Assembly: GCF_032116555.1 (NCBI RefSeq)
Contig: NZ_CP134949.1
Span: forward strand, 248,001-312,000
DNA length: 64,000 nt
DNA from: Halobaculum sp. XH14
GTDB taxonomy: Archaea; Halobacteriota; Halobacteria; Halobacteriales; Haloferacaceae
Direction: 5' to 3'
A model generated the notes under the pieces. That model saw only the letters and a program-made list of their open reading frames with translations, ran no database searches and was not told the origin of the DNA. This document shows, piece after piece, positions 1 through 64,000 of the stretch (positions are counted from its first letter, which is position 1; each line of letters opens with the position of its first letter). Position numbers and translations under genes: made by a program.

Positions 1-201
1 GGCGACCCGCCCCATGTCCTCTGGGTGCTGGAGGAATCGCTCGGCCAGGTCCGGGTCGAACGTGTAGAGGTCGTCGTACTCGACGTGGAGCGAGCGTTGC
101 TCCTTGGGGTACCGCTGGGCGAGCGCGGCGATCTCGTCGCCGTAGTACGTGCGGTAGAAACTCAGGAACTGGTCGAGTTCCTGGCGCTCCATCTGACTCA
201 T
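1..201 (-). CDS. mcm: MCM replicative helicase, N-terminal fragment (cut by window edge)
   Basis: Reading leftward from the ATG at 201, the 67 visible residues begin MSQMERQELDQFLSFYRTYY and continue with QRSLHVEYDDLYTFDPDLAE. This is the characteristic start of haloarchaeal minichromosome maintenance proteins, the hexameric ATPase that unwinds origin DNA. Only the first part of the N-terminal A domain is inside the window; the OB fold, zinc finger and AAA+ domain lie beyond position 1. A TTCTTA-type box about 25-30 nt upstream of the ATG (near 226-233) suggests a leaderless transcript. The identification rests on the N-terminal motif only, but that motif is distinctive. Confidence 0.85.
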   Translation of the reverse strand, partial: MSQMERQELDQFLSFYRTYYGDEIAALAQRYPKEQRSLHVEYDDLYTFDPDLAERFLQHPEDMGRVA

Positions 202-493
202 TGGAACGAGTTACTGCGTCATAGGGTAAGAAGGGTTGGCTTCCACTGGAACTGAAGGGGGGTTCGCGTTCGGGGTCGTGTCAGTGGGTTTCGGGCGGCC
301 ATCGCCCGTCGAACTCGTCGGCCCAGTTGATCGTCCGCTGTGACTGTTTTGGCTCCGCGACACGAAGCCACATGGCAGTCTCAAACGCATCTTCGGCGAC
401 GAGGTACCTCGACTCAAAACGTACGTGGGGAACCGAAATCGGGATGAAGGGCCGACTTCACTCCGAACTCCCCGTCCTACCACGGGTGTAAAA
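202..493. other. Intergenic gap between mcm and tRNA-Pro
   Basis: About 290 bases without a convincing gene. It holds the presumed mcm promoter near 226-233 (minus strand). A 90-codon minus-strand reading frame here is Ser/Arg/Pro-rich, lacks the acidic bias of the real genes and is judged to be chance. Confidence 0.5.
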
Positions 494-566
494 TGGGACC
501 GCCCAGATTTGAACTGGGGTCAATGGCACCCAAGGCCACAAGTATACCAGGCTAACCCACGGTCCC
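494..566 (-). tRNA. tRNA-Pro (UGG)
   Basis: The minus strand folds as a complete tRNA: acceptor GGGACCG pairs with CGGTCCC, the anticodon stem GTGGC pairs with GCCAT around the loop CTTGGGT (anticodon UGG, proline), and the T arm is CCCAG-TTCAAAT-CTGGG. Discriminator A is at 494. There is no intron and no encoded CCA. The anticodon is read directly from the loop. Confidence 0.95.
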
Positions 567-657
567 GTGCTTCGATAGAGAGCCGACTCGCGCCTAAGCG
601 TTTCGTTCTGCCCGACCACCCCATCCGACCGCCCTCCACCCGACAACCGCCACGCCC

Positions 658-2520
658 CTACAACCCCAGCCCGAAGAAGAAGTCCACCCCGATCGGCGTC
701 ACGACGGCGAAGATGGCCTGCAGCGGCCCGCCGACGCGGACGTAGTCCGAGAACCGGTACCCGCCCGGCCCGTAGACGAACAGGTTCGTCTGGTAGCCGA
801 CCGGCGTCATGAACGCCGTGCTGGCCGCGAACGTGACCGCCATGGCGAACGCGAGCGGGTTCGCGCCGAGCGTGCCCGCCGCCTCGATGGCGACCGGGAT
901 CATCAACACGACGCTCGCGTTGTTGGAGATGACGTTCGTCAGCAGCGCCGTGACGACGTAGAAGACGCCCAGCAGCACCAGCGGCGGGAGCACGTCGCCG
1001 GCCGCGACGACCGCGTCCGCGAGCAGACTCGCGGCGCCGGAGGACTCCAGCGCGATGCCGAGCGGGATGACGCCAGCGAGCAGGAAGATGACGTCCCACT
1101 GTACGGCGTCGTACACCTCCGGCGGGCGCAGACAGCCCGTCACGACCATCGCCAGCGCGCCCGCGAGCGCGGAGACGACGATGGGCATGACGCCCAGCGC
1201 GGCCAGCGCGACGACGGCGCCGACGATGCCGACCGCGACCGACGTCCGCGACTCCCGGTAGTCGTGCTGCTCGATCTCCTGGGCGACGATGAAGTTCCGG
1301 TTCGCGTCGAGCCGTTCCAGCGACTCGACCGACGCCTGCACGAGCAGCGTGTCGCCGACCCGCAGGGGCACCTCGTCCATCCGCTGGCGGATGAGTTCGC
1401 GGCCGCGCCGGAGCGCGAGCACCGTCGCGTCGTAGCGCTGGCGGAAGCTCGCGGTGGCGAGCGAGTCGCCGACGAGCGAGGAGCCGGGCGCGATGACCAC
1501 CTCGACGAGGTTCTTCGGTCCCTCGGCGGCCTCGAGTTCGTCCTCGTCGACGGTCGCCTCCGGGACGAGGTCGAGCCCTTCCACGTCGAGTAGTTCGACC
1601 AGCGTGGCGCGGTCGGTCCGGACCGCGAACACGTCGCCGGGCTGGATCTCCTTCTGGCCGAGCGGTTCGAGGAACACGCGCTCGTCCCGGATGAGCTGGA
1701 CGAGGTCGACGTCGAACGGGGTGTCCTCCAGGGCCCCCTCGACGCGCTGGCCGACCAGCGGCGAGTCCGGGCGAACGACGACCTCGGTGAGGTAGTCGGC
1801 CATCTCGAACTCCTCGGTGAGGTCCGCCCGGGGTTCGATCCTGGCAGGGGTGAGCCAGCGGCCGACCGTGAGCAGGTAGACCGAGCCGATGACGAGCAAC
1901 ACCGCGCCCAGCGGGAGGAACTCGAACATCCGGAACTCGCGGGCCACCGCCGCCGGCGCGAGCCGGCTGTACAGGTCCGAGGCGAGGATGTTCGTCGACG
2001 TCCCGATGAGCGTGAGCGTCCCCCCGACCATCGAGGCGTACGACAGCGGCAGGAGGAGCTTTGAGGGGGAGGTTCGCCCGCGTTCGGCCAGATCTGTCAC
2101 CATCGGGAGGAGGACGGCGACCGCCGCGGTGTTGTTGATGATCCCCGAGACGGGCCCGACGAGCCCGATGGTCGCCCCGAGCTGTTTCGTCTCGTCACCC
2201 TGGGTCAGCCGTGAGATGAACCCGCCGAGCCGCTGGATGATGCCCGTCCGGCGGACGCCCTCGCTCAGGACGAACATGGCGAGGACGGTCAGCGTCGCGG
2301 CGTTGGCGAACCCGGAGAGCCCCTGTTCGACGGTGACGAGTTCGACCGGCCCGGCGAGGAGTCCGGCGTTCGCCAGCGCGGTCGAGACTGGACCGGTGAG
2401 GAGGAGCGCGACCAGCAACCCGAGCGCGGTGATGTCCACCGGAACCGGCTCGGTGACGAACAGCACCAGTGCGGCGAGGACGAACGCGAAGACCAGCAGT
2501 ATCTCGGGGGCGACCGGCAC
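658..2520 (-). CDS. SLC13-type anion permease with two TrkA-C (RCK_C) domains
   Basis: A polytopic membrane protein of about 620 residues. An N-terminal half of hydrophobic helices contains SGIINNTAAVAVLLPMV and IGTSTNILAS, typical of the DASS/SLC13 (citrate/sulfate/dicarboxylate) and ArsB-NhaD superfamily. Two soluble RCK_C domains follow at roughly residues 240-320 and 335-415, and a second membrane half contains LLTNVISNNASVVLMIPVA. Family members are Na+-coupled anion transporters, and the RCK_C domains are thought to be regulatory. The substrate cannot be deduced. The frame is open to a TTG at 2547, but a TTTTGCC box at about 2543-2549 lies about 25 nt upstream of GTG 2520, so I favour the GTG start of a leaderless mRNA. 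Confidence 0.85.
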   Translation of the reverse strand: MPVAPEILLVFAFVLAALVLFVTEPVPVDITALGLLVALLLTGPVSTALANAGLLAGPVELVTVEQGLSGFANAATLTVLAMFVLSEGVRRTGIIQRLGGFISRLTQGDETKQLGATIGLVGPVSGIINNTAAVAVLLPMVTDLAERGRTSPSKLLLPLSYASMVGGTLTLIGTSTNILASDLYSRLAPAAVAREFRMFEFLPLGAVLLVIGSVYLLTVGRWLTPARIEPRADLTEEFEMADYLTEVVVRPDSPLVGQRVEGALEDTPFDVDLVQLIRDERVFLEPLGQKEIQPGDVFAVRTDRATLVELLDVEGLDLVPEATVDEDELEAAEGPKNLVEVVIAPGSSLVGDSLATASFRQRYDATVLALRRGRELIRQRMDEVPLRVGDTLLVQASVESLERLDANRNFIVAQEIEQHDYRESRTSVAVGIVGAVVALAALGVMPIVVSALAGALAMVVTGCLRPPEVYDAVQWDVIFLLAGVIPLGIALESSGAASLLADAVVAAGDVLPPLVLLGVFYVVTALLTNVISNNASVVLMIPVAIEAAGTLGANPLAFAMAVTFAASTAFMTPVGYQTNLFVYGPGGYRFSDYVRVGGPLQAIFAVVTPIGVDFFFGLGL

Positions 2521-2866
2521 GGGCGATGGGTCGCCCGGAGTCGGCAAAAGGGTAGGGGATGCGGTTCAGGACGCGTGAGTGACGGTGTCACAGGTCGATC
2601 ATCTCGGCTGTTCGTTTCAGCGCGAAATGGGACGAACAGGAGGTGAGTAGGACTACGTAGCTACCGTGAGTTCTACGTCCAGTTGTCGTCGATACAGGAT
2701 TTTGGGGTCGTGATGGATATAGAAAACGTATGGAGCAGAACTCCCCAATGTCTTGGGCTATCCCTGAAAATCGAACTTGTAGCGCGGTATGAGAACTTTG
2801 AGGCGTCAAACTATCAAATAGTATTCATAGATCGTGTTGATGAATGCTTGGACCGTGGGATGCCGG
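2521..2866. other. Lower-GC intergenic stretch, no confident gene
   Basis: Some 346 bases between the permease and the ArsR operon are visibly more AT-rich than the surroundings, especially 2690-2860. Short frames run through on both strands (2683-2904 plus, 2588-2809 minus), but neither has a recognisable domain or the acidic composition of neighbouring proteins. It may be the remnant of an acquired element. I see no inverted termini or transposase motif. Confidence 0.4.
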
Positions 2867-3094
2867 TTAGCCCATCACAATGTAGAAGACAACGAATCCA
2901 GTGACGAAGAATAGGACAATGCCGACGAGCGCATGCAGCGATGGATGCATATCGATATTGGACAGCATCAGGTAGTGTGCCCCAGTCGCCAGAACAATCG
3001 AGAGAAGAACGGCGAGGCTGATCTTTCCCCATTCTTGGTCCTCACCCGTCGTGGATTCTGTGCCTGCTTCTCCGCTGGTGGTGTCAGTTGACAT
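2867..3094 (-). CDS. Small two-helix membrane protein, third gene of the ArsR-SRPBCC operon
   Basis: 75 residues starting at ATG 3094. A short hydrophilic, Thr/Glu-rich head (about 26 residues) is followed by two hydrophobic segments: ISLAVLLSIVLATGAHYLML and a C-terminal helix rich in Val, Phe and Ile. It begins 2 nt after the SRPBCC stop codon, so it is almost certainly co-transcribed with the two genes upstream. I recognise no family. Position suggests a membrane partner regulated together with the SRPBCC protein, but its function is unknown. Confidence 0.7.
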   Translation of the reverse strand: MSTDTTSGEAGTESTTGEDQEWGKISLAVLLSIVLATGAHYLMLSNIDMHPSLHALVGIVLFFVTGFVVFYIVMG

Positions 3095-3096
3095 GG

Positions 3097-3579
3097 TCAG
3101 TCCTCCACCAGACCCGCGAGTTTCCGGAGGGAGTCTTCCCAAGCCTCCACGACCCCGTATTCCTCGGCGACATCCTTGGGGATCCCTTCTAAGCGGAGGG
3201 TGACCTCGGTCCCGGCAGGGACCGTATCCAAGTTGACCGTTACCGTACTGGAGCCATCACCCTCCTCGGTCCAGACGATCTTCTCGCCGCGTTTGAGTTC
3301 CTGGTAGGTGCCTTCGAACGTGTGGTTGTGTTGTTCCATCTCTTCGGTTTCAGCAATGTTCTCGACTTGGAAGGACCCGCCCTCTTCGGGTTCGACCTCC
3401 TGAACGTCGGCGCTGAAGCCGTCCGGAGGCGACCACACCGCGATGTCGTCAGGATCGAGAAACGCCTCGTAAACCCGGTCGGGCGGCGCTTCGATCACGC
3501 GACTCGCGGTTATCCTTCCCTCCTCGTCCGCCGTGGTCTCTGTCGTTGATGCATCGCCTTCGTTGGCGTTGTCTGTCAT
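3097..3579 (-). CDS. SRPBCC (AHSA1-like, START-fold) protein
   Basis: 160 residues. After a 20-residue acidic tail, the core shows the AHSA1/SRPBCC pattern: ITASRVIEAPPDRVYEAFLD, then PDGFSADV, EPEEGGSFQV, and a C-terminal helix WEDSLRKLAGLVED. Members bind hydrophobic ligands in a deep pocket or act as Aha1-like factors. The ATG at 3579 overlaps the ArsR stop by 4 nt (ATGA), so the two are translationally coupled. ArsR-SRPBCC pairs are common in bacteria and archaea, with the regulator controlling the pair. The ligand is unknown. Confidence 0.85.
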   Translation of the reverse strand: MTDNANEGDASTTETTADEEGRITASRVIEAPPDRVYEAFLDPDDIAVWSPPDGFSADVQEVEPEEGGSFQVENIAETEEMEQHNHTFEGTYQELKRGEKIVWTEEGDGSSTVTVNLDTVPAGTEVTLRLEGIPKDVAEEYGVVEAWEDSLRKLAGLVED

Positions 3580-3914
3580 TGGTCTTCGTTCTCCAGATGG
3601 TCGGCCAGCGCCGCTAACCGGTCCTCCCAGAAGACGCGATACTGGGTCAGCCACCCGAACGCCGCGGAAAGCGGCACGGCATCAAGGTGGCAGCGGCGAA
3701 CGAGACCGTCCTTCTCGACATCGATTAACCCAGCATCCTCCAGCACGCGCAGGTGCTTGGATACGGCTGGCAGGGAAACGTCGTGAGGCTCGGCTAGCTC
3801 GCCCACACTCTCCGGGCCGTCGGTCAACTGTTCGAGGATTGACCGACGTATCGGGTGAGAGAGTGCCTGGAAGACCGCGTCGAGGTCCAAGTCGTCCGGC
3901 TTCTGTTCAACCAT
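3576..3914 (-). CDS. ArsR-family winged-helix repressor
   Basis: 112 residues from ATG 3914 (a GTG at 3938 would add 8 residues but lies inside the operator). The HTH is clear: FQALSHPIRRSILEQL, then VGELAEPHDVSLPAVSKHLR and LEDAGLIDVEKDGLVRRCHL. It belongs to the metal-independent ArsR subgroup usually paired with SRPBCC proteins; I see no CxC metal site. A TTTAA-type TATA element at 3941-3946 is embedded in a perfect palindrome (3938-3961) about 25-30 nt upstream of ATG 3914. That supports both this start and autorepression. Confidence 0.88.
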   Translation of the reverse strand: MVEQKPDDLDLDAVFQALSHPIRRSILEQLTDGPESVGELAEPHDVSLPAVSKHLRVLEDAGLIDVEKDGLVRRCHLDAVPLSAAFGWLTQYRVFWEDRLAALADHLENEDQ

Positions 3915-3937
3915 CCGGTCGAGTATATGGTGCTCCA

Positions 3938-3961
3938 CTATTTAACTCTCTAGTTAAATAG
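3938..3961 (-). promoter_or_regulatory. Perfect palindromic operator overlapping the TATA box of the ArsR operon
   Basis: The arms CTATTTAACT (3938-3947) and AGTTAAATAG (3952-3961) are exact reverse complements separated by CTCT. The dyad covers the TATA element that would direct a leaderless transcript starting at ATG 3914. Binding of a homodimeric ArsR here would block TBP/TFB. It is the natural site for the repressor encoded immediately downstream. Confidence 0.8.
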
Positions 3962-4135
3962 TTGTGGGGAACAATTATAAGGCGGGTCGAGACCACCTGC
4001 GCCCTCGGCGGATCGCTTGGCGATTGAACTCCCGTCAAGCCCCGCTGCCCTGTCCCAACAGGAGGAATCCGGCTCGCCGCTCTCCCGAGGACCACGGAAT
4101 ATTGATTAGCCAACACAACATCTTCGTGAGTGATT

Positions 4136-4941
4136 ATGAGCGAGCCTGGCCCAATCACGATCCAGCGAATCTCCGAACTCGTGATGGCGAATCGAGCGAT
4201 CAGAGCACCCTACTACAATAAAGACCACGACGAAGGGGTACGTTTCGCGGATCTGGAAAAGGGACTCCAATGGGTGCCGACGCCATTCCAGCCTTGCTGG
4301 GTCTGTTCCGGGTTGAGCAAGACACCCGGGACGACCATCCAAACGGCTGGGTGGGCTTCGCTCGCCACTGGCGAGGGGACACGCTGCGGCTGGACTTCGA
4401 CCTGTTTTCCGGACACGAAGAGCCAGACCCGATATTGGTCGTGACCGCGATAGCAGGCCGAGCGGGGAAGAAAACTATCGTGGACGAAGACTTTGGAGAA
4501 GTCGATCTGTCGGCCCAGGTTCCGACGGCGGAGGAATGGGAAGAACGGCAAAAACGGTACCAGGCGGCGCGGAGGGACGATGACACCGATGGACCGACTG
4601 CGGTCAAGGCGTACATTGCAGCGCTGCCGGGGTGGAAGCGCGAGGTCGCGGCACGGTTCGACGGGATCATCCAGCAGGAACTGCCCGACGTGCGCCGCGC
4701 CGTGAAGTGGCACCAGCCATTCTTTGGCGTCGAGGACCAGGGGTGGTTCGCGTCATTCAGTGCATTCTCAAAACACGTGAAACTGTCATTCGTGTCCGAA
4801 TCGTACCTCGAGCCGGAGCCACCCAGCGGGACGGCTCCGGAGAGACAGGCCCTGGACCTGGAGGAGACGGACGCGCTGGACGAAGAGCAGGTCGCCTCCT
4901 GGATCCGGCAAGCGGCCGACGATCCGGGGATGGACTGGTGA
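4136..4941 (+). pseudogene. DUF1801-domain protein, frameshifted copy
   Basis: This 806-nt locus is homologous throughout to the intact 807-nt gene at 60749-61555. The first 46 codons (MSEPGPITIQRISELVMANR to GLQW) match the paralog in one frame. Codon 47, GGG in the intact copy, is reduced to GT at 4274-4275, after which the match continues in the next frame to the stop at 4941 (GADAIPALLG, AVKWHQPFFGVEDQGWFASF). So a single nucleotide is missing. An ATG at 4270 could still allow a 223-residue C-terminal product carrying the DUF1801 core. By eye, about four in five residues agree with the paralog. The lesion could also be an assembly error. Confidence 0.85.
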
Positions 4942-5038
4942 GGAAGCCCGCGTTTGTGATGGCTGTAAAGCAGCGACGAATCCTACCCGCGGGCGTACAT
5001 GATTACTACCAACTCTATACTTACCGGTCGGATCAAAC

Positions 5039-5377
5039 CTACAGCTGCCCCTCGAGTTCCAGCAGCCGCTTCAGGACGAGTCCCTCGATCCGAGCGATGT
5101 GTTCGACGAGCTCGTCGTCGGTGTCGAGCTGATACATCGGACTCCCGCCGACCGTCCGCGTCTCCTCGACGAGCCCGAGCGCTTCGAGTTCGTCCAGGTG
5201 GTCGTACACCGTGCTCCGCGCGACGCCCGCGAGCCGCGCGATATCGCTCGTGTTGAGGTCGTGGTCCGTCTCGCTCACCAGTGCTCCGACGATCTTCGTT
5301 CGCGCCGGCGTCCCGAACAGATACGTCAGCGGGGTGTCCTCCGCGTACGCCTCGTCGCTGGTCTCCGTTTGCACCAT
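5039..5377 (-). CDS. Winged-helix transcriptional regulator
   Basis: 112 residues. TPARTKIVGALVS opens an HTH with STSDI-type helix 2 (NTSDIARLAGVARSTVYDHL) followed by DELEALGLVEETRTVGGSPM, the wing. The final 20 residues (IARIEGLVLKRLLELEGQL) look like a dimerisation helix. It resembles the ArsR/TrmB-like one-domain regulators abundant in haloarchaea. It sits immediately downstream of the helicase gene in the same orientation with a 100-nt gap containing an AT-rich stretch, so it is probably a separate unit. Target unknown. Confidence 0.82.
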   Translation of the reverse strand: MVQTETSDEAYAEDTPLTYLFGTPARTKIVGALVSETDHDLNTSDIARLAGVARSTVYDHLDELEALGLVEETRTVGGSPMYQLDTDDELVEHIARIEGLVLKRLLELEGQL

Positions 5378-5478
5378 CTCTGCTCGTCTTCTCGACGGAC
5401 TCGTACTTGGCCGTTTTGCTCAATACTACACCACCGTAGCTTATGGAAGACAGAATTTCGCCTCTGCGATCCGATAGA

Positions 5479-7515
5479 TTACAGCTCCTGGTCGGCCAGT
5501 TCCATGTCGGCCACCACGCTGTACGGCGTCTCGCCACGGCGAATCCCGTCCAGAATCCTGAAGGCGTCGTCGGGCGCGAGGAAGTGCCGGGTCACCGCGC
5601 GGCCGAGCGGCGTCGGCGCGAGGCCGTCGATGAACTCCCACTCGAGCAGTTTCCCGATCGCGTGCGTGGTGGGCACGTCGCCGAGCATCCGGTCGTTCAG
5701 CGCCTTCGCGCGCTTGCCGGCGACGACGACGTTCGCCAGCGTCTCCTCGGCGGCGGTCGACTCGTCGTAGACGGTCGTCACGTCCTCCATCTCGCCCTTG
5801 AGGAGTTTGAACGCGACCTCGTCCTCGGTCATCTCCATCGAGTTGTGGTACACCGCATCGGGTTCGACGAGCGTGTAGACGGTGCCCTCGTCGTGATAGT
5901 CCGGCCGCCCCGCCCGGCCGAGCATCTGCTCGAACTCCTGGACGGAGAGCCACTCGATGCCCATCGCCAGCGAGTCGAAGATGACCTGCGAGGCCGGGAA
6001 GTCGACGCCGGCCGCCAGTGCTGCGGTCGTCACGACGGCCGCGAGGTCCTGGTTCCCGAACTGGCGCTCGACGGTCTTGCGGCGCTTGTAGTCGAGCCCG
6101 GCGTGGTAGGGGGCGCTGCTGTACTCCAGCTTCCGGGAGATCTCGTGACACCGGCGGCGGGAGTTGGTGAAGACGATCGTCTGCCCGCGGTACCCCTTCG
6201 AGGACTCGCCGTCGAACGCGCGCTTCACGAGGTCGTTCTCCAGGCGGAGCTTCTCCCGGTCGTCGGCGAAGGTGACGTGGCGCTCGATGGGCACCGGGCG
6301 CTCCTCGAACTCGATGAGCGTCGCGCCGAGGTTCTCCGCGAGCCACTCGGGGTTGCCGACGGTCGCCGAGAGGTAGATCCACTGCGCGCGGGAGTCCCGC
6401 CGCTCGGAGTAGTGTTTCAGCCGGGAGATCATCCCGTCGAGTCGGTGGCCCCGGCCCTCCTCCTTCAGCGTGTGGACCTCGTCGATGACCACCGTCCCGA
6501 TGTCGCCCATGTCCTTGCCCGTCCGGAGCGCGTGGTCGATGCCCTCGTAGGTGCCGACGATGACGTCGGCGTCCGGGTCGAACCGGTTGCCGTCGTCGTT
6601 GATGCGCGAGGCGCCGACGCGGATGGTCACGTCGAGCACGTCGCCGTAGCGGTCCTCGAAGTCCTCGTGCTTCTGGTTGGCGAGCGCGACGAGCGGCACG
6701 AGAAACAGCATCTTCCCGTTCCCGTTGAGCGCGTTGTCGACCCCGGCGAGTTCGCCCACCAGGGTCTTCCCGGTCGCGGTCGCGCTCACGACCAGCTGGT
6801 CGTCGCCGTCGAACAGGCCGTTCCGAACCGAGAGGCTCTGGACCGGGAGCAGCTCCTCGAAGCGGCCCTCGGCCCGATCCTGGAGGCCGGGGTGGAGGTT
6901 CAGCTCGTCGACGCGAACGGGGTCGACATCGTCGACGGTCGCCGAGATGGTGTCGAACCGCGTGAGGTCGGGGTCGAGGTTCCCCTGCAGGAGGTTCGTG
7001 ATGCGGTCGAGGTCGCCGACCTCCAGCAGCAACTCCTCCAGTCGTTCCCGTGCCGCGCCGGTGAACTGGCCCTTGTAGGAGAGTTCGCGCTCGAGTTCGC
7101 GCGTCGCGCAGTCCTGACAGATGTGGTCGCGGTCGGCCTTCACCGCGGTGTCCTCGGTGACCGGCGAGTAGCGCCCGTCGTTCGCGCAGTACCGGCAGGT
7201 GCGCACCTGCACGGCCTCAAGCTGGTAGGCGTCGAGCATCTCCACCAGCCGGTCGCGGGCGCTCCGGTCGGTCTGCTCGGAGATGCGGATGCGTTCGGCG
7301 GCGCGGGCGAGGTCGACGAACTGGTCGGGCTGGCGGGGCTCCTCGTCGCCCCCGCGCTTCACGCGGAAGCGGCGGGGTCGCGGCCCGGCGTCGGCCTCCT
7401 TCAGTTCGAGCATCCCGTGGAGCACGCGCTCGCCGTCCCGCCTCACTGCGACCGCGTACTCGTCGCCACGCTGGTGGAGGAACAGCGTCTCGACCCCCGG
7501 AAGCTGTTCGGACAC
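5479..7515 (-). CDS. Ski2-like superfamily 2 DEAD/DEAH helicase with Cys-rich insert
   Basis: 678 residues. Motif I SATATGKT is near residue 243, motif II DEVH near 343, motif III SAT, the domain-2 motifs IVFTNSRRRCHEISRKLE and TTAALAAGVDFPASQVIFD, and motif VI QMLGRAGRP near 529. This order and the RAGR motif place it among Ski2/Hel308-like SF2 helicases. The first 200 residues are a family-specific region with two Cys pairs, CRYC (about 106) and CQDC (about 132), likely a zinc-binding knuckle. The C-terminus carries a helical, winged-helix-like region. It is a conserved haloarchaeal helicase of unknown physiological role, plausibly in DNA repair or RNA remodelling. Confidence 0.9.
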   Translation of the reverse strand: MSEQLPGVETLFLHQRGDEYAVAVRRDGERVLHGMLELKEADAGPRPRRFRVKRGGDEEPRQPDQFVDLARAAERIRISEQTDRSARDRLVEMLDAYQLEAVQVRTCRYCANDGRYSPVTEDTAVKADRDHICQDCATRELERELSYKGQFTGAARERLEELLLEVGDLDRITNLLQGNLDPDLTRFDTISATVDDVDPVRVDELNLHPGLQDRAEGRFEELLPVQSLSVRNGLFDGDDQLVVSATATGKTLVGELAGVDNALNGNGKMLFLVPLVALANQKHEDFEDRYGDVLDVTIRVGASRINDDGNRFDPDADVIVGTYEGIDHALRTGKDMGDIGTVVIDEVHTLKEEGRGHRLDGMISRLKHYSERRDSRAQWIYLSATVGNPEWLAENLGATLIEFEERPVPIERHVTFADDREKLRLENDLVKRAFDGESSKGYRGQTIVFTNSRRRCHEISRKLEYSSAPYHAGLDYKRRKTVERQFGNQDLAAVVTTAALAAGVDFPASQVIFDSLAMGIEWLSVQEFEQMLGRAGRPDYHDEGTVYTLVEPDAVYHNSMEMTEDEVAFKLLKGEMEDVTTVYDESTAAEETLANVVVAGKRAKALNDRMLGDVPTTHAIGKLLEWEFIDGLAPTPLGRAVTRHFLAPDDAFRILDGIRRGETPYSVVADMELADQEL

Positions 7516-7569
7516 GTTGTTGGAGTTTCCTATGTCGATGCGGTATTTCAGCCGTTCGCCTTCCGCTCG

Positions 7570-7605
7570 CCCGTGCTTCCTCGATAACCGCGGGGGCTTC
7601 CGCGG
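7570..7605 (+). repeat. Dispersed repeat, module A, copy 1
   Basis: The stretch GTGCTTCCTCGATAACCGCG followed by GGGGCTTCC recurs almost exactly at 13763-13787 and, inverted, at 13679-13700. A truncated form is at 49664-49678. It sits between the helicase and srp54 genes. It contains the palindrome CCGCGG but no coding content. Confidence 0.75.
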
Positions 7606-7690
7606 TCGTCACCACGGTAGCAGCGGTCGCTCACGACCCAACCCGGCCGACGAAGTACCCGTACCGCAACGAAATCCGAGACGTCCAGAA

Positions 7691-9082
7691 TCAGTCCCCG
7701 AACGGTCCCATCCCGCCCATGCCGCCGCCACCGCCGCCGCCCTGCTGTTGCATCTTCTTCATCATGCGCTGCATGTCGCCGTCGCCCATCCCGGCGAACT
7801 GCTCCATCGTCCGCTTCATCATGCGATGTTGCTCCAGCAGTTCCTCCAGTCGCTCCTCCGGGACGCCGGAGCCGCGGGCGATGCGGCGACGCCGTTCCGC
7901 GCCGATGCGGCCGGGCTTCTCCAGTTCGCCCTCGGTCATCGAGTCCATCAGGATCTCGAAGCCGCGCATCCGGTCCTGGGTGACGTCCATCGCGTCGTCG
8001 GGAAGCTGGTCCATGATCCCGCCGCCCATCCCCGGAATCATGTCCATCACCTGGTCGAGCGGCCCCATCTTGTCCATCGCGCGCATCTGGTTGCGCATGT
8101 CCTTCAGGGTGAACTCGCCCTCCAGCATGTCCTCGGGGTCCCAGTCCTCCTCCTCCTGGGTCTCCTCCATCGCGCGCTCGACGCGCTCGGAGAGCTGTTT
8201 GAGATCGCCCATCCCGAGCAGCCGGGAGATGAACCCGTCCGGCTCGAACCGCTCGATGTCCTGGACCGTCTCGCCGGTGCCGAGGAACGCGATCGAGGAG
8301 TCCGTCTCGTTGACGGCCGTCAGCGCCCCGCCACCCTTCGCCGTCCCGTCGAGCTTCGTGATGACGACGCCGTCGATGCCGATGGAGTCCTCGAACTGCC
8401 CCGCCTGCTCCTTGGCCCCCTGGCCGATGGCGGCGTCGAGCACCAGCAGCGAGCGGTCGGGGTCGACGACCGAGTCGATCTCCTCGATCTCGGCGATGAG
8501 GTCGTCCTCGAGCGCGTGCCGGCCGGCGGTGTCGACGATGTGGACCTCGGCGTCGGCGGTCGCTTCGAGCCCCTCGCGGGCGATCTTCACGGGGTCGTCC
8601 TCGTCCGGGTCGCCGTAGAACTGCACCTCGGCGTCCTCGGTCATCTGCTTGGCCTGGTCGTACGCTCCGGGCCGGAACGTGTCCGTCTGGATGACCGCCG
8701 GGCGGAGCCCCTTCTTCGAGAACCACCAGGCCATCTTCGCGGCGGAGGTCGTCTTCCCCGACCCCTGGAGGCCCGCGAGCAGGATGGTCTGGTTCTCCAG
8801 CGGGAGCTCGGTCGACTCGCCGATGAGGTCGACCATCTCCTCGTAGACGATCTTGAGGACGTGATCGCGCGCGGTCGTCCCGCCCGGCGGCTCCTCCTCC
8901 AGGGCCCGCGTCTCGATGCTGTCCGAGAGGTCCATCACGAGGCCGACGTCGACGTCCGCGGAGAGGAGCGAGCGCTGGATCTCCCGCACGACGTTCTCGA
9001 CGTCTTCCTCGTCGAGCCGGGACTTCCCGCGGAGCGTGTCCATCGTGTCCCGCAGGGAGCTCCCGAGGTCGTCGAGTACCAT
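7691..9082 (-). CDS. srp54: Signal recognition particle 54 kDa protein (SRP54/Ffh)
   Basis: 463 residues. The N domain (1-90) precedes the GTPase G domain: G1 GLQGSGKTT at 104-112, [17 protein letters not shown] near 184, and [11 protein letters not shown] near 240. The Met-rich M domain (about 300-440) contains [20 protein letters not shown] and RRIARGSGV, which binds 7S RNA and signal peptides. The C-terminus ends in a Gly/Met run. It delivers ribosome-nascent chains to FtsY at the membrane. Length and motif order are normal for archaeal SRP54. Confidence 0.98.
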
Positions 9083-9255
9083 TTGGCGGAGGTAGACGGG
9101 CCGCGCGGTAAAGCCTTTGTTCGTCGGGCCGACGCGCTTCGCCCGCTACTCGGCACTGGACTCGACGATTCCGACCCGTCCGAGGCCTCACGTTGCCGGG
9201 GACGGGCACGTCCGCCCCCCAAAACCGATACCCCCGCGCTCGCACAGCTCCGTCC

Positions 9256-9525
9256 ATGTCCTCCGCGGTCGAAACCGTCGTCTACCTGCTGCTCACCGTC
9301 GTCCTCATGGTCGTGGTCGGCTTCCTCGTGCTGCTGGGGCCGGTCGGCTGGCTCCTCGCGGCGTTCCTCCTCGGCTCCTGCTACTTCGTCGCCAGGATGA
9401 GCGGCGTCTTCGACGAGGGGGAGCCGAGAGCCCCGACGAAGGTCAACTGTCCCGACTGCGGGGCGCGCAACGAGGCGGACCGGGAGGCGTGTCACCACTG
9501 CGGCGAGCCGCTCGAAGCGGCGTAA
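9256..9525 (+). CDS. Membrane protein with C-terminal zinc ribbon
   Basis: 89 residues from ATG 9256. Two hydrophobic helices (VYLLLTVVLMVVVGFLVLLG and WLLAAFLLGSCYFVARM) are followed by a cytosolic tail with two CxxC pairs (CPDCGARNEADREACHHCGE), a rubredoxin-like zinc ribbon. This architecture is widespread in haloarchaea and uncharacterised. It is divergent from srp54. An upstream in-frame ATG at 9193 would add a proline- and arginine-rich stretch not typical of real starts. Confidence 0.8.
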   Translation: MSSAVETVVYLLLTVVLMVVVGFLVLLGPVGWLLAAFLLGSCYFVARMSGVFDEGEPRAPTKVNCPDCGARNEADREACHHCGEPLEAA

Positions 9526-9630
9526 CTGGGACTGAACCACGCGGGTTCCCGACGCTCCGGCCTCCTCGTGTGAGCGTCCCGGAACTCGGGGTTCGGGGTC
9601 GACCGTCCGTCTCGGTGCGGTGGCGCGCGT

Positions 9631-9752
9631 GACGCTCGCCCCCTCGTGGGGCGAGCACTCGCGCGCGAGGGATGAGACGCGCAGCGAGCCTGCGAGCGAG
9701 CATCGCAATCGGCTGGGGAGGCTGTGGCCCTAATCACCGCCAGCAGCAGTGG
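9631..9752 (-). repeat. Dispersed repeat, module C, copy 1 (inverted)
   Basis: Read on the minus strand this begins ACTGCTGCTGGCGGTGATT and continues to GATGCTCGCTCGCAGGCTCG, then CCCTCGCGCGCGAGTGC and CCCACGAGGGGGC. The same blocks appear in order on the plus strand at 26017-26192. It fills the gap between two converging genes. Apparent ORFs here are by-products of the repeat. Confidence 0.8.
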
Positions 9753-9819
9753 TCCGCTCGTCGACACTACCACCCAGGACACGACCTACCGAGACGATTC
9801 ACCGAAACACCCCAACAAC

Positions 9820-10857
9820 TCAAACGAGGAAGAACGCCACGGCGACCGAGATGAACACCACCTTCAACACGGTGTTCAACACGACGACCCGCAGCCCGAA
9901 CTCCGCGCCCCAGACGCCGTACTGGAACGGGATCGACCGCTTGAACGTCGACACCGCGAAGGAGACGACCCCGCCCACGAGCATCGTCGCCACCGCCACC
10001 TCGGGCGTCAGCGTGTTCCCCACCAGCGGCGCGACCGTCGCGGCCCCGGCGGTCGTGTCGAACGCGAAGATCACGATCACCGGAATCGCCGCGGCCGGCA
10101 ACCCCGCGACCTCCGCCAGCGGCCCCGCCGCGGCCGACAGCGACTGCAGGTCCACCCGCGCGACGAGCACGGTCACGAGGACGTAGACGACGGCGAGTCG
10201 GGGGACGATGCGCCGGAGCGTCGAGCGCGAGGCGTCGGCGGCCGCGTGCGCCCGCTCCCGGTAGGTCGCCGACCCGCCGGTGGCGGCGACCGACGGTGTC
10301 GACCCGCCGTCCGCGAGGCCGTCCTCGCCCGACTCGTCCGCGGTGGCGACGCCGAGACCGTCCGTCTCGTCGTCCGCCGACCGCCCCGCCACGCCGTCCG
10401 AGGGGAGCAACAGCGCGCCGCCGAACACGCCGACGAGCGTGATGGCGAGCGCGATGCCGGCCCGCGCGCCGACGTACATGAGCCCCACCTGGAGCCCGAG
10501 AATCGGGATGAGAACGGGTGCGTAGAACGTGAACACGTGCTGGACGAACCCGAAGAACGTGTTGATGGTCACGGCGACGAGCGTCGCGCGGTCCGAGAGC
10601 CGCCCCGACTCGCGGAAGTCCGCGAGCATCCCGTAGCCCGCCGTCGTCGAGGCCGTCGTCGTCAGGATGGCCGTGCCCGCCTCGTCCGGGAGGTTCGCCG
10701 GGCCGGTGAGAAAGCGCGAGAGCCCCGCGACCCGCTCGACCGCGCCGAACTCGACGGCGAGGTTGGCGAGGAACACCCCGACGGCGACGAGCGCGGCGAT
10801 GCGCGCGACCCGGAGCAGGGCGTCGGCGACGAGAGGTACGAGGCCGGTCGGGTCCAC
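9820..10857 (-). CDS. Nucleoside-recognition (Gate) domain membrane protein
   Basis: 345 residues, about 8-9 membrane helices in two Gate halves. The first half has ANLAVEFGAVERVAGLSRFL and ILTTTASTTAGYGMLADF; the second has FAFDTTAGAATVAPLVGN and FAVSTFKRSIPFQYGVWG. The halves are joined by an acidic linker (about residues 152-190). Gate-domain proteins include nucleoside transporters and spore-maturation proteins; the substrate here is unknown. Divergent MFS gene starts 165 nt away. The name is from domain resemblance only. Confidence 0.78.
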   Translation of the reverse strand: MDPTGLVPLVADALLRVARIAALVAVGVFLANLAVEFGAVERVAGLSRFLTGPANLPDEAGTAILTTTASTTAGYGMLADFRESGRLSDRATLVAVTINTFFGFVQHVFTFYAPVLIPILGLQVGLMYVGARAGIALAITLVGVFGGALLLPSDGVAGRSADDETDGLGVATADESGEDGLADGGSTPSVAATGGSATYRERAHAAADASRSTLRRIVPRLAVVYVLVTVLVARVDLQSLSAAAGPLAEVAGLPAAAIPVIVIFAFDTTAGAATVAPLVGNTLTPEVAVATMLVGGVVSFAVSTFKRSIPFQYGVWGAEFGLRVVVLNTVLKVVFISVAVAFFLV

Positions 10858-11021
10858 GTCGGCTCTCGGGGGCGACGCGACAAATCACTGTCCGTTCCAC
10901 GCGGCGCGACGCGCCCGGTCGCACCTCCACGACGGCCCCGCGCTCGGAGCCGAGCGGCGGTCCCGCGCCCGTCCCGCCGGTTCCAGTCACCTTTTGACGC
11001 GCCGTGCCGGACCACCGACCG

Positions 11022-12281
11022 ATGGGAGCCAGCGCCCGCCTGCGCCGCCTGACCGCCTACGACGCGCTGGTGCTCACGGCGCTCGTCTGGTTCCTCGCCA
11101 AGTTCCTCCGCTACGCGTTCCCGCCGCTGTTCGCCACCCCCGCCTTCCGGGCAGAGTTCGGCGTGTCGAACGCCCTGCTCGGGGCCGCCTACACCGCGAT
11201 GATGGCCGTCTACGCGCTGATGCAGTTCCCCTCGGGCGCGCTCGCGGACCGGCTCGGCGCGACGAGGGTCGTCGTCGGTGGCGGCCTCGTCGCGGCCGCC
11301 GGGGCGTTCGTGCTGACGGTGCCGATTCCCGGCCTCGCGTCCGGGGCGACCGTCGCCTCCGGTCCGAGCGCCAACTGGGCCGGGGTGGCGCTGCTCGTCG
11401 CCGGGATGCTGCTCGTCGGGTTCGGCACCGGCGCGCACAAGACGGTCGCCGTCAGGCTGCTCTCGCGCATCTACCCGGCGCGGACGGGGCGCGCGCTCGG
11501 CGTGCTCGACACGTTCGGCGCGTTCGGCGGCGTCGCCGCGGGCGCGGCGGTCGTGTTCTTCCTCGACGTCGCGGACTGGCACGCGCTGTTTCTCGCCGGG
11601 GGACTCGTCGGCGTCGGCCTCGCCGCGGCGGTCGCGCTCCGGGTTCCGGCGCGCGTGCCGGCGACCGACCGCGACCGGACCGCCGACGAGTCCGTCGGCC
11701 TCGGGACCTACCTCGGGCTGTTCCGCGAGCCGCGCTTTGCCGCCTTCGTCGGCGCGACGCTCTGCTTCTCGTTCGCGTACAACGGCGCGGTCGCGTTCCT
11801 CCCCTCGTTCCTGACCGAGCAGGCGGGCCTGTCGACCGCGGCCGCGTCGTTCCTCTTCTCGGGCCTGTTCGTCGTCAGCCTCGTCCAGTTGCTCACGGGC
11901 GACCTCTCGGACCGGGTCGGTCGGCTCTCGGTCATCGCCGGGACGCTGATGGTTGCGACCGCCGGGCTCGTCGCGCTCGTGCTCGTCGGCGTCGCCGGCC
12001 CGGTCGTCCTCGGCGCGGCGGTGGTCGCGTTCGGCCTCGGGAGCCACGGCTTCCGACCCGTGCGGGGCGCGTACCTGACGGAGGTCATCCCGGCCGACGT
12101 CGCCGGTGGGGGGCTGGGCGCGGTGCGGACGCTGTTGATGGGTGCGGGCGCGGTCGCCCCGGTCGTCGTCGGGGCGGTCGCGGACGCGCGAGACTTCGGC
12201 GTCGCGTTCTCGCTGCTCGCGGTGGCGATGGTCGCGGCGGTGCTGTTGACGGGCGCGGTCGCGCTGCTCGGCGGCGAGTGA
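11022..12281 (+). CDS. Major facilitator superfamily transporter
   Basis: 419 residues with about 12 hydrophobic helices. The MFS loop 2-3 signature is visible as FPSGALADRLGATRVVVGGG and its second-half counterpart as LTGDLSDRVGRLSVIAG. The first helices (LTALVWFLAKFLRYAFPPLF) and the ANWAGVALLVAGMLLVGFGT region resemble nitrate/oxalate-type and drug-exporter MFS proteins without pointing to a substrate. ATG 11022 lies about 25 nt after a CTTTTGAC box, consistent with a leaderless start; an ATG-like alternative at 11004 is less likely. Confidence 0.85.
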   Translation: MGASARLRRLTAYDALVLTALVWFLAKFLRYAFPPLFATPAFRAEFGVSNALLGAAYTAMMAVYALMQFPSGALADRLGATRVVVGGGLVAAAGAFVLTVPIPGLASGATVASGPSANWAGVALLVAGMLLVGFGTGAHKTVAVRLLSRIYPARTGRALGVLDTFGAFGGVAAGAAVVFFLDVADWHALFLAGGLVGVGLAAAVALRVPARVPATDRDRTADESVGLGTYLGLFREPRFAAFVGATLCFSFAYNGAVAFLPSFLTEQAGLSTAAASFLFSGLFVVSLVQLLTGDLSDRVGRLSVIAGTLMVATAGLVALVLVGVAGPVVLGAAVVAFGLGSHGFRPVRGAYLTEVIPADVAGGGLGAVRTLLMGAGAVAPVVVGAVADARDFGVAFSLLAVAMVAAVLLTGAVALLGGE

Positions 12282-12319
12282 ACGGGGACGGAAAACGGCT
12301 GGTGGCCGGAGGCTGCCGG

Positions 12320-12562
12320 TCAGAACCGCGGGTCGCCGCCCTCGTCGTCCTGGATCGCGGGGTCCTGCTGCTCGTCGGTCACGCGGTCGAACATCGTCTC
12401 GTCCATCTCGTTCGGCGAGTCCTCGACCGGCTGGTAGGCCGAGAGCCCGCGCGAGAGGAGGTCCTCGATGGCCTGGTCGCGGCTGATGAACTCCCCCTGG
12501 TCGACGAGTCGCTGGAGGTCGCTTTCGGTCTGGTCCGACAGGTCGACGGTCACTCTGGTCAC
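12320..12562 (-). CDS. Small ribbon-helix-helix-like protein (DUF7120-like)
   Basis: 80 residues starting at GTG 12562 (VTRVTVDLSDQTESDLQRLV). The pattern of a beta strand then two helices (QGEFISRDQAIEDLLSRGLSAY) is that of ribbon-helix-helix DNA-binding proteins. The C-terminal 35 residues are acidic and probably disordered. A TTTACGC box at about 12582-12589 lies 25 nt upstream of the GTG. Homologous small proteins are common in haloarchaea; target DNA and partner are unknown. Confidence 0.78.
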   Translation of the reverse strand: MTRVTVDLSDQTESDLQRLVDQGEFISRDQAIEDLLSRGLSAYQPVEDSPNEMDETMFDRVTDEQQDPAIQDDEGGDPRF

Positions 12563-12669
12563 GTTCCCCCCGTGCGCGGTCGAGCGTAAAGAGTTTGTCC
12601 GCGGGTCGGCCGGGAACTGAAACGGGCCGCGAGGTGCGAACGGCACGGGGGACGGACGGGGCCGGCGCG

Positions 12670-13518
12670 TCAGTCGTCGTCCGCGGCGGGCGCGCCGATC
12701 GACGCCTCCTCGTTGTACGTCGCCACGAGGTCGTCGACGGCCGGCGTGGTGACGGCCTCCTGTGGGATGCGCAGCGGCGACAGGCTCACGTCGCCGTCGA
12801 CGACGGCCGCGCGGTCGGACCACGCCGGGTAGGAGTCGGCCGCCTCCTCCAGCACCGGGTAGCGGTCCGGCTGGTCGAGCCGCGCCCAGTAGTCGTTCTC
12901 CAGCCTGAGGTCGCCGTCGTGCTGTTCGCGCTCCGACTCGGTCGCGTCGCGCACGTCGACGGCGTAGTCGGCCAGCGGCTCCGTGACGCGCAGTTTCCCG
13001 TGGGCCTCGATCGGGCTGTTGAGGCTGAGGTAGTCGGCCGAGTCGAACACGCCCGACCCGGGGAGCCGTTCGACGAGTTCCCGGGTGACCGCGGCGGGCA
13101 CGGAGAAGGCGATGCCCTGTGGCGGGAAGAAGTCGTCCCGGTGGTACGCCGAGACGGCGAGCGCGGGCGCGCCGAGGTACGCTGCCTCGACGGCCGCGCC
13201 GACGGTGCCCGAGTGGCCGAGCAGGTACTCCCCGCAGTTCGGCCCGAGGTTACAGCCCGAGACGACGAGGTCGAACTCGTCGTCGAGGCCGCCGAGCGCG
13301 TAGGCGGCACAGTCGGCGGGCGTGCCGTGGACGGCGTACCCCCACTCGTGGTCGTCCACGTCGACCGCGCGCGAGCGGGAGCGGCCGACGCCGGACTGGT
13401 TGTCGGCGGGCGCGACGACCGTCACGTCGGCCACGGCGCGGAGCTCCTCGTACAGCGCCGCGAGGCCGGGCGAGTCGATGCCGTCGTCGTTGGTCAGCAG
13501 GACGCGCAGATCGCTCAT
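12670..13518 (-). CDS. surE: 5'/3'-nucleotidase SurE
   Basis: 282 residues from ATG 13518. The N-terminus LRVLLTNDDGIDSPGLAAL holds the metal-binding Asp pair, and VVAPADNQSGVGRS, VSGCNLGPNCGEYLLGHSGT and GAAVEAAYLGAPALAVS are the conserved SurE blocks forming the Rossmann-like active site. The family dephosphorylates nucleoside 5'- and 3'-monophosphates with divalent metal. The C-terminal 40 residues are an extra acidic tail. An in-frame ATG at 13545 would add a proline-rich nonapeptide and is less likely. Confidence 0.95.
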   Translation of the reverse strand: MSDLRVLLTNDDGIDSPGLAALYEELRAVADVTVVAPADNQSGVGRSRSRAVDVDDHEWGYAVHGTPADCAAYALGGLDDEFDLVVSGCNLGPNCGEYLLGHSGTVGAAVEAAYLGAPALAVSAYHRDDFFPPQGIAFSVPAAVTRELVERLPGSGVFDSADYLSLNSPIEAHGKLRVTEPLADYAVDVRDATESEREQHDGDLRLENDYWARLDQPDRYPVLEEAADSYPAWSDRAAVVDGDVSLSPLRIPQEAVTTPAVDDLVATYNEEASIGAPAADDD

Positions 13519-13678
13519 TGGCTCCCCTGGGACCTCCGGCGTCAAGGGTACGTCGGTCCGTGTCGTCGGTCGGGTCGTGTTCGGTTCATTTAGTGGTTGG
13601 ACCGTCGGCTAGCTGGACTGTTCAAACCGACTGGGAAGTTCCCGCTAACGTGGAAGTCAGTCGTCATCGGACCGCCTC

Positions 13679-13855
13679 GGAAGCCCCCGCGGTTATCGAG
13701 TCGCGCGGCCGGCTGCGCTCCTCGCCTCGCTCCTTGCGGTCGCTCGCCTGCGGTGCTTGACCGCCCGTGCTTCCTCGATAACCGCGGCCCCTTCCATTCC
13801 CACCCGGCAGTTGGTCGGCCGAGCGTTCGCCGGGCCGACTACCGCTCGTGCCGCC
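13679..13855. repeat. Composite dispersed repeat: module A in inverted pair plus module B
   Basis: The gap 13519-14006 (488 bp) holds no gene but a repeat mosaic. Module A occurs inverted at 13679-13700 and direct at 13763-13787, so the two arms could pair across a 62-nt GC-rich spacer. Module B follows (about 13790-13855), containing GGCCGAGCGTTCGC and CTACCGCTCGT; it is the reverse complement of 26333-26396. Confidence 0.75.
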
Positions 13856-14006
13856 GTCGGTAATCCGGTATGTGATTCGCTGGTGGACGACCGATTCGAT
13901 GCGGTACGGTGGGTGCGCCGTCGCCGAGCGACGCCGCGGGTGAACACCCCAGCGACGCCGCGGCCGGCAGGCTGAGCGAGGCTGTGTGGGACCGCCGGGT
14001 CGTGGA

Positions 14007-14396
14007 CTACTCCGACTCGGTCAAGTCAATCGTGTCGTCGCCGTTCGGCACGACGCAGACGAACGCCCCTTCCTCCTCGCCCGGATTCTCGTATCGGTGG
14101 ACCGCGCCGGCCGGAATCAGCAGCGCGTCGCCGGCCGAGACGGTGTACTCCTCCTCGCCGATGCCGACCGTGTACTCGCCCGAGAGCACGTACTGCTCGT
14201 GTTCGACCTCGTTCGTGTGTTCGGGCACCGACGCGCCCGGGTCGAGCACGAACCGCCGCAGGGCGAAGTTCGGCGCGCCGTCCGACTCGTCCAGGAACAC
14301 GCCACGCGACATTCCCTCGGCCGCGTCGACCGCGGCGTACTCGACGTCCGATCCGCGCTTCACGACCGGTTCGGGTGTGGCGTCCGAATCTGCCAT
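14007..14396 (-). CDS. Cupin-fold protein
   Basis: 129 residues from ATG 14396. Cupin motif 1 is GASVPEHTNEVEHEQYVLSG, with His and Glu ligands, and motif 2 is DALLIPAGAVHRYENPG. The domain is a small single-barrel cupin, as in many haloarchaeal cupin_2 proteins that may bind metal and act as isomerase, dioxygenase or sugar-binding module. It is transcribed divergently from the site-2 protease. No substrate can be assigned. Confidence 0.88.
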   Translation of the reverse strand: MADSDATPEPVVKRGSDVEYAAVDAAEGMSRGVFLDESDGAPNFALRRFVLDPGASVPEHTNEVEHEQYVLSGEYTVGIGEEEYTVSAGDALLIPAGAVHRYENPGEEEGAFVCVVPNGDDTIDLTESE

Positions 14397-14433
14397 ACGC
14401 CCCGCTTGGGGACCGACCCACATCAACGCCCGC

Positions 14434-14440
14434 CTTTATA
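14434..14440 (+). promoter_or_regulatory. TATA box of the site-2 protease gene
   Basis: CTTTATA lies 25-31 nt upstream of ATG 14465, the spacing expected for an archaeal TATA element with a leaderless mRNA. It supports ATG 14465 over the in-frame upstream ATG at 14375. Confidence 0.6.
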
Positions 14441-14464
14441 CCCCGTCGCCTGCTACGGGTTCCC

Positions 14465-15646
14465 ATGCGCGGAATCACGCTGGGTCGGGTCGCGGGCATC
14501 CCGGTTCGGTTGAACTGGACGTTCCTGCTGATCCTCCCGGTCTTCGCCTGGCTCATCGGCACCCAGGTCGGGCAGTTCGTCGAGCTCATGAACGAGGTGA
14601 TGAACGCGACGCTCGACGCCGGCGCGCTGACCGGCGGGCAACTGCCGTTCGTTCTCGGCACCGCCGCCGCGGTCGGGCTGTTCGTCTCGGTGCTGCTCCA
14701 CGAGTTCGGCCACTCGTTCGTGGCGATGCGCTTCGGCTACGAGATCGACTCCATCACGCTGTGGCTGTTCGGCGGCGTCGCGAGCTTCACCGAGATGCCC
14801 GAGGACTGGAAGCAGGAACTGCTCATCGCCGTCGCCGGTCCGATCGTCAGCGTGCTCATCGGCGCCGTCGCCTGGGTCGCGTTCGCCTCGGTCTCGCTCC
14901 CGCCCGAGGCCGCGTTCGTCGTGGGCTATCTCGCGCTGATGAACGTCGTGCTCGCGGCGTTCAACATGCTCCCCGGCTTCCCGATGGACGGCGGGCGCGT
15001 GCTCCGGGCGCTGCTGGCCCGCCGCCGCCCGCACGCCCAGGCGACCAAGATCGCCGCCGAGGTCGGCAAGGTGTTCGCGTTCCTGCTCGGGCTCTGGGGG
15101 CTGTTCAACGGCAACCTCATCACCGTCGGGCTCGCCTTCTTCATCTACATCGCGGGCGCCGGCGAGGCCCAGCAGACGGTGCTCCGGGCCGCCTTCCAGG
15201 ACGTCCGGGTGGGCGACATCATGACCCCGCGACCCGAACTGCGGACGGTGACCCCGACCACGTCGGTCGCGGAGCTCATGCAGCGGATGTTCTCCGAGCG
15301 CCACACCGGCTACCCCGTCCTGCAGAACGACCGCCTCGTCGGCATGGTGACCCTCGAGGACGCACAGGGCGTCAGGGAGGTCGAACGCGACGCGTTCACC
15401 GTCGAGGACGTGATGGCAGACGACATCGCGAGCGTCACGGCCGACGCCGACGCGCTCGACGCCCTGGAGGAGATGCAGTCGCGCGGCGTCGGCCGTCTGG
15501 TCGTCATCGACGCGAACGGCGACCTCATCGGGCTCATCTCCCGGACGGACCTGATGACCGCGTTCGACGTCATTCAGTCGGGCGGCAGCGCGCTCACCGG
15601 CGGGCTCCGCGGCGGGGGCAACCTCCCCGACGTGTCCGGGCGCTAG
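14465..15646 (+). CDS. Site-2 protease (M50 family) with two CBS domains
   Basis: 393 residues. The intramembrane zinc site is HEFGH (about 79-83), and the second motif NMLPGFPMDGGRVL (about 166-179) supplies the Asp ligand. Five or six helices form the membrane part. Two CBS domains follow (about 252-308 and 314-370), starting VGDIMTPRPELRTVTP and VEDVMADDIASVTADA. S2P-CBS proteins cleave transmembrane substrates and may sense adenosine ligands through the CBS pair. It converges with the sensor kinase, whose stop is 4 nt away, on the opposite strand. Confidence 0.93.
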   Translation: MRGITLGRVAGIPVRLNWTFLLILPVFAWLIGTQVGQFVELMNEVMNATLDAGALTGGQLPFVLGTAAAVGLFVSVLLHEFGHSFVAMRFGYEIDSITLWLFGGVASFTEMPEDWKQELLIAVAGPIVSVLIGAVAWVAFASVSLPPEAAFVVGYLALMNVVLAAFNMLPGFPMDGGRVLRALLARRRPHAQATKIAAEVGKVFAFLLGLWGLFNGNLITVGLAFFIYIAGAGEAQQTVLRAAFQDVRVGDIMTPRPELRTVTPTTSVAELMQRMFSERHTGYPVLQNDRLVGMVTLEDAQGVREVERDAFTVEDVMADDIASVTADADALDALEEMQSRGVGRLVVIDANGDLIGLISRTDLMTAFDVIQSGGSALTGGLRGGGNLPDVSGR

Positions 15647-15649
15647 CGG

Positions 15650-17749
15650 TCAGTTCCCGTCCCCGCCGTCCGCGGCCGCTTCGCCATCTCCGGCCGTCCC
15701 GTCGCCGGTCTCGCCGTCGCCAGTCCCGCCGCCGGCATCGCCGTCGTCATCTTCGTCCGCGGCCGCGAACGTGACGCCGCGGAACGCGAACCGCGCGCCG
15801 TCGTCGCTCGTCGCGGACGGCTCCCAGCCGTGCTCGTCGGCCACGGTTGCGACGACCGCCAGCCCGAGCCCGGTCCCGCCCTCGGAGGAGACGCCGGCGT
15901 CGAACAGGCGGTCCGCGTCGTCGGCCGGGAGCCCCGCCCCGTCGTCGGCGACGGCGAACCCCTCGCCGTCGGGGAGGCGCTCGACGGAGACGGTCACGTC
16001 GCCGCCGGCGTGATCGACAGCGTTGCGGAACAGGTGCTCCAACAGCGTCCGGAGCCGCTCGGCGTCGGCCTCGACCGCGGCGCCGATTCGGACCGCGAGC
16101 GTCGCGTCGTCGGTTCGGACCGACGACCAGGCGTCGCGTGCCACCCGGTCGAGCGGGACCGGCTCGTCCGCGTCGAGCGACGATTCGTGCCGCGCGAGCC
16201 CGAGCAGGCGGGCGACCAGCGCCTCGCCGCGGTCCAGCGCGTCCGCGGCGGTTTCGAGCCGGGTTCGAGCCCGCTCGAGTTCCTCGGCGTCGGCCGCTCT
16301 CGATCCGTCTTCGGCCGACTCGTCTCCGGCCGCTCCGCCTCCGACCGCCCCGTCACCGAGTTCCTCGCGCGCCAGGTCGACGTTGCCGGCGGCGACGTTC
16401 AGCGGGTTCCGGAGGTCGTGGCTCACGACCGCCGCGAACCGGTCGAGCCGGTCGTTCTGCTCGGCGAGTTCGGCCTCGCGTTCGGCCCGCCGCAGGGCGG
16501 CCTCGACGTTCGCGGCGAGCACCTTCGTCAGTTCCACTTCCCGGTCGCTGAGCGCCCCGGCCTCCACCGAGCCGGTGGTGAACACGCCGAACTCTCCCAG
16601 CGGGAGGACACAGAGGCTCCGGATCGCCGAGGAGCCGTGGCCGGCGGCGCGCTCGTCCGCCTGTGCGTCCGCCAGCACCGCCGGCTCGCCGGATTCGAAC
16701 GTCGAACCGACGATCCCCTCGCCGGGCGCGAACGTCGGCGGCTCCCCCAGGTTCCGGGTCGCCTCCCGGGAGTTGGCGACGTTCTCCAGCCGCCCGCTCG
16801 ACTCGTCGAGGAGGAACACGCCCGAGGCGGGGAGATCGAGCACCTCACGGGCCGTCTCGACGCCGATCCGGGCGATCCGTTCGGCGGACGGCTCGTCCAT
16901 GAACGATCTGGTCGCCTCGTGCAGCCGGGTCAGGGTTCGCTCGCGGCGATGCCGGTCGGTCACGTCCTGGATGTACCCTTCCAGGGCGATCACCTCGCCG
17001 TCCTCGAACACGCCCGACCCCTGCTCGTAGACGTGGCGCACCTCGCCGTCGGCCCGCCGGATGCGGTACGTGACGCTGAACGGCTCTCTCGCGTCGAGTG
17101 CATCCTGGACGACGGCCCACGTCCGCTCGCGGTCCGCGGGATGGATGACCTCCGACTCCCAGTCGACCTCGTCGGCTTCGAGCGCGTCGGGGTCGTGGCC
17201 GGTCAGGTCGCGGGCGCCGTCGCTGACGAACTCCATCGGCCAGCCGTGTTCGTTCCGACAGCGGTAGGCCATGCCCGGGAGCTGTTCGACCAGCGTCACG
17301 AACCGGCGACGGCTCTCGGAAAGCTGTCGCCGGGTTCGACGCTCCCGGACGGCTCGGAGCACGCTGTTCGCGAGCACGCCGAACTGCTCGGCGCTCCCCT
17401 TCGTGATGTAGTCGGTGACGCCGGCCGACACCGCCTCGGCCGCGACCGCCTCGTCGCCCTGGCCGGTGAAGAGCACGAACGGGAGGTCCGGGTGGGCCTC
17501 CCGGACCTCGTGGAACAGATCGAGGCCGGTCGTGCCCGGTAGCTGGTAGTCGCTGACGAGACAGTCGGCCCCCGCCGCGTCGATGGCCCCGAGCGCCGCC
17601 GCCGGGTCGTCGACGCTCGTGACCGAGAGCCGGTCGGCCTCGCGCCGGAGCTTCTCGGCAGTCAGCGCCGCCATTCCCGGCTCGTCCTCGACGTGAACGA
17701 CCCGGACCTCCTCCGCGGGCTCTGGCCCAGTCACGGTCGTCTCGGCCAA
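15650..17749 (-). CDS. Hybrid receiver-PAS-GAF sensor histidine kinase
   Basis: 699 residues, soluble. Order: receiver domain (15-130; phospho-acceptor Asp67 in VSDYQLPG, Lys in YITKGS), PAS/PAC (about 150-275; RRADGEVRHVYEQGSGVFED), GAF (about 290-425), HisKA with the H-box VVSHDLRNPLNVAAGN near residue 441, then HATPase_c with N-box FRNAVDHAGG near 576, G1 VADDGAGLP and G2 GLGLAVV. This layout is the haloarchaeal HTR-like/bat-type signalling kinase. The receiver at the N-terminus suggests it works inside a phosphorelay. The last 35 residues are a Gly/Asp/Ala low-complexity tail, and another linker lies between HisKA helices. The input is unknown. Confidence 0.93.
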   Translation of the reverse strand: MAETTVTGPEPAEEVRVVHVEDEPGMAALTAEKLRREADRLSVTSVDDPAAALGAIDAAGADCLVSDYQLPGTTGLDLFHEVREAHPDLPFVLFTGQGDEAVAAEAVSAGVTDYITKGSAEQFGVLANSVLRAVRERRTRRQLSESRRRFVTLVEQLPGMAYRCRNEHGWPMEFVSDGARDLTGHDPDALEADEVDWESEVIHPADRERTWAVVQDALDAREPFSVTYRIRRADGEVRHVYEQGSGVFEDGEVIALEGYIQDVTDRHRRERTLTRLHEATRSFMDEPSAERIARIGVETAREVLDLPASGVFLLDESSGRLENVANSREATRNLGEPPTFAPGEGIVGSTFESGEPAVLADAQADERAAGHGSSAIRSLCVLPLGEFGVFTTGSVEAGALSDREVELTKVLAANVEAALRRAEREAELAEQNDRLDRFAAVVSHDLRNPLNVAAGNVDLAREELGDGAVGGGAAGDESAEDGSRAADAEELERARTRLETAADALDRGEALVARLLGLARHESSLDADEPVPLDRVARDAWSSVRTDDATLAVRIGAAVEADAERLRTLLEHLFRNAVDHAGGDVTVSVERLPDGEGFAVADDGAGLPADDADRLFDAGVSSEGGTGLGLAVVATVADEHGWEPSATSDDGARFAFRGVTFAAADEDDDGDAGGGTGDGETGDGTAGDGEAAADGGDGN

Positions 17750-17827
17750 TCTCGACTCTCGGGGGAAATATAGGTCACGGCGAGGTTCCCGGAACTGATA
17801 GTTCGACCCGGCGGCCCGCGCCCGGCG

Positions 17828-19504
17828 TCAGTCGGACGCGGTTCGCTCCCTGAGCTGGACGCGCCTGACCTTGCCGTTGTACGTCCGCGGCAGCCGGTCG
17901 ACGAACGCGACGCTCCGCGGGTGTTTGTAGGGCGCGAGGTGCTCCAGACAGTGCTCCTTGAGCGCCGTCTCGCTCACCGCCGCCCCGTCGTCGGTGACGA
18001 CGTACGCCTCGACCGTGGCGGTCCGTCGCTCGTCGGGGGCACCCACGACGGCCGCGTCGACGACGCCGTCGTGTCGCTCCAGGACGTCCTCCACCTCCCC
18101 GGGATAGACGGTGTAGCCGGCGGTGACGATGACGTCGTCCTTCCTGCCGACGATCTCGTAGTAGTTGTCCTCGTCCCGGCGGGCCAGATCGCCCGTCCGA
18201 AAGTAGCCGTCGTCGGTGAACGCCGCGGCGGTCTCCTCGGGCCGCTCATGGTAGCCGGGGGTCACGTGCGGGCCGCGGACGAGGAGTTCGCCGGTCTCGC
18301 CGGCCGCCACCTCCCGACCGGCGTCGTCCACGACCTTGCAGTCGGTCGCCCGGAGCGGCTGGCCGATCGTTCCGGGCCGCGGGCCGAACGTCGATCCGAA
18401 GCCGACGTGCGTCCCGCCGCCGGTCTCGGTGAGCCCGTACGCCTCGAACAGGTCGAGGCCGGCCTCCGCCTCGAACCGCTCTTGAACCGCCGTGGACATC
18501 CTGTCGCCCCCCTCCATCGCCTCGCGGAGGCTCGACAGGTCGTACTCCCCGAACCGCTCGTGACCGACCACGTCGACGTACATCGTCGTCACCGCGCCGA
18601 ACTTCGTGATCCGTTCGGCCTCGATGGTCGCCATGGCCGCCTCCGGGTCCCAGTCGTCCGGGTCCCGGAGGAAGACGGCCCCGCCCCGCACGAGCGGCTG
18701 CCACGTCCGGTTGACGAACCCGGCGATGTGGGCGAGCGGCAGCACGGAGAGGAACCGCTCCTCGTCGGCCGACAGCGCCGTCCGCTCGAACCCCATGAGC
18801 GACTGCGCCCGGAGGTTCCGGTGGGTCAACTGGACGCCCTTGGGTTCGCCGGTCGTCCCGCTCGTGTACGGCTGCATCGCCACGTCGCCGTCGTCCCGCT
18901 CGGCGAGGTGCGGGGAGCCGTCGAGCGACCCGAAGGCGACGGTGTCGAGGCCGCCGGGAGCGGCGTCCTCGGACTCCCGACCGTCGCCAGCCCTCTCCGC
19001 CTCGCCGTCACCACCGTCATCCGCCCCGTCGTCGCCAACGGCCTCCGCCTTGCCCTCGCCAGCGCCCTCCGCTCCGTCGTCCGCGACCAGGACGACGGTC
19101 GGGTCCACCTCGACCGCTTCGATTGCGTCCGCAACGTTCCCCAGCAGCGCCGGCTCGGTGACGACGCCTGCAACTTCGCCGTCGTCGAGCTGGCCGGCGA
19201 TCTCGTCCGGGGTGAACTGGGGGTTCATCGGCACGAAGGGAGTCCCCGCCCTGAACGACGCCAGCGCCGCGAGGACGGCCTCGGCACGGTTGTGGAGGAC
19301 GATGGCGAGCCTGTCGTCCGGCTCGAAGCCGACGTCCCGAAACCCGCCGGCGAGGCGTGCGGCCCGGTCCCGGAGCGCCGCGTGAGTGAACCTCACCTCG
19401 GGCGTCTCGAGCGCGAGCGCGTCGCCCCGGGCGTCGGCCGTCTCGTCGTACAGCCGGGCGACGTTGCCCGACCTCGCGTCCGCGGGGAACCGCTGTCGAT
19501 CCAT
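17828..19504 (-). CDS. Acyl-CoA synthetase (AMP-forming, class I adenylate-forming enzyme)
   Basis: 558 residues. Signature motifs occur in order: P-loop YTSGTTGEPKG (about 212), YGLTETGGGTHVG (about 355), YFRTGDLARRD, GRKDDVIVTAGYTVYPGEVE (about 451), and the C-terminal NGKVRR lysine (about 541). It would activate a carboxylic acid as acyl-AMP and transfer it to CoA; chain length is not evident. An unusual acidic insert of about 45 residues (138-183), rich in Gly, Asp, Ala and Glu, separates the N-terminal subdomain from the P-loop. ATG 19504 is chosen because the frame upstream is Arg-rich noise. Confidence 0.92.
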   Translation of the reverse strand: MDRQRFPADARSGNVARLYDETADARGDALALETPEVRFTHAALRDRAARLAGGFRDVGFEPDDRLAIVLHNRAEAVLAALASFRAGTPFVPMNPQFTPDEIAGQLDDGEVAGVVTEPALLGNVADAIEAVEVDPTVVLVADDGAEGAGEGKAEAVGDDGADDGGDGEAERAGDGRESEDAAPGGLDTVAFGSLDGSPHLAERDDGDVAMQPYTSGTTGEPKGVQLTHRNLRAQSLMGFERTALSADEERFLSVLPLAHIAGFVNRTWQPLVRGGAVFLRDPDDWDPEAAMATIEAERITKFGAVTTMYVDVVGHERFGEYDLSSLREAMEGGDRMSTAVQERFEAEAGLDLFEAYGLTETGGGTHVGFGSTFGPRPGTIGQPLRATDCKVVDDAGREVAAGETGELLVRGPHVTPGYHERPEETAAAFTDDGYFRTGDLARRDEDNYYEIVGRKDDVIVTAGYTVYPGEVEDVLERHDGVVDAAVVGAPDERRTATVEAYVVTDDGAAVSETALKEHCLEHLAPYKHPRSVAFVDRLPRTYNGKVRRVQLRERTASD

Positions 19505-19733
19505 GTCCCGCCCACCACCGGCGAGCCTCAAAGTTCGTCGGCGCGTACGTTCCGGTAAGGCGGTCCTGTCGGACGTTCGCTTCGCGTTACTTCGGGCGCT
19601 GGCCGGCCTCACGTCCGTTCGCGGCCGAGCCGGACTGAACCGATCGGGTTCCGGGTAACCCGGGCTTTCCCGCCGCCGAGCGAGTGAACGATCGCCCCCG
19701 CTTTTCCGCCGCTCGGAGAACTGGTACGTCGAG

Positions 19734-20867
19734 ATGGTCACGAGCCGATCCCGGCGGTCCGGATACACGATCCGGCAGTACGACCCCGACGACCGCGACG
19801 GGGTGCTCTCGCTGTACGAGACGGTGTTCGGGCGCGGGGACGAGTCGTGGTTCGACTGGCGCTACGTCGACAACCCGTACCTCGAGTCGGTCCCGATCTG
19901 CGTCGCCGAACACGACGGCGAGGTGGTCGGCGCTCGGCCCAGCCTGCCGTTCCCCCTCCTGATCGGCGGCGAGCGGGTGCTCGCCATCGCACAGGTCGAC
20001 CCGATGGTTGCGCCCGACCACCGACGGAACGGGCTGTTCTCCCGGATGGTGACCCACGTGTACCGCCACTACGCCGACCGCGAGCCGTCGGTGTCGGTCG
20101 GCTTCCCCAACGAGGCCGTCATGGAGGCGCTCACGAGCCTCGACGAGGAGTTGTCGCTGCACAAGGGCGTGACGCGACCGTTCCCGGTCCACTACCGGCT
20201 GCAGGACCCCGGCGCGCTCGTCGGGGACGTGCTGGACGACGACCTGGTCGAGCGACTCGCCGGCAGCCTTGCGACGCCGGCGGCCCGGGGCCTGCTCTCG
20301 CTGCGAACCGGATCGCCCGACCGCACCGCGACGGTCACGCGCCGCGAGGGCGTCCCGGCCGCGGCCCTCGCGGACCTCTCCGCCCGCTCGGTTCCGTCCG
20401 GCGCACACGCACACCGCGAGGAGACGTTCCTCCGCTGGCGGTTCTCGAACCCCCGGTTCGAGTACGCGACGTTCACGGCCGAGATCGAGGGACGGCGGGA
20501 GGCCGCACTCGTCGTCGGCCGGCGGCGATCCGGCGAGCGAGACCTGATCCACGTCACCACCGTCGCGCCGCTGTCCGGCGGTGACCGCCGACGCATCGCG
20601 CTCGATCACCTGCTCGCCCGCGCGGTCGAGGAGTTCCGGGACGCGGCCCTCCTCTCGGTCGCCGGCGAGTGCGTCCCCGACGACCTGCTCGGGAAGTACC
20701 GGTTCCGTCCCGAGACGTCGTTCCCCCTCTCGCGGCTGACGACGACGACGTACCTCGTCACGCGGCCGCTGACGGACCGCGACGTCGGGGAGTGGCGGGT
20801 CGGCGGCCAGTCCCTCTCGGAGCCGAACCGCTGGCGGTTCACCTACTGCGAACGCGAGATCGGGTGA
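19734..20867 (+). CDS. GNAT-family acyltransferase, two-domain type
   Basis: 377 residues. The N-terminal GNAT half shows YTIRQYDPDDRDGVLSLYET and the acetyl-CoA pyrophosphate-binding segment VDPMVAPDHRRNGLFSRMV. A second GNAT-like half follows from about residue 225 (FLRWRFSNPRF onward), a layout seen in Eis-like or cell-surface glycan acetyltransferases of haloarchaea. The substrate is unknown. Its stop codon lies at the left edge of a 15-bp minisatellite whose unit resembles the end of the gene, so the repeat probably grew from this 3' end. Confidence 0.8.
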   Translation: MVTSRSRRSGYTIRQYDPDDRDGVLSLYETVFGRGDESWFDWRYVDNPYLESVPICVAEHDGEVVGARPSLPFPLLIGGERVLAIAQVDPMVAPDHRRNGLFSRMVTHVYRHYADREPSVSVGFPNEAVMEALTSLDEELSLHKGVTRPFPVHYRLQDPGALVGDVLDDDLVERLAGSLATPAARGLLSLRTGSPDRTATVTRREGVPAAALADLSARSVPSGAHAHREETFLRWRFSNPRFEYATFTAEIEGRREAALVVGRRRSGERDLIHVTTVAPLSGGDRRRIALDHLLARAVEEFRDAALLSVAGECVPDDLLGKYRFRPETSFPLSRLTTTTYLVTRPLTDRDVGEWRVGGQSLSEPNRWRFTYCEREIG

Positions 20868-21030
20868 GGACGAATCGGGTGAGGACGAATCGGGTGAGGA
20901 CGAATCGGGTGAGGACGAATCGGGTGAGGACGAATCGGGTGAGGACGAATCGGGTGAGGACGAATCGGGTGAGGACGAATCGGGTGAGGACGAATCGGGT
21001 GAGGACGAATCGGGTGAGGACGGATCGGAC
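20866..21030. repeat. 15-bp minisatellite, ten perfect units plus one degenerate
   Basis: GAGGACGAATCGGGT is repeated ten times without error from 20866 to 21015, followed by a decayed unit (GAGGACGGATCGGAC). Because 15 is a multiple of three, each frame stays phased: one reads EDESG, one has a stop per unit, one reads VRTNR. It overlaps the stop of the GNAT gene. Spacers are absent, so it is not a CRISPR. Confidence 0.97.
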
Positions 21031-21098
21031 GAGTGCGGGCATGGTGAGCACGGTCGAGAGCGTCGAATCCGTCCCACGGTCGGCCCCGGGGACCGCGA

Positions 21099-21527
21099 TC
21101 AGGCGTACGCGCGGAGCGTCCGCTGCTGGAACTCGAGCGTCGTCTCCGGGAACCGGTGTGCGCCGTCGCCGACCGCGTCCCGCACGGCCTCCCGGTCCTT
21201 CAGCAGGAAGCAGTTGTACGACTCGGAAGCGAACTGCGCGACCGAGGTTTTGAAGACGTCGTCGGGGTGGGCGGTGTACTTCTCGACCACCACCAGGTAG
21301 CGTTCGAGGTCCTCGACGACGGTCAGCGAGTAGCCGTGGTCGTAGAGGAACTCCCGGATCGCCGTGAACTCGCCCCGCGGGATCTCGAACCGGTACGCCC
21401 GGTTGTCGTAGAACGGTTTCAGCCGGTCGAACACCGCGTCGCCCTCGAAGTAGTGGCGGACGAGGTACGCCCCGTCGACCGGAAAGACGTTCACCGGTTC
21501 CGTCGTGGCCGCCTGGACCTCGGCCAT
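21099..21527 (-). CDS. Conserved haloarchaeal protein of unknown function
   Basis: 142 residues from ATG 21527. Blocks such as VNVFPVDGAYLVRHYFEG, YRFEIPRGEFTAIREFLYDH and DLERYLVVVEKYTAHPDDVF look globular and mixed alpha/beta, with no membrane segment or recognisable catalytic motif. Similar proteins are familiar from other haloarchaea, but I know no function. A TTCTAAATAG element about 25-33 nt upstream of the ATG suggests a leaderless transcript and supports this start over the upstream frame opening. Confidence 0.75.
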   Translation of the reverse strand: MAEVQAATTEPVNVFPVDGAYLVRHYFEGDAVFDRLKPFYDNRAYRFEIPRGEFTAIREFLYDHGYSLTVVEDLERYLVVVEKYTAHPDDVFKTSVAQFASESYNCFLLKDREAVRDAVGDGAHRFPETTLEFQQRTLRAYA

Positions 21528-21725
21528 CACTCCGTCGTACGTAACCGGGCTATTTAGAACTGTCTTCGAATCAGTATGTTTCTCAGTGGTGAGGCGGTAG
21601 TGCTCGATAGCGAACCGGAGCTGTGGGGAGTGATCCGAAGGAGTGGAGCGATTCCGCGCCGGCGAGGGACGGTTCGGCACGCTGCGGCCCGGAGCTATTT
21701 AGGCGTCTCCGCACTCGACGTACGT

Positions 21726-22325
21726 ATGCTTCCGCTGTGGCGGGTTACCCGGACCGACTCCGCCCGGAGCCTGTACGAGGCGCTCAAGCGCGTCGGCGTC
21801 ACCGCGACAGCGATGTACGAGTACGAGCGGGCGCTTGCGAGTGCCACCGACGACGAGCCGCCCGCTCTGCCGGCCGGCGTCTCCGTCGAGACGCGTCGAC
21901 ACGAGGCGCTCGCGGACCGCAGCCACGACGTCGACTTCTCGCTGCCCGTGTCGCCGCTGCCCGGCGAACGTGCCGTCGTCGCGGTCCACGCCGGCCGCCC
22001 CGTCGGCCGAACCCTGGTGAGCGCGGGCGTCGACCCGGAGGTTCACCCGCTCGAACGCCGGCTGGCGTTCCCCGGCGCCTACGTCCGGCGCGTGTTCGTC
22101 GCGCCCGGGTGGCGGACCGAGGGAATCGCCTCACGGCTTCTGTACCGGGCGCTCGTCGTCGCAGGGGAGGAACTCGACGGCGACCGGGCGAGCGCGCTCG
22201 TCGCGGCGGACAACAGACCATCCCGGCGGCTGTTCGAGGGACGGGGCTTCGAGCGCGTCCGGAGCCACCGGTACGTCCGGGTCGGCCGGTTCAGCCGTCG
22301 CCGAACGCGAGCGCTCGACGGCTGA
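21726..22325 (+). CDS. GNAT-family N-acetyltransferase
   Basis: 199 residues from ATG 21726, which lies about 25 nt after the TATA-like CTATTTAGG. The acetyl-CoA binding motif A is VRRVFVAPGWRTEGIASRLL, followed by ALVAADNRPSRRLFEGRGFE (motif B). The N-terminal 80 residues are a separate small region (RSLYEALKRVGVTATAMYEY) seen in several haloarchaeal GNAT proteins. Substrate unknown. The divergent gene at 21099-21527 is not functionally linked in any way I can see. Confidence 0.85.
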   Translation: MLPLWRVTRTDSARSLYEALKRVGVTATAMYEYERALASATDDEPPALPAGVSVETRRHEALADRSHDVDFSLPVSPLPGERAVVAVHAGRPVGRTLVSAGVDPEVHPLERRLAFPGAYVRRVFVAPGWRTEGIASRLLYRALVVAGEELDGDRASALVAADNRPSRRLFEGRGFERVRSHRYVRVGRFSRRRTRALDG

Positions 22326-22436
22326 CCCGTCTCCGGAGCGGTACCCACGCCACCGGGGATATATATTGGCGATAACAACTATTTATGTACTGAAGTAAAT
22401 TTATACTCCGGGAGCGTCGAGGGTCGCGTAGCGGCA

Positions 22437-23129
22437 ATGTCAGACGAACCTAACATGCTCCGGGGGATCACGCGACGCCTCGACGCCCGGAACGGGTGGG
22501 CCGAGTCGGGCGAGCGCACCAGCGTCCTGACGGCGCTGACGGGGGCCGACTACCTCAGCCTCGTCGCGCTGTTCGTCGGGTGGGTCGGGGCCCTGCTGTT
22601 CCTCTCGAACGAGCCGAACTGGGCGATCGTGACCACGTTCGGGGCGTTCCTGTTCGACAAACTCGACGGGTACTGGGCCAGACGGCGGGGGACGAGTTCC
22701 GCGTTCGGCCGGGGGATCGACTCGTTCATCGACGTGTTCGCCTACCTCGTGCCCGGCGCGCTGCTGTTCCACTACGAACTCGCCCCGAACGGCGTCCTCA
22801 GCGCGGTGGTGGGCTTTGCCGTGCTCGCGTTCGGCGGGCTCAGGCTCGTGCGCCACACCGCGGAGGGGTTCGAGTCCCGCGACTCGGTGCGCTACTATCA
22901 CGGCACGACGGTCGTCCACACGAACGCGGTCGTGCTCGCGAACTACGTCCTCCTCCACCTGATCGCCTGGTGGAACGGCTGGATCGCGACCGCGCTGATC
23001 CTCGCGGCCGCGCCGCTGATGGTCTCCGAATACCGCGCCCCCAAAACGACGCTCGCGCACGCGCTGCTGGGCGTGCTCGTCGTCGCGGTCACCGCCGTCT
23101 GTCTCGCCATCGAGTTCGGGGCCCTATGA
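22437..23129 (+). CDS. CDP-alcohol phosphatidyltransferase (archaeal phospholipid synthase family)
   Basis: 230 residues, six or more helices. The full family signature D(x2)DG(x2)AR(x8)G(x3)D(x3)D is present as DKLDGYWARRRGT...GRGIDSFID, about residues 80-105, and all four metal-binding Asp are kept. These enzymes swap CMP on a CDP-activated lipid or polyol for an alcohol headgroup. In archaea that means CDP-archaeol and serine, inositol phosphate or glycerol phosphate. It opens a three-gene set with 4-nt overlaps; its AT-rich upstream region (22366-22410) has several TATA-like boxes. The alcohol substrate is unknown. Confidence 0.9.
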   Translation: MSDEPNMLRGITRRLDARNGWAESGERTSVLTALTGADYLSLVALFVGWVGALLFLSNEPNWAIVTTFGAFLFDKLDGYWARRRGTSSAFGRGIDSFIDVFAYLVPGALLFHYELAPNGVLSAVVGFAVLAFGGLRLVRHTAEGFESRDSVRYYHGTTVVHTNAVVLANYVLLHLIAWWNGWIATALILAAAPLMVSEYRAPKTTLAHALLGVLVVAVTAVCLAIEFGAL

Positions 23130-23821
23130 ACGGGGACCCCGGCCGGGAGACCGTCCGGATCGACTGTCACGTCCACACGGCCGACTCGTACGACTCGACG
23201 GCTCCGGTCGAGGAGGTCCTGCGGCACGCCGCGCGGGTCGGGATCGACGGCCTCGTCGTCACCGACCACGACCGGATCGAACGCTCGCTGCGGGCGGCCG
23301 AGCGCGCCGCCGAGTTCGGCCTGATCGGCATCCCTGGCGTCGAGGTGTCGACCGCGGACGGCCACCTGCTCGCCATCGGCGTGGAGACCCGGCCCGAACC
23401 CGGCAGGCCGCTGCCGGCGACCGTCGAGGCGGTCCGGGACCGCGGGGGCGTCGCGGTCGTCCCGCACCCGTTCCAGTTGAGCCGCCACGGCGCGTCGGCC
23501 GCCGCGATCACCGACTGTGACGGCATCGAGACGTTCAACGCGCACGGGCTCACCGGCATCCGGAACCGACAGGCCGCGCGCTTTGCCGACGCGTTCGACT
23601 ACCCCCGGTTCGGCGGCAGCGACGCGCATCGGCCACGGCTCGTCGGCTGCGGGCTGACGCGCGTCGAGGTGACGGCCCCGCGTGTCACGCCGGCGACCGT
23701 CCTCGACGGAATGTGTGCGGGCCGGACCCGCGCGGCCGGCAACCGCACCTCGGTGCGCCGGTATCTCGGCAAGTGGGCGCGGAACGCGCGGCTCAAACGC
23801 CCGGGGCTCCCGCGACTGTGA
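23126..23821 (+). CDS. PHP-domain phosphoesterase
   Basis: 231 residues. Metal-binding motifs are DCHVHTADSYDS at the N-terminus, VVTDHDRIE, IPGVEVSTADGHLLAIG, VVPHPFQLSRHG and FGGSDAHRP. That is the complete PHP set of His/Asp/Glu ligands. It would hydrolyse a phosphate ester. ATG 23126 overlaps the CDP-alcohol transferase stop by 4 nt, and its own stop overlaps the next start by 4 nt. In this context a lipid-headgroup or headgroup-precursor phosphatase is a reasonable inference, not shown by sequence. Confidence 0.88.
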   Translation: MNGDPGRETVRIDCHVHTADSYDSTAPVEEVLRHAARVGIDGLVVTDHDRIERSLRAAERAAEFGLIGIPGVEVSTADGHLLAIGVETRPEPGRPLPATVEAVRDRGGVAVVPHPFQLSRHGASAAAITDCDGIETFNAHGLTGIRNRQAARFADAFDYPRFGGSDAHRPRLVGCGLTRVEVTAPRVTPATVLDGMCAGRTRAAGNRTSVRRYLGKWARNARLKRPGLPRL

Positions 23822-24549
23822 CTCCGGAGCCGGACGGGTCGCCGCGGCGGATCTTCCGGTCGGCCGCCCACCGGCGGCTCGCGCTCGCCGTGGCCGGTGC
23901 CGTTCTCGGCGTCGCGCTGGCCGGCACGCTCCTCCTGTGGTTGCTCTCGCCGTCCGTGTTCGAGCCGGCGTGGCTCCGCGAGCGCATCGCCGGCACCGGC
24001 GAGGCCGCACCGCTCGTCTTCGTGCTGGTGCAGACGGCGCAGGTGATCTTCGCGCCGGTCCCCGGGCAGGTGCTCGGCGCGGTCGGGGGGTATCTGTTCG
24101 GTAGCGTGCGCGGCACGGTGTACAGCATGCTCGGCGTCACGATCGGCAGCCTCGTCGTCTTCGCCGCCGGTCGCCGCTACGGCCGGCCGTTCGTCGCCCG
24201 GGTCCTCACCGACGAGACGCTCGCGCGCTTCGACGGCTTCGTCGCCGACCACGGCACGCTCGGGCTGTTCGTCGTCTTCCTGCTGCCGACGTTCCCCGAC
24301 GACGCCATCTGTCTCCTCTCGGGGCTCACCGACGTCCGCCTCCGGACGTTCCTCGTCCTGCTGGTCGTCGGCCGGACGCCCGCCTTCTTCGCCACCGCCT
24401 TCGCGGGGACCTCGCTCGCGAACGGGCGGGGCGCGGTGTTCGCGCTCGTGCTGGCGGCGCTGCTCGCGATCTCGGCGGTCATCTACCTCCAGCAGACGGC
24501 GATCCTCGACGCGCTGGCCGCCGTGGCGGGCGAGCAGGAGCCGAAGTAG
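23818..24549 (+). CDS. TVP38/TMEM64-family (SNARE-associated, DedA-like) membrane protein
   Basis: 243 residues from GTG 23818, which overlaps the PHP stop (GTGA). Family blocks are FAPVPGQVLGAVGGYLFGSV, GSLVVFAAGRRYGRPFVARV and LLPTFPDDAICLLSGLTDV. The protein has about five or six membrane or re-entrant helices. VTT/DedA relatives are implicated in lipid scrambling and undecaprenyl-phosphate translocation. Its position after a CDP-alcohol transferase and a phosphoesterase fits a role in moving a lipid product across the membrane, an inference from context. Confidence 0.85.
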   Translation: MTPEPDGSPRRIFRSAAHRRLALAVAGAVLGVALAGTLLLWLLSPSVFEPAWLRERIAGTGEAAPLVFVLVQTAQVIFAPVPGQVLGAVGGYLFGSVRGTVYSMLGVTIGSLVVFAAGRRYGRPFVARVLTDETLARFDGFVADHGTLGLFVVFLLPTFPDDAICLLSGLTDVRLRTFLVLLVVGRTPAFFATAFAGTSLANGRGAVFALVLAALLAISAVIYLQQTAILDALAAVAGEQEPK

Positions 24550-24631
24550 CGCGAGTGCTCGACGGGGTTTCGCGTCGGCGTCCCGTCCCTCTGCACGGAC
24601 GCGACGCTCGGGAGTCGGTCGTCGGGAGGAG

Positions 24632-24705
24632 GTCCAGGTGCGAGAATTGAACCCGCGTCTCAGCCTCCACAAGGCTGAAGGATAGTCCACTACCCCAACC
24701 CGGAC
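24632..24705 (-). tRNA. tRNA-His (GUG) with encoded G-1
   Basis: On the minus strand the acceptor TCCGGGT pairs with ACCTGGA, with a genome-encoded G at position -1 opposite C73, the identity pair for histidyl-tRNA synthetase. Anticodon stem CAGCC/GGCTG encloses the loop TTGTGGA (anticodon GUG). The T arm is GCGGG-TTCAATT-CTCGC. No intron, no encoded CCA. A GTATTTGAG box about 25-30 nt upstream may be the promoter. Confidence 0.95.
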
Positions 24706-24906
24706 ACGCACACGGGTCTACTTCGCTCCGACTCAAATACGTTACGAACGCCGTCCTGCGGTGTGGTGGACCGCCCCACGGTTCGATCCCGCCCGGTCGA
24801 CGGGTCCGACGCCCAGCCCGCGATGCCGTCCGTGACGCCGCTCGGGGACGCGCGACGACCCGGACCGTCGGGCTTTTGGCCCGCTCGCGCGTTCACATCG
24901 CCAACT

Positions 24907-25362
24907 GTGGCGCTCACGGACAAGATCTACCTCAAGAATCACAGGCAGATCGCCTCCCAGCTCGGGACGAGCATCCCGAAGGGGGCGTTCAAGGGCGCGA
25001 CGCTGGATCTCGTGTTCACCGGCGACGGCCTCGCGGAGGTGGACGAGGCGACGCGCGACCGCCTGCTGGACTTTGCGGAGGACTTCCTGGACTGCGACTG
25101 CGAGAACGCGCCCTACTGTGGTCACCCGGAGCGCAAGTTCGTCCGGTACGTGCTCGAACTCCGGGCACAGGGGATGGGTCCGGACGCCATCGTCGACGTC
25201 ATGGGCGACGACTACATGCTGTACGCCTACCCCGGCGACGTGCTCTCGTTCCTCGATTCAGCGGTGCGGACGCTGGAGGCCGTCGAGTCGCTCGCGGACG
25301 TCGAGGGCGACCGGGAGATGGAGGAGAAGGCGCGCGACGCGAAGCGGGCGCTGGCGGGCTGA
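24907..25362 (+). CDS. Conserved haloarchaeal protein with a CxC...C..H cluster
   Basis: 151 residues from GTG 24907 (VALTDKIYLKNHRQIASQL). A central cluster DFLDCDCENAPYCGHPERKF contains three Cys and one His spaced as a possible metal site. The rest is helical, ending in an acidic/basic mixed helix rich in Glu and Ala. I recognise no characterised family; similar proteins occur in haloarchaea. A CTTTTGG box about 30 nt upstream supports the GTG. It is adjacent to and divergent from tRNA-His, with no evident functional link. Confidence 0.72.
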   Translation: MALTDKIYLKNHRQIASQLGTSIPKGAFKGATLDLVFTGDGLAEVDEATRDRLLDFAEDFLDCDCENAPYCGHPERKFVRYVLELRAQGMGPDAIVDVMGDDYMLYAYPGDVLSFLDSAVRTLEAVESLADVEGDREMEEKARDAKRALAG

Positions 25363-25404
25363 GACGGCTGGCGAGAACTCCCGTCAGCGGGGCGATTCGG
25401 GACG

Positions 25405-25842
25405 CTACCCGATCTGGTACGGCTCGTCCTCGCCGAGCTCGACGTCGGGCACGTCGCGTTCCTCGTCGAGGTCCTCGAGGTTGACGACCTCCTCGCCGTC
25501 GTCCTCGTCGGATTCGAGCCGGTCGTGGAGGTACGTCGCGTACTGCTTGTACTCGTCCAGTTGCTCGCGCAGGTGCTCGGCCTCGAGTTCGAGCCGCTCG
25601 TGCTCGCGGACGAAGCTCCGCGGGACCGACACCGTCGGCGGGAACGGCGCGTCGTCGTCGCCGTCGGCCTCGTACTCGTGCTCGGGGACGACCTCGATCT
25701 GGCCGTCGTGGGCGACCAGCGCCTCGACGTAGTCGCGGAACACCGCCGACAGCGAGAGGTCGCGTTCGTCCGCGATCTCCCGCAGCGCCTCGAAGGCGTC
25801 CTCGTTGACGCGGAAGGAGACCGTCTTGTTCTTGTTGCTCAT
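25405..25842 (-). CDS. Ribbon-helix-helix protein with acidic coiled-coil tail
   Basis: 145 residues from ATG 25842. The N-terminus KTVSFRVNEDAFEALREIAD followed by ERDLSLSAVFRDYVEALVAH is a typical RHH (CopG/MetJ-like) DNA-binding fold. It is followed by an acidic hinge, then a heptad-patterned helix (REHERLELEAEHLREQLDEY) and an Asp/Glu-rich end. It is probably a dimeric DNA-binding protein, and the coiled coil could mediate higher-order assembly as in some archaeal partition-like proteins. Function unknown. Confidence 0.75.
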   Translation of the reverse strand: MSNKNKTVSFRVNEDAFEALREIADERDLSLSAVFRDYVEALVAHDGQIEVVPEHEYEADGDDDAPFPPTVSVPRSFVREHERLELEAEHLREQLDEYKQYATYLHDRLESDEDDGEEVVNLEDLDEERDVPDVELGEDEPYQIG

Positions 25843-26016
25843 TGCTGGTTCGTGGGTCGTTGTCTCACTTAACGGTTCGTCAGACGGCTGTCTGTCCCGT
25901 GTGGGGGTGTTTCGACCGGTTCGTGGTCGGATGCGTCCGGTTCGGTTTCGTTTCGTTCCGGGACGGGAGTTAGGCGGCCTCGTGAGCCGTGGACCCGGCT
26001 GGGTGGACAGGCTGAT

Positions 26017-26192
26017 CACTGCTGCTGGCGGTGATTTCAGCCTCGCCCTCCCTTACCTCGGAGCGAGCTCCTCGGAACTCACCCTCGCTGCGCTCGCGTG
26101 AACAGCCGCTTGCGATGCTCGCTCGCAGGCTCGCTGCGCTTCTCACCCCTCGCGCGCGAGTGCGAGCCCCACGAGGGGGCTCGCGTCACGCG
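26017..26192 (+). repeat. Dispersed repeat, module C, copy 2
   Basis: Begins CACTGCTGCTGGCGGTGATT and includes GCGATGCTCGCTCGCAGGCT, CCCTCGCGCGCGAGTGCGAG and CCCACGAGGGGGC. It is the plus-strand counterpart of 9631-9752 with one extra internal block. It is part of a 768-bp gene-free gap (25843-26610) made almost entirely of repeat modules. Confidence 0.8.
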
Positions 26193-26332
26193 TTACCCGG
26201 GACCTCCGGTCCCGTGACGTCACCCTCGCTCCGCTCGCGTGACCGCCGACCGCCAGCACGCGCCGAGCGCACCCCTGTTGCCGACGCGTCCGTCGGACGG
26301 TCGGGCGAACGTCCCGCTGGATTACCCCTGAC

Positions 26333-26396
26333 GGTACGAGCGGTAGGCGGGCCAGCGAACGCTCGGCCAACCATCCGGAAGGGTGGGACTGGAAGG
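26333..26396 (-). repeat. Dispersed repeat, module B, inverted copy
   Basis: The reverse complement reads TGGTTGGCCGAGCGTTCGCT then GGCCCGCCTACCGCTCGT, matching 13796-13855 with a few substitutions. It lies between module C (26017-26192) and a pair of perfect hairpins, so the gap is a mosaic of blocks found elsewhere in the window. Confidence 0.7.
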
Positions 26397-26406
26397 AGCC
26401 GCGGCG

Positions 26407-26452
26407 TTCACGGGCGCTTGCGCCCGTGAATTCGGGAGAGCGTGCTCTCCCG
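26407..26452. other. Two adjacent perfect inverted repeats (potential hairpins)
   Basis: First: TTCACGGGCG (26407-26416), loop CTTG, then CGCCCGTGAA (26421-26430). Second: CGGGAGAGC (26433-26441), GT, then GCTCTCCCG (26444-26452). Only two bases separate them. A weaker outer dyad, GTCGACGA at 26456-26463 with TCGTCGAC at 26532-26539, follows. There are no T-runs, so they do not look like ordinary archaeal terminators. They may form a structured RNA or belong to a repeat element. Confidence 0.7.
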
Positions 26453-26610
26453 TAAGTCGACGAACCCCGGACCCGGGGAGGCGAGCGCAGCGAGGCGAAC
26501 CTCGGAAGTCGCAGCCCGCGGAGCGAGGAGGTCGTCGACGGTCGCACGTTCGAACCACGAGCATCACCGGAGGCAAAAGCGGTTAGTCCCGTCCGCCGAA
26601 GCCCACCCAC

Positions 26611-27864
26611 ATGCGAACCACCGAGGCGTTCGTCGGCCTCCGCTGTGTCGACTGTGACGCACGACACGACCCGGCGACGACGACCCACCGCTGTCCCGAC
26701 TGCGAGGGCGTCCTGGACCCCGAGTACGACCTCGACCGGGTCGACCTCACCCGAAACGACCTCGAATCGCGCCGCTTCGACTCGATGTGGCGCTACGCGG
26801 AACTGCTCCCGTTCCCCCGCGAGACGGCCGTCTCGCTCGGCGAGGGCGCGACGCCGCTGGTCGAGTGCCCGACGCTCGCCGATCGGATGGGCGTCGGCGC
26901 GGTCTACCTGAAGGACGAGGGGCGGAATCCGACGGGGACGTTCAAGGACCGCGGGCAGACGGCGGCGATGACCGCCGCGCGCGAGCACGGGGCCGAGCGG
27001 ATCGCGCTCAACAGCGCCGGCAACGCCGGCCAGTCCGCGGCCGCCTACGCCGCTAGGGCGGGGCTGGACGCCCACGTGTTCCTCCCCGACCGCGCCGGCT
27101 TCACCCAGAAGGCGATGACGGAGGTTCACGGGGGCGACCTCCGCGTGGCGGAGGGTGAGATCACCGACGCCGGCGCCGCGTACGCCGAGGCGATGGCCGA
27201 CGGCGCGGAGGGCGACCGTGAGGGCTGGTACTCGACCAAGACGTTCGTCACGCCGTACCGCCACGACGGCAAGAAGACGATGGCCTACGAGACCATCGAG
27301 CAGCTGGACTGGGAAGCGCCCGACGCGGTCGTCTACCCGACCGGCGGCGGCGTCGGCCTCGTCGGGATGCACAAGGCCGCGAAGGAGTTCGACGAACTCG
27401 GGCTGTCCTCGGGCCTGCCCGGGATGTACGCTGCACAGGCCGAGGGCTGTGCGCCGGTCGTCCGGGCGTGGGAGGAGGGAGCCGAGCGCCACGAGGCCTG
27501 GACGGACATCACGACCGCCTGCAACGGCATCGCCGTCCCCGACCCCGGCGCGTCGCCGCTCATCCTCGAGGCGCTCGCGGAGAGCGACGGCGGCGCGGTG
27601 GCGACGAGCGACCGCGAGATCCTGGACGCCGCCGTCGAGGTCGCGCGTGCGGAGGGCATCGAGGTCGGTGCCACCTGCGCGGCGGCCGTCTCGGGCGCGT
27701 TCGAGCTGGCCGAGCGTGGCGAGTTCGGCCCCGACGACACGGTCGTCCTGCTCAACACCGGCGCGGGGAACAAGGACGTGGACACGCTCCGGGCACACTT
27801 GGGCGAGCGTGAGAGCCGACGCGAAGGGGCGGCGCAGTTCGAGGACGGGGACCCGGCGGCGTGA
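26611..27864 (+). CDS. thrC: Threonine synthase
   Basis: 417 residues. The N-terminus carries a zinc-ribbon-like pair of Cys motifs (CVDC, CPDC; residues 12-31) as in archaeal enzymes, then the PLP-lysine segment NPTGTFKDRGQTAAM (Lys near 113), the NSAGNAGQSAAAYAARAG block and the phosphate-binding glycine loop PTGGGVGLVGMHKA. It converts O-phosphohomoserine to threonine. The last 25 residues are an acidic extension. It stands alone; the downstream regulator gene begins 52 nt later and may be a separate unit. Cysteate synthase-type relatives are a less likely alternative. Confidence 0.92.
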   Translation: MRTTEAFVGLRCVDCDARHDPATTTHRCPDCEGVLDPEYDLDRVDLTRNDLESRRFDSMWRYAELLPFPRETAVSLGEGATPLVECPTLADRMGVGAVYLKDEGRNPTGTFKDRGQTAAMTAAREHGAERIALNSAGNAGQSAAAYAARAGLDAHVFLPDRAGFTQKAMTEVHGGDLRVAEGEITDAGAAYAEAMADGAEGDREGWYSTKTFVTPYRHDGKKTMAYETIEQLDWEAPDAVVYPTGGGVGLVGMHKAAKEFDELGLSSGLPGMYAAQAEGCAPVVRAWEEGAERHEAWTDITTACNGIAVPDPGASPLILEALAESDGGAVATSDREILDAAVEVARAEGIEVGATCAAAVSGAFELAERGEFGPDDTVVLLNTGAGNKDVDTLRAHLGERESRREGAAQFEDGDPAA

Positions 27865-27916
27865 CCCGGGCGCGAGCAGGACCAATTAAGGCACGGTGCC
27901 GTCAATTCCCGGCCGG

Positions 27917-28294
27917 ATGACGGTGGACGTGCTGTCCGGGGGCGACACCTCGGGCGTCGAACGGGTCGCGGACGCGCTCGAGGACGACGCGTGTCGCGCC
28001 ATCGTCTCGGCGCTGGAGGAGCCGATGAGCGCCCAGCGGGTCGCCGAGGCGGCGGACGTCCCGCTCTCGACGACCTACCGGAAACTCGACAAGCTCACGG
28101 ACGCCTCGCTCGTCGAGGAGCGCACCGAGGTCAGGCCCGACGGCCACCACCGGTCGCGGTACGTCGTCGACTTCGAGCGCATCATTCTCGCGCTCGACGA
28201 GGAGCGCGACTTCGAGGTCGACGTCGAACGCCCCGCCGTGGAGCCGGACGAACGCCTCGCGGACATGTGGTCGGAGGTGCGCCGGGAGACGTGA
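27917..28294 (+). CDS. Winged-helix regulator of a wHTH/membrane-protein pair
   Basis: 125 residues from ATG 27917. VADALEDDACRAIVSALEEP, then MSAQRVAEAADVPLSTTYRK and a short wing (EERTEVRPDGHHRSRYVVDF) form an ArsR-like HTH. The C-terminal 40 residues are acidic. Its stop codon overlaps the GTG of the next gene by 4 nt. This regulator plus small membrane-protein pairing recurs in haloarchaea; the signal is unknown. Confidence 0.82.
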   Translation: MTVDVLSGGDTSGVERVADALEDDACRAIVSALEEPMSAQRVAEAADVPLSTTYRKLDKLTDASLVEERTEVRPDGHHRSRYVVDFERIILALDEERDFEVDVERPAVEPDERLADMWSEVRRET

Positions 28295-28569
28295 GCCACG
28301 TCGTCTCCACCGCGGTCATCGCGCTCAAGAGCATCACGCTGGTGCTCGGCGGGCTCATCACGTTCTTCGCGTTCAGGGCGTACCGCCGGACCCACGCCAC
28401 CGCGCTCGGCGCGCTGGCGCTCGGATTCGGCTTCGTCACCGTGGGCGCGATGCTCGCGGGCGCGGCCCATCAGGCGTTCGGGCTCGACACGAACGCCGTG
28501 CTGCTCATCGAGAGCGGCCTCACCGCGCTCGGCTTCGGCATCATCGTCTACTCGCTCTACTCCGACTGA
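28291..28569 (+). CDS. Three-helix membrane protein (DUF7521-like)
   Basis: 92 residues from GTG 28291, overlapping the regulator stop (GTGA). Three hydrophobic helices: STAVIALKSITLVLGGLITF, ALGALALGFGFVTVGAMLAG and LIESGLTALGFGIIVYSLYS. There is almost no soluble part. It belongs to a haloarchaeal family usually encoded with a winged-helix gene. It could be a membrane sensor or anchor that controls the cytosolic regulator, an inference from coupling only. Confidence 0.8.
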   Translation: MSHVVSTAVIALKSITLVLGGLITFFAFRAYRRTHATALGALALGFGFVTVGAMLAGAAHQAFGLDTNAVLLIESGLTALGFGIIVYSLYSD

Positions 28570-28661
28570 CCGCCGCGAAGACGTGCCGAAACGCCTCCCT
28601 CGTCGTTCGCGCCGACCTCGAAAAACGGGTTCCGGTCGGCCGCGGTCGACCGGCGGCCGAT

Positions 28662-29228
28662 TCAGCCGAGGACGTACTCGAGCGCCGGGTACTTCTCGAG
28701 GAGCGGTTCGCCGTCCACCTCGTAGTTCTCGATCACTGCGTCCAGCCCGAGGATGCGCCCGGCGCCGAACGCGGCGACCGCGAGGAACACGAGCATGTAC
28801 GCGAAGTCGCCGTTGATGACGCCGTGGGCGACGCTCCAGTTCCCGAAGTAGAACAGGAGCATCATGAGCGCCCCGAAGAACGCCGCGAGGCGGGTGAACG
28901 CGCCCACGAGCAGCCCGAGGCCGATGAGCAGTTCGCCCCACGGGACCGCGACGTTCACGATCTCGACGAACCAGCCGGTCTGGCCCATCCAGGTGAACAG
29001 CCCGACCAGCGGGCTGCCGTTCGCCACGGTCGCGTTCAGCAGGTAGCCCTGCGCGTCGAACGACCCGCCGAGGATCTTCGTCCAGCCCGAGTAGAGGAAC
29101 GCGTAGCCCATCATGAGCCGGAGCGCGAGGACGAACCAGGCGCTCAGGCTGTGGGCCCGCCCGCGGACCTCGATTCCCGCGAGGTTGCTCTCGAACACGT
29201 TCACGCCGCCGTCGGTTCCGGTTGACAT
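28662..29228 (-). CDS. DoxX-family membrane protein
   Basis: 188 residues from ATG 29228. ALRLMMGYAFLYSGWTKILG is the DoxX first helix, followed by three more helices (VPWGELLIGLGLLVGAFTRL, FFGALMMLLFYFGNW, YMLVFLAVAAFGAGRILGLD). DoxX proteins are linked to thiosulfate:quinone oxidoreductase or redox functions, but many are uncharacterised. Unlike most genes here it has a leader: a TTATATGG box at 29266-29274 lies 38-46 nt upstream, and a GGAGG Shine-Dalgarno motif sits about 9 nt before the ATG. Confidence 0.87.
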   Translation of the reverse strand: MSTGTDGGVNVFESNLAGIEVRGRAHSLSAWFVLALRLMMGYAFLYSGWTKILGGSFDAQGYLLNATVANGSPLVGLFTWMGQTGWFVEIVNVAVPWGELLIGLGLLVGAFTRLAAFFGALMMLLFYFGNWSVAHGVINGDFAYMLVFLAVAAFGAGRILGLDAVIENYEVDGEPLLEKYPALEYVLG

Positions 29229-29583
29229 CGGTTCTCTCCTCCACCTGAACGGTCGGGCGGGAACCCCATATAACTGGAGAGCGATTCTCGGGTGCCGGGA
29301 ATCGCACGTCCGCGTGGCTCGAACGGCTCGTCGTCGACGACATCGGCGGTGACGACGCTCGCCACCCAATCACGTCGTGCCGTCGCCGTCGACTTCCTTC
29401 CCTCACACGAGCCGGTACGGTGGGATTCCCGAATCACGTGCCAGAGATGATTTAGAGATCATTCAAGTATTGGTCTCCGGGAGATCGCTCAATATCGCTA
29501 CTATCTCGAATAGAGGGCGAATCAGGCAGCTAAACTCGCTCTCAACGAAACCATTATTTGAACATGCTCTCAAGCTACTCTCG
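29229..29583. other. Intergenic region with divergent promoters for DoxX and the arsenic operon
   Basis: No gene in this 355-bp gap. The left end holds the DoxX promoter and ribosome-binding site. The right half (29446-29583) is AT-rich; CATTATTTG at 29552-29560 lies about 25 nt before the arsR ATG. Weak dyads ATGAT-N6-ATCAT near 29447-29462 and TTGA-N8-TCAA at 29558-29573 could be ArsR-binding half sites. Confidence 0.5.
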
Positions 29584-29982
29584 ATGGCACAGGCGACGGA
29601 TCGTCTCCGACGATATCTCGACGAGGAACTGGGCGACTGTCGGACCGAGGACGTCGAGCGCCGACTCGAGGAACTCGGAACGCTCGAGGCCGCGCTAGGG
29701 ACGGCACGGGTCGACGCCGAACTCGACGTCCTTTCGGCACTCGCCAACGAGACGCGCTACACGCTCGTCCGCGTCCTCGTCGCAGCACGGGAGGAGCTCT
29801 GCGTCTGTGAGCTGAACGCGGTCGTGGACGTGACCGAAAGCGGGCTCAGCCACGCGCTCTCGCCGCTCGTCGACGCCGGGCTCGTCTCCGGGCGCAAGGA
29901 CGGGCGCTGGAAGAAGTACCGCGCCACCAACCGGGCCGTCGCACTCGTCACCGTGCTCGAGGGGAGTCTGAACGATGAGTGA
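29584..29982 (+). CDS. arsR: Arsenic-responsive ArsR repressor
   Basis: 132 residues from ATG 29584. After a 35-residue helical head, LSALANETRYTLVRVLVAAR leads into ELCVCELNAVVDVTESGLSH, the ArsR HTH with the thiolate metal-binding motif ELCVCEL (two Cys). HALSPLVDAGLVSGRKDGRW completes the winged helix. As(III) binding to the Cys pair releases such repressors from DNA. It starts the arsenic operon and overlaps the ACR3 pump gene by 8 nt. Confidence 0.92.
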   Translation: MAQATDRLRRYLDEELGDCRTEDVERRLEELGTLEAALGTARVDAELDVLSALANETRYTLVRVLVAAREELCVCELNAVVDVTESGLSHALSPLVDAGLVSGRKDGRWKKYRATNRAVALVTVLEGSLNDE

Positions 29983-31138
29983 GACGGCCCACGAACACGG
30001 GCCCGACTGCGACTGTGAGCGCTGTGGTGACCCGCGCTCGATGGACGTTCTCGACAAGTACCTCACCGTCTGGATCGTCGGGGCGATGGCGGTCGGCGTC
30101 GGGCTCGGCTACGTCGCCCCGTCGGTGACCCGACCGATTCAGAACTTCCACCTCGTCGAGATCGGCCTCATTGCGATGATGTATCCGCCGCTGGCGAAGG
30201 CGGACTACTCGCAACTCCGCGCCGTCTTCAGCAACTGGCGCGTGCTCGGGTTGAGTCTCGTTCAGAACTGGCTGATCGGACCGACCCTGATGTTCGGGCT
30301 GGCGGTCGTCTTCTTCAGCGGACTCGTCCCCGGCCTGCCGGCGCGTCCCGAGTACTTCCTCGGGCTCGTGTTCATCGGGATGGCCCGATGTATCGCGATG
30401 GTCCTGGTCTGGAACGAACTCGCGGACGGGTCGACCGAGTACGTGACGGGGCTGGTCGCGTTCAACAGCCTCTTCCAGATCGTCACCTACGGCGTGTACG
30501 TCTGGTTCTTCGCGCTGTTCCTCCCGCCGTTCCTGGGGATGGAGTCGCTTGCCGCCGGCGTCACGACGTTCGACGTCACGCCGATGCAGGTGTTCGAGGC
30601 GATCGTGGTCTTCCTCGGGATCCCGTTCGCCGGCGGCTTTCTGACCCGCGCCGTCGGGACCCGCGTGAAGGGTGACGCCTGGTACGACGACGAGTTCGTT
30701 CCGAGGATCGACCCGCTCACGCTCGTCGCGCTCCTGTTCACCGTCGTCGTGATGTTCGCCACGCAGGGCGGCACCATCGTCGCCTCGCCGGGCGACGTCC
30801 TGTTGATCGCGGTGCCGCTGACGATCTACTTCGTCGTGATGTTCCTCGTAAGCTTCGGGATGGGGCGTGGCATCGGCGCGGACTACTCGACGACGACCGC
30901 GATCGGGTTCACGGCGGCGTCGAACAACTTCGAACTCGCCATCGCCGTCGCCGTGGCGGTGTTCGGCGTCGGCTCCGGCGTCGCGTTCGCCACCGTCGTC
31001 GGCCCGCTCATCGAAGTCCCCGTCCTGCTCGCGCTGGTCAACGTCGCGCTGTACTTCCGGCGAACGTTCGACTGGAGCGGTGCCACGGTCGGACAGCTCA
31101 CCCCGTCCGCTTCGGACCCGACTCCCGAGGACGATTGA
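29975..31138 (+). CDS. arsB: ACR3-family arsenite efflux permease
   Basis: 387 residues, ten hydrophobic helices. FIGMARCIAMVLVWNELADG contains the conserved membrane Cys of ACR3 transporters (near residue 138), and the C-terminal TAIGFTAASNNFELAIAVAV is the family's NNFELA motif. It extrudes As(III)/Sb(III). The N-terminal 20 residues hold an extra cluster, CDCERC, that could bind metalloid before transport; this is not universal in the family. It overlaps arsR by 8 nt. Confidence 0.95.
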   Translation: MSETAHEHGPDCDCERCGDPRSMDVLDKYLTVWIVGAMAVGVGLGYVAPSVTRPIQNFHLVEIGLIAMMYPPLAKADYSQLRAVFSNWRVLGLSLVQNWLIGPTLMFGLAVVFFSGLVPGLPARPEYFLGLVFIGMARCIAMVLVWNELADGSTEYVTGLVAFNSLFQIVTYGVYVWFFALFLPPFLGMESLAAGVTTFDVTPMQVFEAIVVFLGIPFAGGFLTRAVGTRVKGDAWYDDEFVPRIDPLTLVALLFTVVVMFATQGGTIVASPGDVLLIAVPLTIYFVVMFLVSFGMGRGIGADYSTTTAIGFTAASNNFELAIAVAVAVFGVGSGVAFATVVGPLIEVPVLLALVNVALYFRRTFDWSGATVGQLTPSASDPTPEDD

Positions 31139-31153
31139 GCGCGCCACGATCCA

Positions 31154-31369
31154 ATGTCCAACCAGACAGACTCCGTTGCTTCCCTTCGGGTCGCGTTCGT
31201 CCGCGTGGAGAACGCGGGTCGAGGTCGGGTCGCGGCTGCCGTCGCCGCAATCCGGGCTCGGATTCAGGGCCGGACGGACGTCGAGATCCACAGCGGCGAC
31301 ACGGACCCGGCCGGGGAGAGCGACCCGACCGTCGCGGACCGACGAAACCACACACGACAGAGCCAATGA
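31154..31369 (+). pseudogene. Truncated ArsC-like phosphatase ORF lacking the catalytic Cys
   Basis: 71 residues. LRVAFVRVENAGRGRVAAAV aligns with the start of the functional ArsC just downstream (IRIAFMCVRNAGRSQMSTAV), but the P-loop Cys of C-X5-R is Arg here, and the protein ends about where the first third of ArsC ends, finishing in an unrelated basic tail. Its stop overlaps the ATG of the real arsC by 4 nt (ATGA). It is either a decayed duplicate or a small coupling ORF that brings ribosomes to arsC. The frame is intact, so I call it a degenerate paralog rather than a frameshifted gene. Confidence 0.65.
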
Positions 31370-31809
31370 CCGAACCCACCACCACCGACCCGATTCGAAT
31401 CGCCTTCATGTGCGTCCGGAACGCCGGCCGCTCCCAGATGTCCACGGCAGTCGCCGAGCGCGAACGGGAGCGACGCGGTCTCGAGGACCGCGTCGAACTC
31501 CTCACCGGCGGGACCGACCCTGCCGACCACGTCCACGAGGTCGTGGTCGAGGTCATGCGCGAGGCCGGCTTCGACCTCGCGGACCGGACGCCCCGCGAGA
31601 TCACCGTCGAGGAGCTTCGCTCCTGCGACTACGTCGCCACCATGGGCTGTTCCACGCTGGACGTGGGGACCGTCGGGCCCGACGTGGACGTGCGCGACTG
31701 GGCGCTGGACGACCCCGGCGAACGGGAGCTGGATGCGGTACGGGAGATCCGCGACGAGATCGAGCGACGGGTGGTCGCGCTGTTCGACGAGATCGAGGAG
31801 GCGTCATAA
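31366..31809 (+). CDS. arsC: Arsenate reductase, low-molecular-weight phosphatase type
   Basis: 147 residues from ATG 31366. The LMW-PTP P-loop is intact as FMCVRNAGRSQMST (C-X5-R-S), and further Cys residues occur in ELRSCDYVATMGCSTLD, the positions expected for a thiol-relay enzyme. GPDVDVRDWALDDPGERE resembles the conserved DP acid loop. It reduces arsenate to arsenite for export by the ACR3 pump upstream. It is the last gene of arsR-ACR3-(degenerate arsC)-arsC. Confidence 0.9.
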   Translation: MTEPTTTDPIRIAFMCVRNAGRSQMSTAVAERERERRGLEDRVELLTGGTDPADHVHEVVVEVMREAGFDLADRTPREITVEELRSCDYVATMGCSTLDVGTVGPDVDVRDWALDDPGERELDAVREIRDEIERRVVALFDEIEEAS

Positions 31810-31881
31810 GAAGAGAACTCGAGGAAGCGCTGCGAGAAGGGAAGCGGCGTAAGATGCGAGTCTCGCGGGCGGAGCCGGCGG

Positions 31882-32847
31882 TTACGCGTCGCCGTCGGTC
31901 GCGGGCGATCCGGCATCCCCGCGGACGCGGGCCCGGTGCGTCTCGGAGGCCGCCTCGACCGCCGCCCAGTCCACTGGCGCGTCGACCCCCGCCAGTTCGT
32001 CCCCCAGCGCGGCTAGTTCCTCGCCGAAGCGGTCGCGCCAGGCGGGCCGTGCGAGCCCGTCCAGTTCCGCCGCCAGCGCCTCGCGCCGGTCGGCCAGCGC
32101 GTCGACGTCCGAGACGAGCGCCTCGCGGAACGGCTCGTCCTCGCGGTCGGCCCACTCGCGGAGCTCCGCCAGTTCGGCCCGCAGGTCGGCGACGACGCAG
32201 TTCAGCACCCGCGTACGCATGCTGGCGTCGGCCCACTCGACGGCCGGTTCGGCCGTGGTCTCGGGGAGCGCTTGGGCCGCAGCTTCGAGTTCGGCCAGCG
32301 ACTCGGCCGCGAACGAGACGTCCTCGCCGAACTCGTCGTACCGACGCGCGGGGCTCGTGAGCCACGATTCGACCTGTTCGAGGTCCGTCTGGAGGTCGTC
32401 CGCGGTCCGGACAACGCCCTGCGCGTTCGACGCGACCGCCCGGAGTTCGACGGCGAGTTCGTACGCCGCGGTCGGGTCGTTCAGCCGTTCGACCGGCGAT
32501 CCGAGATCCCGCGAGAGGTCGTCCCGGCGCGCCTCGACGGCCGCGAGCCGGTCTGCGGCCTCGTCGAGCCGGGCGGACACGACCTCGAGGTCGGCGACGG
32601 GTTCGGCCGCCTCGCGCGCCTCCTCGTGCTCGATCCGCGCCAGTTCGACCCGGGTTTCCGCGGTGGCGACGACCTTCGAGGTGTCCGAGACGGCCGACTC
32701 GACGGCGGCCTCGGTGACGACGCCGTCCTCGGTGACTGGGTCGAGCGCCGCCCGGACGGCGTCCCGCTCGCGCGTCCCGTCCGCCGCGAGGATCGTTTCG
32801 ACGGCCTCCTCCGTGGTTCGACCGACGACGGCCTGGGGTCGACTCAT
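31882..32847 (-). CDS. Coiled-coil 'halo transducer'-type protein
   Basis: 321 residues, acidic, Ala/Glu-rich and almost wholly helical. Heptad patterns run through TRVELARIEHEEAREAAEPV, ARLDEAADRLAAVEARRDDL and RAELAELREWADREDEPF. No membrane segment, HAMP or methyl-accepting signature is visible, so the family label (used for such proteins in haloarchaeal genomes) does not prove a chemotaxis role. It diverges from pstS, separated by a 206-bp regulatory gap. Confidence 0.72.
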   Translation of the reverse strand: MSRPQAVVGRTTEEAVETILAADGTRERDAVRAALDPVTEDGVVTEAAVESAVSDTSKVVATAETRVELARIEHEEAREAAEPVADLEVVSARLDEAADRLAAVEARRDDLSRDLGSPVERLNDPTAAYELAVELRAVASNAQGVVRTADDLQTDLEQVESWLTSPARRYDEFGEDVSFAAESLAELEAAAQALPETTAEPAVEWADASMRTRVLNCVVADLRAELAELREWADREDEPFREALVSDVDALADRREALAAELDGLARPAWRDRFGEELAALGDELAGVDAPVDWAAVEAASETHRARVRGDAGSPATDGDA

Positions 32848-32903
32848 GCCCGACCGTCCTCGGTCCCGACGGATGTACTTTTTCTCAGAGCAATCTATTA
32901 GGG

Positions 32904-33020
32904 AATATAGCGGGCCGGAGCGCTATTGTCGGCTATAGATCGGCCCGTATCCGGGGGGAGATCTCCGAGGGCTGGGTAGCCGAAGGGAGTTCTCTGAGCC
33001 GACAGTACCAGTATTATAAA
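32904..33020 (+). promoter_or_regulatory. pst operon control region: inverted repeat and TATA box
   Basis: ATAGCG at 32907-32912 and CGCTAT at 32921-32926 form a dyad with an 8-nt spacer, followed by the hexamer palindrome CTATAG at 32933-32938. A strong TATA element, TATTATAAA, is at 33012-33020, about 35-42 nt before the pstS ATG. The dyad lies about 90 nt upstream of the TATA box. It could be a phosphate-responsive upstream activator site, or belong to the divergent gene. Confidence 0.5.
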
Positions 33021-33053
33021 CCCCTTTTACCGTCTCACCGAAGCCGTCAGGTG

Positions 33054-34265
33054 ATGGTAGACGACCCCAACCAGTCCATCACCGGCGTATCGCGGCGGAA
33101 ATTCATCCTCACCTCCGGCGTCGTCGGCGCGACGGGCCTCGCCGGCTGTTCGAGTTCGAGCGAGACCACCCCGAGCGGGAGTTCTGGCGGGGACTCGGGC
33201 GGCGATTCGGACGGGGATTCGGGCGGCGACGACGGCGACGGCTCGGGCGGCGACGGCGGCATGGACACCTCGCTGCTCAACGCCGAGGGGTCCTCGACGG
33301 TCTACCCCATCTCCAACAAGGGGAGCTCCTACTGGAACTCCAACGCGCCGCCGAGCGACGGCGAGTACTGGGGCTCCAACTCGGAGAGCACCGTCCCCGG
33401 CTGGTCGGACCTCGGCGAGCCCGACATGCTCCTTGCCGACTACTTCGCCAGCCAGGCCGGCTTCGAGCCGACCGAACAGCGCTCGGAGCCGCCGTTCCCG
33501 ACGACGGTCGGCCTCTCGCACTCGGGGACAGGCTGTGAGGCCGTCGTTGACGGCCTCGTCGACATCGGCAACTCCTCGGGCCCGATCACGGCCGAACTCG
33601 ACTGGAGCGAGCAGCGGCGCGACGAGGAGGTCGTCGACCACGTCGTCGGCCGCGACGGCCAGCCGGTCGTCGTCAGCGGCGACGTGTGGGACGAGGGCAT
33701 CCAGCAGCTCACCGGCGAGCAGGTCCGGATGATCTTCCAGGGCGAAGTCGAGAACTGGAGCGACCTCGAGGGCATCAGCTACGACCAGGAGATCTACGCC
33801 ATCGGCCGCGCCGAGGGCTCCGGCACCGACACCGCGTTCAGGCTCAACATGCTCGGCGACGCCGACGCGCCGATGGACGTCGACACCCGGCAGGGCCAGA
33901 ACCAGCAGGTCGCCCAGCTCGTCTCCCAGAACGAGGGCGCCATCGCGTACATGGCGCTCGCGTTCACGAGCGACGCGGTCCGTCCCATCGCCATCGACTT
34001 CGAGGGGACCGTGTACGAGCCGGACCGGGACGCGGAGAACACCATCTTCGACAGCGAGTACCCGCTGAACCGGAACCTGCACATGTACACGAAGATCACC
34101 GACGACACGCCCAGCGGGACGGACCGGCGCGAGGCCGCCTTCATGAACATGTTCCTGACCACGTTCGGGCAGACGCTGTTCGTGGAGGACGTGAACTACA
34201 TCCCCCTGCCGACGGCCGACATCGAGTCCGAACGGGAGAAGCTCAGCGACTGGATCGACTACTGA
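33054..34265 (+). CDS. pstS: Phosphate ABC transporter substrate-binding lipoprotein PstS
   Basis: 403 residues from ATG 33054 (GTG 33051 also possible). A Tat motif SRRKFI (13-18) and lipobox LAGC (Cys32) mark a Tat-exported lipoprotein. A Gly/Ser/Asp-rich linker (33-70) precedes the PBP-like domain, with AEGSSTVYPISNKGS, LSHSGTGCEAVVDGLVDIGN, LTGEQVRMIFQGEVENWSDL and AEGSGTDTAFRLN, the phosphate-binding blocks. It captures Pi at the cell surface and hands it to PstCA. First gene of pstSCAB. Confidence 0.96.
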   Translation: MVDDPNQSITGVSRRKFILTSGVVGATGLAGCSSSSETTPSGSSGGDSGGDSDGDSGGDDGDGSGGDGGMDTSLLNAEGSSTVYPISNKGSSYWNSNAPPSDGEYWGSNSESTVPGWSDLGEPDMLLADYFASQAGFEPTEQRSEPPFPTTVGLSHSGTGCEAVVDGLVDIGNSSGPITAELDWSEQRRDEEVVDHVVGRDGQPVVVSGDVWDEGIQQLTGEQVRMIFQGEVENWSDLEGISYDQEIYAIGRAEGSGTDTAFRLNMLGDADAPMDVDTRQGQNQQVAQLVSQNEGAIAYMALAFTSDAVRPIAIDFEGTVYEPDRDAENTIFDSEYPLNRNLHMYTKITDDTPSGTDRREAAFMNMFLTTFGQTLFVEDVNYIPLPTADIESEREKLSDWIDY

Positions 34266-34328
34266 GCCGACCCCGGCCGGCGGCGCTCTCGGACCGGACA
34301 CCAGGCACTCGAAATTATTTCAAATGAC

Positions 34329-35462
34329 ATGACAGCAGCGAGAGAACGGGTGGGATCGTGGCTTCGTGACGCGGGCGAGCGGCAGGTACGGCGGGGCAGG
34401 GCGTTCGTCGACGACACCGAGCCGGAGGCGCTCGCGGTCGTCGGAATCGGATCGGCGGCGATGCTCGTGGCGTTCGTCGGGTTCCTGTTGGTCTCTCCGC
34501 TGACCGTCCTCCCCTTCGCCGTTTCGATCGCGACGTTCGGCTACGGCTGGGTCAGACACCAGGAAGTGACCGCGAGGGTGCTGACGCTGATGACGACCGT
34601 CTCGACGATCCTGATCCTCGGGCTCATCATCGTCTTCATCTTCATGGAGTCGATCCCGGTCATCCGGTACGAGAGCGCGACGGTGTTCGGCGTGACCGTG
34701 CCCGGGCTCCGGCTGTTCGTGGAGACGCGGTGGGACGCGGTCGCCGATCCGGTCCGGTACTCGATGGTGCCGATGATCCACGGGACGGTGATGGTGACCC
34801 TCATCGCGACGGCGGTCGCCGCGCCGCTGGGCGTCGCGGCGGCGCTGTTCCTCTCCGAGATCGCCCCCCCGATGGTGCGGGAGGCGGTCAAGCCCGGCGT
34901 CGAGATCCTCGCCGGCATCCCCTCCATCGTCTACGGGTTCATCGGCTTCACCGTCCTGAGCCCGTGGGCCTCCACCCAGTTCGACCTCAGCGGGCAGGGG
35001 ACGTACCTCTTCGTCGGCATCGTGGTCGGGCTGATGGCGCTCCCGACGGTCGTCTCCGTCGGGGAGGACGCCCTCTCCAGCGTCCCCGAGTCGATCAAGA
35101 GCGGCTCGCTCGCGGTCGGCACGACCGACTGGCAGACGATGACCTCGATCACGCTGCCGGCCGCGTTCTCGGGCGTCTCCGCGGCCGTGCTGCTCGGCGT
35201 CGGGCGCGCCATCGGCGAGACGATGGCCGCGACGGTGATGCTCCGGGGGGTTCCCCGGCTCACCGACCCGCTGTACAACGTCTTCTACGGCCAGGAGACG
35301 CTCACCTCGCTCATCGCGCGAAACTACGGCGACGCGGACGGCCTCCAGATGGACGCGCTGTTCGTCTCGGGCGTCATCCTCTTCATCACGGTGCTTTTCA
35401 TCTCGATCGGCTCGCAGTACATCGAGTGGCGGATGCACCGGAAGTTCGGGGGTGAGCTCTGA
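34329..35462 (+). CDS. pstC: Phosphate ABC transporter permease PstC
   Basis: 377 residues, N-terminal soluble arm then six to eight helices. The BPD_transp_1 region has [38 protein letters not shown] and the EAA loop [20 protein letters not shown]. It pairs with PstA in the membrane to form the Pi channel. Its stop shares one base with the pstA ATG (TGATG), so the two are coupled. Confidence 0.95.
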
Positions 35463-37096
35463 TGGCGGGCGCGATGGGGACCGACCTCGTCCGGCAGGAC
35501 ACCTCCGGGACCGACGCGGTCGCCGCCGTCGCGGTCGCCGTCTCGGCCGTGCTGTTCGGGCTCTCGATCGTGGCGCTGGCCGAGGGGATCTCGATCACCG
35601 GCACCGTCGCGGGCGTCTCGACGGTCGCGCTCCTGGGCGCCCTCCTCGTCCTGCTCGGCGGGGCCGTCGTCTCCTTCGGCGTCGGCTCCCGCCTCGAGTT
35701 CGTCTCGACGACCCCGGACGCCAGCGCCGGCCTGATCGCGGGGGCCGCCGGCGCAGTCCCGTGGTTCGTCGTCGGTGCCGGCGCCGCGACCCTGCTCCTC
35801 GGCTCCGGGGGTATCGGACTGGTCGTCGGCGGACTCCTCCTCGGCGGCGTCGCCTTCGCGGCCACGGTGCTCCCCCGCGAGGACGTCGGGTCGACGGTTC
35901 CCATCGGGGCGCTGCCGGCGTTGACCGGCCTGGTGTTCCTGACCGGCACGCTCGGCCCGGAGTGGGTGTGGGACCTGGGCTGGGAGCAGACCGCCTCGCT
36001 GACCGCGGAGTTCGTCATCCCGGTCGCGACCCTGTCCAACGCGATGCTCGCCGGCTGGGCGGCCGCGAAGGCGTACGGCGGCTTCGGCGCTCGCGGCCGG
36101 CACCTGGGCGCGTACGTGCTCGTCTACCTGAACGCCCTCTCCATCGTCGCGTTCCTGTTCGTCCTCGTCGCGTTCACGGTCGTCCAGGGCGTCCCGGGGC
36201 TCCTCACCGGGGTCCAGTTCGGCCTCGGCGTCGGGCCCGAGACCACGCTCGGACTGTTCGGCCTGGAGCTGAGCTTCCGGTGGCCGGTCTCGATCCCGTT
36301 CCTGATGAACGGCGTCGCGCTGTTGAACGAGTTCAACGGCGTGCTCCCGGCGATCGTGGGGACGGTGTGGCTCGTCGTCGGTGCCGTGCTGTTCGCGGTG
36401 CCACTCGCGGTCGGGGCCGCGATCTTCCTCACCGAGTACGCCGAGCAGGGCGCGTTCACGCGGGCGGTCGAGATCGCGACGAACGGCCTCTGGAGCACCC
36501 CCAGCATCGTCTTCGGCCTGTTCGGGTTCGCGTTCCTCATCCCACGGTTCGGCAACAGCAAGTCGCTGCTGTCGGGGATGCTCACGCTCGGGTTCATGCT
36601 GCTCCCGCTGGTGTTGATCACCAGCCGCGAGGCGATGCTCTCGGTGCCCGACGAGTACCGCGACGCGAGCGCCGCCCTCGGCGTCACGCGCTGGCAGACC
36701 ATCAGGAGCGTCGTCCTGCCGGCCGCGCTCCCCGGCGTCGTCACCGGGGTCATCCTCGGCGTCGGACGGATCGCCGGCGAGACGGCCCCCATCCTGCTGA
36801 CGATGGCGGGCGGGACGTTCGTCCCCGGGGGACAGACGGTCGACGTGATCGGCGGCTTCGAGTTCACGTCGGCCCCGCCGTTCGTGGCCAACCCCGAACT
36901 GCTGCAGGCGACCTCGGCGCTCCCCTACCAGCTGTTCGCGCTCATCACCGCGGGCGTCGGGCTGGGGGAGAACGTCGCCAACCCCGACGAGTTCCGGTGG
37001 GCGACCGCGCTCGTCCTCCTCGCCGTCGTCCTGACGTTCTACGCCATCGGCATCGGCACGCGATACTACTTCCGGCGGAAGCTCAGACACGAATGA
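35462..37096 (+). CDS. pstA: Phosphate ABC transporter permease PstA, with extended N-terminus
   Basis: 544 residues, longer than typical PstA (about 280-300). The C-terminal half holds the permease domain: [40 protein letters not shown] and the EAA loop [20 protein letters not shown]. The first 250 residues add about six more hydrophobic segments (for example [20 protein letters not shown]), an extension known from haloarchaeal PstA but of unknown use. It overlaps both neighbours (TGATG, ATGA). Confidence 0.94.
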
Positions 37097-38025
37097 CCAT
37101 GAGTGACACACCACAGACCCAGCAGGAAAGCCAGACCGACCAGCCGCTCGAGACCGATCAGCCGCTCGAAACGACCGCCGGCGAGACCGACGAGCGCGTC
37201 CGTGAGGAGTGGCGGGAACACGAGTTCGCGGGCCGGGCCAAGCTGGCGGTCGAGGACCTGAACGTCCACTACGGCGACGACCACGCGCTGAAGGACGTCT
37301 CGATGGACATCCCGAGCAACAGCGTCACGGCGCTCATCGGTCCCTCCGGCTGCGGGAAGTCGACGTTCCTCCGGTGTCTCAACCGGATGAACGACCGCAT
37401 CTCGGCCGCTCGGATCGACGGCTCGGTCGCGCTCGACGGCGAGGAACTCTACCAGGACGGCGTCAATCTCGTCGAACTCCGCAAGCGCGTCGGCATGGTG
37501 TTCCAGTCGCCGAACCCGTTCCCGAAGTCGATCCGGGACAACGTCTCCTACGGCCCGCGCAAGCACGGCGACATCGAGACGGGCCTCCTCGCGCGCGCGC
37601 TCGGCCGGTCGAACGAGGACGAGCGCGACGACCTCGTCGAGCGCTGTCTGCGCAACGCAGCCCTCTGGGAGGAGGTGTCCGACCGCCTCGACGACAACGC
37701 GCTCGGCCTCTCGGGCGGCCAGCAGCAGCGCCTCTGTATCGCCCGCTGTCTCTCGGTCGATCCGGAGGTCATCCTGATGGACGAGCCCGCCTCGGCGCTT
37801 GACCCCATCGCCACCGCGAAGATCGAGGACCTCATCGACGACCTGAGCGAGCAGTACACGGTCGTCATCGTCACCCACAACATGCAGCAGGCGGCCCGCA
37901 TCTCTGACCAGACGGCCGTGTTCCTCACCGGCGGGGAGCTCGTGGAGTACGACGACACCGACAAGATCTTCGAGAACCCCGAGTCCCGGCGCGTCGAGGA
38001 GTACATCAGCGGGAAGTTCGGATGA
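37093..38025 (+). CDS. pstB: Phosphate ABC transporter ATPase PstB
   Basis: 310 residues from ATG 37093, overlapping the pstA stop (ATGA); ATG 37099 is a possible alternative. After a 45-residue acidic, Gln/Thr-rich arm comes Walker [11 protein letters not shown]-loop [11 protein letters not shown], signature [10 protein letters not shown], Walker [14 protein letters not shown] and the switch His in [11 protein letters not shown]. The ending [10 protein letters not shown] is the usual PstB C-terminus. It energises Pi import through PstCA. Confidence 0.97.
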
Positions 38026-38171
38026 CCGGGGCCCCCCGTGGAGGCGGCGCGGACGCGGTCGCCGTGGGCCGGCCGGGAGCCGCTCGCGCGACGCCGCCCT
38101 CCACCGGACCCGTCGCCGCGCCGCGCGCGTCGTCCGCTCACCAACCCACCTCACGACCCACCGCCTGACAG

Positions 38172-39245
38172 ATGGAGACGCGAAAGATCCAGACGGTCGG
38201 CAGCGGGACTTACACCGTCTCGCTCCCGAAGTCGTGGGCAGAGTCCGAGGGCATCTCGGCGGGGACGGTCGTCACCCTGCACGCCGACATCGACGGCCTC
38301 CTCCGCGTCGAGGCCCCCGGCCACGAGCGGGACGAACGGAGCCGCGTCTCGGTGCGGGTCGAGGACGGCGAGCCCGAGCGGCTCGAACGGGCAGTCAGGG
38401 CCGCCTACGCGGCCGGGTTCGAGGAACTCGTGCTCACCGCGCCCGACGGGTTCGGGGACGACCAGCGGGGGACCGTCAGGGCCGTCACCCGCACCCTCCC
38501 GGGCGTGACGATCGCCGACGAGTCGGCCGACCGGCTCACGGTGCGGACGCTGCTCGACGCCTCGGAGGTCTCGATCCGGCAGACGATCCGCCAGCTTCGG
38601 TTCGTCGCGCTCTCGATGCACCGGGACGCGACGGCCGCGCTGACCGGCGAGGCGACCGTCGAGGCCCCGGGCGACCGTGACGACGAGGCCGACCGCCTGT
38701 TCGCGATGATCGACCGGCACGTCGGGCGCGGCCTCTCGCGGCTCGACGAGGTCGACGCGCTCGGGGTGACCCGTCCCGAACTGTTCGCGCTCTGGGTCAC
38801 CGCCCGCGAACTGGAGGGCGTCGCCGACCGCGCGGAGCAGCTCGCAACGACGGCGGCCGAACTCGACGGGCAGGCGACGGTGCCCGGCGAGGGTGACCTG
38901 GACGCGGTCGCCCGGCAGGCCCGCCAGGCGGTCGAGGACGCGGTGGGCGTCGTCGTCGGCGACGGCACCGTGGACGCGGCGCGGCGCGCGCTGGCCGCCC
39001 GCGAGGCGGTCCGCGAGGAGACCGACGCGATGGACCGGGCGCTGTTCGCCGCGGAAGGGGCCGACTACCGGCTCACGCACGCGCTTGAGGCCGTCCGCCG
39101 GACGGCCGAACACGCTGGCGCCGTCGCGGAACTGGCGCTCCGGATCGAACTCGGCGGCGGCGAGTTGCGGTCCGCGTCGGTCCAGGACGGCGACCGCGAC
39201 GGCGACGACTGGGTCCTCCGGGCGGTCGCGGGCTCGGACGAGTGA
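38172..39245 (+). CDS. PhoU-like phosphate regulator with N-terminal AbrB domain
   Basis: 357 residues. The start METRKIQTVGSGTYTVSLPK is a SpoVT-AbrB-type swapped-hairpin DNA-binding module (1-45). The rest is helical, with PhoU-type bundles (RQTIRQLRFVALSMHRDATA; TRPELFALWVTARELEGVAD). Archaeal AbrB-PhoU fusions accompany pst operons and are thought to tie Pi transport to transcription. It lies 146 nt after pstB, so it may share the transcript or have its own promoter. A C-terminal acidic strand ends the protein. Confidence 0.88.
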   Translation: METRKIQTVGSGTYTVSLPKSWAESEGISAGTVVTLHADIDGLLRVEAPGHERDERSRVSVRVEDGEPERLERAVRAAYAAGFEELVLTAPDGFGDDQRGTVRAVTRTLPGVTIADESADRLTVRTLLDASEVSIRQTIRQLRFVALSMHRDATAALTGEATVEAPGDRDDEADRLFAMIDRHVGRGLSRLDEVDALGVTRPELFALWVTARELEGVADRAEQLATTAAELDGQATVPGEGDLDAVARQARQAVEDAVGVVVGDGTVDAARRALAAREAVREETDAMDRALFAAEGADYRLTHALEAVRRTAEHAGAVAELALRIELGGGELRSASVQDGDRDGDDWVLRAVAGSDE

Positions 39246-39326
39246 ACGCGCCCGACGGTCCTCGACTGTCCCGTTTTCCGCCGGTTCCCGCGAAGACCTA
39301 TACTGTCGGTCCGTGAAGCGCCGGGT

Positions 39327-40067
39327 ATGGACACCGCTGGGACCGAACGGTCGGGCCGCGAGGTGGCTACGGGCATCTACCGGTTCGGCACCAGCAGGAT
39401 CAACTGGTACGTGCTGGAAGCCGAGGACGGGCTGACGGTCGTCGACGCCGGGCTGCCGGCCCACTGGCCCCAGCTCGGCGACTGGCTCGCCGAGAACGGC
39501 TACGAGTTCGGCGACGTGGCGGCGCTCGTGGTGACCCACGCGGACGCCGACCACGTCGGCTTCGCGGCACGGCTGGCCGAACGGGGCGTACCGATCTACT
39601 GTCATCCGGCCGACCGTTCCCTCCTGAGCGGCCAGCCCCAGGGCGCGCCCGGCTGGTTCTACCGGAACCTCTGGCGGCCGGGGTTCCTCCGCTACGCGGT
39701 CGAGATGATCCGGGACGGCGTCACGTCAGTCGAGCCTGTCGCCGAGACCGAACCGCTCGCGGCCGGCGAGGTGCTCCCCGTTCCGGGCGAGCCCCGGGTC
39801 GTCTTTGCCCCCGGTCACACGCCCGGGTCGTGCGCGCTGTCGGTCGAGGACCGGGACGTCCTGTTCTGTGGCGACGTGCTCGCCACGCGGAACATCTTCA
39901 CCGGGCAGGAGGGCGACCCCCAGTTGCTCGGGGCAGCCGACGAGGATCACGAGGAGGCGAGGGGATCGCTCGACCGGCTCGACGGGCTGGGGTCGGTGAC
40001 GCTTCTGCCCGGCCACGGGAACCCGTGGCAGGGGGAGGTCGAGACGGCGGTCGAGAGCGCGCGGTGA
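39327..40067 (+). CDS. MBL-fold metallohydrolase with a THADADH motif
   Basis: 246 residues. The fold is clear: GLTVVDAGLPAHW, the metal motif VVTHADADHVGFA, FAPGHTPGSCAL, VLFCGDVLATRN and LLPGHGNPW. In most MBL hydrolases the motif is HxHxDH; here the middle His is Asp (HADADH), a variant seen in some glyoxalase II-like and AIM-1-like relatives. It should still bind one or two metals. The substrate is unknown, and it has no operon partner. Confidence 0.87.
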   Translation: MDTAGTERSGREVATGIYRFGTSRINWYVLEAEDGLTVVDAGLPAHWPQLGDWLAENGYEFGDVAALVVTHADADHVGFAARLAERGVPIYCHPADRSLLSGQPQGAPGWFYRNLWRPGFLRYAVEMIRDGVTSVEPVAETEPLAAGEVLPVPGEPRVVFAPGHTPGSCALSVEDRDVLFCGDVLATRNIFTGQEGDPQLLGAADEDHEEARGSLDRLDGLGSVTLLPGHGNPWQGEVETAVESAR

Positions 40068-40310
40068 CGGCTGGTCGGCCGGCGACTGGCGGCGTGAAAA
40101 CACGCGTTCGATTGGTGAGGAAACGGGGGATACCGTCTTTCGGCTCCGACGTGGATGTGGTGGCCCGGATGAGTCGCCTCACCGGGGGCACAGCGGGCCG
40201 AATACGCCACCTGCCGTGAGACCGACTGCCGGGAACCGGTGGCGAGTGAACCGAACGGGTCCCCGTCCTCACCGCGAGAACGCGGGACCCGCCGGGCGCG
40301 ACGCCTTCAG

Positions 40311-40979
40311 CTACTGGCCTTGCCGCTGGCCGCCCTCCTCGTGGGGCTGGATGACGACGAACCCGTCCGAGCCGGTGAACTCCATCTGCATCGCTTCCCC
40401 GGAGGTCTGGCCGATCTCGAACGTCTTGTTCCGGGCGATGGACGGCGAGAGGTTCGCGCTCCACGCGACGGTCGCGTCCGGGTCCGTGCGTACCGGCGGC
40501 GTTATCACGAGCGGGTCCCCGTGCGTCGAGATCGCGACCTGACCGGGACCGGTGAGGTAAACGTTCGTCAGGCCGCCGGCCGCAGCACCCGAGAGGCTGC
40601 CGATCGTGCTGATCTCGTAGTCGACCGTGGACTCGAACGCGAGGATGTCGGTCCCGTTGATCGAGATGGACTCGTCGCGGTCGAGGTCGAGCACCTGGAC
40701 TTTCTTGCTCTGTTCTGCGACGTAGAGACGTCCGCTTCCCTCGGCTTCCATGACGGGCGTCCCCTCGCTGCTCACCGCCTCCTTCACGAAGCCGGTGATG
40801 CCACCTTCGGCCGACGACTTCCCGGTGAACGTCACGTCGCCGGTGTACGCGATCATCGACCCGGCCTTCACCATCACGGTGCCATCGAGCGGGACGTCGA
40901 GCAGCCTGTTGTTCTCTTTCCGAAACCCTGTACCGCCTTCCTCGGGCGCGTTGGAGCGCGCGAATTCCGCTAATTCCAT
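40311..40979 (-). CDS. AIM24-family protein
   Basis: 222 residues from ATG 40979 (an ATG at 40988 adds three). The beta-rich sequence LDVPLDGTVMVKAGSMIAYT, GGITGFVKEAVSSEGTPVME and LYVAEQSKKVQVLDLDRDES matches the AIM24/TRAP-like beta-jellyroll family, associated with mitochondrial biogenesis in yeast and widespread, without known function, in archaea. A C-terminal Gln/Gly tail ends the protein. The gap downstream of the start (40980-41380) has no gene. Confidence 0.85.
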   Translation of the reverse strand: MELAEFARSNAPEEGGTGFRKENNRLLDVPLDGTVMVKAGSMIAYTGDVTFTGKSSAEGGITGFVKEAVSSEGTPVMEAEGSGRLYVAEQSKKVQVLDLDRDESISINGTDILAFESTVDYEISTIGSLSGAAAGGLTNVYLTGPGQVAISTHGDPLVITPPVRTDPDATVAWSANLSPSIARNKTFEIGQTSGEAMQMEFTGSDGFVVIQPHEEGGQRQGQ

Positions 40980-41195
40980 GGGAACCATGAGCCGAGTCGA
41001 ATTCGACTCACCCGAAAGTGGTCCGATCGTGTGATAAAATTGTCCTCGAACGGTGAGACGTCGATCCCGCGTCGTGACCCCGTCGACGTGTCGTGGACCC
41101 GTCCGGCCGGATGCCCTCCCGGGCGGCGATCACTGGCAAGCCAGTGGCCGGGAGTCGCCGGGGCGGAACTCGACGTCGGCCGGACCACGAGGACG

Positions 41196-41278
41196 TCCGG
41201 AACGTGAGGTGGTGGCTCGGAGAAAGCCTTCCTCAGAAGGGGTTCGGCGGGGCAAACACAGCATCTACTACTGGAACG
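41196..41278 (+). repeat. Imperfect direct repeat, left copy
   Basis: TCCGGAACGTGAGGTGGTGG and, after a variable stretch, AGGGGTTCGGCGGGG recur at 41654-41738 in the same orientation. The two copies flank the very small membrane-protein gene at 41381-41530. By eye about two thirds of positions match. No gene or IS feature is recognisable in either copy. Confidence 0.6.
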
Positions 41279-41380
41279 ACTGCCGGAAACGACGGCGAGT
41301 GAGACGCACGGGCTGCATCCTCAGCGCAGGTAACGCGGGTATCGTCAGGGACAGGTGAACGACTTCACGTCCAGTCCAAC

Positions 41381-41530
41381 TCACAGGATGAACAGAACTA
41401 CGAAGACGGCTATCACCAGGAGTAGGAGAAGGAGAAACCAGCGACTCCCGCTTTCATCATCCTTCTGTAGCTGTTCACCTCGGTGTTTGGAGTGAGAGTG
41501 CTGTTCATACCCTGTGTCGTCGTTCATCAT
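41381..41530 (-). CDS. 49-residue single-pass membrane protein
   Basis: A short ORF from the paired ATGs at 41530/41527: a hydrophilic His/Lys/Asp-rich head (MNDDTGYEQHSHSKHRGEQL) then one hydrophobic C-terminal helix (WFLLLLLLVIAVFVVLFIL). A CTTTATCC box at about 41557-41564 lies 27-34 nt upstream of the ATG, the leaderless spacing used by other genes here. This topology (short cytosolic head, C-terminal anchor) is typical of small haloarchaeal proteins. No family is recognised. The evidence is the promoter spacing plus sharply divided composition. Confidence 0.6.
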   Translation of the reverse strand: MMNDDTGYEQHSHSKHRGEQLQKDDESGSRWFLLLLLLVIAVFVVLFIL

Positions 41531-41653
41531 CCGTTTTATTAGGTTCCTGACGGGATAAAGCTAACTTCGCACGTCTACCGAGGGGCCATCTCACCTCGAC
41601 CCGCGTTTGAAGGTTCGCTGGTTTCAGAACTGAAGCACCCTCTCGCGAGGGCT

Positions 41654-41738
41654 TCCGGAACGTGAGATGGTGGCTCGGGTGAACTTCATCGTCACGAGGG
41701 GCTCGGCGGGGGTAACGTTCGTCATCGCCACCGGGACG
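41654..41738 (+). repeat. Imperfect direct repeat, right copy
   Basis: Partner of 41196-41278: TCCGGAACGTGAGATGGTGG, then AGGGGCTCGGCGGGGG. It lies in a 338-bp gene-free stretch (41531-41868) before the thiolase gene, which also contains the small protein's promoter. Confidence 0.6.
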
Positions 41739-41868
41739 AACTCCGCAACCGAGACGTAAAAACCCCGCTTTGAGGAGCGCCGCCCTCGACGCCCGGTTCC
41801 CAGCCAGCCCGGAATACGGCCCGCACCTTCCACACGCTTTTCTACGCACCCACCCCCATCGGACAACG

Positions 41869-43050
41869 ATGACCGACGCGTACCTCGTCGGGGCCGGGCA
41901 GTCGCCGTTCGGGTCGTTCCCGGACGAGACGTACCGCTCGCTGTTCGACACGGCGTTCGACCGGGCGCTCGCGAGCGTCGACGGCGACCTCGACCCCGAC
42001 CGGATCGACGAGGCGTTCCTCGGCACGCTCGGCGTCGGCGGGAGACAGATCGGGCTGAGCGCGCCCGCCGTCACCGAGCACGTCGGCCTCCACGCGATTC
42101 CGACGACGCGTGTCGAGAACGCCTGCGCGTCCAGCGGCTACGCGCTCCGGAGCGCCGTCGCGGCCGTCCGGGCCGGGATGGCCGACCTCGTCCTCGCGGG
42201 CGGCTACGAGGTGATGACCGACACCAGCGCCGACCGGACGAAGTGGTGGCTCGGCGTCTCCGGCGAGACCGAGTGGGAGCGCCTCTCCGGGACGACGTTC
42301 GCCGGCGTCTACGCCCAGATGGCCAGCGCCCACATGAACGAGTACGGGACGACGACGGAGGACCTCTCCCGGGTCGCCGTCAAGAACCACGCCAACGGCG
42401 CCGAGAACCCCGACGCCCACCTCGGCTTCGAGTGTTCGCTGGAGGACGCCATGGACGCCCCCGCGGTCGCCGACCCGCTGAACCTCTATCACTGCTGTCC
42501 GACGACCGACGGCGCGAGCGCGGTGCTCGTCGCGAGCGGGGACGTCGCCCGGGAACTGAGCGACGACCCCGTCCGCGTCGCCGGCGTCGGCGCCGCCAGC
42601 GGCCGGGTCGGTCTGTTCCAGCGCCCCGGCCTGGCGTCGATTCCAGCGACCCGGACGGCCGCCGAGCGGGCCTACGGGGCGGCCGGCATCGACGACCCGG
42701 CCGGGGACCTCGACTTCGCGGAGGTCCACGACTGCTTCGCAATCGCCGAACTGCTCGCATACGAGGACCTCGGCTTCTGTGATCCGGGCGAGTCCGGTCG
42801 ACTGCTCCGCGAGGGGCGGACCGACCCGGACGGCGACCTCCCCGTCAACACCTCCGGCGGGCTGAAATCGAAGGGCCACCCCATCGGCGCGACCGGCACA
42901 GGACAGGCGGTCGAGGCGTTCAAGCAGCTCCGCGGCGAGGCCGCGGTGCAGGTCGCGGACCCGGTCCGCGGGCTGGCCCACAACGTCGGCGGCTCCGGCG
43001 GCGGCGTCACCGTCCACGTGTTCGAGCGGGCCGCGGAGGTGGACGCGTGA
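41869..43050 (+). CDS. Thiolase (acetyl-CoA C-acyltransferase family)
   Basis: 393 residues from ATG 41869. The acyl-binding Cys lies in VENACASSGYALRSAVAAVR (near residue 86). VHDCFAIAELLAYEDLG and SGGLKSKGHPIGATGTGQA supply the catalytic His blocks of SCP2-type thiolases. Archaeal members of this group act in a complex with an HMG-CoA-synthase-like protein and a DUF35 protein, channelling acetoacetyl-CoA toward mevalonate. Here the next gene overlaps by 4 nt and fuses both of those partner domains, so the two products very likely work together. Confidence 0.9.
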   Translation: MTDAYLVGAGQSPFGSFPDETYRSLFDTAFDRALASVDGDLDPDRIDEAFLGTLGVGGRQIGLSAPAVTEHVGLHAIPTTRVENACASSGYALRSAVAAVRAGMADLVLAGGYEVMTDTSADRTKWWLGVSGETEWERLSGTTFAGVYAQMASAHMNEYGTTTEDLSRVAVKNHANGAENPDAHLGFECSLEDAMDAPAVADPLNLYHCCPTTDGASAVLVASGDVARELSDDPVRVAGVGAASGRVGLFQRPGLASIPATRTAAERAYGAAGIDDPAGDLDFAEVHDCFAIAELLAYEDLGFCDPGESGRLLREGRTDPDGDLPVNTSGGLKSKGHPIGATGTGQAVEAFKQLRGEAAVQVADPVRGLAHNVGGSGGGVTVHVFERAAEVDA

Positions 43051-44522
43051 ATCCCGATGCCGACGCCGAACGCGGCATCCTCGCGGCCGGGGTCTACGTC
43101 CCCCGCGCCAGACTCCCCGCCGAGACGGTCGCGGACGCGTGGGGCAGTTTCGAGGGCCGCGGCATCGACACGACCGCCGTCCCGGCGGGCGACGAGGATG
43201 CCGTGACGATGGGCGTCGCGGCGGCGGAACGGGCGTTCGAGGCGAACACCGCGACCGGAACGTCGCCCGATTCGCCGGACTCGGCGTCGGTCGCGCCCGA
43301 CGAGGTCGGGACGCTCGCGTTCGCCACCACGACGCCGCCGCTGGAGGAGGAGCAACTCGGGCCGCGACTCGTCCGGGCGCTCGGCCTCCCGGACTCCTGC
43401 CGGACGTGGGAGCACGGCGGGAGCACCGCAGCGGGCGCGGACGCCATCCAGACCGCTCTCGACGCCGACGGCCCGGCGCTCGCGGTCGTCGCGGACGCGC
43501 CGGAGGGTGACCCGGCCGGCGAGGGCCACGCGTTCGGCGCGGGCGCCGCGGCGTTCCTCGTCGCCGACGACGCCCTCGTCCCCTGCGAGGCGGTCGCGGC
43601 CGCGACCGACGAGTCGCCCGGCATCCGGTTCCGGGAGCGCGGCGCGACCGACCTCGACTCGCTCGACGTGACCGGGTACGAGCGCGCGGCGACCCGCGAG
43701 ACGACCCGCCGGGCCATCGCCGACCTTGACGTCGACCCGGACGAAATCCGCGCCGCGGCGGTCCACCAGCCGAACGGGTCGATGCCGTCCCGCATCGCGG
43801 ACGGGGACGTCGTCCCCGCGGACGCCGTCTCGGCGGGACTGGTCGCGGACCGCGTCGGCGACGCGGGGGCGGCGACGGTTCCGATGGGCCTCGTCGAGGC
43901 GCTTTCGACCCCGGGCGACGGCCCCGTCCTCGCGGCGTTCTTCGGGAGCGGCGGGAGCGCCGTCGCGTTCTCGTTCGCCGGCGAACTCGACGCGGTGGCC
44001 GGGACCGACTTCGACGACGGCGTCGCCGTCGAGTACGCCGAGTCCCTCCGCAAGCGCGGTCGCCTCGGCGACGGCGAGGTCGCCGGGGGCGGCGCGAACG
44101 TCTCGCTGCCGAACTGGCGGCGGACGCTCGACGCCCGCTACGCGCTGACCGCCGGGCGCTGTCCCGAGTGCGGGACGCTCTCGTTCCCGGGCGAGGGCGC
44201 CTGCGGGGGCTGTCACGAGCGGGTCGAGTACGAGCGGGTGTCGCTCTCCCGGGAGGGGACCGTCGAGGCGCGGACGGTCATCGGCCAGGGCGGCGCGCCC
44301 CCGGAGTTCGTCGCCCTCCAGCGCCGCGAGGGCGACTACGCGGCGGTCCTCGTCCGACTCCCCGCGAGCGAGGCGGACGGGTCGGTGGTGCTGCCCGCCC
44401 AGGTGACCGACTGCGACCCCGACGCCGTCGAGGTGGGCGACTCGGTCCGCCGGACCGTCCGTCGGATCTACGACCAGGAGGGCGTCCCGCGGTACGGCGC
44501 GAAGTTCAAGCCGACGGGATAG
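43047..44522 (+). CDS. HMG-CoA-synthase-like domain fused to DUF35 (zinc ribbon-OB fold)
   Basis: 491 residues from GTG 43047, overlapping the thiolase stop (GTGA). Residues 1-340 resemble HMG-CoA synthase/KAS III thiolase folds (GILAAGVYVPRARLPAETVA; TLAFATTTPPLEEEQLGPRL; AAAVHQPNGSMPSRIA). Where HMGS has its nucleophile (roughly ACKAGTAA), this protein reads WEHGGSTAAGADAI, with no Cys. The C-terminal 130 residues are DUF35: zinc ribbon CPEC/CGGCH, then an OB fold (VEARTVIGQGGAPPEFVALQ). The fusion mirrors the archaeal thiolase-HMGS-DUF35 complex, but loss of the Cys suggests a scaffold or a different chemistry. Confidence 0.85.
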   Translation: MNPDADAERGILAAGVYVPRARLPAETVADAWGSFEGRGIDTTAVPAGDEDAVTMGVAAAERAFEANTATGTSPDSPDSASVAPDEVGTLAFATTTPPLEEEQLGPRLVRALGLPDSCRTWEHGGSTAAGADAIQTALDADGPALAVVADAPEGDPAGEGHAFGAGAAAFLVADDALVPCEAVAAATDESPGIRFRERGATDLDSLDVTGYERAATRETTRRAIADLDVDPDEIRAAAVHQPNGSMPSRIADGDVVPADAVSAGLVADRVGDAGAATVPMGLVEALSTPGDGPVLAAFFGSGGSAVAFSFAGELDAVAGTDFDDGVAVEYAESLRKRGRLGDGEVAGGGANVSLPNWRRTLDARYALTAGRCPECGTLSFPGEGACGGCHERVEYERVSLSREGTVEARTVIGQGGAPPEFVALQRREGDYAAVLVRLPASEADGSVVLPAQVTDCDPDAVEVGDSVRRTVRRIYDQEGVPRYGAKFKPTG

Positions 44523-44539
44523 CCGACGGTGACGACGAA

Positions 44540-45775
44540 TCAGTGGGTGTCGTCGTCCCAGGTTTCCTCGTCCCACCCCGCGAGCGCGCGGTGTTCCTCG
44601 GCCACGGCAGCGACGGCGTCGACGTCGAGCGGGCCGTCCTCGGTGACGACGGTGACCAGGTTCGAGGGTGTCCGGTCGAACAGCGGGGCGAACGACTCGA
44701 CCCCTGCCGGGACATCGAACCCGGCCGACCCGGGATGGAACGAGTCGGTGCCCGAAATCTTGTCCCGGGCGGTCACGGCGTAGCAGGGGACGCCCTCGCG
44801 GGCGGCCGCGAGCGCCAGCCCCCGCGTCCCGACCTTGTTCGCCACGTCGCCGTCCGGGAACACCGTGTCGGCGCCGACGAGCGCCGCGTCGACCACGTCC
44901 TCGGCCAGCACGGCGGGGACGGCGGCGTTGGGCAGCAGCGTCACCTCCCGGTCGGCCGCGGCCAGCTCCGCCGCGACGTCGCGCCCCTCGCCGCCCGGGC
45001 GCGATTCGGCGACGAACACTCGTTCGTCGTGGTCGGCGAGCGCCGCGGCGACGGTGCCCGATCGCGAGAGCGTGAGAACTGCACCGTCGAGCAGCGTCGC
45101 CGCCTCGGTTGCCGCGGCCTCGTCGGCGTTCACGGCGGCCTCGACGGCCGCGATGGCGCGGTCGCGGACCGCCGCGGGCGTCCGCTCGGCACCGGCCACG
45201 ACGCGGTTCACGCGGTTCGAGAGCGCTGCCATCCCCGGCCGCGCGTCCCGGAGGGCCCGCGCGGCGTCGGCGACGGCGTCCCACGACTCGGCGACGGCCG
45301 CCTCGTCGCGCAGCGCCTCCAGCGCACGGACGGAGACGTCCGAGGAGCCGTGCGTGTCGTCGTCCCGGACCGTCTCGAGGGTCGGGCCGACCGCGCGGTA
45401 CGCCGCCCAGAGCTTCGGCACCGTCTCGCGCCCCAGCATGGCCGTCGCGGGCACCCACTCGTGGGCCGCGAGTTCCTCGTTTTTCGTCACCTCGCGCGTC
45501 GCGCACTCGAACAGGAACGGGTGGACGGTGAACGTCCCCTCGGCGTCGTCTACCGCTACCGGGTCGCCGGCGCGGACGAGCGTCAGGGCCGACCCCTCGA
45601 CGCCGACTTCCTCCTCGACCTCGCGGCACGCGTCCGCGAGCGGGTCGTCCGTGTCGTCCTCGACGTAGCCGGAGACGCCGCCCCACTGCCCGCGGTAGGT
45701 GCCGACCGCGTCGCCCCGGCGGACCAGCAGCACCTCGCCGCGGTTCCGGAGGAAGGCGGTGACGACGTGGGCCAT
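44540..45775 (-). CDS. NUDIX domain fused to eIF2B-alpha/R15P-isomerase-like domain
   Basis: 411 residues from ATG 45775. Residues 1-135 are a NUDIX hydrolase domain (VVTAFLRNRGEVLLVRRG; GGVSGYVEDD; CREVEEEVGV). From about residue 150 an eIF2B/MtnA/ribose-1,5-bisphosphate isomerase-type domain follows: VLTLSRSGTVAAALADHDER, VFVAESRPGGEGRDVAAELA, GADTVFPDGDVANKVGTRGL and YAVTARDKI. The substrate-contact ESRP and GAD...NK.GT motifs are retained, but the THCNS catalytic-Cys segment of R15P isomerase reads TLSRS. It converges with the DUF35 fusion gene 17 nt away. A nucleotide- or sugar-phosphate-sensing or salvage enzyme is plausible; the function is unknown. Confidence 0.85.
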   Translation of the reverse strand: MAHVVTAFLRNRGEVLLVRRGDAVGTYRGQWGGVSGYVEDDTDDPLADACREVEEEVGVEGSALTLVRAGDPVAVDDAEGTFTVHPFLFECATREVTKNEELAAHEWVPATAMLGRETVPKLWAAYRAVGPTLETVRDDDTHGSSDVSVRALEALRDEAAVAESWDAVADAARALRDARPGMAALSNRVNRVVAGAERTPAAVRDRAIAAVEAAVNADEAAATEAATLLDGAVLTLSRSGTVAAALADHDERVFVAESRPGGEGRDVAAELAAADREVTLLPNAAVPAVLAEDVVDAALVGADTVFPDGDVANKVGTRGLALAAAREGVPCYAVTARDKISGTDSFHPGSAGFDVPAGVESFAPLFDRTPSNLVTVVTEDGPLDVDAVAAVAEEHRALAGWDEETWDDDTH

Positions 45776-45910
45776 GTCAGTCGGTCCGGTCGCCGTCGTC
45801 ACGAAGGTTGCGGCGAGCGTCCGCTCGCGGCAGCAGCGCCCGTTTGCATCGCGCCCACCCACCGGCAGACTCAAGGACATCTGCTTCGAGATGCCGAAGA
45901 CTGAGTCTCT

Positions 45911-46399
45911 ATGGAACTTTCGGACGAACTCAAGTGCGTTTTCAGCGCCGAACTGGACGAGGCGGGCGACACCTACACCGTCGAGGTCCCGAAACGCGAA
46001 CTCGAGAACGGCGTCCTCCGGCCGGGTGAGGTGGTCCGCGTGGCGATCCTCAGCACCGAGCAGCAGTCGACGGCCGCGTCCGAGCGCGGGAGCGACGGCG
46101 CGCAGTCGAACGGCGGTCCGGGGGCCGAGTCGGACGAGGGCCGCGCGGACGGTGCGGCAGCCGGCGGACGGGACGGGGCAAGCGGCGGACTCGAACCGCC
46201 GGTCGAGGAGGGCGACGAGCGGACGGTCGACATCGAGGGGATCGGCGAGCAGGGCGACGGCATCGCGCGCGTCGAGCGCGGCTTCGTCGTCATCGTCCCC
46301 GACACGGAGGAGGGCGAGCGGGTGACCATCGAGATCACGAACGTCCGGACGAACGTCGCGTTCGGCGAGGTCCTCGAGCGCAAGGACTACTACGTGTAG
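45911..46399 (+). CDS. TRAM-domain protein
   Basis: 162 residues. The last 62 form a TRAM beta-barrel (VDIEGIGEQGDGIARVERGF, VIVPDTEEGERVTIEITNVR, FGEVLERKDYYV), an RNA-binding module of archaeal translation and tRNA-modification proteins that may serve as an RNA chaperone. The first 50 residues (LKCVFSAELDEAGDTYTVEV, KRELENGVLRPGEVVRVAIL) are a second small beta domain found before TRAM in haloarchaea. A disordered Gly/Ser/Asp/Ala-rich linker (about 52-98) joins them. Confidence 0.88.
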   Translation: MELSDELKCVFSAELDEAGDTYTVEVPKRELENGVLRPGEVVRVAILSTEQQSTAASERGSDGAQSNGGPGAESDEGRADGAAAGGRDGASGGLEPPVEEGDERTVDIEGIGEQGDGIARVERGFVVIVPDTEEGERVTIEITNVRTNVAFGEVLERKDYYV

Positions 46400-46403
46400 C
46401 CGG

Positions 46404-46574
46404 TCAGGCCTCGGGCTCGAACCGACTGTGGATGTTCGTGCTGCCACACTCGGGACACTGCGTGAGCGTGCCGAGCGGCGGGTGGTCGACCCGCTCCCAG
46501 TCCTCGCCGGCGGGTGCCTCGAACCCGCACTGGAGACACTGTAACTGCGCCGTTTCGGGTTGGTTTCGGGCCAT
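46404..46574 (-). CDS. 56-residue zinc-ribbon protein
   Basis: A short ORF from ATG 46574. LQCLQCGFEAPAGEDWERVD and LTQCPECGSTNIHSRFEPEA give two CxxC pairs about 25 residues apart, the spacing of a zinc ribbon or rubredoxin-like knuckle. Composition is acidic and halophilic, codon use matches the neighbours, and its stop is only 4 bp from the convergent TRAM gene stop, leaving no room for a chance gap. Such small zinc-finger proteins are numerous in haloarchaea; partners are unknown. Confidence 0.75.
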   Translation of the reverse strand: MARNQPETAQLQCLQCGFEAPAGEDWERVDHPPLGTLTQCPECGSTNIHSRFEPEA

Positions 46575-46747
46575 ACTCCACGGTTCGGGCTCCCGAGTGA
46601 AAACAGTACGTCAGCGCCGCTGCCGGGGACCCGGACGGTGACGTGACCGGGCGTCCAGTTTCGGCGTCGATCACGCCGGCACCGCTAGACACCGGACAGC
46701 CGTACCACCACCGGCGACCTTTTGCCACCGACGCACGACCGCCCGAT

Positions 46748-47503
46748 ATGGAACTGTTCGCCGTCCCCGACCTCCCCGAGATTCGGGAGGGCGAGGACCT
46801 CGCGGCCGCGATCCGCGACCGGGTCGACCTCCGCCCGGACGACGTGGTCTGTGTCGCCTCCACCGTCGTCTCGAAGGCCGAGGGGCGGACGTTCGACCTC
46901 GACGACTTCCCGCCCTCGGAGCGGGCCAGGGGGATCGCGTCCCGGCTCGAAGCGATCTCGGGCGAGGAGAAGGACCCCCGGTTCGCCCAGGCCGTCCTGG
47001 AGGAGTCCGACGAGCTGCTGCTGGAAGCCCCGTTCCTCCTCACGGCGACACGCTTCGGCCACGTCGGAGTCAACGCCGGCATCGACCGCTCGAACGTCCC
47101 GGCGGGTGACCTGCTGCTCCTCCCCGAGGATCCGACTGAGTCGGCCGAGCGGATCCGCGAGGGGCTGCCGGTCGATCGCGTGATCGTCACCGACACCTGC
47201 GGCCGGCCGTTCCGGCACGGCCAGCGCGGCGTCGCCGTCGGCTGGGCCGGCATGCACGCCTCCCGCGACTGGCGCGGCGAGACGGACCGCGACGGGCGCG
47301 AACTCGGCGTCACCGTCGAGAACGTCGTGGACGAACTCGCGGCCGCCGCGAACCTCCTCGCGGGCGAGGGCGACGGCGGCACCCCGGTCGTCGTCGTCCG
47401 CGACTTCGAGTGGGGCGCACACGGCGGCAGCGACGAGCACTTCCGCGCGGTCGAGGGCGACTTCGTGCGGCAGGCGCTGCAGGGGTGGGAGTTCGATGGG
47501 TGA
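46748..47503 (+). CDS. cofE: Coenzyme F420-0:L-glutamate ligase
   Basis: 251 residues from ATG 46748. The family blocks are MELFAVPDLPEIREGEDLAA, VVCVASTVVSKAEGRTFDLD, FGHVGVNAGIDRSNVPAGDL and VIVTDTCGRPFRHGQRGVAV. CofE adds glutamates to F420-0 with GTP. It overlaps the mer gene by 8 nt, directly linking F420 maturation with an F420-dependent reductase. A TTTTGCC box about 28 nt upstream of the ATG suggests a leaderless start. Confidence 0.95.
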   Translation: MELFAVPDLPEIREGEDLAAAIRDRVDLRPDDVVCVASTVVSKAEGRTFDLDDFPPSERARGIASRLEAISGEEKDPRFAQAVLEESDELLLEAPFLLTATRFGHVGVNAGIDRSNVPAGDLLLLPEDPTESAERIREGLPVDRVIVTDTCGRPFRHGQRGVAVGWAGMHASRDWRGETDRDGRELGVTVENVVDELAAAANLLAGEGDGGTPVVVVRDFEWGAHGGSDEHFRAVEGDFVRQALQGWEFDG

Positions 47504-48530
47504 GGACGACCCGTCCTCCGGCGCGGCCGTCGCCTCGCGGGGCGGCGGAATGTTCGGCCTCGAACTCACGCCCGAACACCCCGTCGAGCGCCTCGTCGAC
47601 CTGGGTACGACGGCCGAGGACGCGGGGTTCGACGCGGTGTTCGTCTCGCACCACTACAACAACCGGGACGCGTTCCAGGCGCTCGCCCGTATCGCCGCCG
47701 AGACCGACGCGGTCCGACTCGGCCCCGGCGTCGTCAACCCCCTCGAAACCCACCCCGTCACGCTCGCCTCCCGGGTCGCCACGCTCGACGAGTCCTCGGG
47801 CGGCCGCGCCGTGTACGGCGTCGGCCCCGGCGACCCGTCCTCGCTGCGGAACCTCGGCCTCGCCGAGGAGCGCGGCCTCCGCCCCGTGCTGGAGGCGTTC
47901 GAGGTCGCGCGGGACCTCTGGGCGGGCGAGCGCGTCGACGGCGCGAGCACGTTCGACGCCGACGACGCGGGGCTCAACTACGAACCGCCCCAGGGCGCGG
48001 CCATCCCGGCCTACGTCGGCGGCGAGGGGCCCCACATGTGCCGGATGGCCGGCAAGCGGGCCGACGGCCTGCTGTTCAACGGCTCGCACCCAGACGACCT
48101 GGCCTGGGCCCGCGAGCGCGTGGACGAGGGGCTCGCGGAGCGCTCGGACGGCGTCGACGCCGACGCGTTCGACCTCGCGGCGTACGCCTCGGTGTCGGTC
48201 TCCGCCGACGGCGAGGCGGCCAGGGACGCCGCCCGCCCGCCGGTCGCGTACATCACGGCCGGGGCCGCGCCGCCGGTGCTGGACCGGCACGACATCGACC
48301 CCGAGCGCGCCGCGCGGATCGGCGACGCCATCGCGGCCGGGGAGTTCTCGGAGGCGTTCGCGGCCGTGACGCCGGCGATGCTGGAGGCGTTCTGCATCGC
48401 CGGCACGCCCGACGAGGTGGGGAGGGAGATGAGAGCGGTGCTGGCGGAGGCTAACTCGCTGGTCGTCGGCTCGCCGATCGGTCCGGACCTGGCGGAGGGG
48501 ATCCGGCTGGCCGCCGAGGCGGCCCCGTAG
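47496..48530 (+). CDS. mer: F420-dependent 5,10-methylene-tetrahydropterin/folate reductase (Mer, luciferase-like)
   Basis: 344 residues. After a short Ser/Gly arm, FGLELTPEHPVERLVDLGTT and DAVFVSHHYNNRDAFQALAR open a bacterial-luciferase-like TIM barrel. GPGVVNPLETHPVTLASRVA and YGVGPGDPSSLRNLGL are typical of Mer, which reduces methylene-H4MPT or methylene-H4F with F420H2. In non-methanogenic haloarchaea it likely serves one-carbon metabolism in place of MetF. It starts 8 nt before the cofE stop, so the two are coupled. Other F420-dependent luciferase-like oxidoreductases are a minor alternative. Confidence 0.88.
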   Translation: MGEDDPSSGAAVASRGGGMFGLELTPEHPVERLVDLGTTAEDAGFDAVFVSHHYNNRDAFQALARIAAETDAVRLGPGVVNPLETHPVTLASRVATLDESSGGRAVYGVGPGDPSSLRNLGLAEERGLRPVLEAFEVARDLWAGERVDGASTFDADDAGLNYEPPQGAAIPAYVGGEGPHMCRMAGKRADGLLFNGSHPDDLAWARERVDEGLAERSDGVDADAFDLAAYASVSVSADGEAARDAARPPVAYITAGAAPPVLDRHDIDPERAARIGDAIAAGEFSEAFAAVTPAMLEAFCIAGTPDEVGREMRAVLAEANSLVVGSPIGPDLAEGIRLAAEAAP

Positions 48531-48573
48531 CCGCGCTCGGCTCGAGGTCAGTCCCGTTAAAGAGGGCGGCGGT

Positions 48574-48819
48574 TCAGCGTCGCGGCGGCGCGTCGCGCGG
48601 ACCGCTGCCGGGGGACGCGACGTTGACGCCGAGTTCCCGGACGAACGCGCCGAGCGCGAGGTAGCCGAGGACGCCGACGCTGGCCGCCATGAACAGCCCG
48701 CCGACGAGCACCGAGATCAGCGAGAGCGGATCCGCGAGCGCGACGTCGAGCCCGATGATCTCCCCCATGCCGACGATGCTCCTGCCCAGTTCCGTGAGGA
48801 ACTCCGTGACCGTGACCAT
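48574..48819 (-). CDS. Small membrane protein
   Basis: 81 residues. An amphipathic start (VTVTEFLTELGRSIVGMGEI) is followed by one or two hydrophobic segments (LSLISVLVGGLFMAASVGVL, GYLALGAFVRELGVNV) and a basic/proline tail. It has no recognised family. It faces the mer gene convergently and lies between mer and engB. Real because of its clean hydrophobic pattern and codon use, but function unknown. Confidence 0.65.
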   Translation of the reverse strand: MVTVTEFLTELGRSIVGMGEIIGLDVALADPLSLISVLVGGLFMAASVGVLGYLALGAFVRELGVNVASPGSGPRDAPPRR

Positions 48820-48939
48820 GGGGGCGCTTGTGTGTGGCGGTGCTTGAGCGTTGGCGTTCGCGTGGACGTTCGGGGTCGCGTCGAATCCGTCGAACCGGCT
48901 CCGAGGGGTCCATCACGTCGACCCGAACCCGTCCGGCGT

Positions 48940-49563
48940 TCAGGAAACGAACTTCAGCAGGTCGTCCCGCTTCGCCTCCCCGAACCGCTCGCGCAGCACC
49001 TCGAGCAGCGGTTCGACGCTCCCGCGCTTGGCGGAGACGGGCGCGACGATGTGGTCCCACTGCTGCCACGGCGGGTACAGCCCCAGCCGGTCGCACAGCT
49101 CGTCCAGCCGCTCGTCCCGGTCATCCACCTTGTCCATCTTGTTGACCGCCACGACCGGCGGGACGTCGACGTCCTGCAGGAAGTGGAACAGCTCCACGTC
49201 GTGGGGAATCTCCTCCTCGTTCGTGTGCCGGTCGATGATGTCGATCACGCTCTTGCCGTCGACGACCAGCACGCCGGCGAGGATGTGCTCGGCGTTCGCC
49301 TCGACGTACCGCACCACGTCGGTCTTGATCGCCTCCCGGTGTTCCTCCTCGACGCCGGACATGAACCCGAAGCCGGGGAGGTCGGTGAACATGAACCCCT
49401 CGGGCGCCCAGTCGTAGTGGTTCGGCTGCCGGGTGACGCCTGGCTTCCTGCCCGTCGTGAAGTCGTGGCCCGTGAGTTCGCGCATCAGCGTGGACTTCCC
49501 GACGTTCGACCGGCCGACGAGCACCACCTCGGCGTCGCGGTCGGGTCGTCCCTCGAAGGTCAT
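48940..49563 (-). CDS. engB: GTP-binding protein EngB (YihA/YsxC family)
   Basis: 207 residues. G1 [21 protein letters not shown]2 KPGVTR, G3 [10 protein letters not shown]4 VAVNKMDK and G5 PVSAKRG are all present. The family assists large-subunit ribosome assembly in bacteria; the archaeal branch is less studied. An internal segment ([20 protein letters not shown]) is helical and normal for the family. It is preceded by a TTAACCG-type box about 25 nt before the ATG. Confidence 0.93.
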
Positions 49564-49663
49564 GGCTTCGGGTTGGACGAGTGGGCGGTTAAGGGGTGTG
49601 GCCGGGCTCTGTCTGGTGGGTCTCTGCTGTAGTCGTAGAGTTTGGTGAGGTGACGATAGCCTC

Positions 49664-49835
49664 GAAAGCCCCCGCGGTCCCGTTCAGTCCCACCCACACT
49701 GCACCTCACCCTCCCCAACCTCCTGTGCTCCTCACTCACTCGCTGCGCTCGTTCGGCTGCGGTTGCTCGTCCCTCGCGCGCGTCTGCTCGTCCCTCGCGC
49801 GCGTCTGCTCGCCCCTGCGGGGCTCGCCGTCACGC
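49664..49835 (+). repeat. Dispersed repeat mosaic with a 21-bp tandem pair
   Basis: Module A is truncated (GAAAGCCCCCGCGGT at 49664-49678), followed by a CAGTCCCACCC block and a module C-like segment. Within it a 21-bp unit (TGCTCGTCCCTCGCGCGCGT plus C) is repeated exactly at 49764-49784 and 49785-49805 with a third partial copy. It fills the gene-free gap 49564-49903 downstream of the ABC importer genes. Confidence 0.7.
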
Positions 49836-49903
49836 GCGCCGTGCCGGCTGCTCCCCATCGCGCAACTCACATCGAAAACGTCTCACCGAAAAAGGGAGTT
49901 CGG

Positions 49904-50953
49904 CTACTCCTCGCTCTCGTACGGCTCGCCGACGGCCGAGGGCATCCGCGTCGAGCCCCAAACCGTCAGCACCACGACGACGGCGACGTACGGGAACAGG
50001 TTCACCAGCCGGTTCGACACCTCGATGCCGGCCGTCTGGAACTGGATCTGCAGCATGTCCAGCCCGCCGAACAGCAGCGCCGCGGCGGCCGCGCCGATCG
50101 GGTTGTAGTTGCCGAACAGGTACGCGACGATGCCGATCCAGCCCCGGCCGTTCACCATCGTGTCGCCGGTGCCGGTGAACGAGCCGGCGTGTGCGAGCAG
50201 CACTGCGCCGGCCAGCCCGGCCATCGCGCCCGAGAAGATCACCGCGGCGTACCGGACGCGCGTGACGCTCACGCCCGCCGTGTCGAGCGCCTCGGGGTTC
50301 TCGCCGGCCGCCTGGACCCAGTAGCCGTACCGGGTCCGGTAGAGCACGACCCACGCGAGGACGGCGACGACGGCCGTCGCCAGCACCAGCGGCGAGGTGT
50401 CGAACAGCACCGGGCCCAGCAGCGGCAGGTCCGCGAGCACCGGCACCGTCACGTCGTTCATGCTCACCAGCCCCGGGCTGTTCCGGTTGCCCCAGAGCAG
50501 CACCGCCGAGAACGGCCCGAAGCCGAGCCCGATGAACCAGACCGCGAGGCCGGCGACGATCTGGTCGGCCTGGTACCGGACGAGCAGCACCGCGAACAGC
50601 AGCGTGTACACCAGGCTCACCAGCACCGCGCCGAGGATGGCGAGCCAGAGGTCGCCCTGCGTCGGCGACTCGCCGCCGAGCAGCCAGACGAACGCCGCCG
50701 CGTTCGCGGCCCCGAGGATCATGAACCCCTCCAGGCCGATGTTGAACACGCCGCTCTTCTCGGCGTACAGCCCGCCGATGGCAGCCAGCGCGATGGGCGT
50801 GGCCGCCTGGAGCGAGCGCTCGATGAACCCGACGGTCACGATGGCCGCGAGCGGCAGATCGAGCGCGACTGCGAGCACCAGCGCGAGCAGGACCACCGCG
50901 ACGGCGCTCCCGAGTTCGAGCCGGTTCCGCTCGACGTAGCCCGCGACGCTCAT
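49904..50953 (-). CDS. Nucleoside ABC transporter permease (second)
   Basis: 349 residues, about nine helices. AATPIALAAIGGLYAEKSGV and NIGLEGFMILGAANAAAFVW are the BPD_transp_2 blocks of BMP-type (basic membrane protein) importers. Further blocks are YALFAVLLVRYQADQIVAGL-type and GRGWIGIVAYLFGNYNPIGA. It overlaps the first permease by 4 nt and would form the membrane heterodimer with it. Substrate, by family, is nucleosides such as guanosine or inosine. Confidence 0.9.
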   Translation of the reverse strand: MSVAGYVERNRLELGSAVAVVLLALVLAVALDLPLAAIVTVGFIERSLQAATPIALAAIGGLYAEKSGVFNIGLEGFMILGAANAAAFVWLLGGESPTQGDLWLAILGAVLVSLVYTLLFAVLLVRYQADQIVAGLAVWFIGLGFGPFSAVLLWGNRNSPGLVSMNDVTVPVLADLPLLGPVLFDTSPLVLATAVVAVLAWVVLYRTRYGYWVQAAGENPEALDTAGVSVTRVRYAAVIFSGAMAGLAGAVLLAHAGSFTGTGDTMVNGRGWIGIVAYLFGNYNPIGAAAAALLFGGLDMLQIQFQTAGIEVSNRLVNLFPYVAVVVVLTVWGSTRMPSAVGEPYESEE

Positions 50954-52083
50954 CGGCGCTCACCCCCGAGGCCGGTCCGCCGGGCCGCCATCCGGAACAG
51001 CTCCGGGGTGGCGACGAACAGGACGACGAGCCCAACGACCCCGTCGATGAGTTGCGGCGGGACGTCGCTGTTGATGCCGATGTGGGTCCCCGCCGAGTCG
51101 AGTCCGCCGAAGAGCAGCGCCGCCGGGACGACGCCCAGCGGGTTGTTCGCCGCGAGCAGGCTGACCGCGATGGCGTCGAAGCCGTACGTCGCCACGCCGC
51201 CGGGGTCGCTGTAGTAGCCCTGGATCATGATGGCGAAGACGGCCCCCGCGACGCCCGCGACCATCCCCGAGAACGCCATCGTGGAGACGATGGTCCGCCC
51301 GGCGTCGACCCCGGAGAACGTCGCGGCCGCCTCCTGGTGGCCGCTCGTCACCATGTCGTAGCCGAACCGCGTCCGGATCATGACGACCGAGACGATGGCG
51401 ACGACGACGAGCGCGACCGCCAGCCCGACGAGCGAGAAGTCTGGACTGTCGAACGCGACGGCGGGAAGCTGGACGTACTCGGGGATGCGCGCGGTGTTGG
51501 GCGCGCGGTTCCCCTCGCCCCGCAGCGGCCCCTCGACGAGGTAGCCGACGATGCCCACCGCGATGAAGTTCAGCATGATCGTCGTGATGATCTCGTTCGC
51601 GCCGCCGTACGCCTTCAGCACGCCGGGCAGCGCGGCGTAGAGCCCGCCCGCGACGATGCCGAACGCCGTGCCGAGCACGAGCAGCGCGAGCCCGCCGACG
51701 GTGCCGGCGGGCAACAGCGGCGCGAGCCGGAGGATGGAGACGACGGTGGCGAAGCCGCCGACGACGAACTGACCCTGGACGCCGATGTTGAACACGCCGG
51801 CGCGGAACGCGATCGCGACGGCGACGCCGACGAGGATGAAGATGGTCGTGAACTTCAGCGTCCGCCCGATCGAGTTCTGGTCCCCGAACGCGCCCTCGAA
51901 CATGTCCATCAGGAACGTCGCTGGGTCGTAGCCGGCCGCGGCGACGACGACCAGCCCGATTGCCAGCGCGAGCGCCGTGGACGCCGTCGCGATGCCGAGC
52001 CGCTGGAGCGCCGACGCGTCCAGCATTCTGGCCGCGGCCTCGTCCAGCACCGCCCGGACTCGCACCGGGTCGGCGTCGCTCAC
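50950..52083 (-). CDS. Nucleoside ABC transporter permease (first)
   Basis: 377 residues, about nine helices. The family blocks are TTIFILVGVAVAIAFRAGVF, NIGVQGQFVVGGFATVVSIL, GGANEIITTIMLNFIAVGIV and YYSDPGGVATYGFDAIAVSL. It is the YufP/NupP-type subunit. It overlaps the ATPase gene upstream by 4 nt and the second permease downstream by 4 nt, so the whole importer is one transcript. N-terminal residues 1-25 form an amphipathic start outside the membrane part. Confidence 0.9.
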   Translation of the reverse strand: MSDADPVRVRAVLDEAAARMLDASALQRLGIATASTALALAIGLVVVAAAGYDPATFLMDMFEGAFGDQNSIGRTLKFTTIFILVGVAVAIAFRAGVFNIGVQGQFVVGGFATVVSILRLAPLLPAGTVGGLALLVLGTAFGIVAGGLYAALPGVLKAYGGANEIITTIMLNFIAVGIVGYLVEGPLRGEGNRAPNTARIPEYVQLPAVAFDSPDFSLVGLAVALVVVAIVSVVMIRTRFGYDMVTSGHQEAAATFSGVDAGRTIVSTMAFSGMVAGVAGAVFAIMIQGYYSDPGGVATYGFDAIAVSLLAANNPLGVVPAALLFGGLDSAGTHIGINSDVPPQLIDGVVGLVVLFVATPELFRMAARRTGLGGERR

Positions 52084-53705
52084 TGCTCCACCTCGGAGTC
52101 GGTGGCGGTGGCCGATTCGGCCCCGGTTCCCGCCTCCGCGCGCCCGGCGGCTGTCCCCTCTGTCTCCCCCGCGTCGTCGAGCCGACGCCCGGCCATCAGC
52201 AGGCCGAGTTCCTCCTCGCTCACGGCCTCGGGGTCGACGACGTCGATGAACTCGCCCTCGTACATCACCGCGATGCGGTCAGAGAGCTTCCGGATCTCCT
52301 CCAGTTTCGAGGAGACGAGCAGCACCGCGAGCCCATCGTCGCGCAGGTCGAGCAGGCGGTCGTGGATGAACTCGATGGAGCCGATGTCGACCCCGCGGGT
52401 CGGGTGCGAGGCGACCATCACGTCCGGGTCGTGTTCGATCTCGCGGCCGACGATGAACTTCTGCTGGTTGCCGCCCGAGAGCGACGCCGCCTCGGGCTCG
52501 ACCGACGGCGGCTGGACGTCGTACTCGTCGACGACGCCCTCCGCGTGCTCGCGGACCGCCGGCCAGTCGATGAGCCCGCGGCTGACGTACGGCTCGACGG
52601 TCTGGTTGCCGAGCAGCGCGTTCCGGACGAGGTCGTAGTCCTGGACCAGCCCCTCGGTCTGGCGGTCCTCGGGGATGTACGCGATGCCGGCGCGGATGCG
52701 TTCGCGTCGGCTCAGCCCCGTGATGTCCGCGCCGTCGAAGCTGACGCTGCCCGAGTCGACCGACCGGAGCCCGGTGAGCGCCTCGACCAGTTCCGTCTGG
52801 CCGTTGCCCTGGACGCCCGCGACGCCGAGGATCTCGCCCTCCCGGACCGTGAGATCGACGTCGGTGACCCGTTCGAGCCCCCGGTCGCCGGTGACCCGAA
52901 GCTCGTTCGCCGTCAGGATCGGGTCGCCGGGTTCGGTCTCGCGCGGCCGGCGGTCGAACAGCACCTCGCGCCCGACCATCATCCGGGCGAGCTCCTGCTC
53001 GCTGGTGCCGTCCGCGGCGACGGTGCCGACGGCCTCGCCGTCCCGGAGCACCGTGATCTCGTCGGCGACCGACAGCGCCTCGTCGAGCTTGTGCGTGATG
53101 AAGATGAGCGACCGGCCGTCGGCGGCCAGATCGGTCATCACGTCGATCAGGCTCTCGACCTCCTGGGGCGTGAGCACCGCCGTCGGCTCGTCGAGGATGA
53201 GCACCTCCGCGCCGCGGTAGAGGCTCTTCACGATCTCGACGCGCTGGCGCACGCCCAGGTCGAGGTCCACGACGCGTTCGTCGAGGTGCTCGTCGACGTC
53301 GAAGCCGTACCGGTCACAGATCGCCTCGACGTCCGCCCGGGCGTCGGCCTCGTTCACCAGGCCGTTCTCGGTCGGCTCGTGGCCCAGGATGACGTTCTGG
53401 AGGACGGTCATCGGCCCCACGAGCTGGAAGTGCTGGTGGATCATGCCGACGCCCGCGTCCATCGCGTCGCGCGGGGAGTCGAACGCCCGCGGTTCGCCGT
53501 CGACCGTGATGGTGCCCGAATTCTGGTCGTACAGCCCGTAGAGGACGCTCATCAGCGTCGTCTTGCCCGAGCCGTTCTCGCCCAGCAGCGCGTGGACCGA
53601 GCCCTGCTCGAGCGTGAAGTCGATCCCGTCGTTGGCGACGACGTCGCCGAACCGTTTGGTGATCCCGTCGAGCCGAACGGCTTGCGACCCTGGATTACCT
53701 GTCAT
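52080..53705 (-). CDS. Nucleoside ABC transporter ATPase with two ABC domains
   Basis: 541 residues with two ABC cassettes. The first has Walker A GENGSGKTT, Walker B VLILDEPTAVLTP and signature LGVRQRVEI; the second has a degenerate Walker A (GVQGNGQTEL), signature LSGGNQQKF and MVASHPTRGVDIGS. A degenerate second cassette is normal for sugar- and nucleoside-type importers of the YufO/RbsA class. The Gly/Ala/Thr/Glu-rich C-terminal tail is extra. It overlaps the first permease by 4 nt and lies 41 nt after the lipoprotein gene. Confidence 0.94.
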   Translation of the reverse strand: MTGNPGSQAVRLDGITKRFGDVVANDGIDFTLEQGSVHALLGENGSGKTTLMSVLYGLYDQNSGTITVDGEPRAFDSPRDAMDAGVGMIHQHFQLVGPMTVLQNVILGHEPTENGLVNEADARADVEAICDRYGFDVDEHLDERVVDLDLGVRQRVEIVKSLYRGAEVLILDEPTAVLTPQEVESLIDVMTDLAADGRSLIFITHKLDEALSVADEITVLRDGEAVGTVAADGTSEQELARMMVGREVLFDRRPRETEPGDPILTANELRVTGDRGLERVTDVDLTVREGEILGVAGVQGNGQTELVEALTGLRSVDSGSVSFDGADITGLSRRERIRAGIAYIPEDRQTEGLVQDYDLVRNALLGNQTVEPYVSRGLIDWPAVREHAEGVVDEYDVQPPSVEPEAASLSGGNQQKFIVGREIEHDPDVMVASHPTRGVDIGSIEFIHDRLLDLRDDGLAVLLVSSKLEEIRKLSDRIAVMYEGEFIDVVDPEAVSEEELGLLMAGRRLDDAGETEGTAAGRAEAGTGAESATATDSEVEQ

Positions 53706-53746
53706 GATGGAAAGCTGCAGTCATGGGGGAGAGGACGAGGACGGAG

Positions 53747-54961
53747 TCAGTTACAGCCGGACGCGGTGCAGGGCACGCTGATGTCGCCCGAGGTGATGCC
53801 CTGCTTTGCCTCCTCGAGGTTCGTGGCGACGGCGTCGGGGAGCTCCCCCTCGAACGCCTGTCCGATGACGCAGTCGACGCCCTCCTGTTCGAGCCCGAGG
53901 ACGTTCGCGCCGGTGACCGAGCCGAAGTCGTCCTCCGCGACCGCGACGGCGACCTCCCGGGTCCCCTCGTTGATGTACTTCACCGCGGAGCCGAGGATGA
54001 CGTCCTGGAAGTCCGGCAGCGTCACCGACTGGTCGGCGTCGACGCCGATGGCGAAGCGGCCGTTACCCTGGGCGGCCTCGAACACGCCACGGCCCGCGGC
54101 CGCCGCGGCGTGGTAGACGATGTCCGCGCCGTCGTCGTACTGGGAGCTGGCGATGTCGGCGGCCGTGTCCGTGTCGGTGTAGTCGCCGATGTAGCCGACG
54201 TTGACCTCGACGTCCGAGTTGACCCACTCGGCGCCCGCGACGTACGAGCGCTCGAACGCGTTGATCAGCGACCCGTCGACGCCGCCGACGAAGCCGATCT
54301 GGGCGCTCCCCGGGTCGGTCTCGCTGTCGTCGTGGGAGAACTCCTCGCTCGTCATCGTGCCGCCGAGGACGCCCGCGAGATACGACATCTCGTGGTTCGC
54401 CCACGTGTAGCCGGCCACGTTCGGCTCGTCGACGTGGTCGTTGATCAGCATCCAGTTCTGGTCGGGGTAGTCGACCGCGTTCTGGGTGAGCGCCTCCGTG
54501 TGGTTGTACGACACGAGGACGATGAGGTCGTAGTCGCCGCTCGCGGCCAGTTCCGACTGCGTCGACTGGTACTGGGCCTGTTCGGTCTCCTCGACCTGGT
54601 TGATCTCCACGTCGTACTCCTCGGACGCGGTCTGGAGCCCCTCCAGCGCGAGGTCGTTGAACGCGTTGTCGTCGAAGCCGGCCGGGCTGGAGACGATGGC
54701 GACGTTCGTCGTCCCGCCGCCGTCCCCGCCGGAATCGGTTTCGGTGTCGTCGCCGCCGTCGCCGCCACCGTTCCCGCCGCCATCACCGCCACCGCCGCCG
54801 TCGCCGCCGCCACCGTCGCCGCCGCCCATACAGCCGGCGAGCGCCGTCCCGCCGACCACGGCCGCGCCCGAGGACAGGACGGTCCGCCGACCCACCGCCC
54901 GCGAGGAGGACTGTCCGTTCGATTCGGCTTCTCCGTCACGTGAACCCGTACTAGGACTCAT
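53747..54961 (-). CDS. BMP-family nucleoside-binding lipoprotein
   Basis: 404 residues. A Tat-like N-terminus (GRRTVL, 24-29) and lipobox LAGC (Cys44) are followed by a long Gly/Asp linker, then a BMP (Med/TmpC) domain: VAIVSSPAGFDDNAFNDLAL, YDLIVLVSYNHTEALTQNAV, DQNWMLINDHVDEPNVAGYT and IGFVGGVDGSLINAFERSYV. Such proteins bind purine nucleosides outside the cell. A CTTTTTGTG box 27-36 nt upstream of the ATG could be the operon promoter. Confidence 0.93.
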   Translation of the reverse strand: MSPSTGSRDGEAESNGQSSSRAVGRRTVLSSGAAVVGGTALAGCMGGGDGGGGDGGGGGDGGGNGGGDGGDDTETDSGGDGGGTTNVAIVSSPAGFDDNAFNDLALEGLQTASEEYDVEINQVEETEQAQYQSTQSELAASGDYDLIVLVSYNHTEALTQNAVDYPDQNWMLINDHVDEPNVAGYTWANHEMSYLAGVLGGTMTSEEFSHDDSETDPGSAQIGFVGGVDGSLINAFERSYVAGAEWVNSDVEVNVGYIGDYTDTDTAADIASSQYDDGADIVYHAAAAAGRGVFEAAQGNGRFAIGVDADQSVTLPDFQDVILGSAVKYINEGTREVAVAVAEDDFGSVTGANVLGLEQEGVDCVIGQAFEGELPDAVATNLEEAKQGITSGDISVPCTASGCN

Positions 54962-55112
54962 TTCAGATACATAGACAGTCGTAGCTCACAAAAAGATTAC
55001 TCTAATCTGGATAATCGTTCACAATCCATAATAAATACATATCAGACCGCGGCCGTGTTCGGCGGCCCCGCCGAGCGCCGACGTTTATCCCGCGTCCGGC
55101 CCGACGGGGTCC

Positions 55113-55823
55113 ATGGAGAAACAGCCCCTCCGCGAGCGCGTCTGGGACGCGCTGGAGGCGTCTGGGGAGGCCCGATTCCCGTTCCCGCCACACGGCAGAA
55201 TCCCCAACTTCGCCGGGGCCGCGGACGCCCGCGACCGGCTGACCGCGACCGACGAGTGGGCCGACGCCGGGACGCTGAAGTGCAACCCGGACGCCCCACA
55301 GCTTCCGGTCCGCCGGGCCGCGCTCCGGGCCGGCAAGACGGTCTACGTGGCCGTGCCGCGGCTGCGCGAGGAGCACCCGTTCCTCCGCCTGTCGCCCGAG
55401 GAGGTCCCCGACGTCGACGAGGCGACGACGGTGTCCGGGTCGGCCGAGCACGGCGTGCCCGTGGGGCCCGACGAGGTGCCACACGTCGATCTGATCGTCT
55501 CGGGCAGCGTCGCCGTCACGGAGTCGGGCGGGCGCGTCGGCAAGGGCGAGGGGTTCGCGGACCTGGAGTTCGCGGTGCTCACGGAACTGGGCGCGGCGGA
55601 CTCGGACACGACCGTCGCGACGACGGTCCACGGGATGCAGGTCGTCGACGACGACGTGGAACTCGACGCCCACGACGTGCCGCTCGACCTGGTCTGTACG
55701 CCCGAACGGACGATCCGGCCGGACCGCGGGCCGCGGCCGGCCGGGATCGACTGGGACGCGCTGGACGAGGAGAAGCTGGCCGAGATTCCCGTGTTGGAGC
55801 GACTTCGCGCCGAACCGCGATAG
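55113..55823 (+). CDS. 5-formyltetrahydrofolate cyclo-ligase
   Basis: 236 residues. RIPNFAGAADARDRLTATDE, LKCNPDAPQLPVRRAALRAG, VDLIVSGSVAVTESGGRVGK and GKGEGFADLEFAVLTELGA are the family blocks; GRVGKGEGFADLE is the signature ATP/folate segment. It converts 5-formyl-THF to methenyl-THF with ATP. It diverges from the nucleoside importer. ATG 55113 lies about 25 nt after a CGTTTATCC box, indicating a leaderless transcript. Confidence 0.92.
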   Translation: MEKQPLRERVWDALEASGEARFPFPPHGRIPNFAGAADARDRLTATDEWADAGTLKCNPDAPQLPVRRAALRAGKTVYVAVPRLREEHPFLRLSPEEVPDVDEATTVSGSAEHGVPVGPDEVPHVDLIVSGSVAVTESGGRVGKGEGFADLEFAVLTELGAADSDTTVATTVHGMQVVDDDVELDAHDVPLDLVCTPERTIRPDRGPRPAGIDWDALDEEKLAEIPVLERLRAEPR

Positions 55824-55870
55824 CGTCGGGCGAGCGGGACTGTTTTGGGGTGGGCCTTCGAGGTACCGCC

Positions 55871-57235
55871 GTGCGACTCGTCCAGGTGATGGTTCCGGCG
55901 GGCAAGCGCGAGGCGGTGCTCTCCGCGCTCGACGAGGAGGGCATCGACTACGTGCTCTCCGAGGAGACCAGCGGCCGGGACTACACCGCCGTCGTCTCGT
56001 TCCCGCTCCCGACCGCCGCCGTCGAGCCGGTGCTGGAGACGCTCCGGGAGGCCGGCATCGAGCGGGACGCCTACACCGTCGTGCTGGACGCCGAGACGGT
56101 CGTCTCGAAGCGCTTCGAGCGGCTCCAGGAGCGGTACGAGGACGACGAGGACAGCGAGAACCGGATCGCCCGCGAGGAACTCGAAGCCCGCGCCGTCGAG
56201 ATGGCCCCCGAGTGGACGCCGTTCCTCGCCATGACGACCATCAGCGCCGTCGTCGCCACCGCGGGGCTGCTGCTCGACTCGCCGGCCGTCGTGGTCGGGT
56301 CGATGGTCATCGCGCCGCTCATCGGTCCCGCGATGGCGACCAGCGTCGGGACGGTCGTCGACGACGACGAACTGTTCCGGCGCGGCGTGCGCCTGCAGCT
56401 CGTCGGCGGCCTGCTCGCGGTCGTGAGCGCCGCGCTGTTCGCCGCGGTGCTCCGCTACACCAACGCCGTCCCGTACAACGTCGAGGAGGTGTTCGCCATC
56501 GGCGAGATCCGGGAACGCCTCGCGCCCGACGTGTTGCAACTGCCCATCGCGCTCGGGGCGGGCGTGGCCGGCGCGCTGTCGATCTCCTCGGGCGTCTCGT
56601 CGGCGCTCGTCGGGGTGATGATCGCCGCGGCGCTCGTCCCGCCGACCGCCGTCGTCGGCATCGGCATCGCGTGGGGTGAACCGATCGCCGTCAGCGGGGC
56701 CGCGATGCTCGTCGTAGTGAACTTCGTCTCCATCAACTTCGCCGCGCTGGGGGTGCTGTGGTACCGCGGCTACCGGCCCGAGTCGCTGTTCCGGTTCGAC
56801 GGCGCGCGCACTCGAACGGTCAAGCGGTTCGCGGTGCTCGGTGCCGTCATCCTGCTCTCGACGACCGTGCTCGTGGGCGTCACCGTCGCGACCTACCAGA
56901 GCTCGCAGTTCGAATCGACGGTGCAGACCGAAGCCGGCGACCTTGTCGGGCCCGAACAGACGGTCGTCGACGTGGAGGTGACCTACGGGAGCTTCCCGTT
57001 CCGCCAGCCGACCGCCGTCACGGTCACGGTCGCGCACCCGCTCGGAAGCGACCCGGAGCCGCTGGCGGGGCCGCTGGCGGCGCGGCTCTCGGACCACACC
57101 GGCGCGCCGCTGGGGCTCGGACCGAAATCGCAGGTGGAGGTGACGGTTCGGCACGTCCCCCGGGAGACCGCCCGGACGGCCGGCGGGACGGACCTGCCGA
57201 GCGCGAACGGGACGACCTCGACCGCGCCGGCGTGA
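55871..57235 (+). CDS. DUF389 (TIGR00341-type) membrane protein
   Basis: 454 residues from GTG 55871. A 130-residue ferredoxin-like cytosolic head (VRLVQVMVPAGKREAVLSAL) precedes the DUF389 membrane block: MTTISAVVATAGLLLDSPAV, GSMVIAPLIGPAMATSVGTV, IALGAGVAGALSISSGVSSA and NFVSINFAALGVLWYRGYRP, about six helices. A C-terminal extracellular-type beta region (VDVEVTYGSFPFRQPTAVTV) ends the protein. Function unknown across the family. Confidence 0.88.
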   Translation: MRLVQVMVPAGKREAVLSALDEEGIDYVLSEETSGRDYTAVVSFPLPTAAVEPVLETLREAGIERDAYTVVLDAETVVSKRFERLQERYEDDEDSENRIAREELEARAVEMAPEWTPFLAMTTISAVVATAGLLLDSPAVVVGSMVIAPLIGPAMATSVGTVVDDDELFRRGVRLQLVGGLLAVVSAALFAAVLRYTNAVPYNVEEVFAIGEIRERLAPDVLQLPIALGAGVAGALSISSGVSSALVGVMIAAALVPPTAVVGIGIAWGEPIAVSGAAMLVVVNFVSINFAALGVLWYRGYRPESLFRFDGARTRTVKRFAVLGAVILLSTTVLVGVTVATYQSSQFESTVQTEAGDLVGPEQTVVDVEVTYGSFPFRQPTAVTVTVAHPLGSDPEPLAGPLAARLSDHTGAPLGLGPKSQVEVTVRHVPRETARTAGGTDLPSANGTTSTAPA

Positions 57236-57294
57236 GACAAACCGCTCTTTGTCCCTAGGCCACGTTGAAGCCCTCCCGGGTCGACACTGCTGTC

Positions 57295-58014
57295 GTGAAG
57301 CGAGTTGCCACCCTCCTCACGGTGCTGGTCGTCCTGCTGGCCGGCTGCACCGGAGCCGCCTCGAACGCGACGCCGAACCCCGCGGCCGACGGGTCGGCCG
57401 GGACGAACAGCGTGACCGCCACCGGCAGCGCCACGACCTCGGCCGCGCCCGACGTCGCCGTCGTCTCGGTCGCCGTCGCGGCGACCGCCGACACCGCCGC
57501 CGAGGCCCGAAACCAGGTCGCGGCCGATTCCGAGTCGCTCCGTACGGCGCTCCAGGACGCCGGCTACGAGCCGAACACGACCGACTACCGCCTCTCGCCC
57601 GAGTACGATCACGGCGGCGAGACGCGCGAACTCGTCGGCTACCGCGCCATCCAGGTGTTCGAGTTCGACGCCGAGCCCGACGCCGCCGGCGAGGCCGTCG
57701 ACGTCGCCGTCGACAACGGCGCGAGCGCGGTCAACAGCGTCCGGTTCGAACTGAGCGACGAGCACCGCGCCGAACTCCGCGAGCAGGCGCTCGCCGACGC
57801 CGTCGGCGACGCCCGGGGCGACGCCGAGGCGGTCGCGTCGGCCGCGGACCGCTCGGTCGGCTCGGAGCTGTCGATGCAGGTCGGCTCGCAGGGCTACTCC
57901 CCGTACGAGGTCCGGTACACCGCCTCGGCGGCCTCGGCCGACGCGGGCACCTCGTTCGAGCCCGGCCCCGTGACGGTCACCGCGTCGGTGACGGTGACGT
58001 ACGAACTGGAGTAA
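57295..58014 (+). CDS. SIMPL-domain lipoprotein
   Basis: 239 residues from GTG 57295 (TTG 57265 is in frame but unlikely). VKRVATLLTVLVVLLAGCTG is a lipoprotein signal with lipobox LAGC. The SIMPL (DUF541) fold follows: VTATGSATTSAAPDVAVVSV, ADTAAEARNQVAADSESLRT, YRAIQVFEFDAEPDAAGEAV and VRFELSDEHRAELREQALAD. SIMPL proteins are secreted or surface proteins tied to stress in bacteria; the role in archaea is unknown. Confidence 0.88.
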   Translation: MKRVATLLTVLVVLLAGCTGAASNATPNPAADGSAGTNSVTATGSATTSAAPDVAVVSVAVAATADTAAEARNQVAADSESLRTALQDAGYEPNTTDYRLSPEYDHGGETRELVGYRAIQVFEFDAEPDAAGEAVDVAVDNGASAVNSVRFELSDEHRAELREQALADAVGDARGDAEAVASAADRSVGSELSMQVGSQGYSPYEVRYTASAASADAGTSFEPGPVTVTASVTVTYELE

Positions 58015-58055
58015 ACCGGGAGCGGAACCGCCCCGTCCGGCGCTTTTTCGACCCC

Positions 58056-59018
58056 TCAGTTCCGCGAGGGCAGGTCGGGTTCGAAGCCGACCGCCTCGAC
58101 CGCCAGGTCGAGCACGCCCTCGACGTTCTCGTCCTCGGTGACGCTCATGTACGCGTCGGCGTCGACCTCGCGCGAGCGGTCGCTCTTGTTACAGACGACG
58201 AGCACGGGCGAGTCGAAGGTGGACTCGACCTCCTCGAGCAACGTCAACTGGTCCTCGAGCGGATAGCCGCAGTCGCCCGAGGCGTCGACGACGAACAGCA
58301 CCGCGTCCGCCAGGTGTGTCAGCGCCGAGACGGCCTGCCGCTCGATGTCGTTTCGCTCGTCGGCCGGCCGGTCGAGCAGGCCTGGCGTGTCGATGATCTG
58401 GTAGCGGACGCGGTCGCGCTCGAAGTGACCGATCTGGACCGCCTTCGTCGTGAACGGGTAGGAGGCGATCTCGTTGCTCGCGCGGGTGACCTCGTTGACG
58501 AACGAGGACTTGCCGACGTTGGGGTAGCCGGCGACGACGATCGCCGGTTCGTCGGGCCGGATCTCGGGCAGGCCCTTCAGTGCGTCGCGCGCCTCGCCGA
58601 CCGACAGCAGGTCCTCGGCGATCTCGTCGACGACGTCGGCCATCCGGGCGAACGCCTGTTTTCGGTGCTTACGGGCGGTCTCGGCGCTGGAGCGTCGGAT
58701 CTTGCTCGCGTACTCCGAGCGCAGCTCGGCGATCTGGTTCGACGCCCAGTTGACCTCCGAGAGCGACTGCCGGAGTTCGTCCACGTCGACGACGGCGTCG
58801 GCGAGTTCGTAGTAGAACGGGTCGACCTCGTACTCGAAGTCGGGCCAGTCGTTGGAGACGTTCTCGAGGTTGTCCGAGAGGATGTTGCCGGCGGTCCGGA
58901 GCATCGACTCCTGGGCCTCGATGCCGCCCTTCGCTCGGCCGGCGCGGGCCGCACGCGAGAAGGCCTTGTCGACCAGTTCCTCGGCGCGGGGCGTGGTGGG
59001 GAGGTTTTCGAATATCAT
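58056..59018 (-). CDS. NOG1-type GTPase
   Basis: 320 residues. A 150-residue helical N-terminal bundle (ENLPTTPRAEELVDKAFSRA; YASKIRRSSAETARKHRKQA) precedes the GTPase: G1 VVAGYPNVGKSSFVNEVTRA (near 163), G3 IIDTPGLLDRP, and G4 VVCNKSDR. This is the archaeal NOG1/Nog1p-related family, associated with 60S/50S ribosome assembly. The eukaryotic C-terminal region is absent, as in archaea. Confidence 0.92.
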   Translation of the reverse strand: MIFENLPTTPRAEELVDKAFSRAARAGRAKGGIEAQESMLRTAGNILSDNLENVSNDWPDFEYEVDPFYYELADAVVDVDELRQSLSEVNWASNQIAELRSEYASKIRRSSAETARKHRKQAFARMADVVDEIAEDLLSVGEARDALKGLPEIRPDEPAIVVAGYPNVGKSSFVNEVTRASNEIASYPFTTKAVQIGHFERDRVRYQIIDTPGLLDRPADERNDIERQAVSALTHLADAVLFVVDASGDCGYPLEDQLTLLEEVESTFDSPVLVVCNKSDRSREVDADAYMSVTEDENVEGVLDLAVEAVGFEPDLPSRN

Positions 59019-59180
59019 GCGATTCTGCTCAATTACGCGTCTGTTGGCCGTGAGGCCGTAAAAGCGCGTCCGTTCGGTCGCGTCGGCCCCGCACGTCGAC
59101 GGCGCCGCCAGTGGCGCCAGCGTTCCGCCGGTGGCGCCACGAGTGACACGACTTTTCCGGGCGCGCCACCCAGCGCGGGT

Positions 59181-59618
59181 ATGAGCAGGCTCGAGCAGTT
59201 CCTCGCGGGCGAGCGCCTGGAGGACGTGGCGATCTACCTCGACGACGACCTCCTCGACGACGGGGGGAAACTCGCGGGCATGGGCGACCCCGTCGGCGAC
59301 GGCGTCGTCCTCGTCGTGTCCGGCGAGAAGGGGCGCTCCGCGTTCGCGGCCGGGACGGGCATGGACCCGATGGAGTTCTCCCGGCAGGCGATGGAGCACG
59401 AGGGAACCGTCGACGCGGACCTGGGCGGCGGCGACTGCCCGGCGGCCGAGGACGCAGGGGCCGACCACGCGGTCGAGTTCCTGTTCGCGTTCGCGGAGGC
59501 GCGAAACGAGGGGGTCGGGGGCATGTACGCGGACGGCGACGTGATGCACGCGTACGCCCACTGTACCTGCGGGACGAACTACTCGCAGAAGTGGCTCCTC
59601 GGCGAGCGGACGGCGTGA
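59181..59618 (+). CDS. DUF5807-family protein
   Basis: 145 residues from ATG 59181. MSRLEQFLAGERLEDVAIYL, GDPVGDGVVLVVSGEKGRSA and VMHAYAHCTCGTNYSQKWLL are recognisable; the C-terminal half has four Cys or His (DCP, HCTC) that may bind a metal. It is a conserved haloarchaeal protein without a known role. It is divergent from the NOG1-type gene, 162 nt apart. Confidence 0.8.
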   Translation: MSRLEQFLAGERLEDVAIYLDDDLLDDGGKLAGMGDPVGDGVVLVVSGEKGRSAFAAGTGMDPMEFSRQAMEHEGTVDADLGGGDCPAAEDAGADHAVEFLFAFAEARNEGVGGMYADGDVMHAYAHCTCGTNYSQKWLLGERTA

Positions 59619-59650
59619 ACGCTTCGGGGCCCGGTCTGGCCCGGTCTGGT

Positions 59651-59690
59651 CCCGTCCGGTCCCGTCCGGTCCCGTCCGGTCCCGTCCGGA
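59651..59690. repeat. 10-bp tandem repeat, four units
   Basis: CCCGTCCGGT is repeated four times without spacers (59651-59690, last base A), after a related decayed pair. It lies in the gap after the DUF5807 gene and is not in phase with any gene. Confidence 0.9.
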
Positions 59691-59797
59691 CTCCGTTCGG
59701 CGAGTCAGACAGCCGGCAGGGAGTCGTCGCCATCGGTGCCACAGATCTCGGCAGGTGGGAACAACGCTCAATCCCCGTCCCGCCGTCCCCGAGGGCG

Positions 59798-60184
59798 ATG
59801 GACAGATACGCCGACGGATACGTTCTCGTGGTCCCGACCGCGGAGCTCGACGCCTACCGGGAGATGGCCGCCGAGGCCGGGGAGCTCTGGATCGAACACG
59901 GTGCGCTCGAGTACTTCGAGGGGGTCGGCGACGACATGGAACCCGACGGGGACGGGACGTCGATGCGGACCTTCCCTCAACTCGCCGGAACCGGCGACGA
60001 CGAGACGGTCGTGTTCTCGTTCGTCGTGTTCGAGTCCCGGGAACGCCGCGACGAGGTGAACGCGAAGGTGATGGACGACCCCGCGATGGACCCGAACCGA
60101 CCGGACGTGGAGATGCCCTTCGACCCGGAGCGCATGACCTACGGCGGGTTCCGCTCCATCGTCAGCTACGAGCACACGAGCTAG
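59798..60184 (+). CDS. DUF1428 (YbaA-like) protein
   Basis: 128 residues. YADGYVLVVPTAELDAYREM, WIEHGALEYFEGVGDDMEPD, VVFSFVVFESRERRDEVNAK and MPFDPERMTYGGFRSIVSYE match the YbaA/DUF1428 dimeric alpha+beta barrel family, related to antibiotic-biosynthesis monooxygenase folds. Biological role unknown. Length is normal. Confidence 0.88.
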   Translation: MDRYADGYVLVVPTAELDAYREMAAEAGELWIEHGALEYFEGVGDDMEPDGDGTSMRTFPQLAGTGDDETVVFSFVVFESRERRDEVNAKVMDDPAMDPNRPDVEMPFDPERMTYGGFRSIVSYEHTS

Positions 60185-60325
60185 TCGCGACTGTCGGTCC
60201 GGGACCCACGCGGGGCGACCCACCCGCAGTTCCCTCCGAGGAATCGCAACGACGGGAGTTCGAGAGCCGAGCGCGGTACGGGAGGCGGAACCGTTTTGTC
60301 CCGACTCGGACTCTCTCGGAGCACC

Positions 60326-60550
60326 ATGGCGGCCCCGGAACTGCGTCGGCGGACGGTCGTCGGCCTCATGGCGGGCGCGGTCGTCGTCACCGTCCTGGCG
60401 TTCACCGTCAGGGGGTTCGGCCAGCTCGTCGTCGGCTACGAGTTCGCGCTCCTCCTCGCCGGGCCGCTGTTCGGCGTCGCCTTCCTGCTCGCAGTCCTCG
60501 GGTTCTGTCTCGCGGTTCTGGCGAAGCTCTCGGTCGTCTCGATCGAGTGA
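60326..60550 (+). CDS. Two-helix membrane protein
   Basis: 74 residues from ATG 60326. RRRTVVGLMAGAVVVTVLAF and LLLAGPLFGVAFLLAVLGFC plus LAVLAKLSVVSIE form two helical stretches with a short Gly-rich loop. No family is recognised; small proteins of this type are common in haloarchaea. A GTTTTGTC box about 30 nt before the ATG supports a leaderless start. Confidence 0.65.
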   Translation: MAAPELRRRTVVGLMAGAVVVTVLAFTVRGFGQLVVGYEFALLLAGPLFGVAFLLAVLGFCLAVLAKLSVVSIE

Positions 60551-60748
60551 GGCGGCGGTCGGTCTGCGCGCTCATTCGGGTCGATTCACGGGGCACTCGC
60601 TCGAGACGGCCGAACGACGGGACTCTGGGCCGTACTCTCCCCCCGTCGGTCAGGACGAACGTACTGAACGCGGGGTCGGCCGTGATCGTGCACGCCAGCG
60701 AGGAGGATTCGCAACTGCCGGCCGGCCGCTCACGCGGGGGTGCGTTCC

Positions 60749-61555
60749 TCACCAGCCCATCCCCGGATCGTCGGCCGCTTGCCGGATCCAGGAGGCGACC
60801 TGCTCTTCGTCCAGCGCGTCCGTCTCCCCCTGGTCGAGGGCCTGTCTCGTCGGATCCGATCCGCTGGGTGGCTCCGGATCGAGGTACGCTTCACAGACGA
60901 ACGACAGTTTCACGTGGTTCGAGAACGCGCTGAACGACGCGAACCATCCCTCGTCCTCGACGCCGTAGAACGGCTGGTGCCACTTCACGGCGCGGCGCAC
61001 GTCGGGCAGTTCCTGCTGGATGATCTCGTCGAATCGTGTCGCGACCTCGCGCTTCCACCCCGGCAGCGCCGCGATGTACGCCTTCACCGCTGCGGACCCG
61101 TCGGTTTCGTCGTTCCTCCGCGCCGCCTGGTACCGTTTGCTCCGTTCGTCCCACTCCTGCTCCGAGGGAACCTGGTCCGGCAGTTCGATCTCCCCGAACT
61201 CAGCGTCCGGGACGCGGTTCTCACCCTTCCGGCCCGAGATCGCGGTCACGACCAGCACCTCCTCGGACTCCTCGGGACCAGAGAACAGGTCGAAGTCCAG
61301 CCGCACCGTTCCGCCGCGCCAGTGGCGAGCAAAGCCCACCCAGCCGTCGGGGTGGTCCTCCCGGCCGTCCTGCTCGACCCGGAAGAGGCCCAGCAGGGCC
61401 GGAACGGCGTCGGCCCCCCACTGGAGCCCCCGTTCCGGGTCCGTGAACTGAACCCCCTCGTCGTGGTCCTTCCTGTAGTCGGGTGCTCTGATCGCTCGGT
61501 TCGCCAGCACGAGTTCGGAGACTCGCCGGGCGGTAAGTGGGCCGGACGCGCTCAT
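60749..61555 (-). CDS. DUF1801-domain protein, intact paralog
   Basis: 268 residues from ATG 61555. The N-terminal region (MSASGPLTARRVSELVLANR; GLQWGADAVPALLGLFRVEQ; PDGWVGFARHWRGGTVRLDF) precedes a DUF1801 domain with KAYIAALPGWKREVATRFDE, AVKWHQPFYGVEDEGWFASF and VKLSFVCEAYLDPEPPSG. DUF1801 proteins are YdhG/YjhX-like with a frataxin-type fold; function unsettled. It is the inverted, intact partner of the broken copy at 4136-4941. The promoter and leader (ATTGATTAGCC) are also shared. Confidence 0.9.
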   Translation of the reverse strand: MSASGPLTARRVSELVLANRAIRAPDYRKDHDEGVQFTDPERGLQWGADAVPALLGLFRVEQDGREDHPDGWVGFARHWRGGTVRLDFDLFSGPEESEEVLVVTAISGRKGENRVPDAEFGEIELPDQVPSEQEWDERSKRYQAARRNDETDGSAAVKAYIAALPGWKREVATRFDEIIQQELPDVRRAVKWHQPFYGVEDEGWFASFSAFSNHVKLSFVCEAYLDPEPPSGSDPTRQALDQGETDALDEEQVASWIRQAADDPGMGW

Positions 61556-61677
61556 GATCACTGACGAAACGCGGCGTCGGCTAATCAATATACCGCGGCA
61601 ACCGGACGGAGGACTCGGGATTGGGACGTGTCTCGCGTTCGACGCGACCCGACGAGCACCGTCGACGCCGGTCGCGC

Positions 61678-62919
61678 TTACTCCCCGTCGTCCTCGGCCA
61701 TCGCCTCGAACTCCGCCCGCTCCTCGGCGACGCGCTCGAACGCCGCGAGGATGACGCGCTTGGTCGCCGCGCCCTCGGTCGTCCAGTGGTGGGCGTAATC
61801 GAGCATGTCGTCGTACACGTCGGGCATGCAGCCGGCGGCCTGCGGGTGGCCGCCGCCGTTGACCTGCCCGGCGACCTCGTGTGCCAGCCGAAACCCGTCC
61901 GAGCCGCGGATGGAGGCGCTGCCGGCGGGCTTGACGATGACCGCGGCGTCCATCCCTCCCTGGCGGAGGGTCTCGGCGACCTCGTTCTGCGAGCAACGGC
62001 CGTAGGTGACGCCGACCGACCAGTCGCCCACCTCGTGCTCCTCGGCGCGCTCGACGGCCTTCTCGATGAGCAGCTCCTTCTCGACCCGGCGCTCGGCGAT
62101 GTACTCCTCGACCGCGGGCGGGAGGTCGACGCCGTACGCGCCGACGACGGCGGCGTACTCCTCGGCGTCCGTCCAGTAGGCGTAGTCGGCGATGTCGTCG
62201 CTGCGCTCGTCCTGCTTGAGCCAGAGGTCGTGGTCGCGGGTGACCGCGGCGAGTTCCGTGAAGCGCTCGGGGAACTCGTACTCGAGCGAGCGCAGGGTGA
62301 CGTCCGTCGAGCACTCCTCCTCGCTGTCGCCGACCACGAGGTCGATGCCCAGTTCGCGGACCGACGCCATGAGCTCGTCGCCCCACTGGTGGTGGTCGAA
62401 CCAGCGGACCCCGCCCGCGCGCTCGACGACCGTCCGCAGGTCGTCCTCGACGTACTCGAACGCGTCCGGACAGATGTCACAGACGAACACGTCGGCGTCG
62501 GGTTCGAGGTACTCGGCGGCGTAGCCCAGGTCCTCCTCGAACGAGTGCGGGCCGGAGGGGAGCAGCGCGACTGCCGACTCGGGGAGGTCGTCCTCGTCCT
62601 GCTCGGCGGCGGCGTCCGTGTCATCGTCGCCGTCCGTCTCGTCCGCGTCGTCCTCGTCGGCCAGGCGCTCGCGCAGTCGCTCCTCGAACGGGGCGACGTC
62701 GAGCGCGGCGTCGTACGCCTCGCGGACGAGCGCGACACAGCCGAGGCCGTCGGCGTCCGAGTCGGTGATGACCACGACGCCCGCGCCCTCCAGCGCCTCC
62801 CTCGCGCGCTCCTCGGCGAGGTCGTCGTCCAGCGAGTCGGGGTAGAAGAACCCCTCGCCGGGGAGCTTGGATCTGCGCTCCAGCGAGAGGGAGCCGGTGT
62901 CGATGAGTTCGTCGTCCAT
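61678..62919 (-). CDS. DHH-family phosphoesterase with DHHA1 domain
   Basis: 413 residues. The DHH motifs are ITDSDADGLGCVALVREA, DVFVCDICPDAF, WFDHHQWGDELMASVRELGI and LAAVTRDHDLWL, and the DHHA1 domain has GGGHPQAAGCMPDV. These enzymes cleave phosphodiester bonds such as nanoRNA, cyclic-di-AMP or ssDNA ends. An acidic insert of about 25 residues (Asp/Glu-rich, near 87-111) interrupts the N-terminal half. It is a haloarchaeal DHH protein of unassigned substrate. The mutually adjacent usp and TA genes show no clear link. Confidence 0.93.
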   Translation of the reverse strand: MDDELIDTGSLSLERRSKLPGEGFFYPDSLDDDLAEERAREALEGAGVVVITDSDADGLGCVALVREAYDAALDVAPFEERLRERLADEDDADETDGDDDTDAAAEQDEDDLPESAVALLPSGPHSFEEDLGYAAEYLEPDADVFVCDICPDAFEYVEDDLRTVVERAGGVRWFDHHQWGDELMASVRELGIDLVVGDSEEECSTDVTLRSLEYEFPERFTELAAVTRDHDLWLKQDERSDDIADYAYWTDAEEYAAVVGAYGVDLPPAVEEYIAERRVEKELLIEKAVERAEEHEVGDWSVGVTYGRCSQNEVAETLRQGGMDAAVIVKPAGSASIRGSDGFRLAHEVAGQVNGGGHPQAAGCMPDVYDDMLDYAHHWTTEGAATKRVILAAFERVAEERAEFEAMAEDDGE

Positions 62920-63004
62920 ACCCGACCGTCCACGCCGGACGTGAAAACGTCGGCGTTCGGCCGCGACGGGGCGGCGGTCGACTGGGTCCCGATCGGCTGC
63001 CCGC

Positions 63005-63439
63005 TTACTCGGCTGCGCCCTGGAGCTGCCGGACGGTCAACACCGGCGTCGGGCAGGTGCGAACGACCCGTTCGGCGACGCTGCCGATGAGAAAGCGGTT
63101 CTCGCCGTGTCGGCCGCGGGTGCCCGTGGCGACGACGTCCGCGCCGATCTCGCGGGCGTACTCGCCGATCTCGTTGGCGGGGCGACCCTCCCGGACGACG
63201 GCGGTCACGTCGCGCTCGGTCCGCGCCTGGACGTCGACGATGGCCTCGCCGCCGCGCTCCTGGAGCGCGTGGCGCATGTCCTCGCGGACGGCGTCGGGCG
63301 AGGAGTCGACCTCGCCGGCGTCGACGACGTACAGCGCGTGGACCGCCGCGTCGAACCTGTCGGCGAGGTCGAGCGCGACGTCCACCGCTCGCCCGACGCT
63401 CTCGGAGCCGTCGGTGGCGATGACGATGGTGTCGAACAT
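63005..63439 (-). CDS. Universal stress protein (UspA family)
   Basis: 144 residues. MFDTIVIATDGSESVGRAVD and GEYAREIGADVVATGTRGRH are typical Usp blocks. The ATP-binding motif is GTRGRHGENRFLIGSVAERV, with the G-x2-G-x9-GS arrangement, and CPTPVLTVR closes the fold. Abundant in haloarchaea, each usually of unknown trigger. It diverges from the antitoxin gene across a 119-nt gap. Confidence 0.93.
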   Translation of the reverse strand: MFDTIVIATDGSESVGRAVDVALDLADRFDAAVHALYVVDAGEVDSSPDAVREDMRHALQERGGEAIVDVQARTERDVTAVVREGRPANEIGEYAREIGADVVATGTRGRHGENRFLIGSVAERVVRTCPTPVLTVRQLQGAAE

Positions 63440-63557
63440 TACGAACTCCCTCGTCCGTTCGCGTCTTAAATCCCTGCAAGTTTCGCGTTGCGAGTGCGGA
63501 GCGGATGTCAGTCGAGAGGGCGTAACTGTTATTCGTACACAAATTCAACACGACCAC

Positions 63558-63848
63558 ATGTCAGAGGCCGATACGCCGCCGGACAAGACGACCGTGAACA
63601 TCCGAATGACGGAGACGTTCCTCGCCGACGTCGACGGGACGTGGAAGGAGTTCGGCTACAACAGCCGAAGCGAGTTCATCCGTGACGCGCTCCGCGACGC
63701 CGTCAAGCACCCCGAGTTCAACCGCGCGGATCTGAAGGCGATGCTCGCGGGCGAGGCCGAGATCCGGGAGGGCCGGACGTACTCCAGCGACGAGGTGAAG
63801 GACAAGTACGGGCTCCACGCTGACGCGGTCGACGAGCACGACGAATGA
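63558..63848 (+). CDS. Ribbon-helix-helix antitoxin (ParD/CopG-like)
   Basis: 96 residues from ATG 63558. TTVNIRMTETFLADVDGTWK and FGYNSRSEFIRDALRDAVKH make an RHH DNA-binding domain, followed by a C-terminal arm (REGRTYSSDEVKDKYGLHAD) of the kind that wraps a RelE/ParE toxin. Its stop overlaps the next ATG by 4 nt (ATGA), the standard antitoxin-toxin layout. It likely autoregulates its operon. Confidence 0.9.
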   Translation: MSEADTPPDKTTVNIRMTETFLADVDGTWKEFGYNSRSEFIRDALRDAVKHPEFNRADLKAMLAGEAEIREGRTYSSDEVKDKYGLHADAVDEHDE

Positions 63849-64000
63849 GCGAGGGGTGGGACTGGCGGCTCACCGAACGGGCCATGAGACAGTTCGACGG
63901 ACTCGACGACTACGCTCGCGAACGGATCACGTCCAAACTGGACGACGTCGTCGACGACCCGTGGCGCGAGCCCGCCGACTACCTCGAACCGCTCTCGGGA
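63845..64000 (+). CDS. RelE/ParE-family toxin, N-terminal fragment (cut by window edge)
   Basis: 52 residues in the window: WDWRLTERAMRQFDGLDDYA then RERITSKLDDVVDDPWREPA and YLEPLSG. This is the N-terminal half of a RelE/ParE-type mRNA interferase or gyrase-inhibiting toxin; catalytic C-terminal residues lie beyond position 64000. ATG 63845 overlaps the antitoxin stop. Confidence 0.85.
   Translation, partial: MSEGWDWRLTERAMRQFDGLDDYARERITSKLDDVVDDPWREPADYLEPLSG

Follow-up and report, generated by a model that had tools for sequence, protein, structure and literature searches.

A gene in the stretch of Halobaculum sp. XH14 DNA analysed here (the window, 64,000 nucleotides) joins a NUDIX hydrolase domain to a relative of ribose-1,5-bisphosphate isomerase (R15Pi) that carries Ser in place of the catalytic Cys, and this raises the question of what the second domain does and what the hydrolase contributes to it. 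The gene (Table 1) encodes a product of 411 aa with no internal stop; its frame stays open further 5' (635 aa ORF), and the ATG at 45775 is the start that agrees with the starts of aligned relatives. The fusion of a NUDIX hydrolase to an eIF2B/R15Pi-like domain, proposed in a preliminary description of this DNA, is borne out by two Pfam domains within the one 411-aa frame: PF00293 at residues 5-113 (43.6 bits against a gathering cut-off of 21.1) and PF01008 at residues 141-382 (132.4 bits against 22.4). An AlphaFold model of the whole chain has a mean pLDDT of 94.9 and a pTM of 0.92. Its N-terminal part matches solved NUDIX chains with Z scores of 16.2-16.8, and the top PDB match of its C-terminal part is the Pyrococcus horikoshii R15P isomerase 5yfx (Z 30.7 over 272 residues), followed by the aIF2B-type protein 1vb5 (Z 29.1), eIF2B subunits and MtnA (Z about 27); another R15Pi structure, 5yfs, also matches the domain (E 1.6e-18). 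Pfam score and fold together thus place the C-terminal domain in the IF-2B superfamily.

Table 1. Coordinates of the fusion gene, its domains and its pocket residues in the window
Feature	Position	Strand	Basis
Fusion gene, NUDIX and IF-2B (eIF2B/R15Pi/MtnA) domains	44540..45775	-	translation, Pfam, AlphaFold model
NUDIX domain, residues 1-127	45395..45775	-	Pfam PF00293, structure match
NUDIX box, residues 36-59, with Glu52, Glu55 and Glu56 of REUxEExGU	45599..45670	-	
IF-2B domain, residues 128-411	44543..45394	-	Pfam PF01008, PDB matches
His142, position of R15Pi Arg22 (1-phosphate contact)	45350..45352	-	PH0208 alignment
TLSRSGT, residues 235-241: Ser237, position of catalytic Cys135; Ser239, R15Pi Ser137 (5-phosphate contact)	45053..45073	-	
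Glu263, position of R15Pi Gln166 (1-phosphate contact)	44987..44989	-	PH0208 alignment
Asp303, R15Pi catalytic Asp204	44867..44869	-	PH0208 alignment
Asn313-Lys314, R15Pi Asn214-Lys215 (sugar contacts)	44834..44839	-	PH0208 alignment
Lys339, R15Pi Lys240 (5-phosphate contact)	44759..44761	-	PH0208 alignment

The fusion is not an annotation error, because 105 of 146 haloarchaeal genomes have the IF-2B domain (profile search at E 1e-60; 99 of the 122 good genomes) and 99 of the 146 have the NUDIX domain (profile search at E 1e-8). A frame artefact is likewise ruled out by in-frame relatives across the haloarchaea, by purifying selection on the NUDIX domain and by the confident full-chain model. 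A plain protein search gave matches in 133 of the 146 genomes of the order, weak paralogue matches included. The 105-genome set used below for residue counts comprises every genome over E 1e-60 among the 146 sampled and is a lower bound; G058, G087, G095, G111 and G121, for example, have a NUDIX or partial match and no IF-2B match at that threshold. A further set of 81 sequences, made up of the window protein and the best 80 of 227 loci in named genomes, is biased towards intact forms and contains eight rows from metagenome-assembled genomes (MAGs), two of them labelled bacterial; all but two of the best 80 loci are labelled haloarchaea. Haloarchaeal-type fusions with 43 and 47% identity are present in MAGs labelled Rhodothermia and Bacteroidetes (L102 and L112), possibly on mis-binned contigs.

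The ligand pocket was read by aligning the fusion family to the Pyrococcus R15Pi PH0208, with ligand residues as named in PMC5789824. At PH0208 positions 22, 65, 135, 137, 166, 204, 214, 215 and 240, the R15P isomerases in the alignment carry R, R, C, S, Q, D, N, K and K, and the window fusion carries H, R, S, S, E, D, N, K and K. The segments ESRP, GAD...NKVGT and TLSRS (within TLSRSGT) are present as first described, and the missing catalytic Cys reported with them proves to be a family trait, with Ser at that position in every one of the 105 members. Ser237, Ser239, Glu263, Asn313, Lys314 and Lys339 are each found in 105/105 members and Asp303 in 104, the exception being an alignment gap; Arg179, at the position of R15Pi Arg65, is Arg in 101 members and Lys in four, and His142 is His in 99 and Arg in three. 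Lys339 is also kept in 80 of the 81 sequences of the named-genome set. A catalytic Cys elsewhere in the active site, named in advance as counter-evidence, was set aside, as no Cys occupies an invariant or nearly invariant column in an alignment of 42 fusions.

All R15Pi contacts to the 5-phosphate and the sugar (Ser137, Lys240, Asp204, Asn214 and Lys215) are therefore retained in the fusion, in keeping with the earlier suggestion of a phosphorylated ribose as ligand. Two of the four 1-phosphate side-chain contacts are altered (Arg22 to His and Gln166 to Glu) and the other two, Arg65 and Lys215, are kept. The C135S variant of PH0208 is inactive, yet binds R15P (Kd 13.8 µM) and RuBP (7.5 µM), whereas C135A fails to bind R15P (PMC5789824); a natural Ser at this position therefore fits a binding pocket, but not the known R15Pi reaction. 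A comparable state exists in eIF2B-alpha, which lacks the catalytic Cys, retains the 5-phosphate and sugar contacts and has lost the 1-phosphate contacts (PMC5789824), and whose ancestral catalytic site is occupied by sugar phosphates (PMC8187479). Unlike the fusion, eIF2B-alpha has Ala or Gly rather than Ser at the Cys site (PMC5789824), is a subunit of a decameric GEF and has no NUDIX domain, and sugar-phosphate binding, known for eIF2B-alpha, is a prediction for the fusion.

A profile comparison with the eIF2B, MtnA and R15Pi subfamilies, proposed at the outset, places the fusion below every subfamily cut-off and above that of PF01008. It scores 55.7 bits against the R15P isomerase model TIGR00511 (cut-off 314.1; the R15Pi paralogue from the same genome, L001, scores 469.8), 64.5 against the MtnA model TIGR00512 (cut-off 279), and 50.5 and 75.8 against the aIF2B/eIF2B regulatory subunit models PRK08335 and PRK06372 (cut-offs 339 and 249). 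The genome encodes three IF-2B proteins: L001, which has the Cys, a third type with Asp there (L002) and the fusion. In a tree of 50 IF-2B sequences, rooted on R15Pi by choice, the R15P isomerases form one group (100/99), the third haloarchaeal type another (100/100), and the fusions a further one (91/83) together with NUDIX-less proteins and the separate IF-2B proteins of G170 and G179 described below. Haloarchaeal R15P isomerases nest within the R15Pi group, and the fusion therefore did not arise by recent inactivation of one of them. The fusion shares with R15Pi (PH0208/TK0185) the fold (Z 30.7), the five 5-phosphate and sugar contacts and Arg65, but differs from it in having neither the catalytic Cys135 nor the Arg22 and Gln166 contacts to the 1-phosphate, in the added NUDIX domain and in its separate tree group. 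The third type, which by elimination is HVO_2706-like, resembles the fusion in its His at the Arg22 position and in Ser137, Asp204, Asn214 and Lys240, but has Asp at the Cys site, Asn at Arg65, Leu or Ile at Gln166, Arg at Lys215 and its own tree group.

Counterparts of the two domains are encoded separately in G170, a genome from another class of the phylum, where ORFs for a NUDIX protein (136 aa) and an IF-2B protein (300 aa) share a strand and have an overlap of 19 bp; the congener G179 has the same gene order at a contig edge. Outside the order, the NUDIX protein of G170 gives the highest score (132 bits), ahead of that of G307 (110). In the IF-2B protein of G170 the catalytic Cys is again replaced by Ser, Lys215 by Gly and Gln166 by Tyr. 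The protein scores 120.9 bits against the family profile, with many R15Pi-type proteins scoring higher (up to 145.8); given this score and the Gly and Tyr substitutions, its kinship to the fusions rests on the 91/83 branch. Two full MCR-alpha-type matches and one fragment suggest that G170 is a methane- or alkane-metabolising archaeon. On the same strand, genes for a type I phosphodiesterase/nucleotide pyrophosphatase and a UPF0047 protein precede the pair (L154 3126-6137), possibly as an operon. The gene after the pair encodes a PMSR-SelR methionine sulfoxide reductase. In G307, a standalone NUDIX gene (L156 6549-7076) matches the subfamily profile with 109 bits, and its 13-kb contig gave no IF-2B match.

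The canonical NUDIX motif has a G-to-R spacing one residue shorter than the box of the window fusion, in which Glu52, Glu55 and Glu56 are all present. Across the family, 66 of 105 members have all three of these glutamates and 39 have an incomplete set or none, with an invariant IF-2B pocket throughout. Among the 39, 21 have none of the glutamates (five of these show gaps throughout), four lack one only and one (G010) has a frame break; Pro86 and Trp107 are nevertheless still kept in 33. In G022, G045 and G116, all of one genus, the IF-2B protein stands alone, with no NUDIX part detected. Box state changed at least 15 times on a quick tree of the IF-2B domain, or 14 times when the box was scored by motif search and 12 times when only members without two or three glutamates were counted (35/105); these counts are minima on that quick tree, and its supported branches alone give seven independent pairs.

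Between close pairs, which share members and so are not independent, the median NUDIX dN/dS is 0.19 where the box is intact (37 pairs) and 0.42 where it is lost (11 pairs), while that of the IF-2B domain stays at 0.30 and 0.29, respectively. The NUDIX domain is thus under purifying selection and remains constrained even when decayed. With the IF-2B value steady, this contrast suggests that NUDIX catalysis is likely real where the box is intact and dispensable overall, the NUDIX half appearing from the sequences to be facultative. An AlphaFold model of a NUDIX-degenerate member has a mean pLDDT of 95.0, although the alignment behind it included intact relatives, which makes it weak evidence of folding. 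Substrate inference from PDB sequence matches was set aside, as these were weak and mixed. A Pro follows the box in the relevant column in 60 of the 81 sequences, at a distance of 11-14 residues in all but one of the 60, which resembles ADP-ribose pyrophosphatases; the spacing rule is not cleanly matched, so this assignment was not used. A defence-system library gave a single weak match, PDC-S07, covering the NUDIX part only.

Taken with the eIF2B-alpha precedent, these features suggest that the IF-2B domain, the likely core of the protein, is most likely a sugar-5-phosphate-binding relative of R15Pi without its activity. It would hold the 5-phosphate of a ribose-5-phosphate-type ligand through Ser239 and Lys339 and the sugar through Asp303, Asn313 and Lys314, and the known Cys-dependent isomerisation would be out of its reach. 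With His and Glu now in place of the Arg22 and Gln166 contacts, the ligand probably has no C1 phosphate, but one could still fit, since Arg65 (R/K) and Lys215, both 1-phosphate contacts, are retained. By analogy with eIF2B-alpha and its sugar phosphates, the domain would most likely bind a metabolite in a sensor or regulatory role. The NUDIX domain would be an accessory hydrolase that acts on a nucleoside-diphosphate-type compound in members with an intact box, and that elsewhere has repeatedly disappeared or decayed to a partner without catalysis. As a whole explanation, we consider a ligand-binding regulatory domain with a NUDIX add-on about evenly balanced between right and wrong. The preliminary description had left open whether the NUDIX domain feeds or senses a phosphorylated ribose or nucleotide; sensing is favoured here, and feeding an isomerase as a general role is opposed by the incomplete or absent box in 39/105 members with an invariant pocket.

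The invariant Ser237 and Glu263 are equally typical of an active site and count against a pure sensor. The IF-2B domain might instead be an enzyme that catalyses a new kind of reaction at the C1 of ribose-5-phosphate compounds, for example the isomerisation or hydrolysis of a C1-substituted ribose-5-phosphate, acting through Ser237, Glu263 and Asp303 with His142. In R15Pi the replaced residues are the catalytic Cys and two contacts to the 1-phosphate, which places them at the C1 end of its pocket, and it is conceivable, if doubtful, that this Arg/Gln/Cys site was rebuilt as a nearly fixed His/Glu/Ser site for a different reaction, with a NUDIX domain attached and then often silenced. No reaction is known, however, and the constellation is unshared, the third haloarchaeal type having Asp at the Cys site and Leu or Ile at the Gln site and G170 having Tyr at the latter; eIF2B-alpha moreover keeps the pocket on the same scaffold without a catalytic Cys. 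We favour the regulatory role and regard a new enzyme as the less probable of the two. Less probable again is a two-step salvage enzyme in which the NUDIX domain cuts ADP-ribose or a similar compound to ribose-5-phosphate and the second domain binds or converts it. The single polypeptide, the overlapping genes of G170 and a pocket suited to a 5-phosphate would agree with such a scheme, as would the more frequent R15Pi in members with an intact box (44/66 against 13/39; Fisher p 0.0012), but this association is gone after tree correction (median p 0.5 over seven pairs, the differing pairs being too few to reach 0.05). The box or the whole domain is also deficient in 39/105 members with the pocket unchanged, and the PDB matches gave no usable NUDIX substrate. 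Family presence as such is not significantly associated with R15Pi in the 146 genomes (57 with both, 48 with the family only, 16 with R15Pi only and 25 with neither; Fisher p 0.14), and the R15Pi association was set aside.

A role as an archaeal translation factor, the counterpart of an eIF2B regulatory subunit, seems very unlikely. The fold is common to eIF2B alpha, beta and delta, and the Haloferax volcanii protein HVO_1934 (43.2 kDa), annotated as a NUDIX family hydrolase/eIF-2B domain protein, goes under the name aIF2Bsu and was recovered when RpoB2 served as bait (PMC8576121). The excerpted text of that paper, however, gives one or two interactions with other factors and no reciprocal co-isolation among the three putative subunits, the fusion scores far under the IF-2B subunit cut-offs, and single deletion of HVO_1934 is described as giving wild-type-like growth with no phenotype under 12 conditions (PMC3828320). 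HVO_1934 has the same annotated architecture as the window fusion; its own sequence lies outside our alignment, and its orthology is inferred from annotation and genus, Haloferax fusions at eleven other loci having a NUDIX box that is intact and nine pocket residues identical to those of the window fusion. For the HVO_1934/HVO_2706 double deletion, the text of PMC3828320 and its Fig. 6 legend are at odds in the excerpts, the former giving wild-type-like growth under various conditions and the latter naming complex medium, sucrose and xylose as the panel with differences. Neither nucleoside nor ribose is mentioned in the main text of that paper.

The architecture is thus already annotated and widespread, and the protein has featured in earlier papers (PMC8576121 and PMC3828320). 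A search of the open-licence literature turned up no study of the family's pocket signature or of its NUDIX decay. R15P isomerase takes part in haloarchaeal nucleoside breakdown according to PMC9700705, from which the word NUDIX is absent, and PMC3225822 names a Mut-nudix protein that its excerpted text does not link to the fusion gene. This family is unusual in pairing a fixed, rebuilt sugar-phosphate pocket, which lacks the catalytic Cys, with a repeatedly silenced hydrolase domain. The core of eIF2B has a sugar-phosphate isomerase among its relatives, and in humans the former active site of eIF2B-alpha continues to bind sugar phosphates (PMC8187479). If our reading is true, the fusions, which show little sign so far of a translation role, would be a second, tractable case of a change from enzyme to sensor (or to new enzyme) in a widespread archaeal family. 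It predicts that a 5-phosphate sugar binds, that R15P is not isomerised and that NUDIX activity is dispensable.

The genomic neighbourhood offers no conserved operon partner among the 81 loci. A gene for an F420 gamma-glutamyl ligase (CofE-like) lies divergently upstream in 63 loci, and the commonest same-strand neighbour tested, a 2-hydroxyacid dehydrogenase gene in 43, is at least 128 bp downstream; both were read as synteny rather than as an operon with a pathway. Together with the absence of a phenotype in the HVO_1934 single deletion, this lack of a partner counts against the regulatory explanation that we favour. In the window, the F420 gamma-glutamyl ligase gene and a luciferase-like gene, presumably of the F420 type, are divergent from the fusion (46685-48530) with no evident link to it. 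Convergent to the fusion at 41770-44522 are a thiolase gene and a gene for a protein with a ChsH2-type zinc ribbon, an OB fold and a weak ketoacyl-synthase match.
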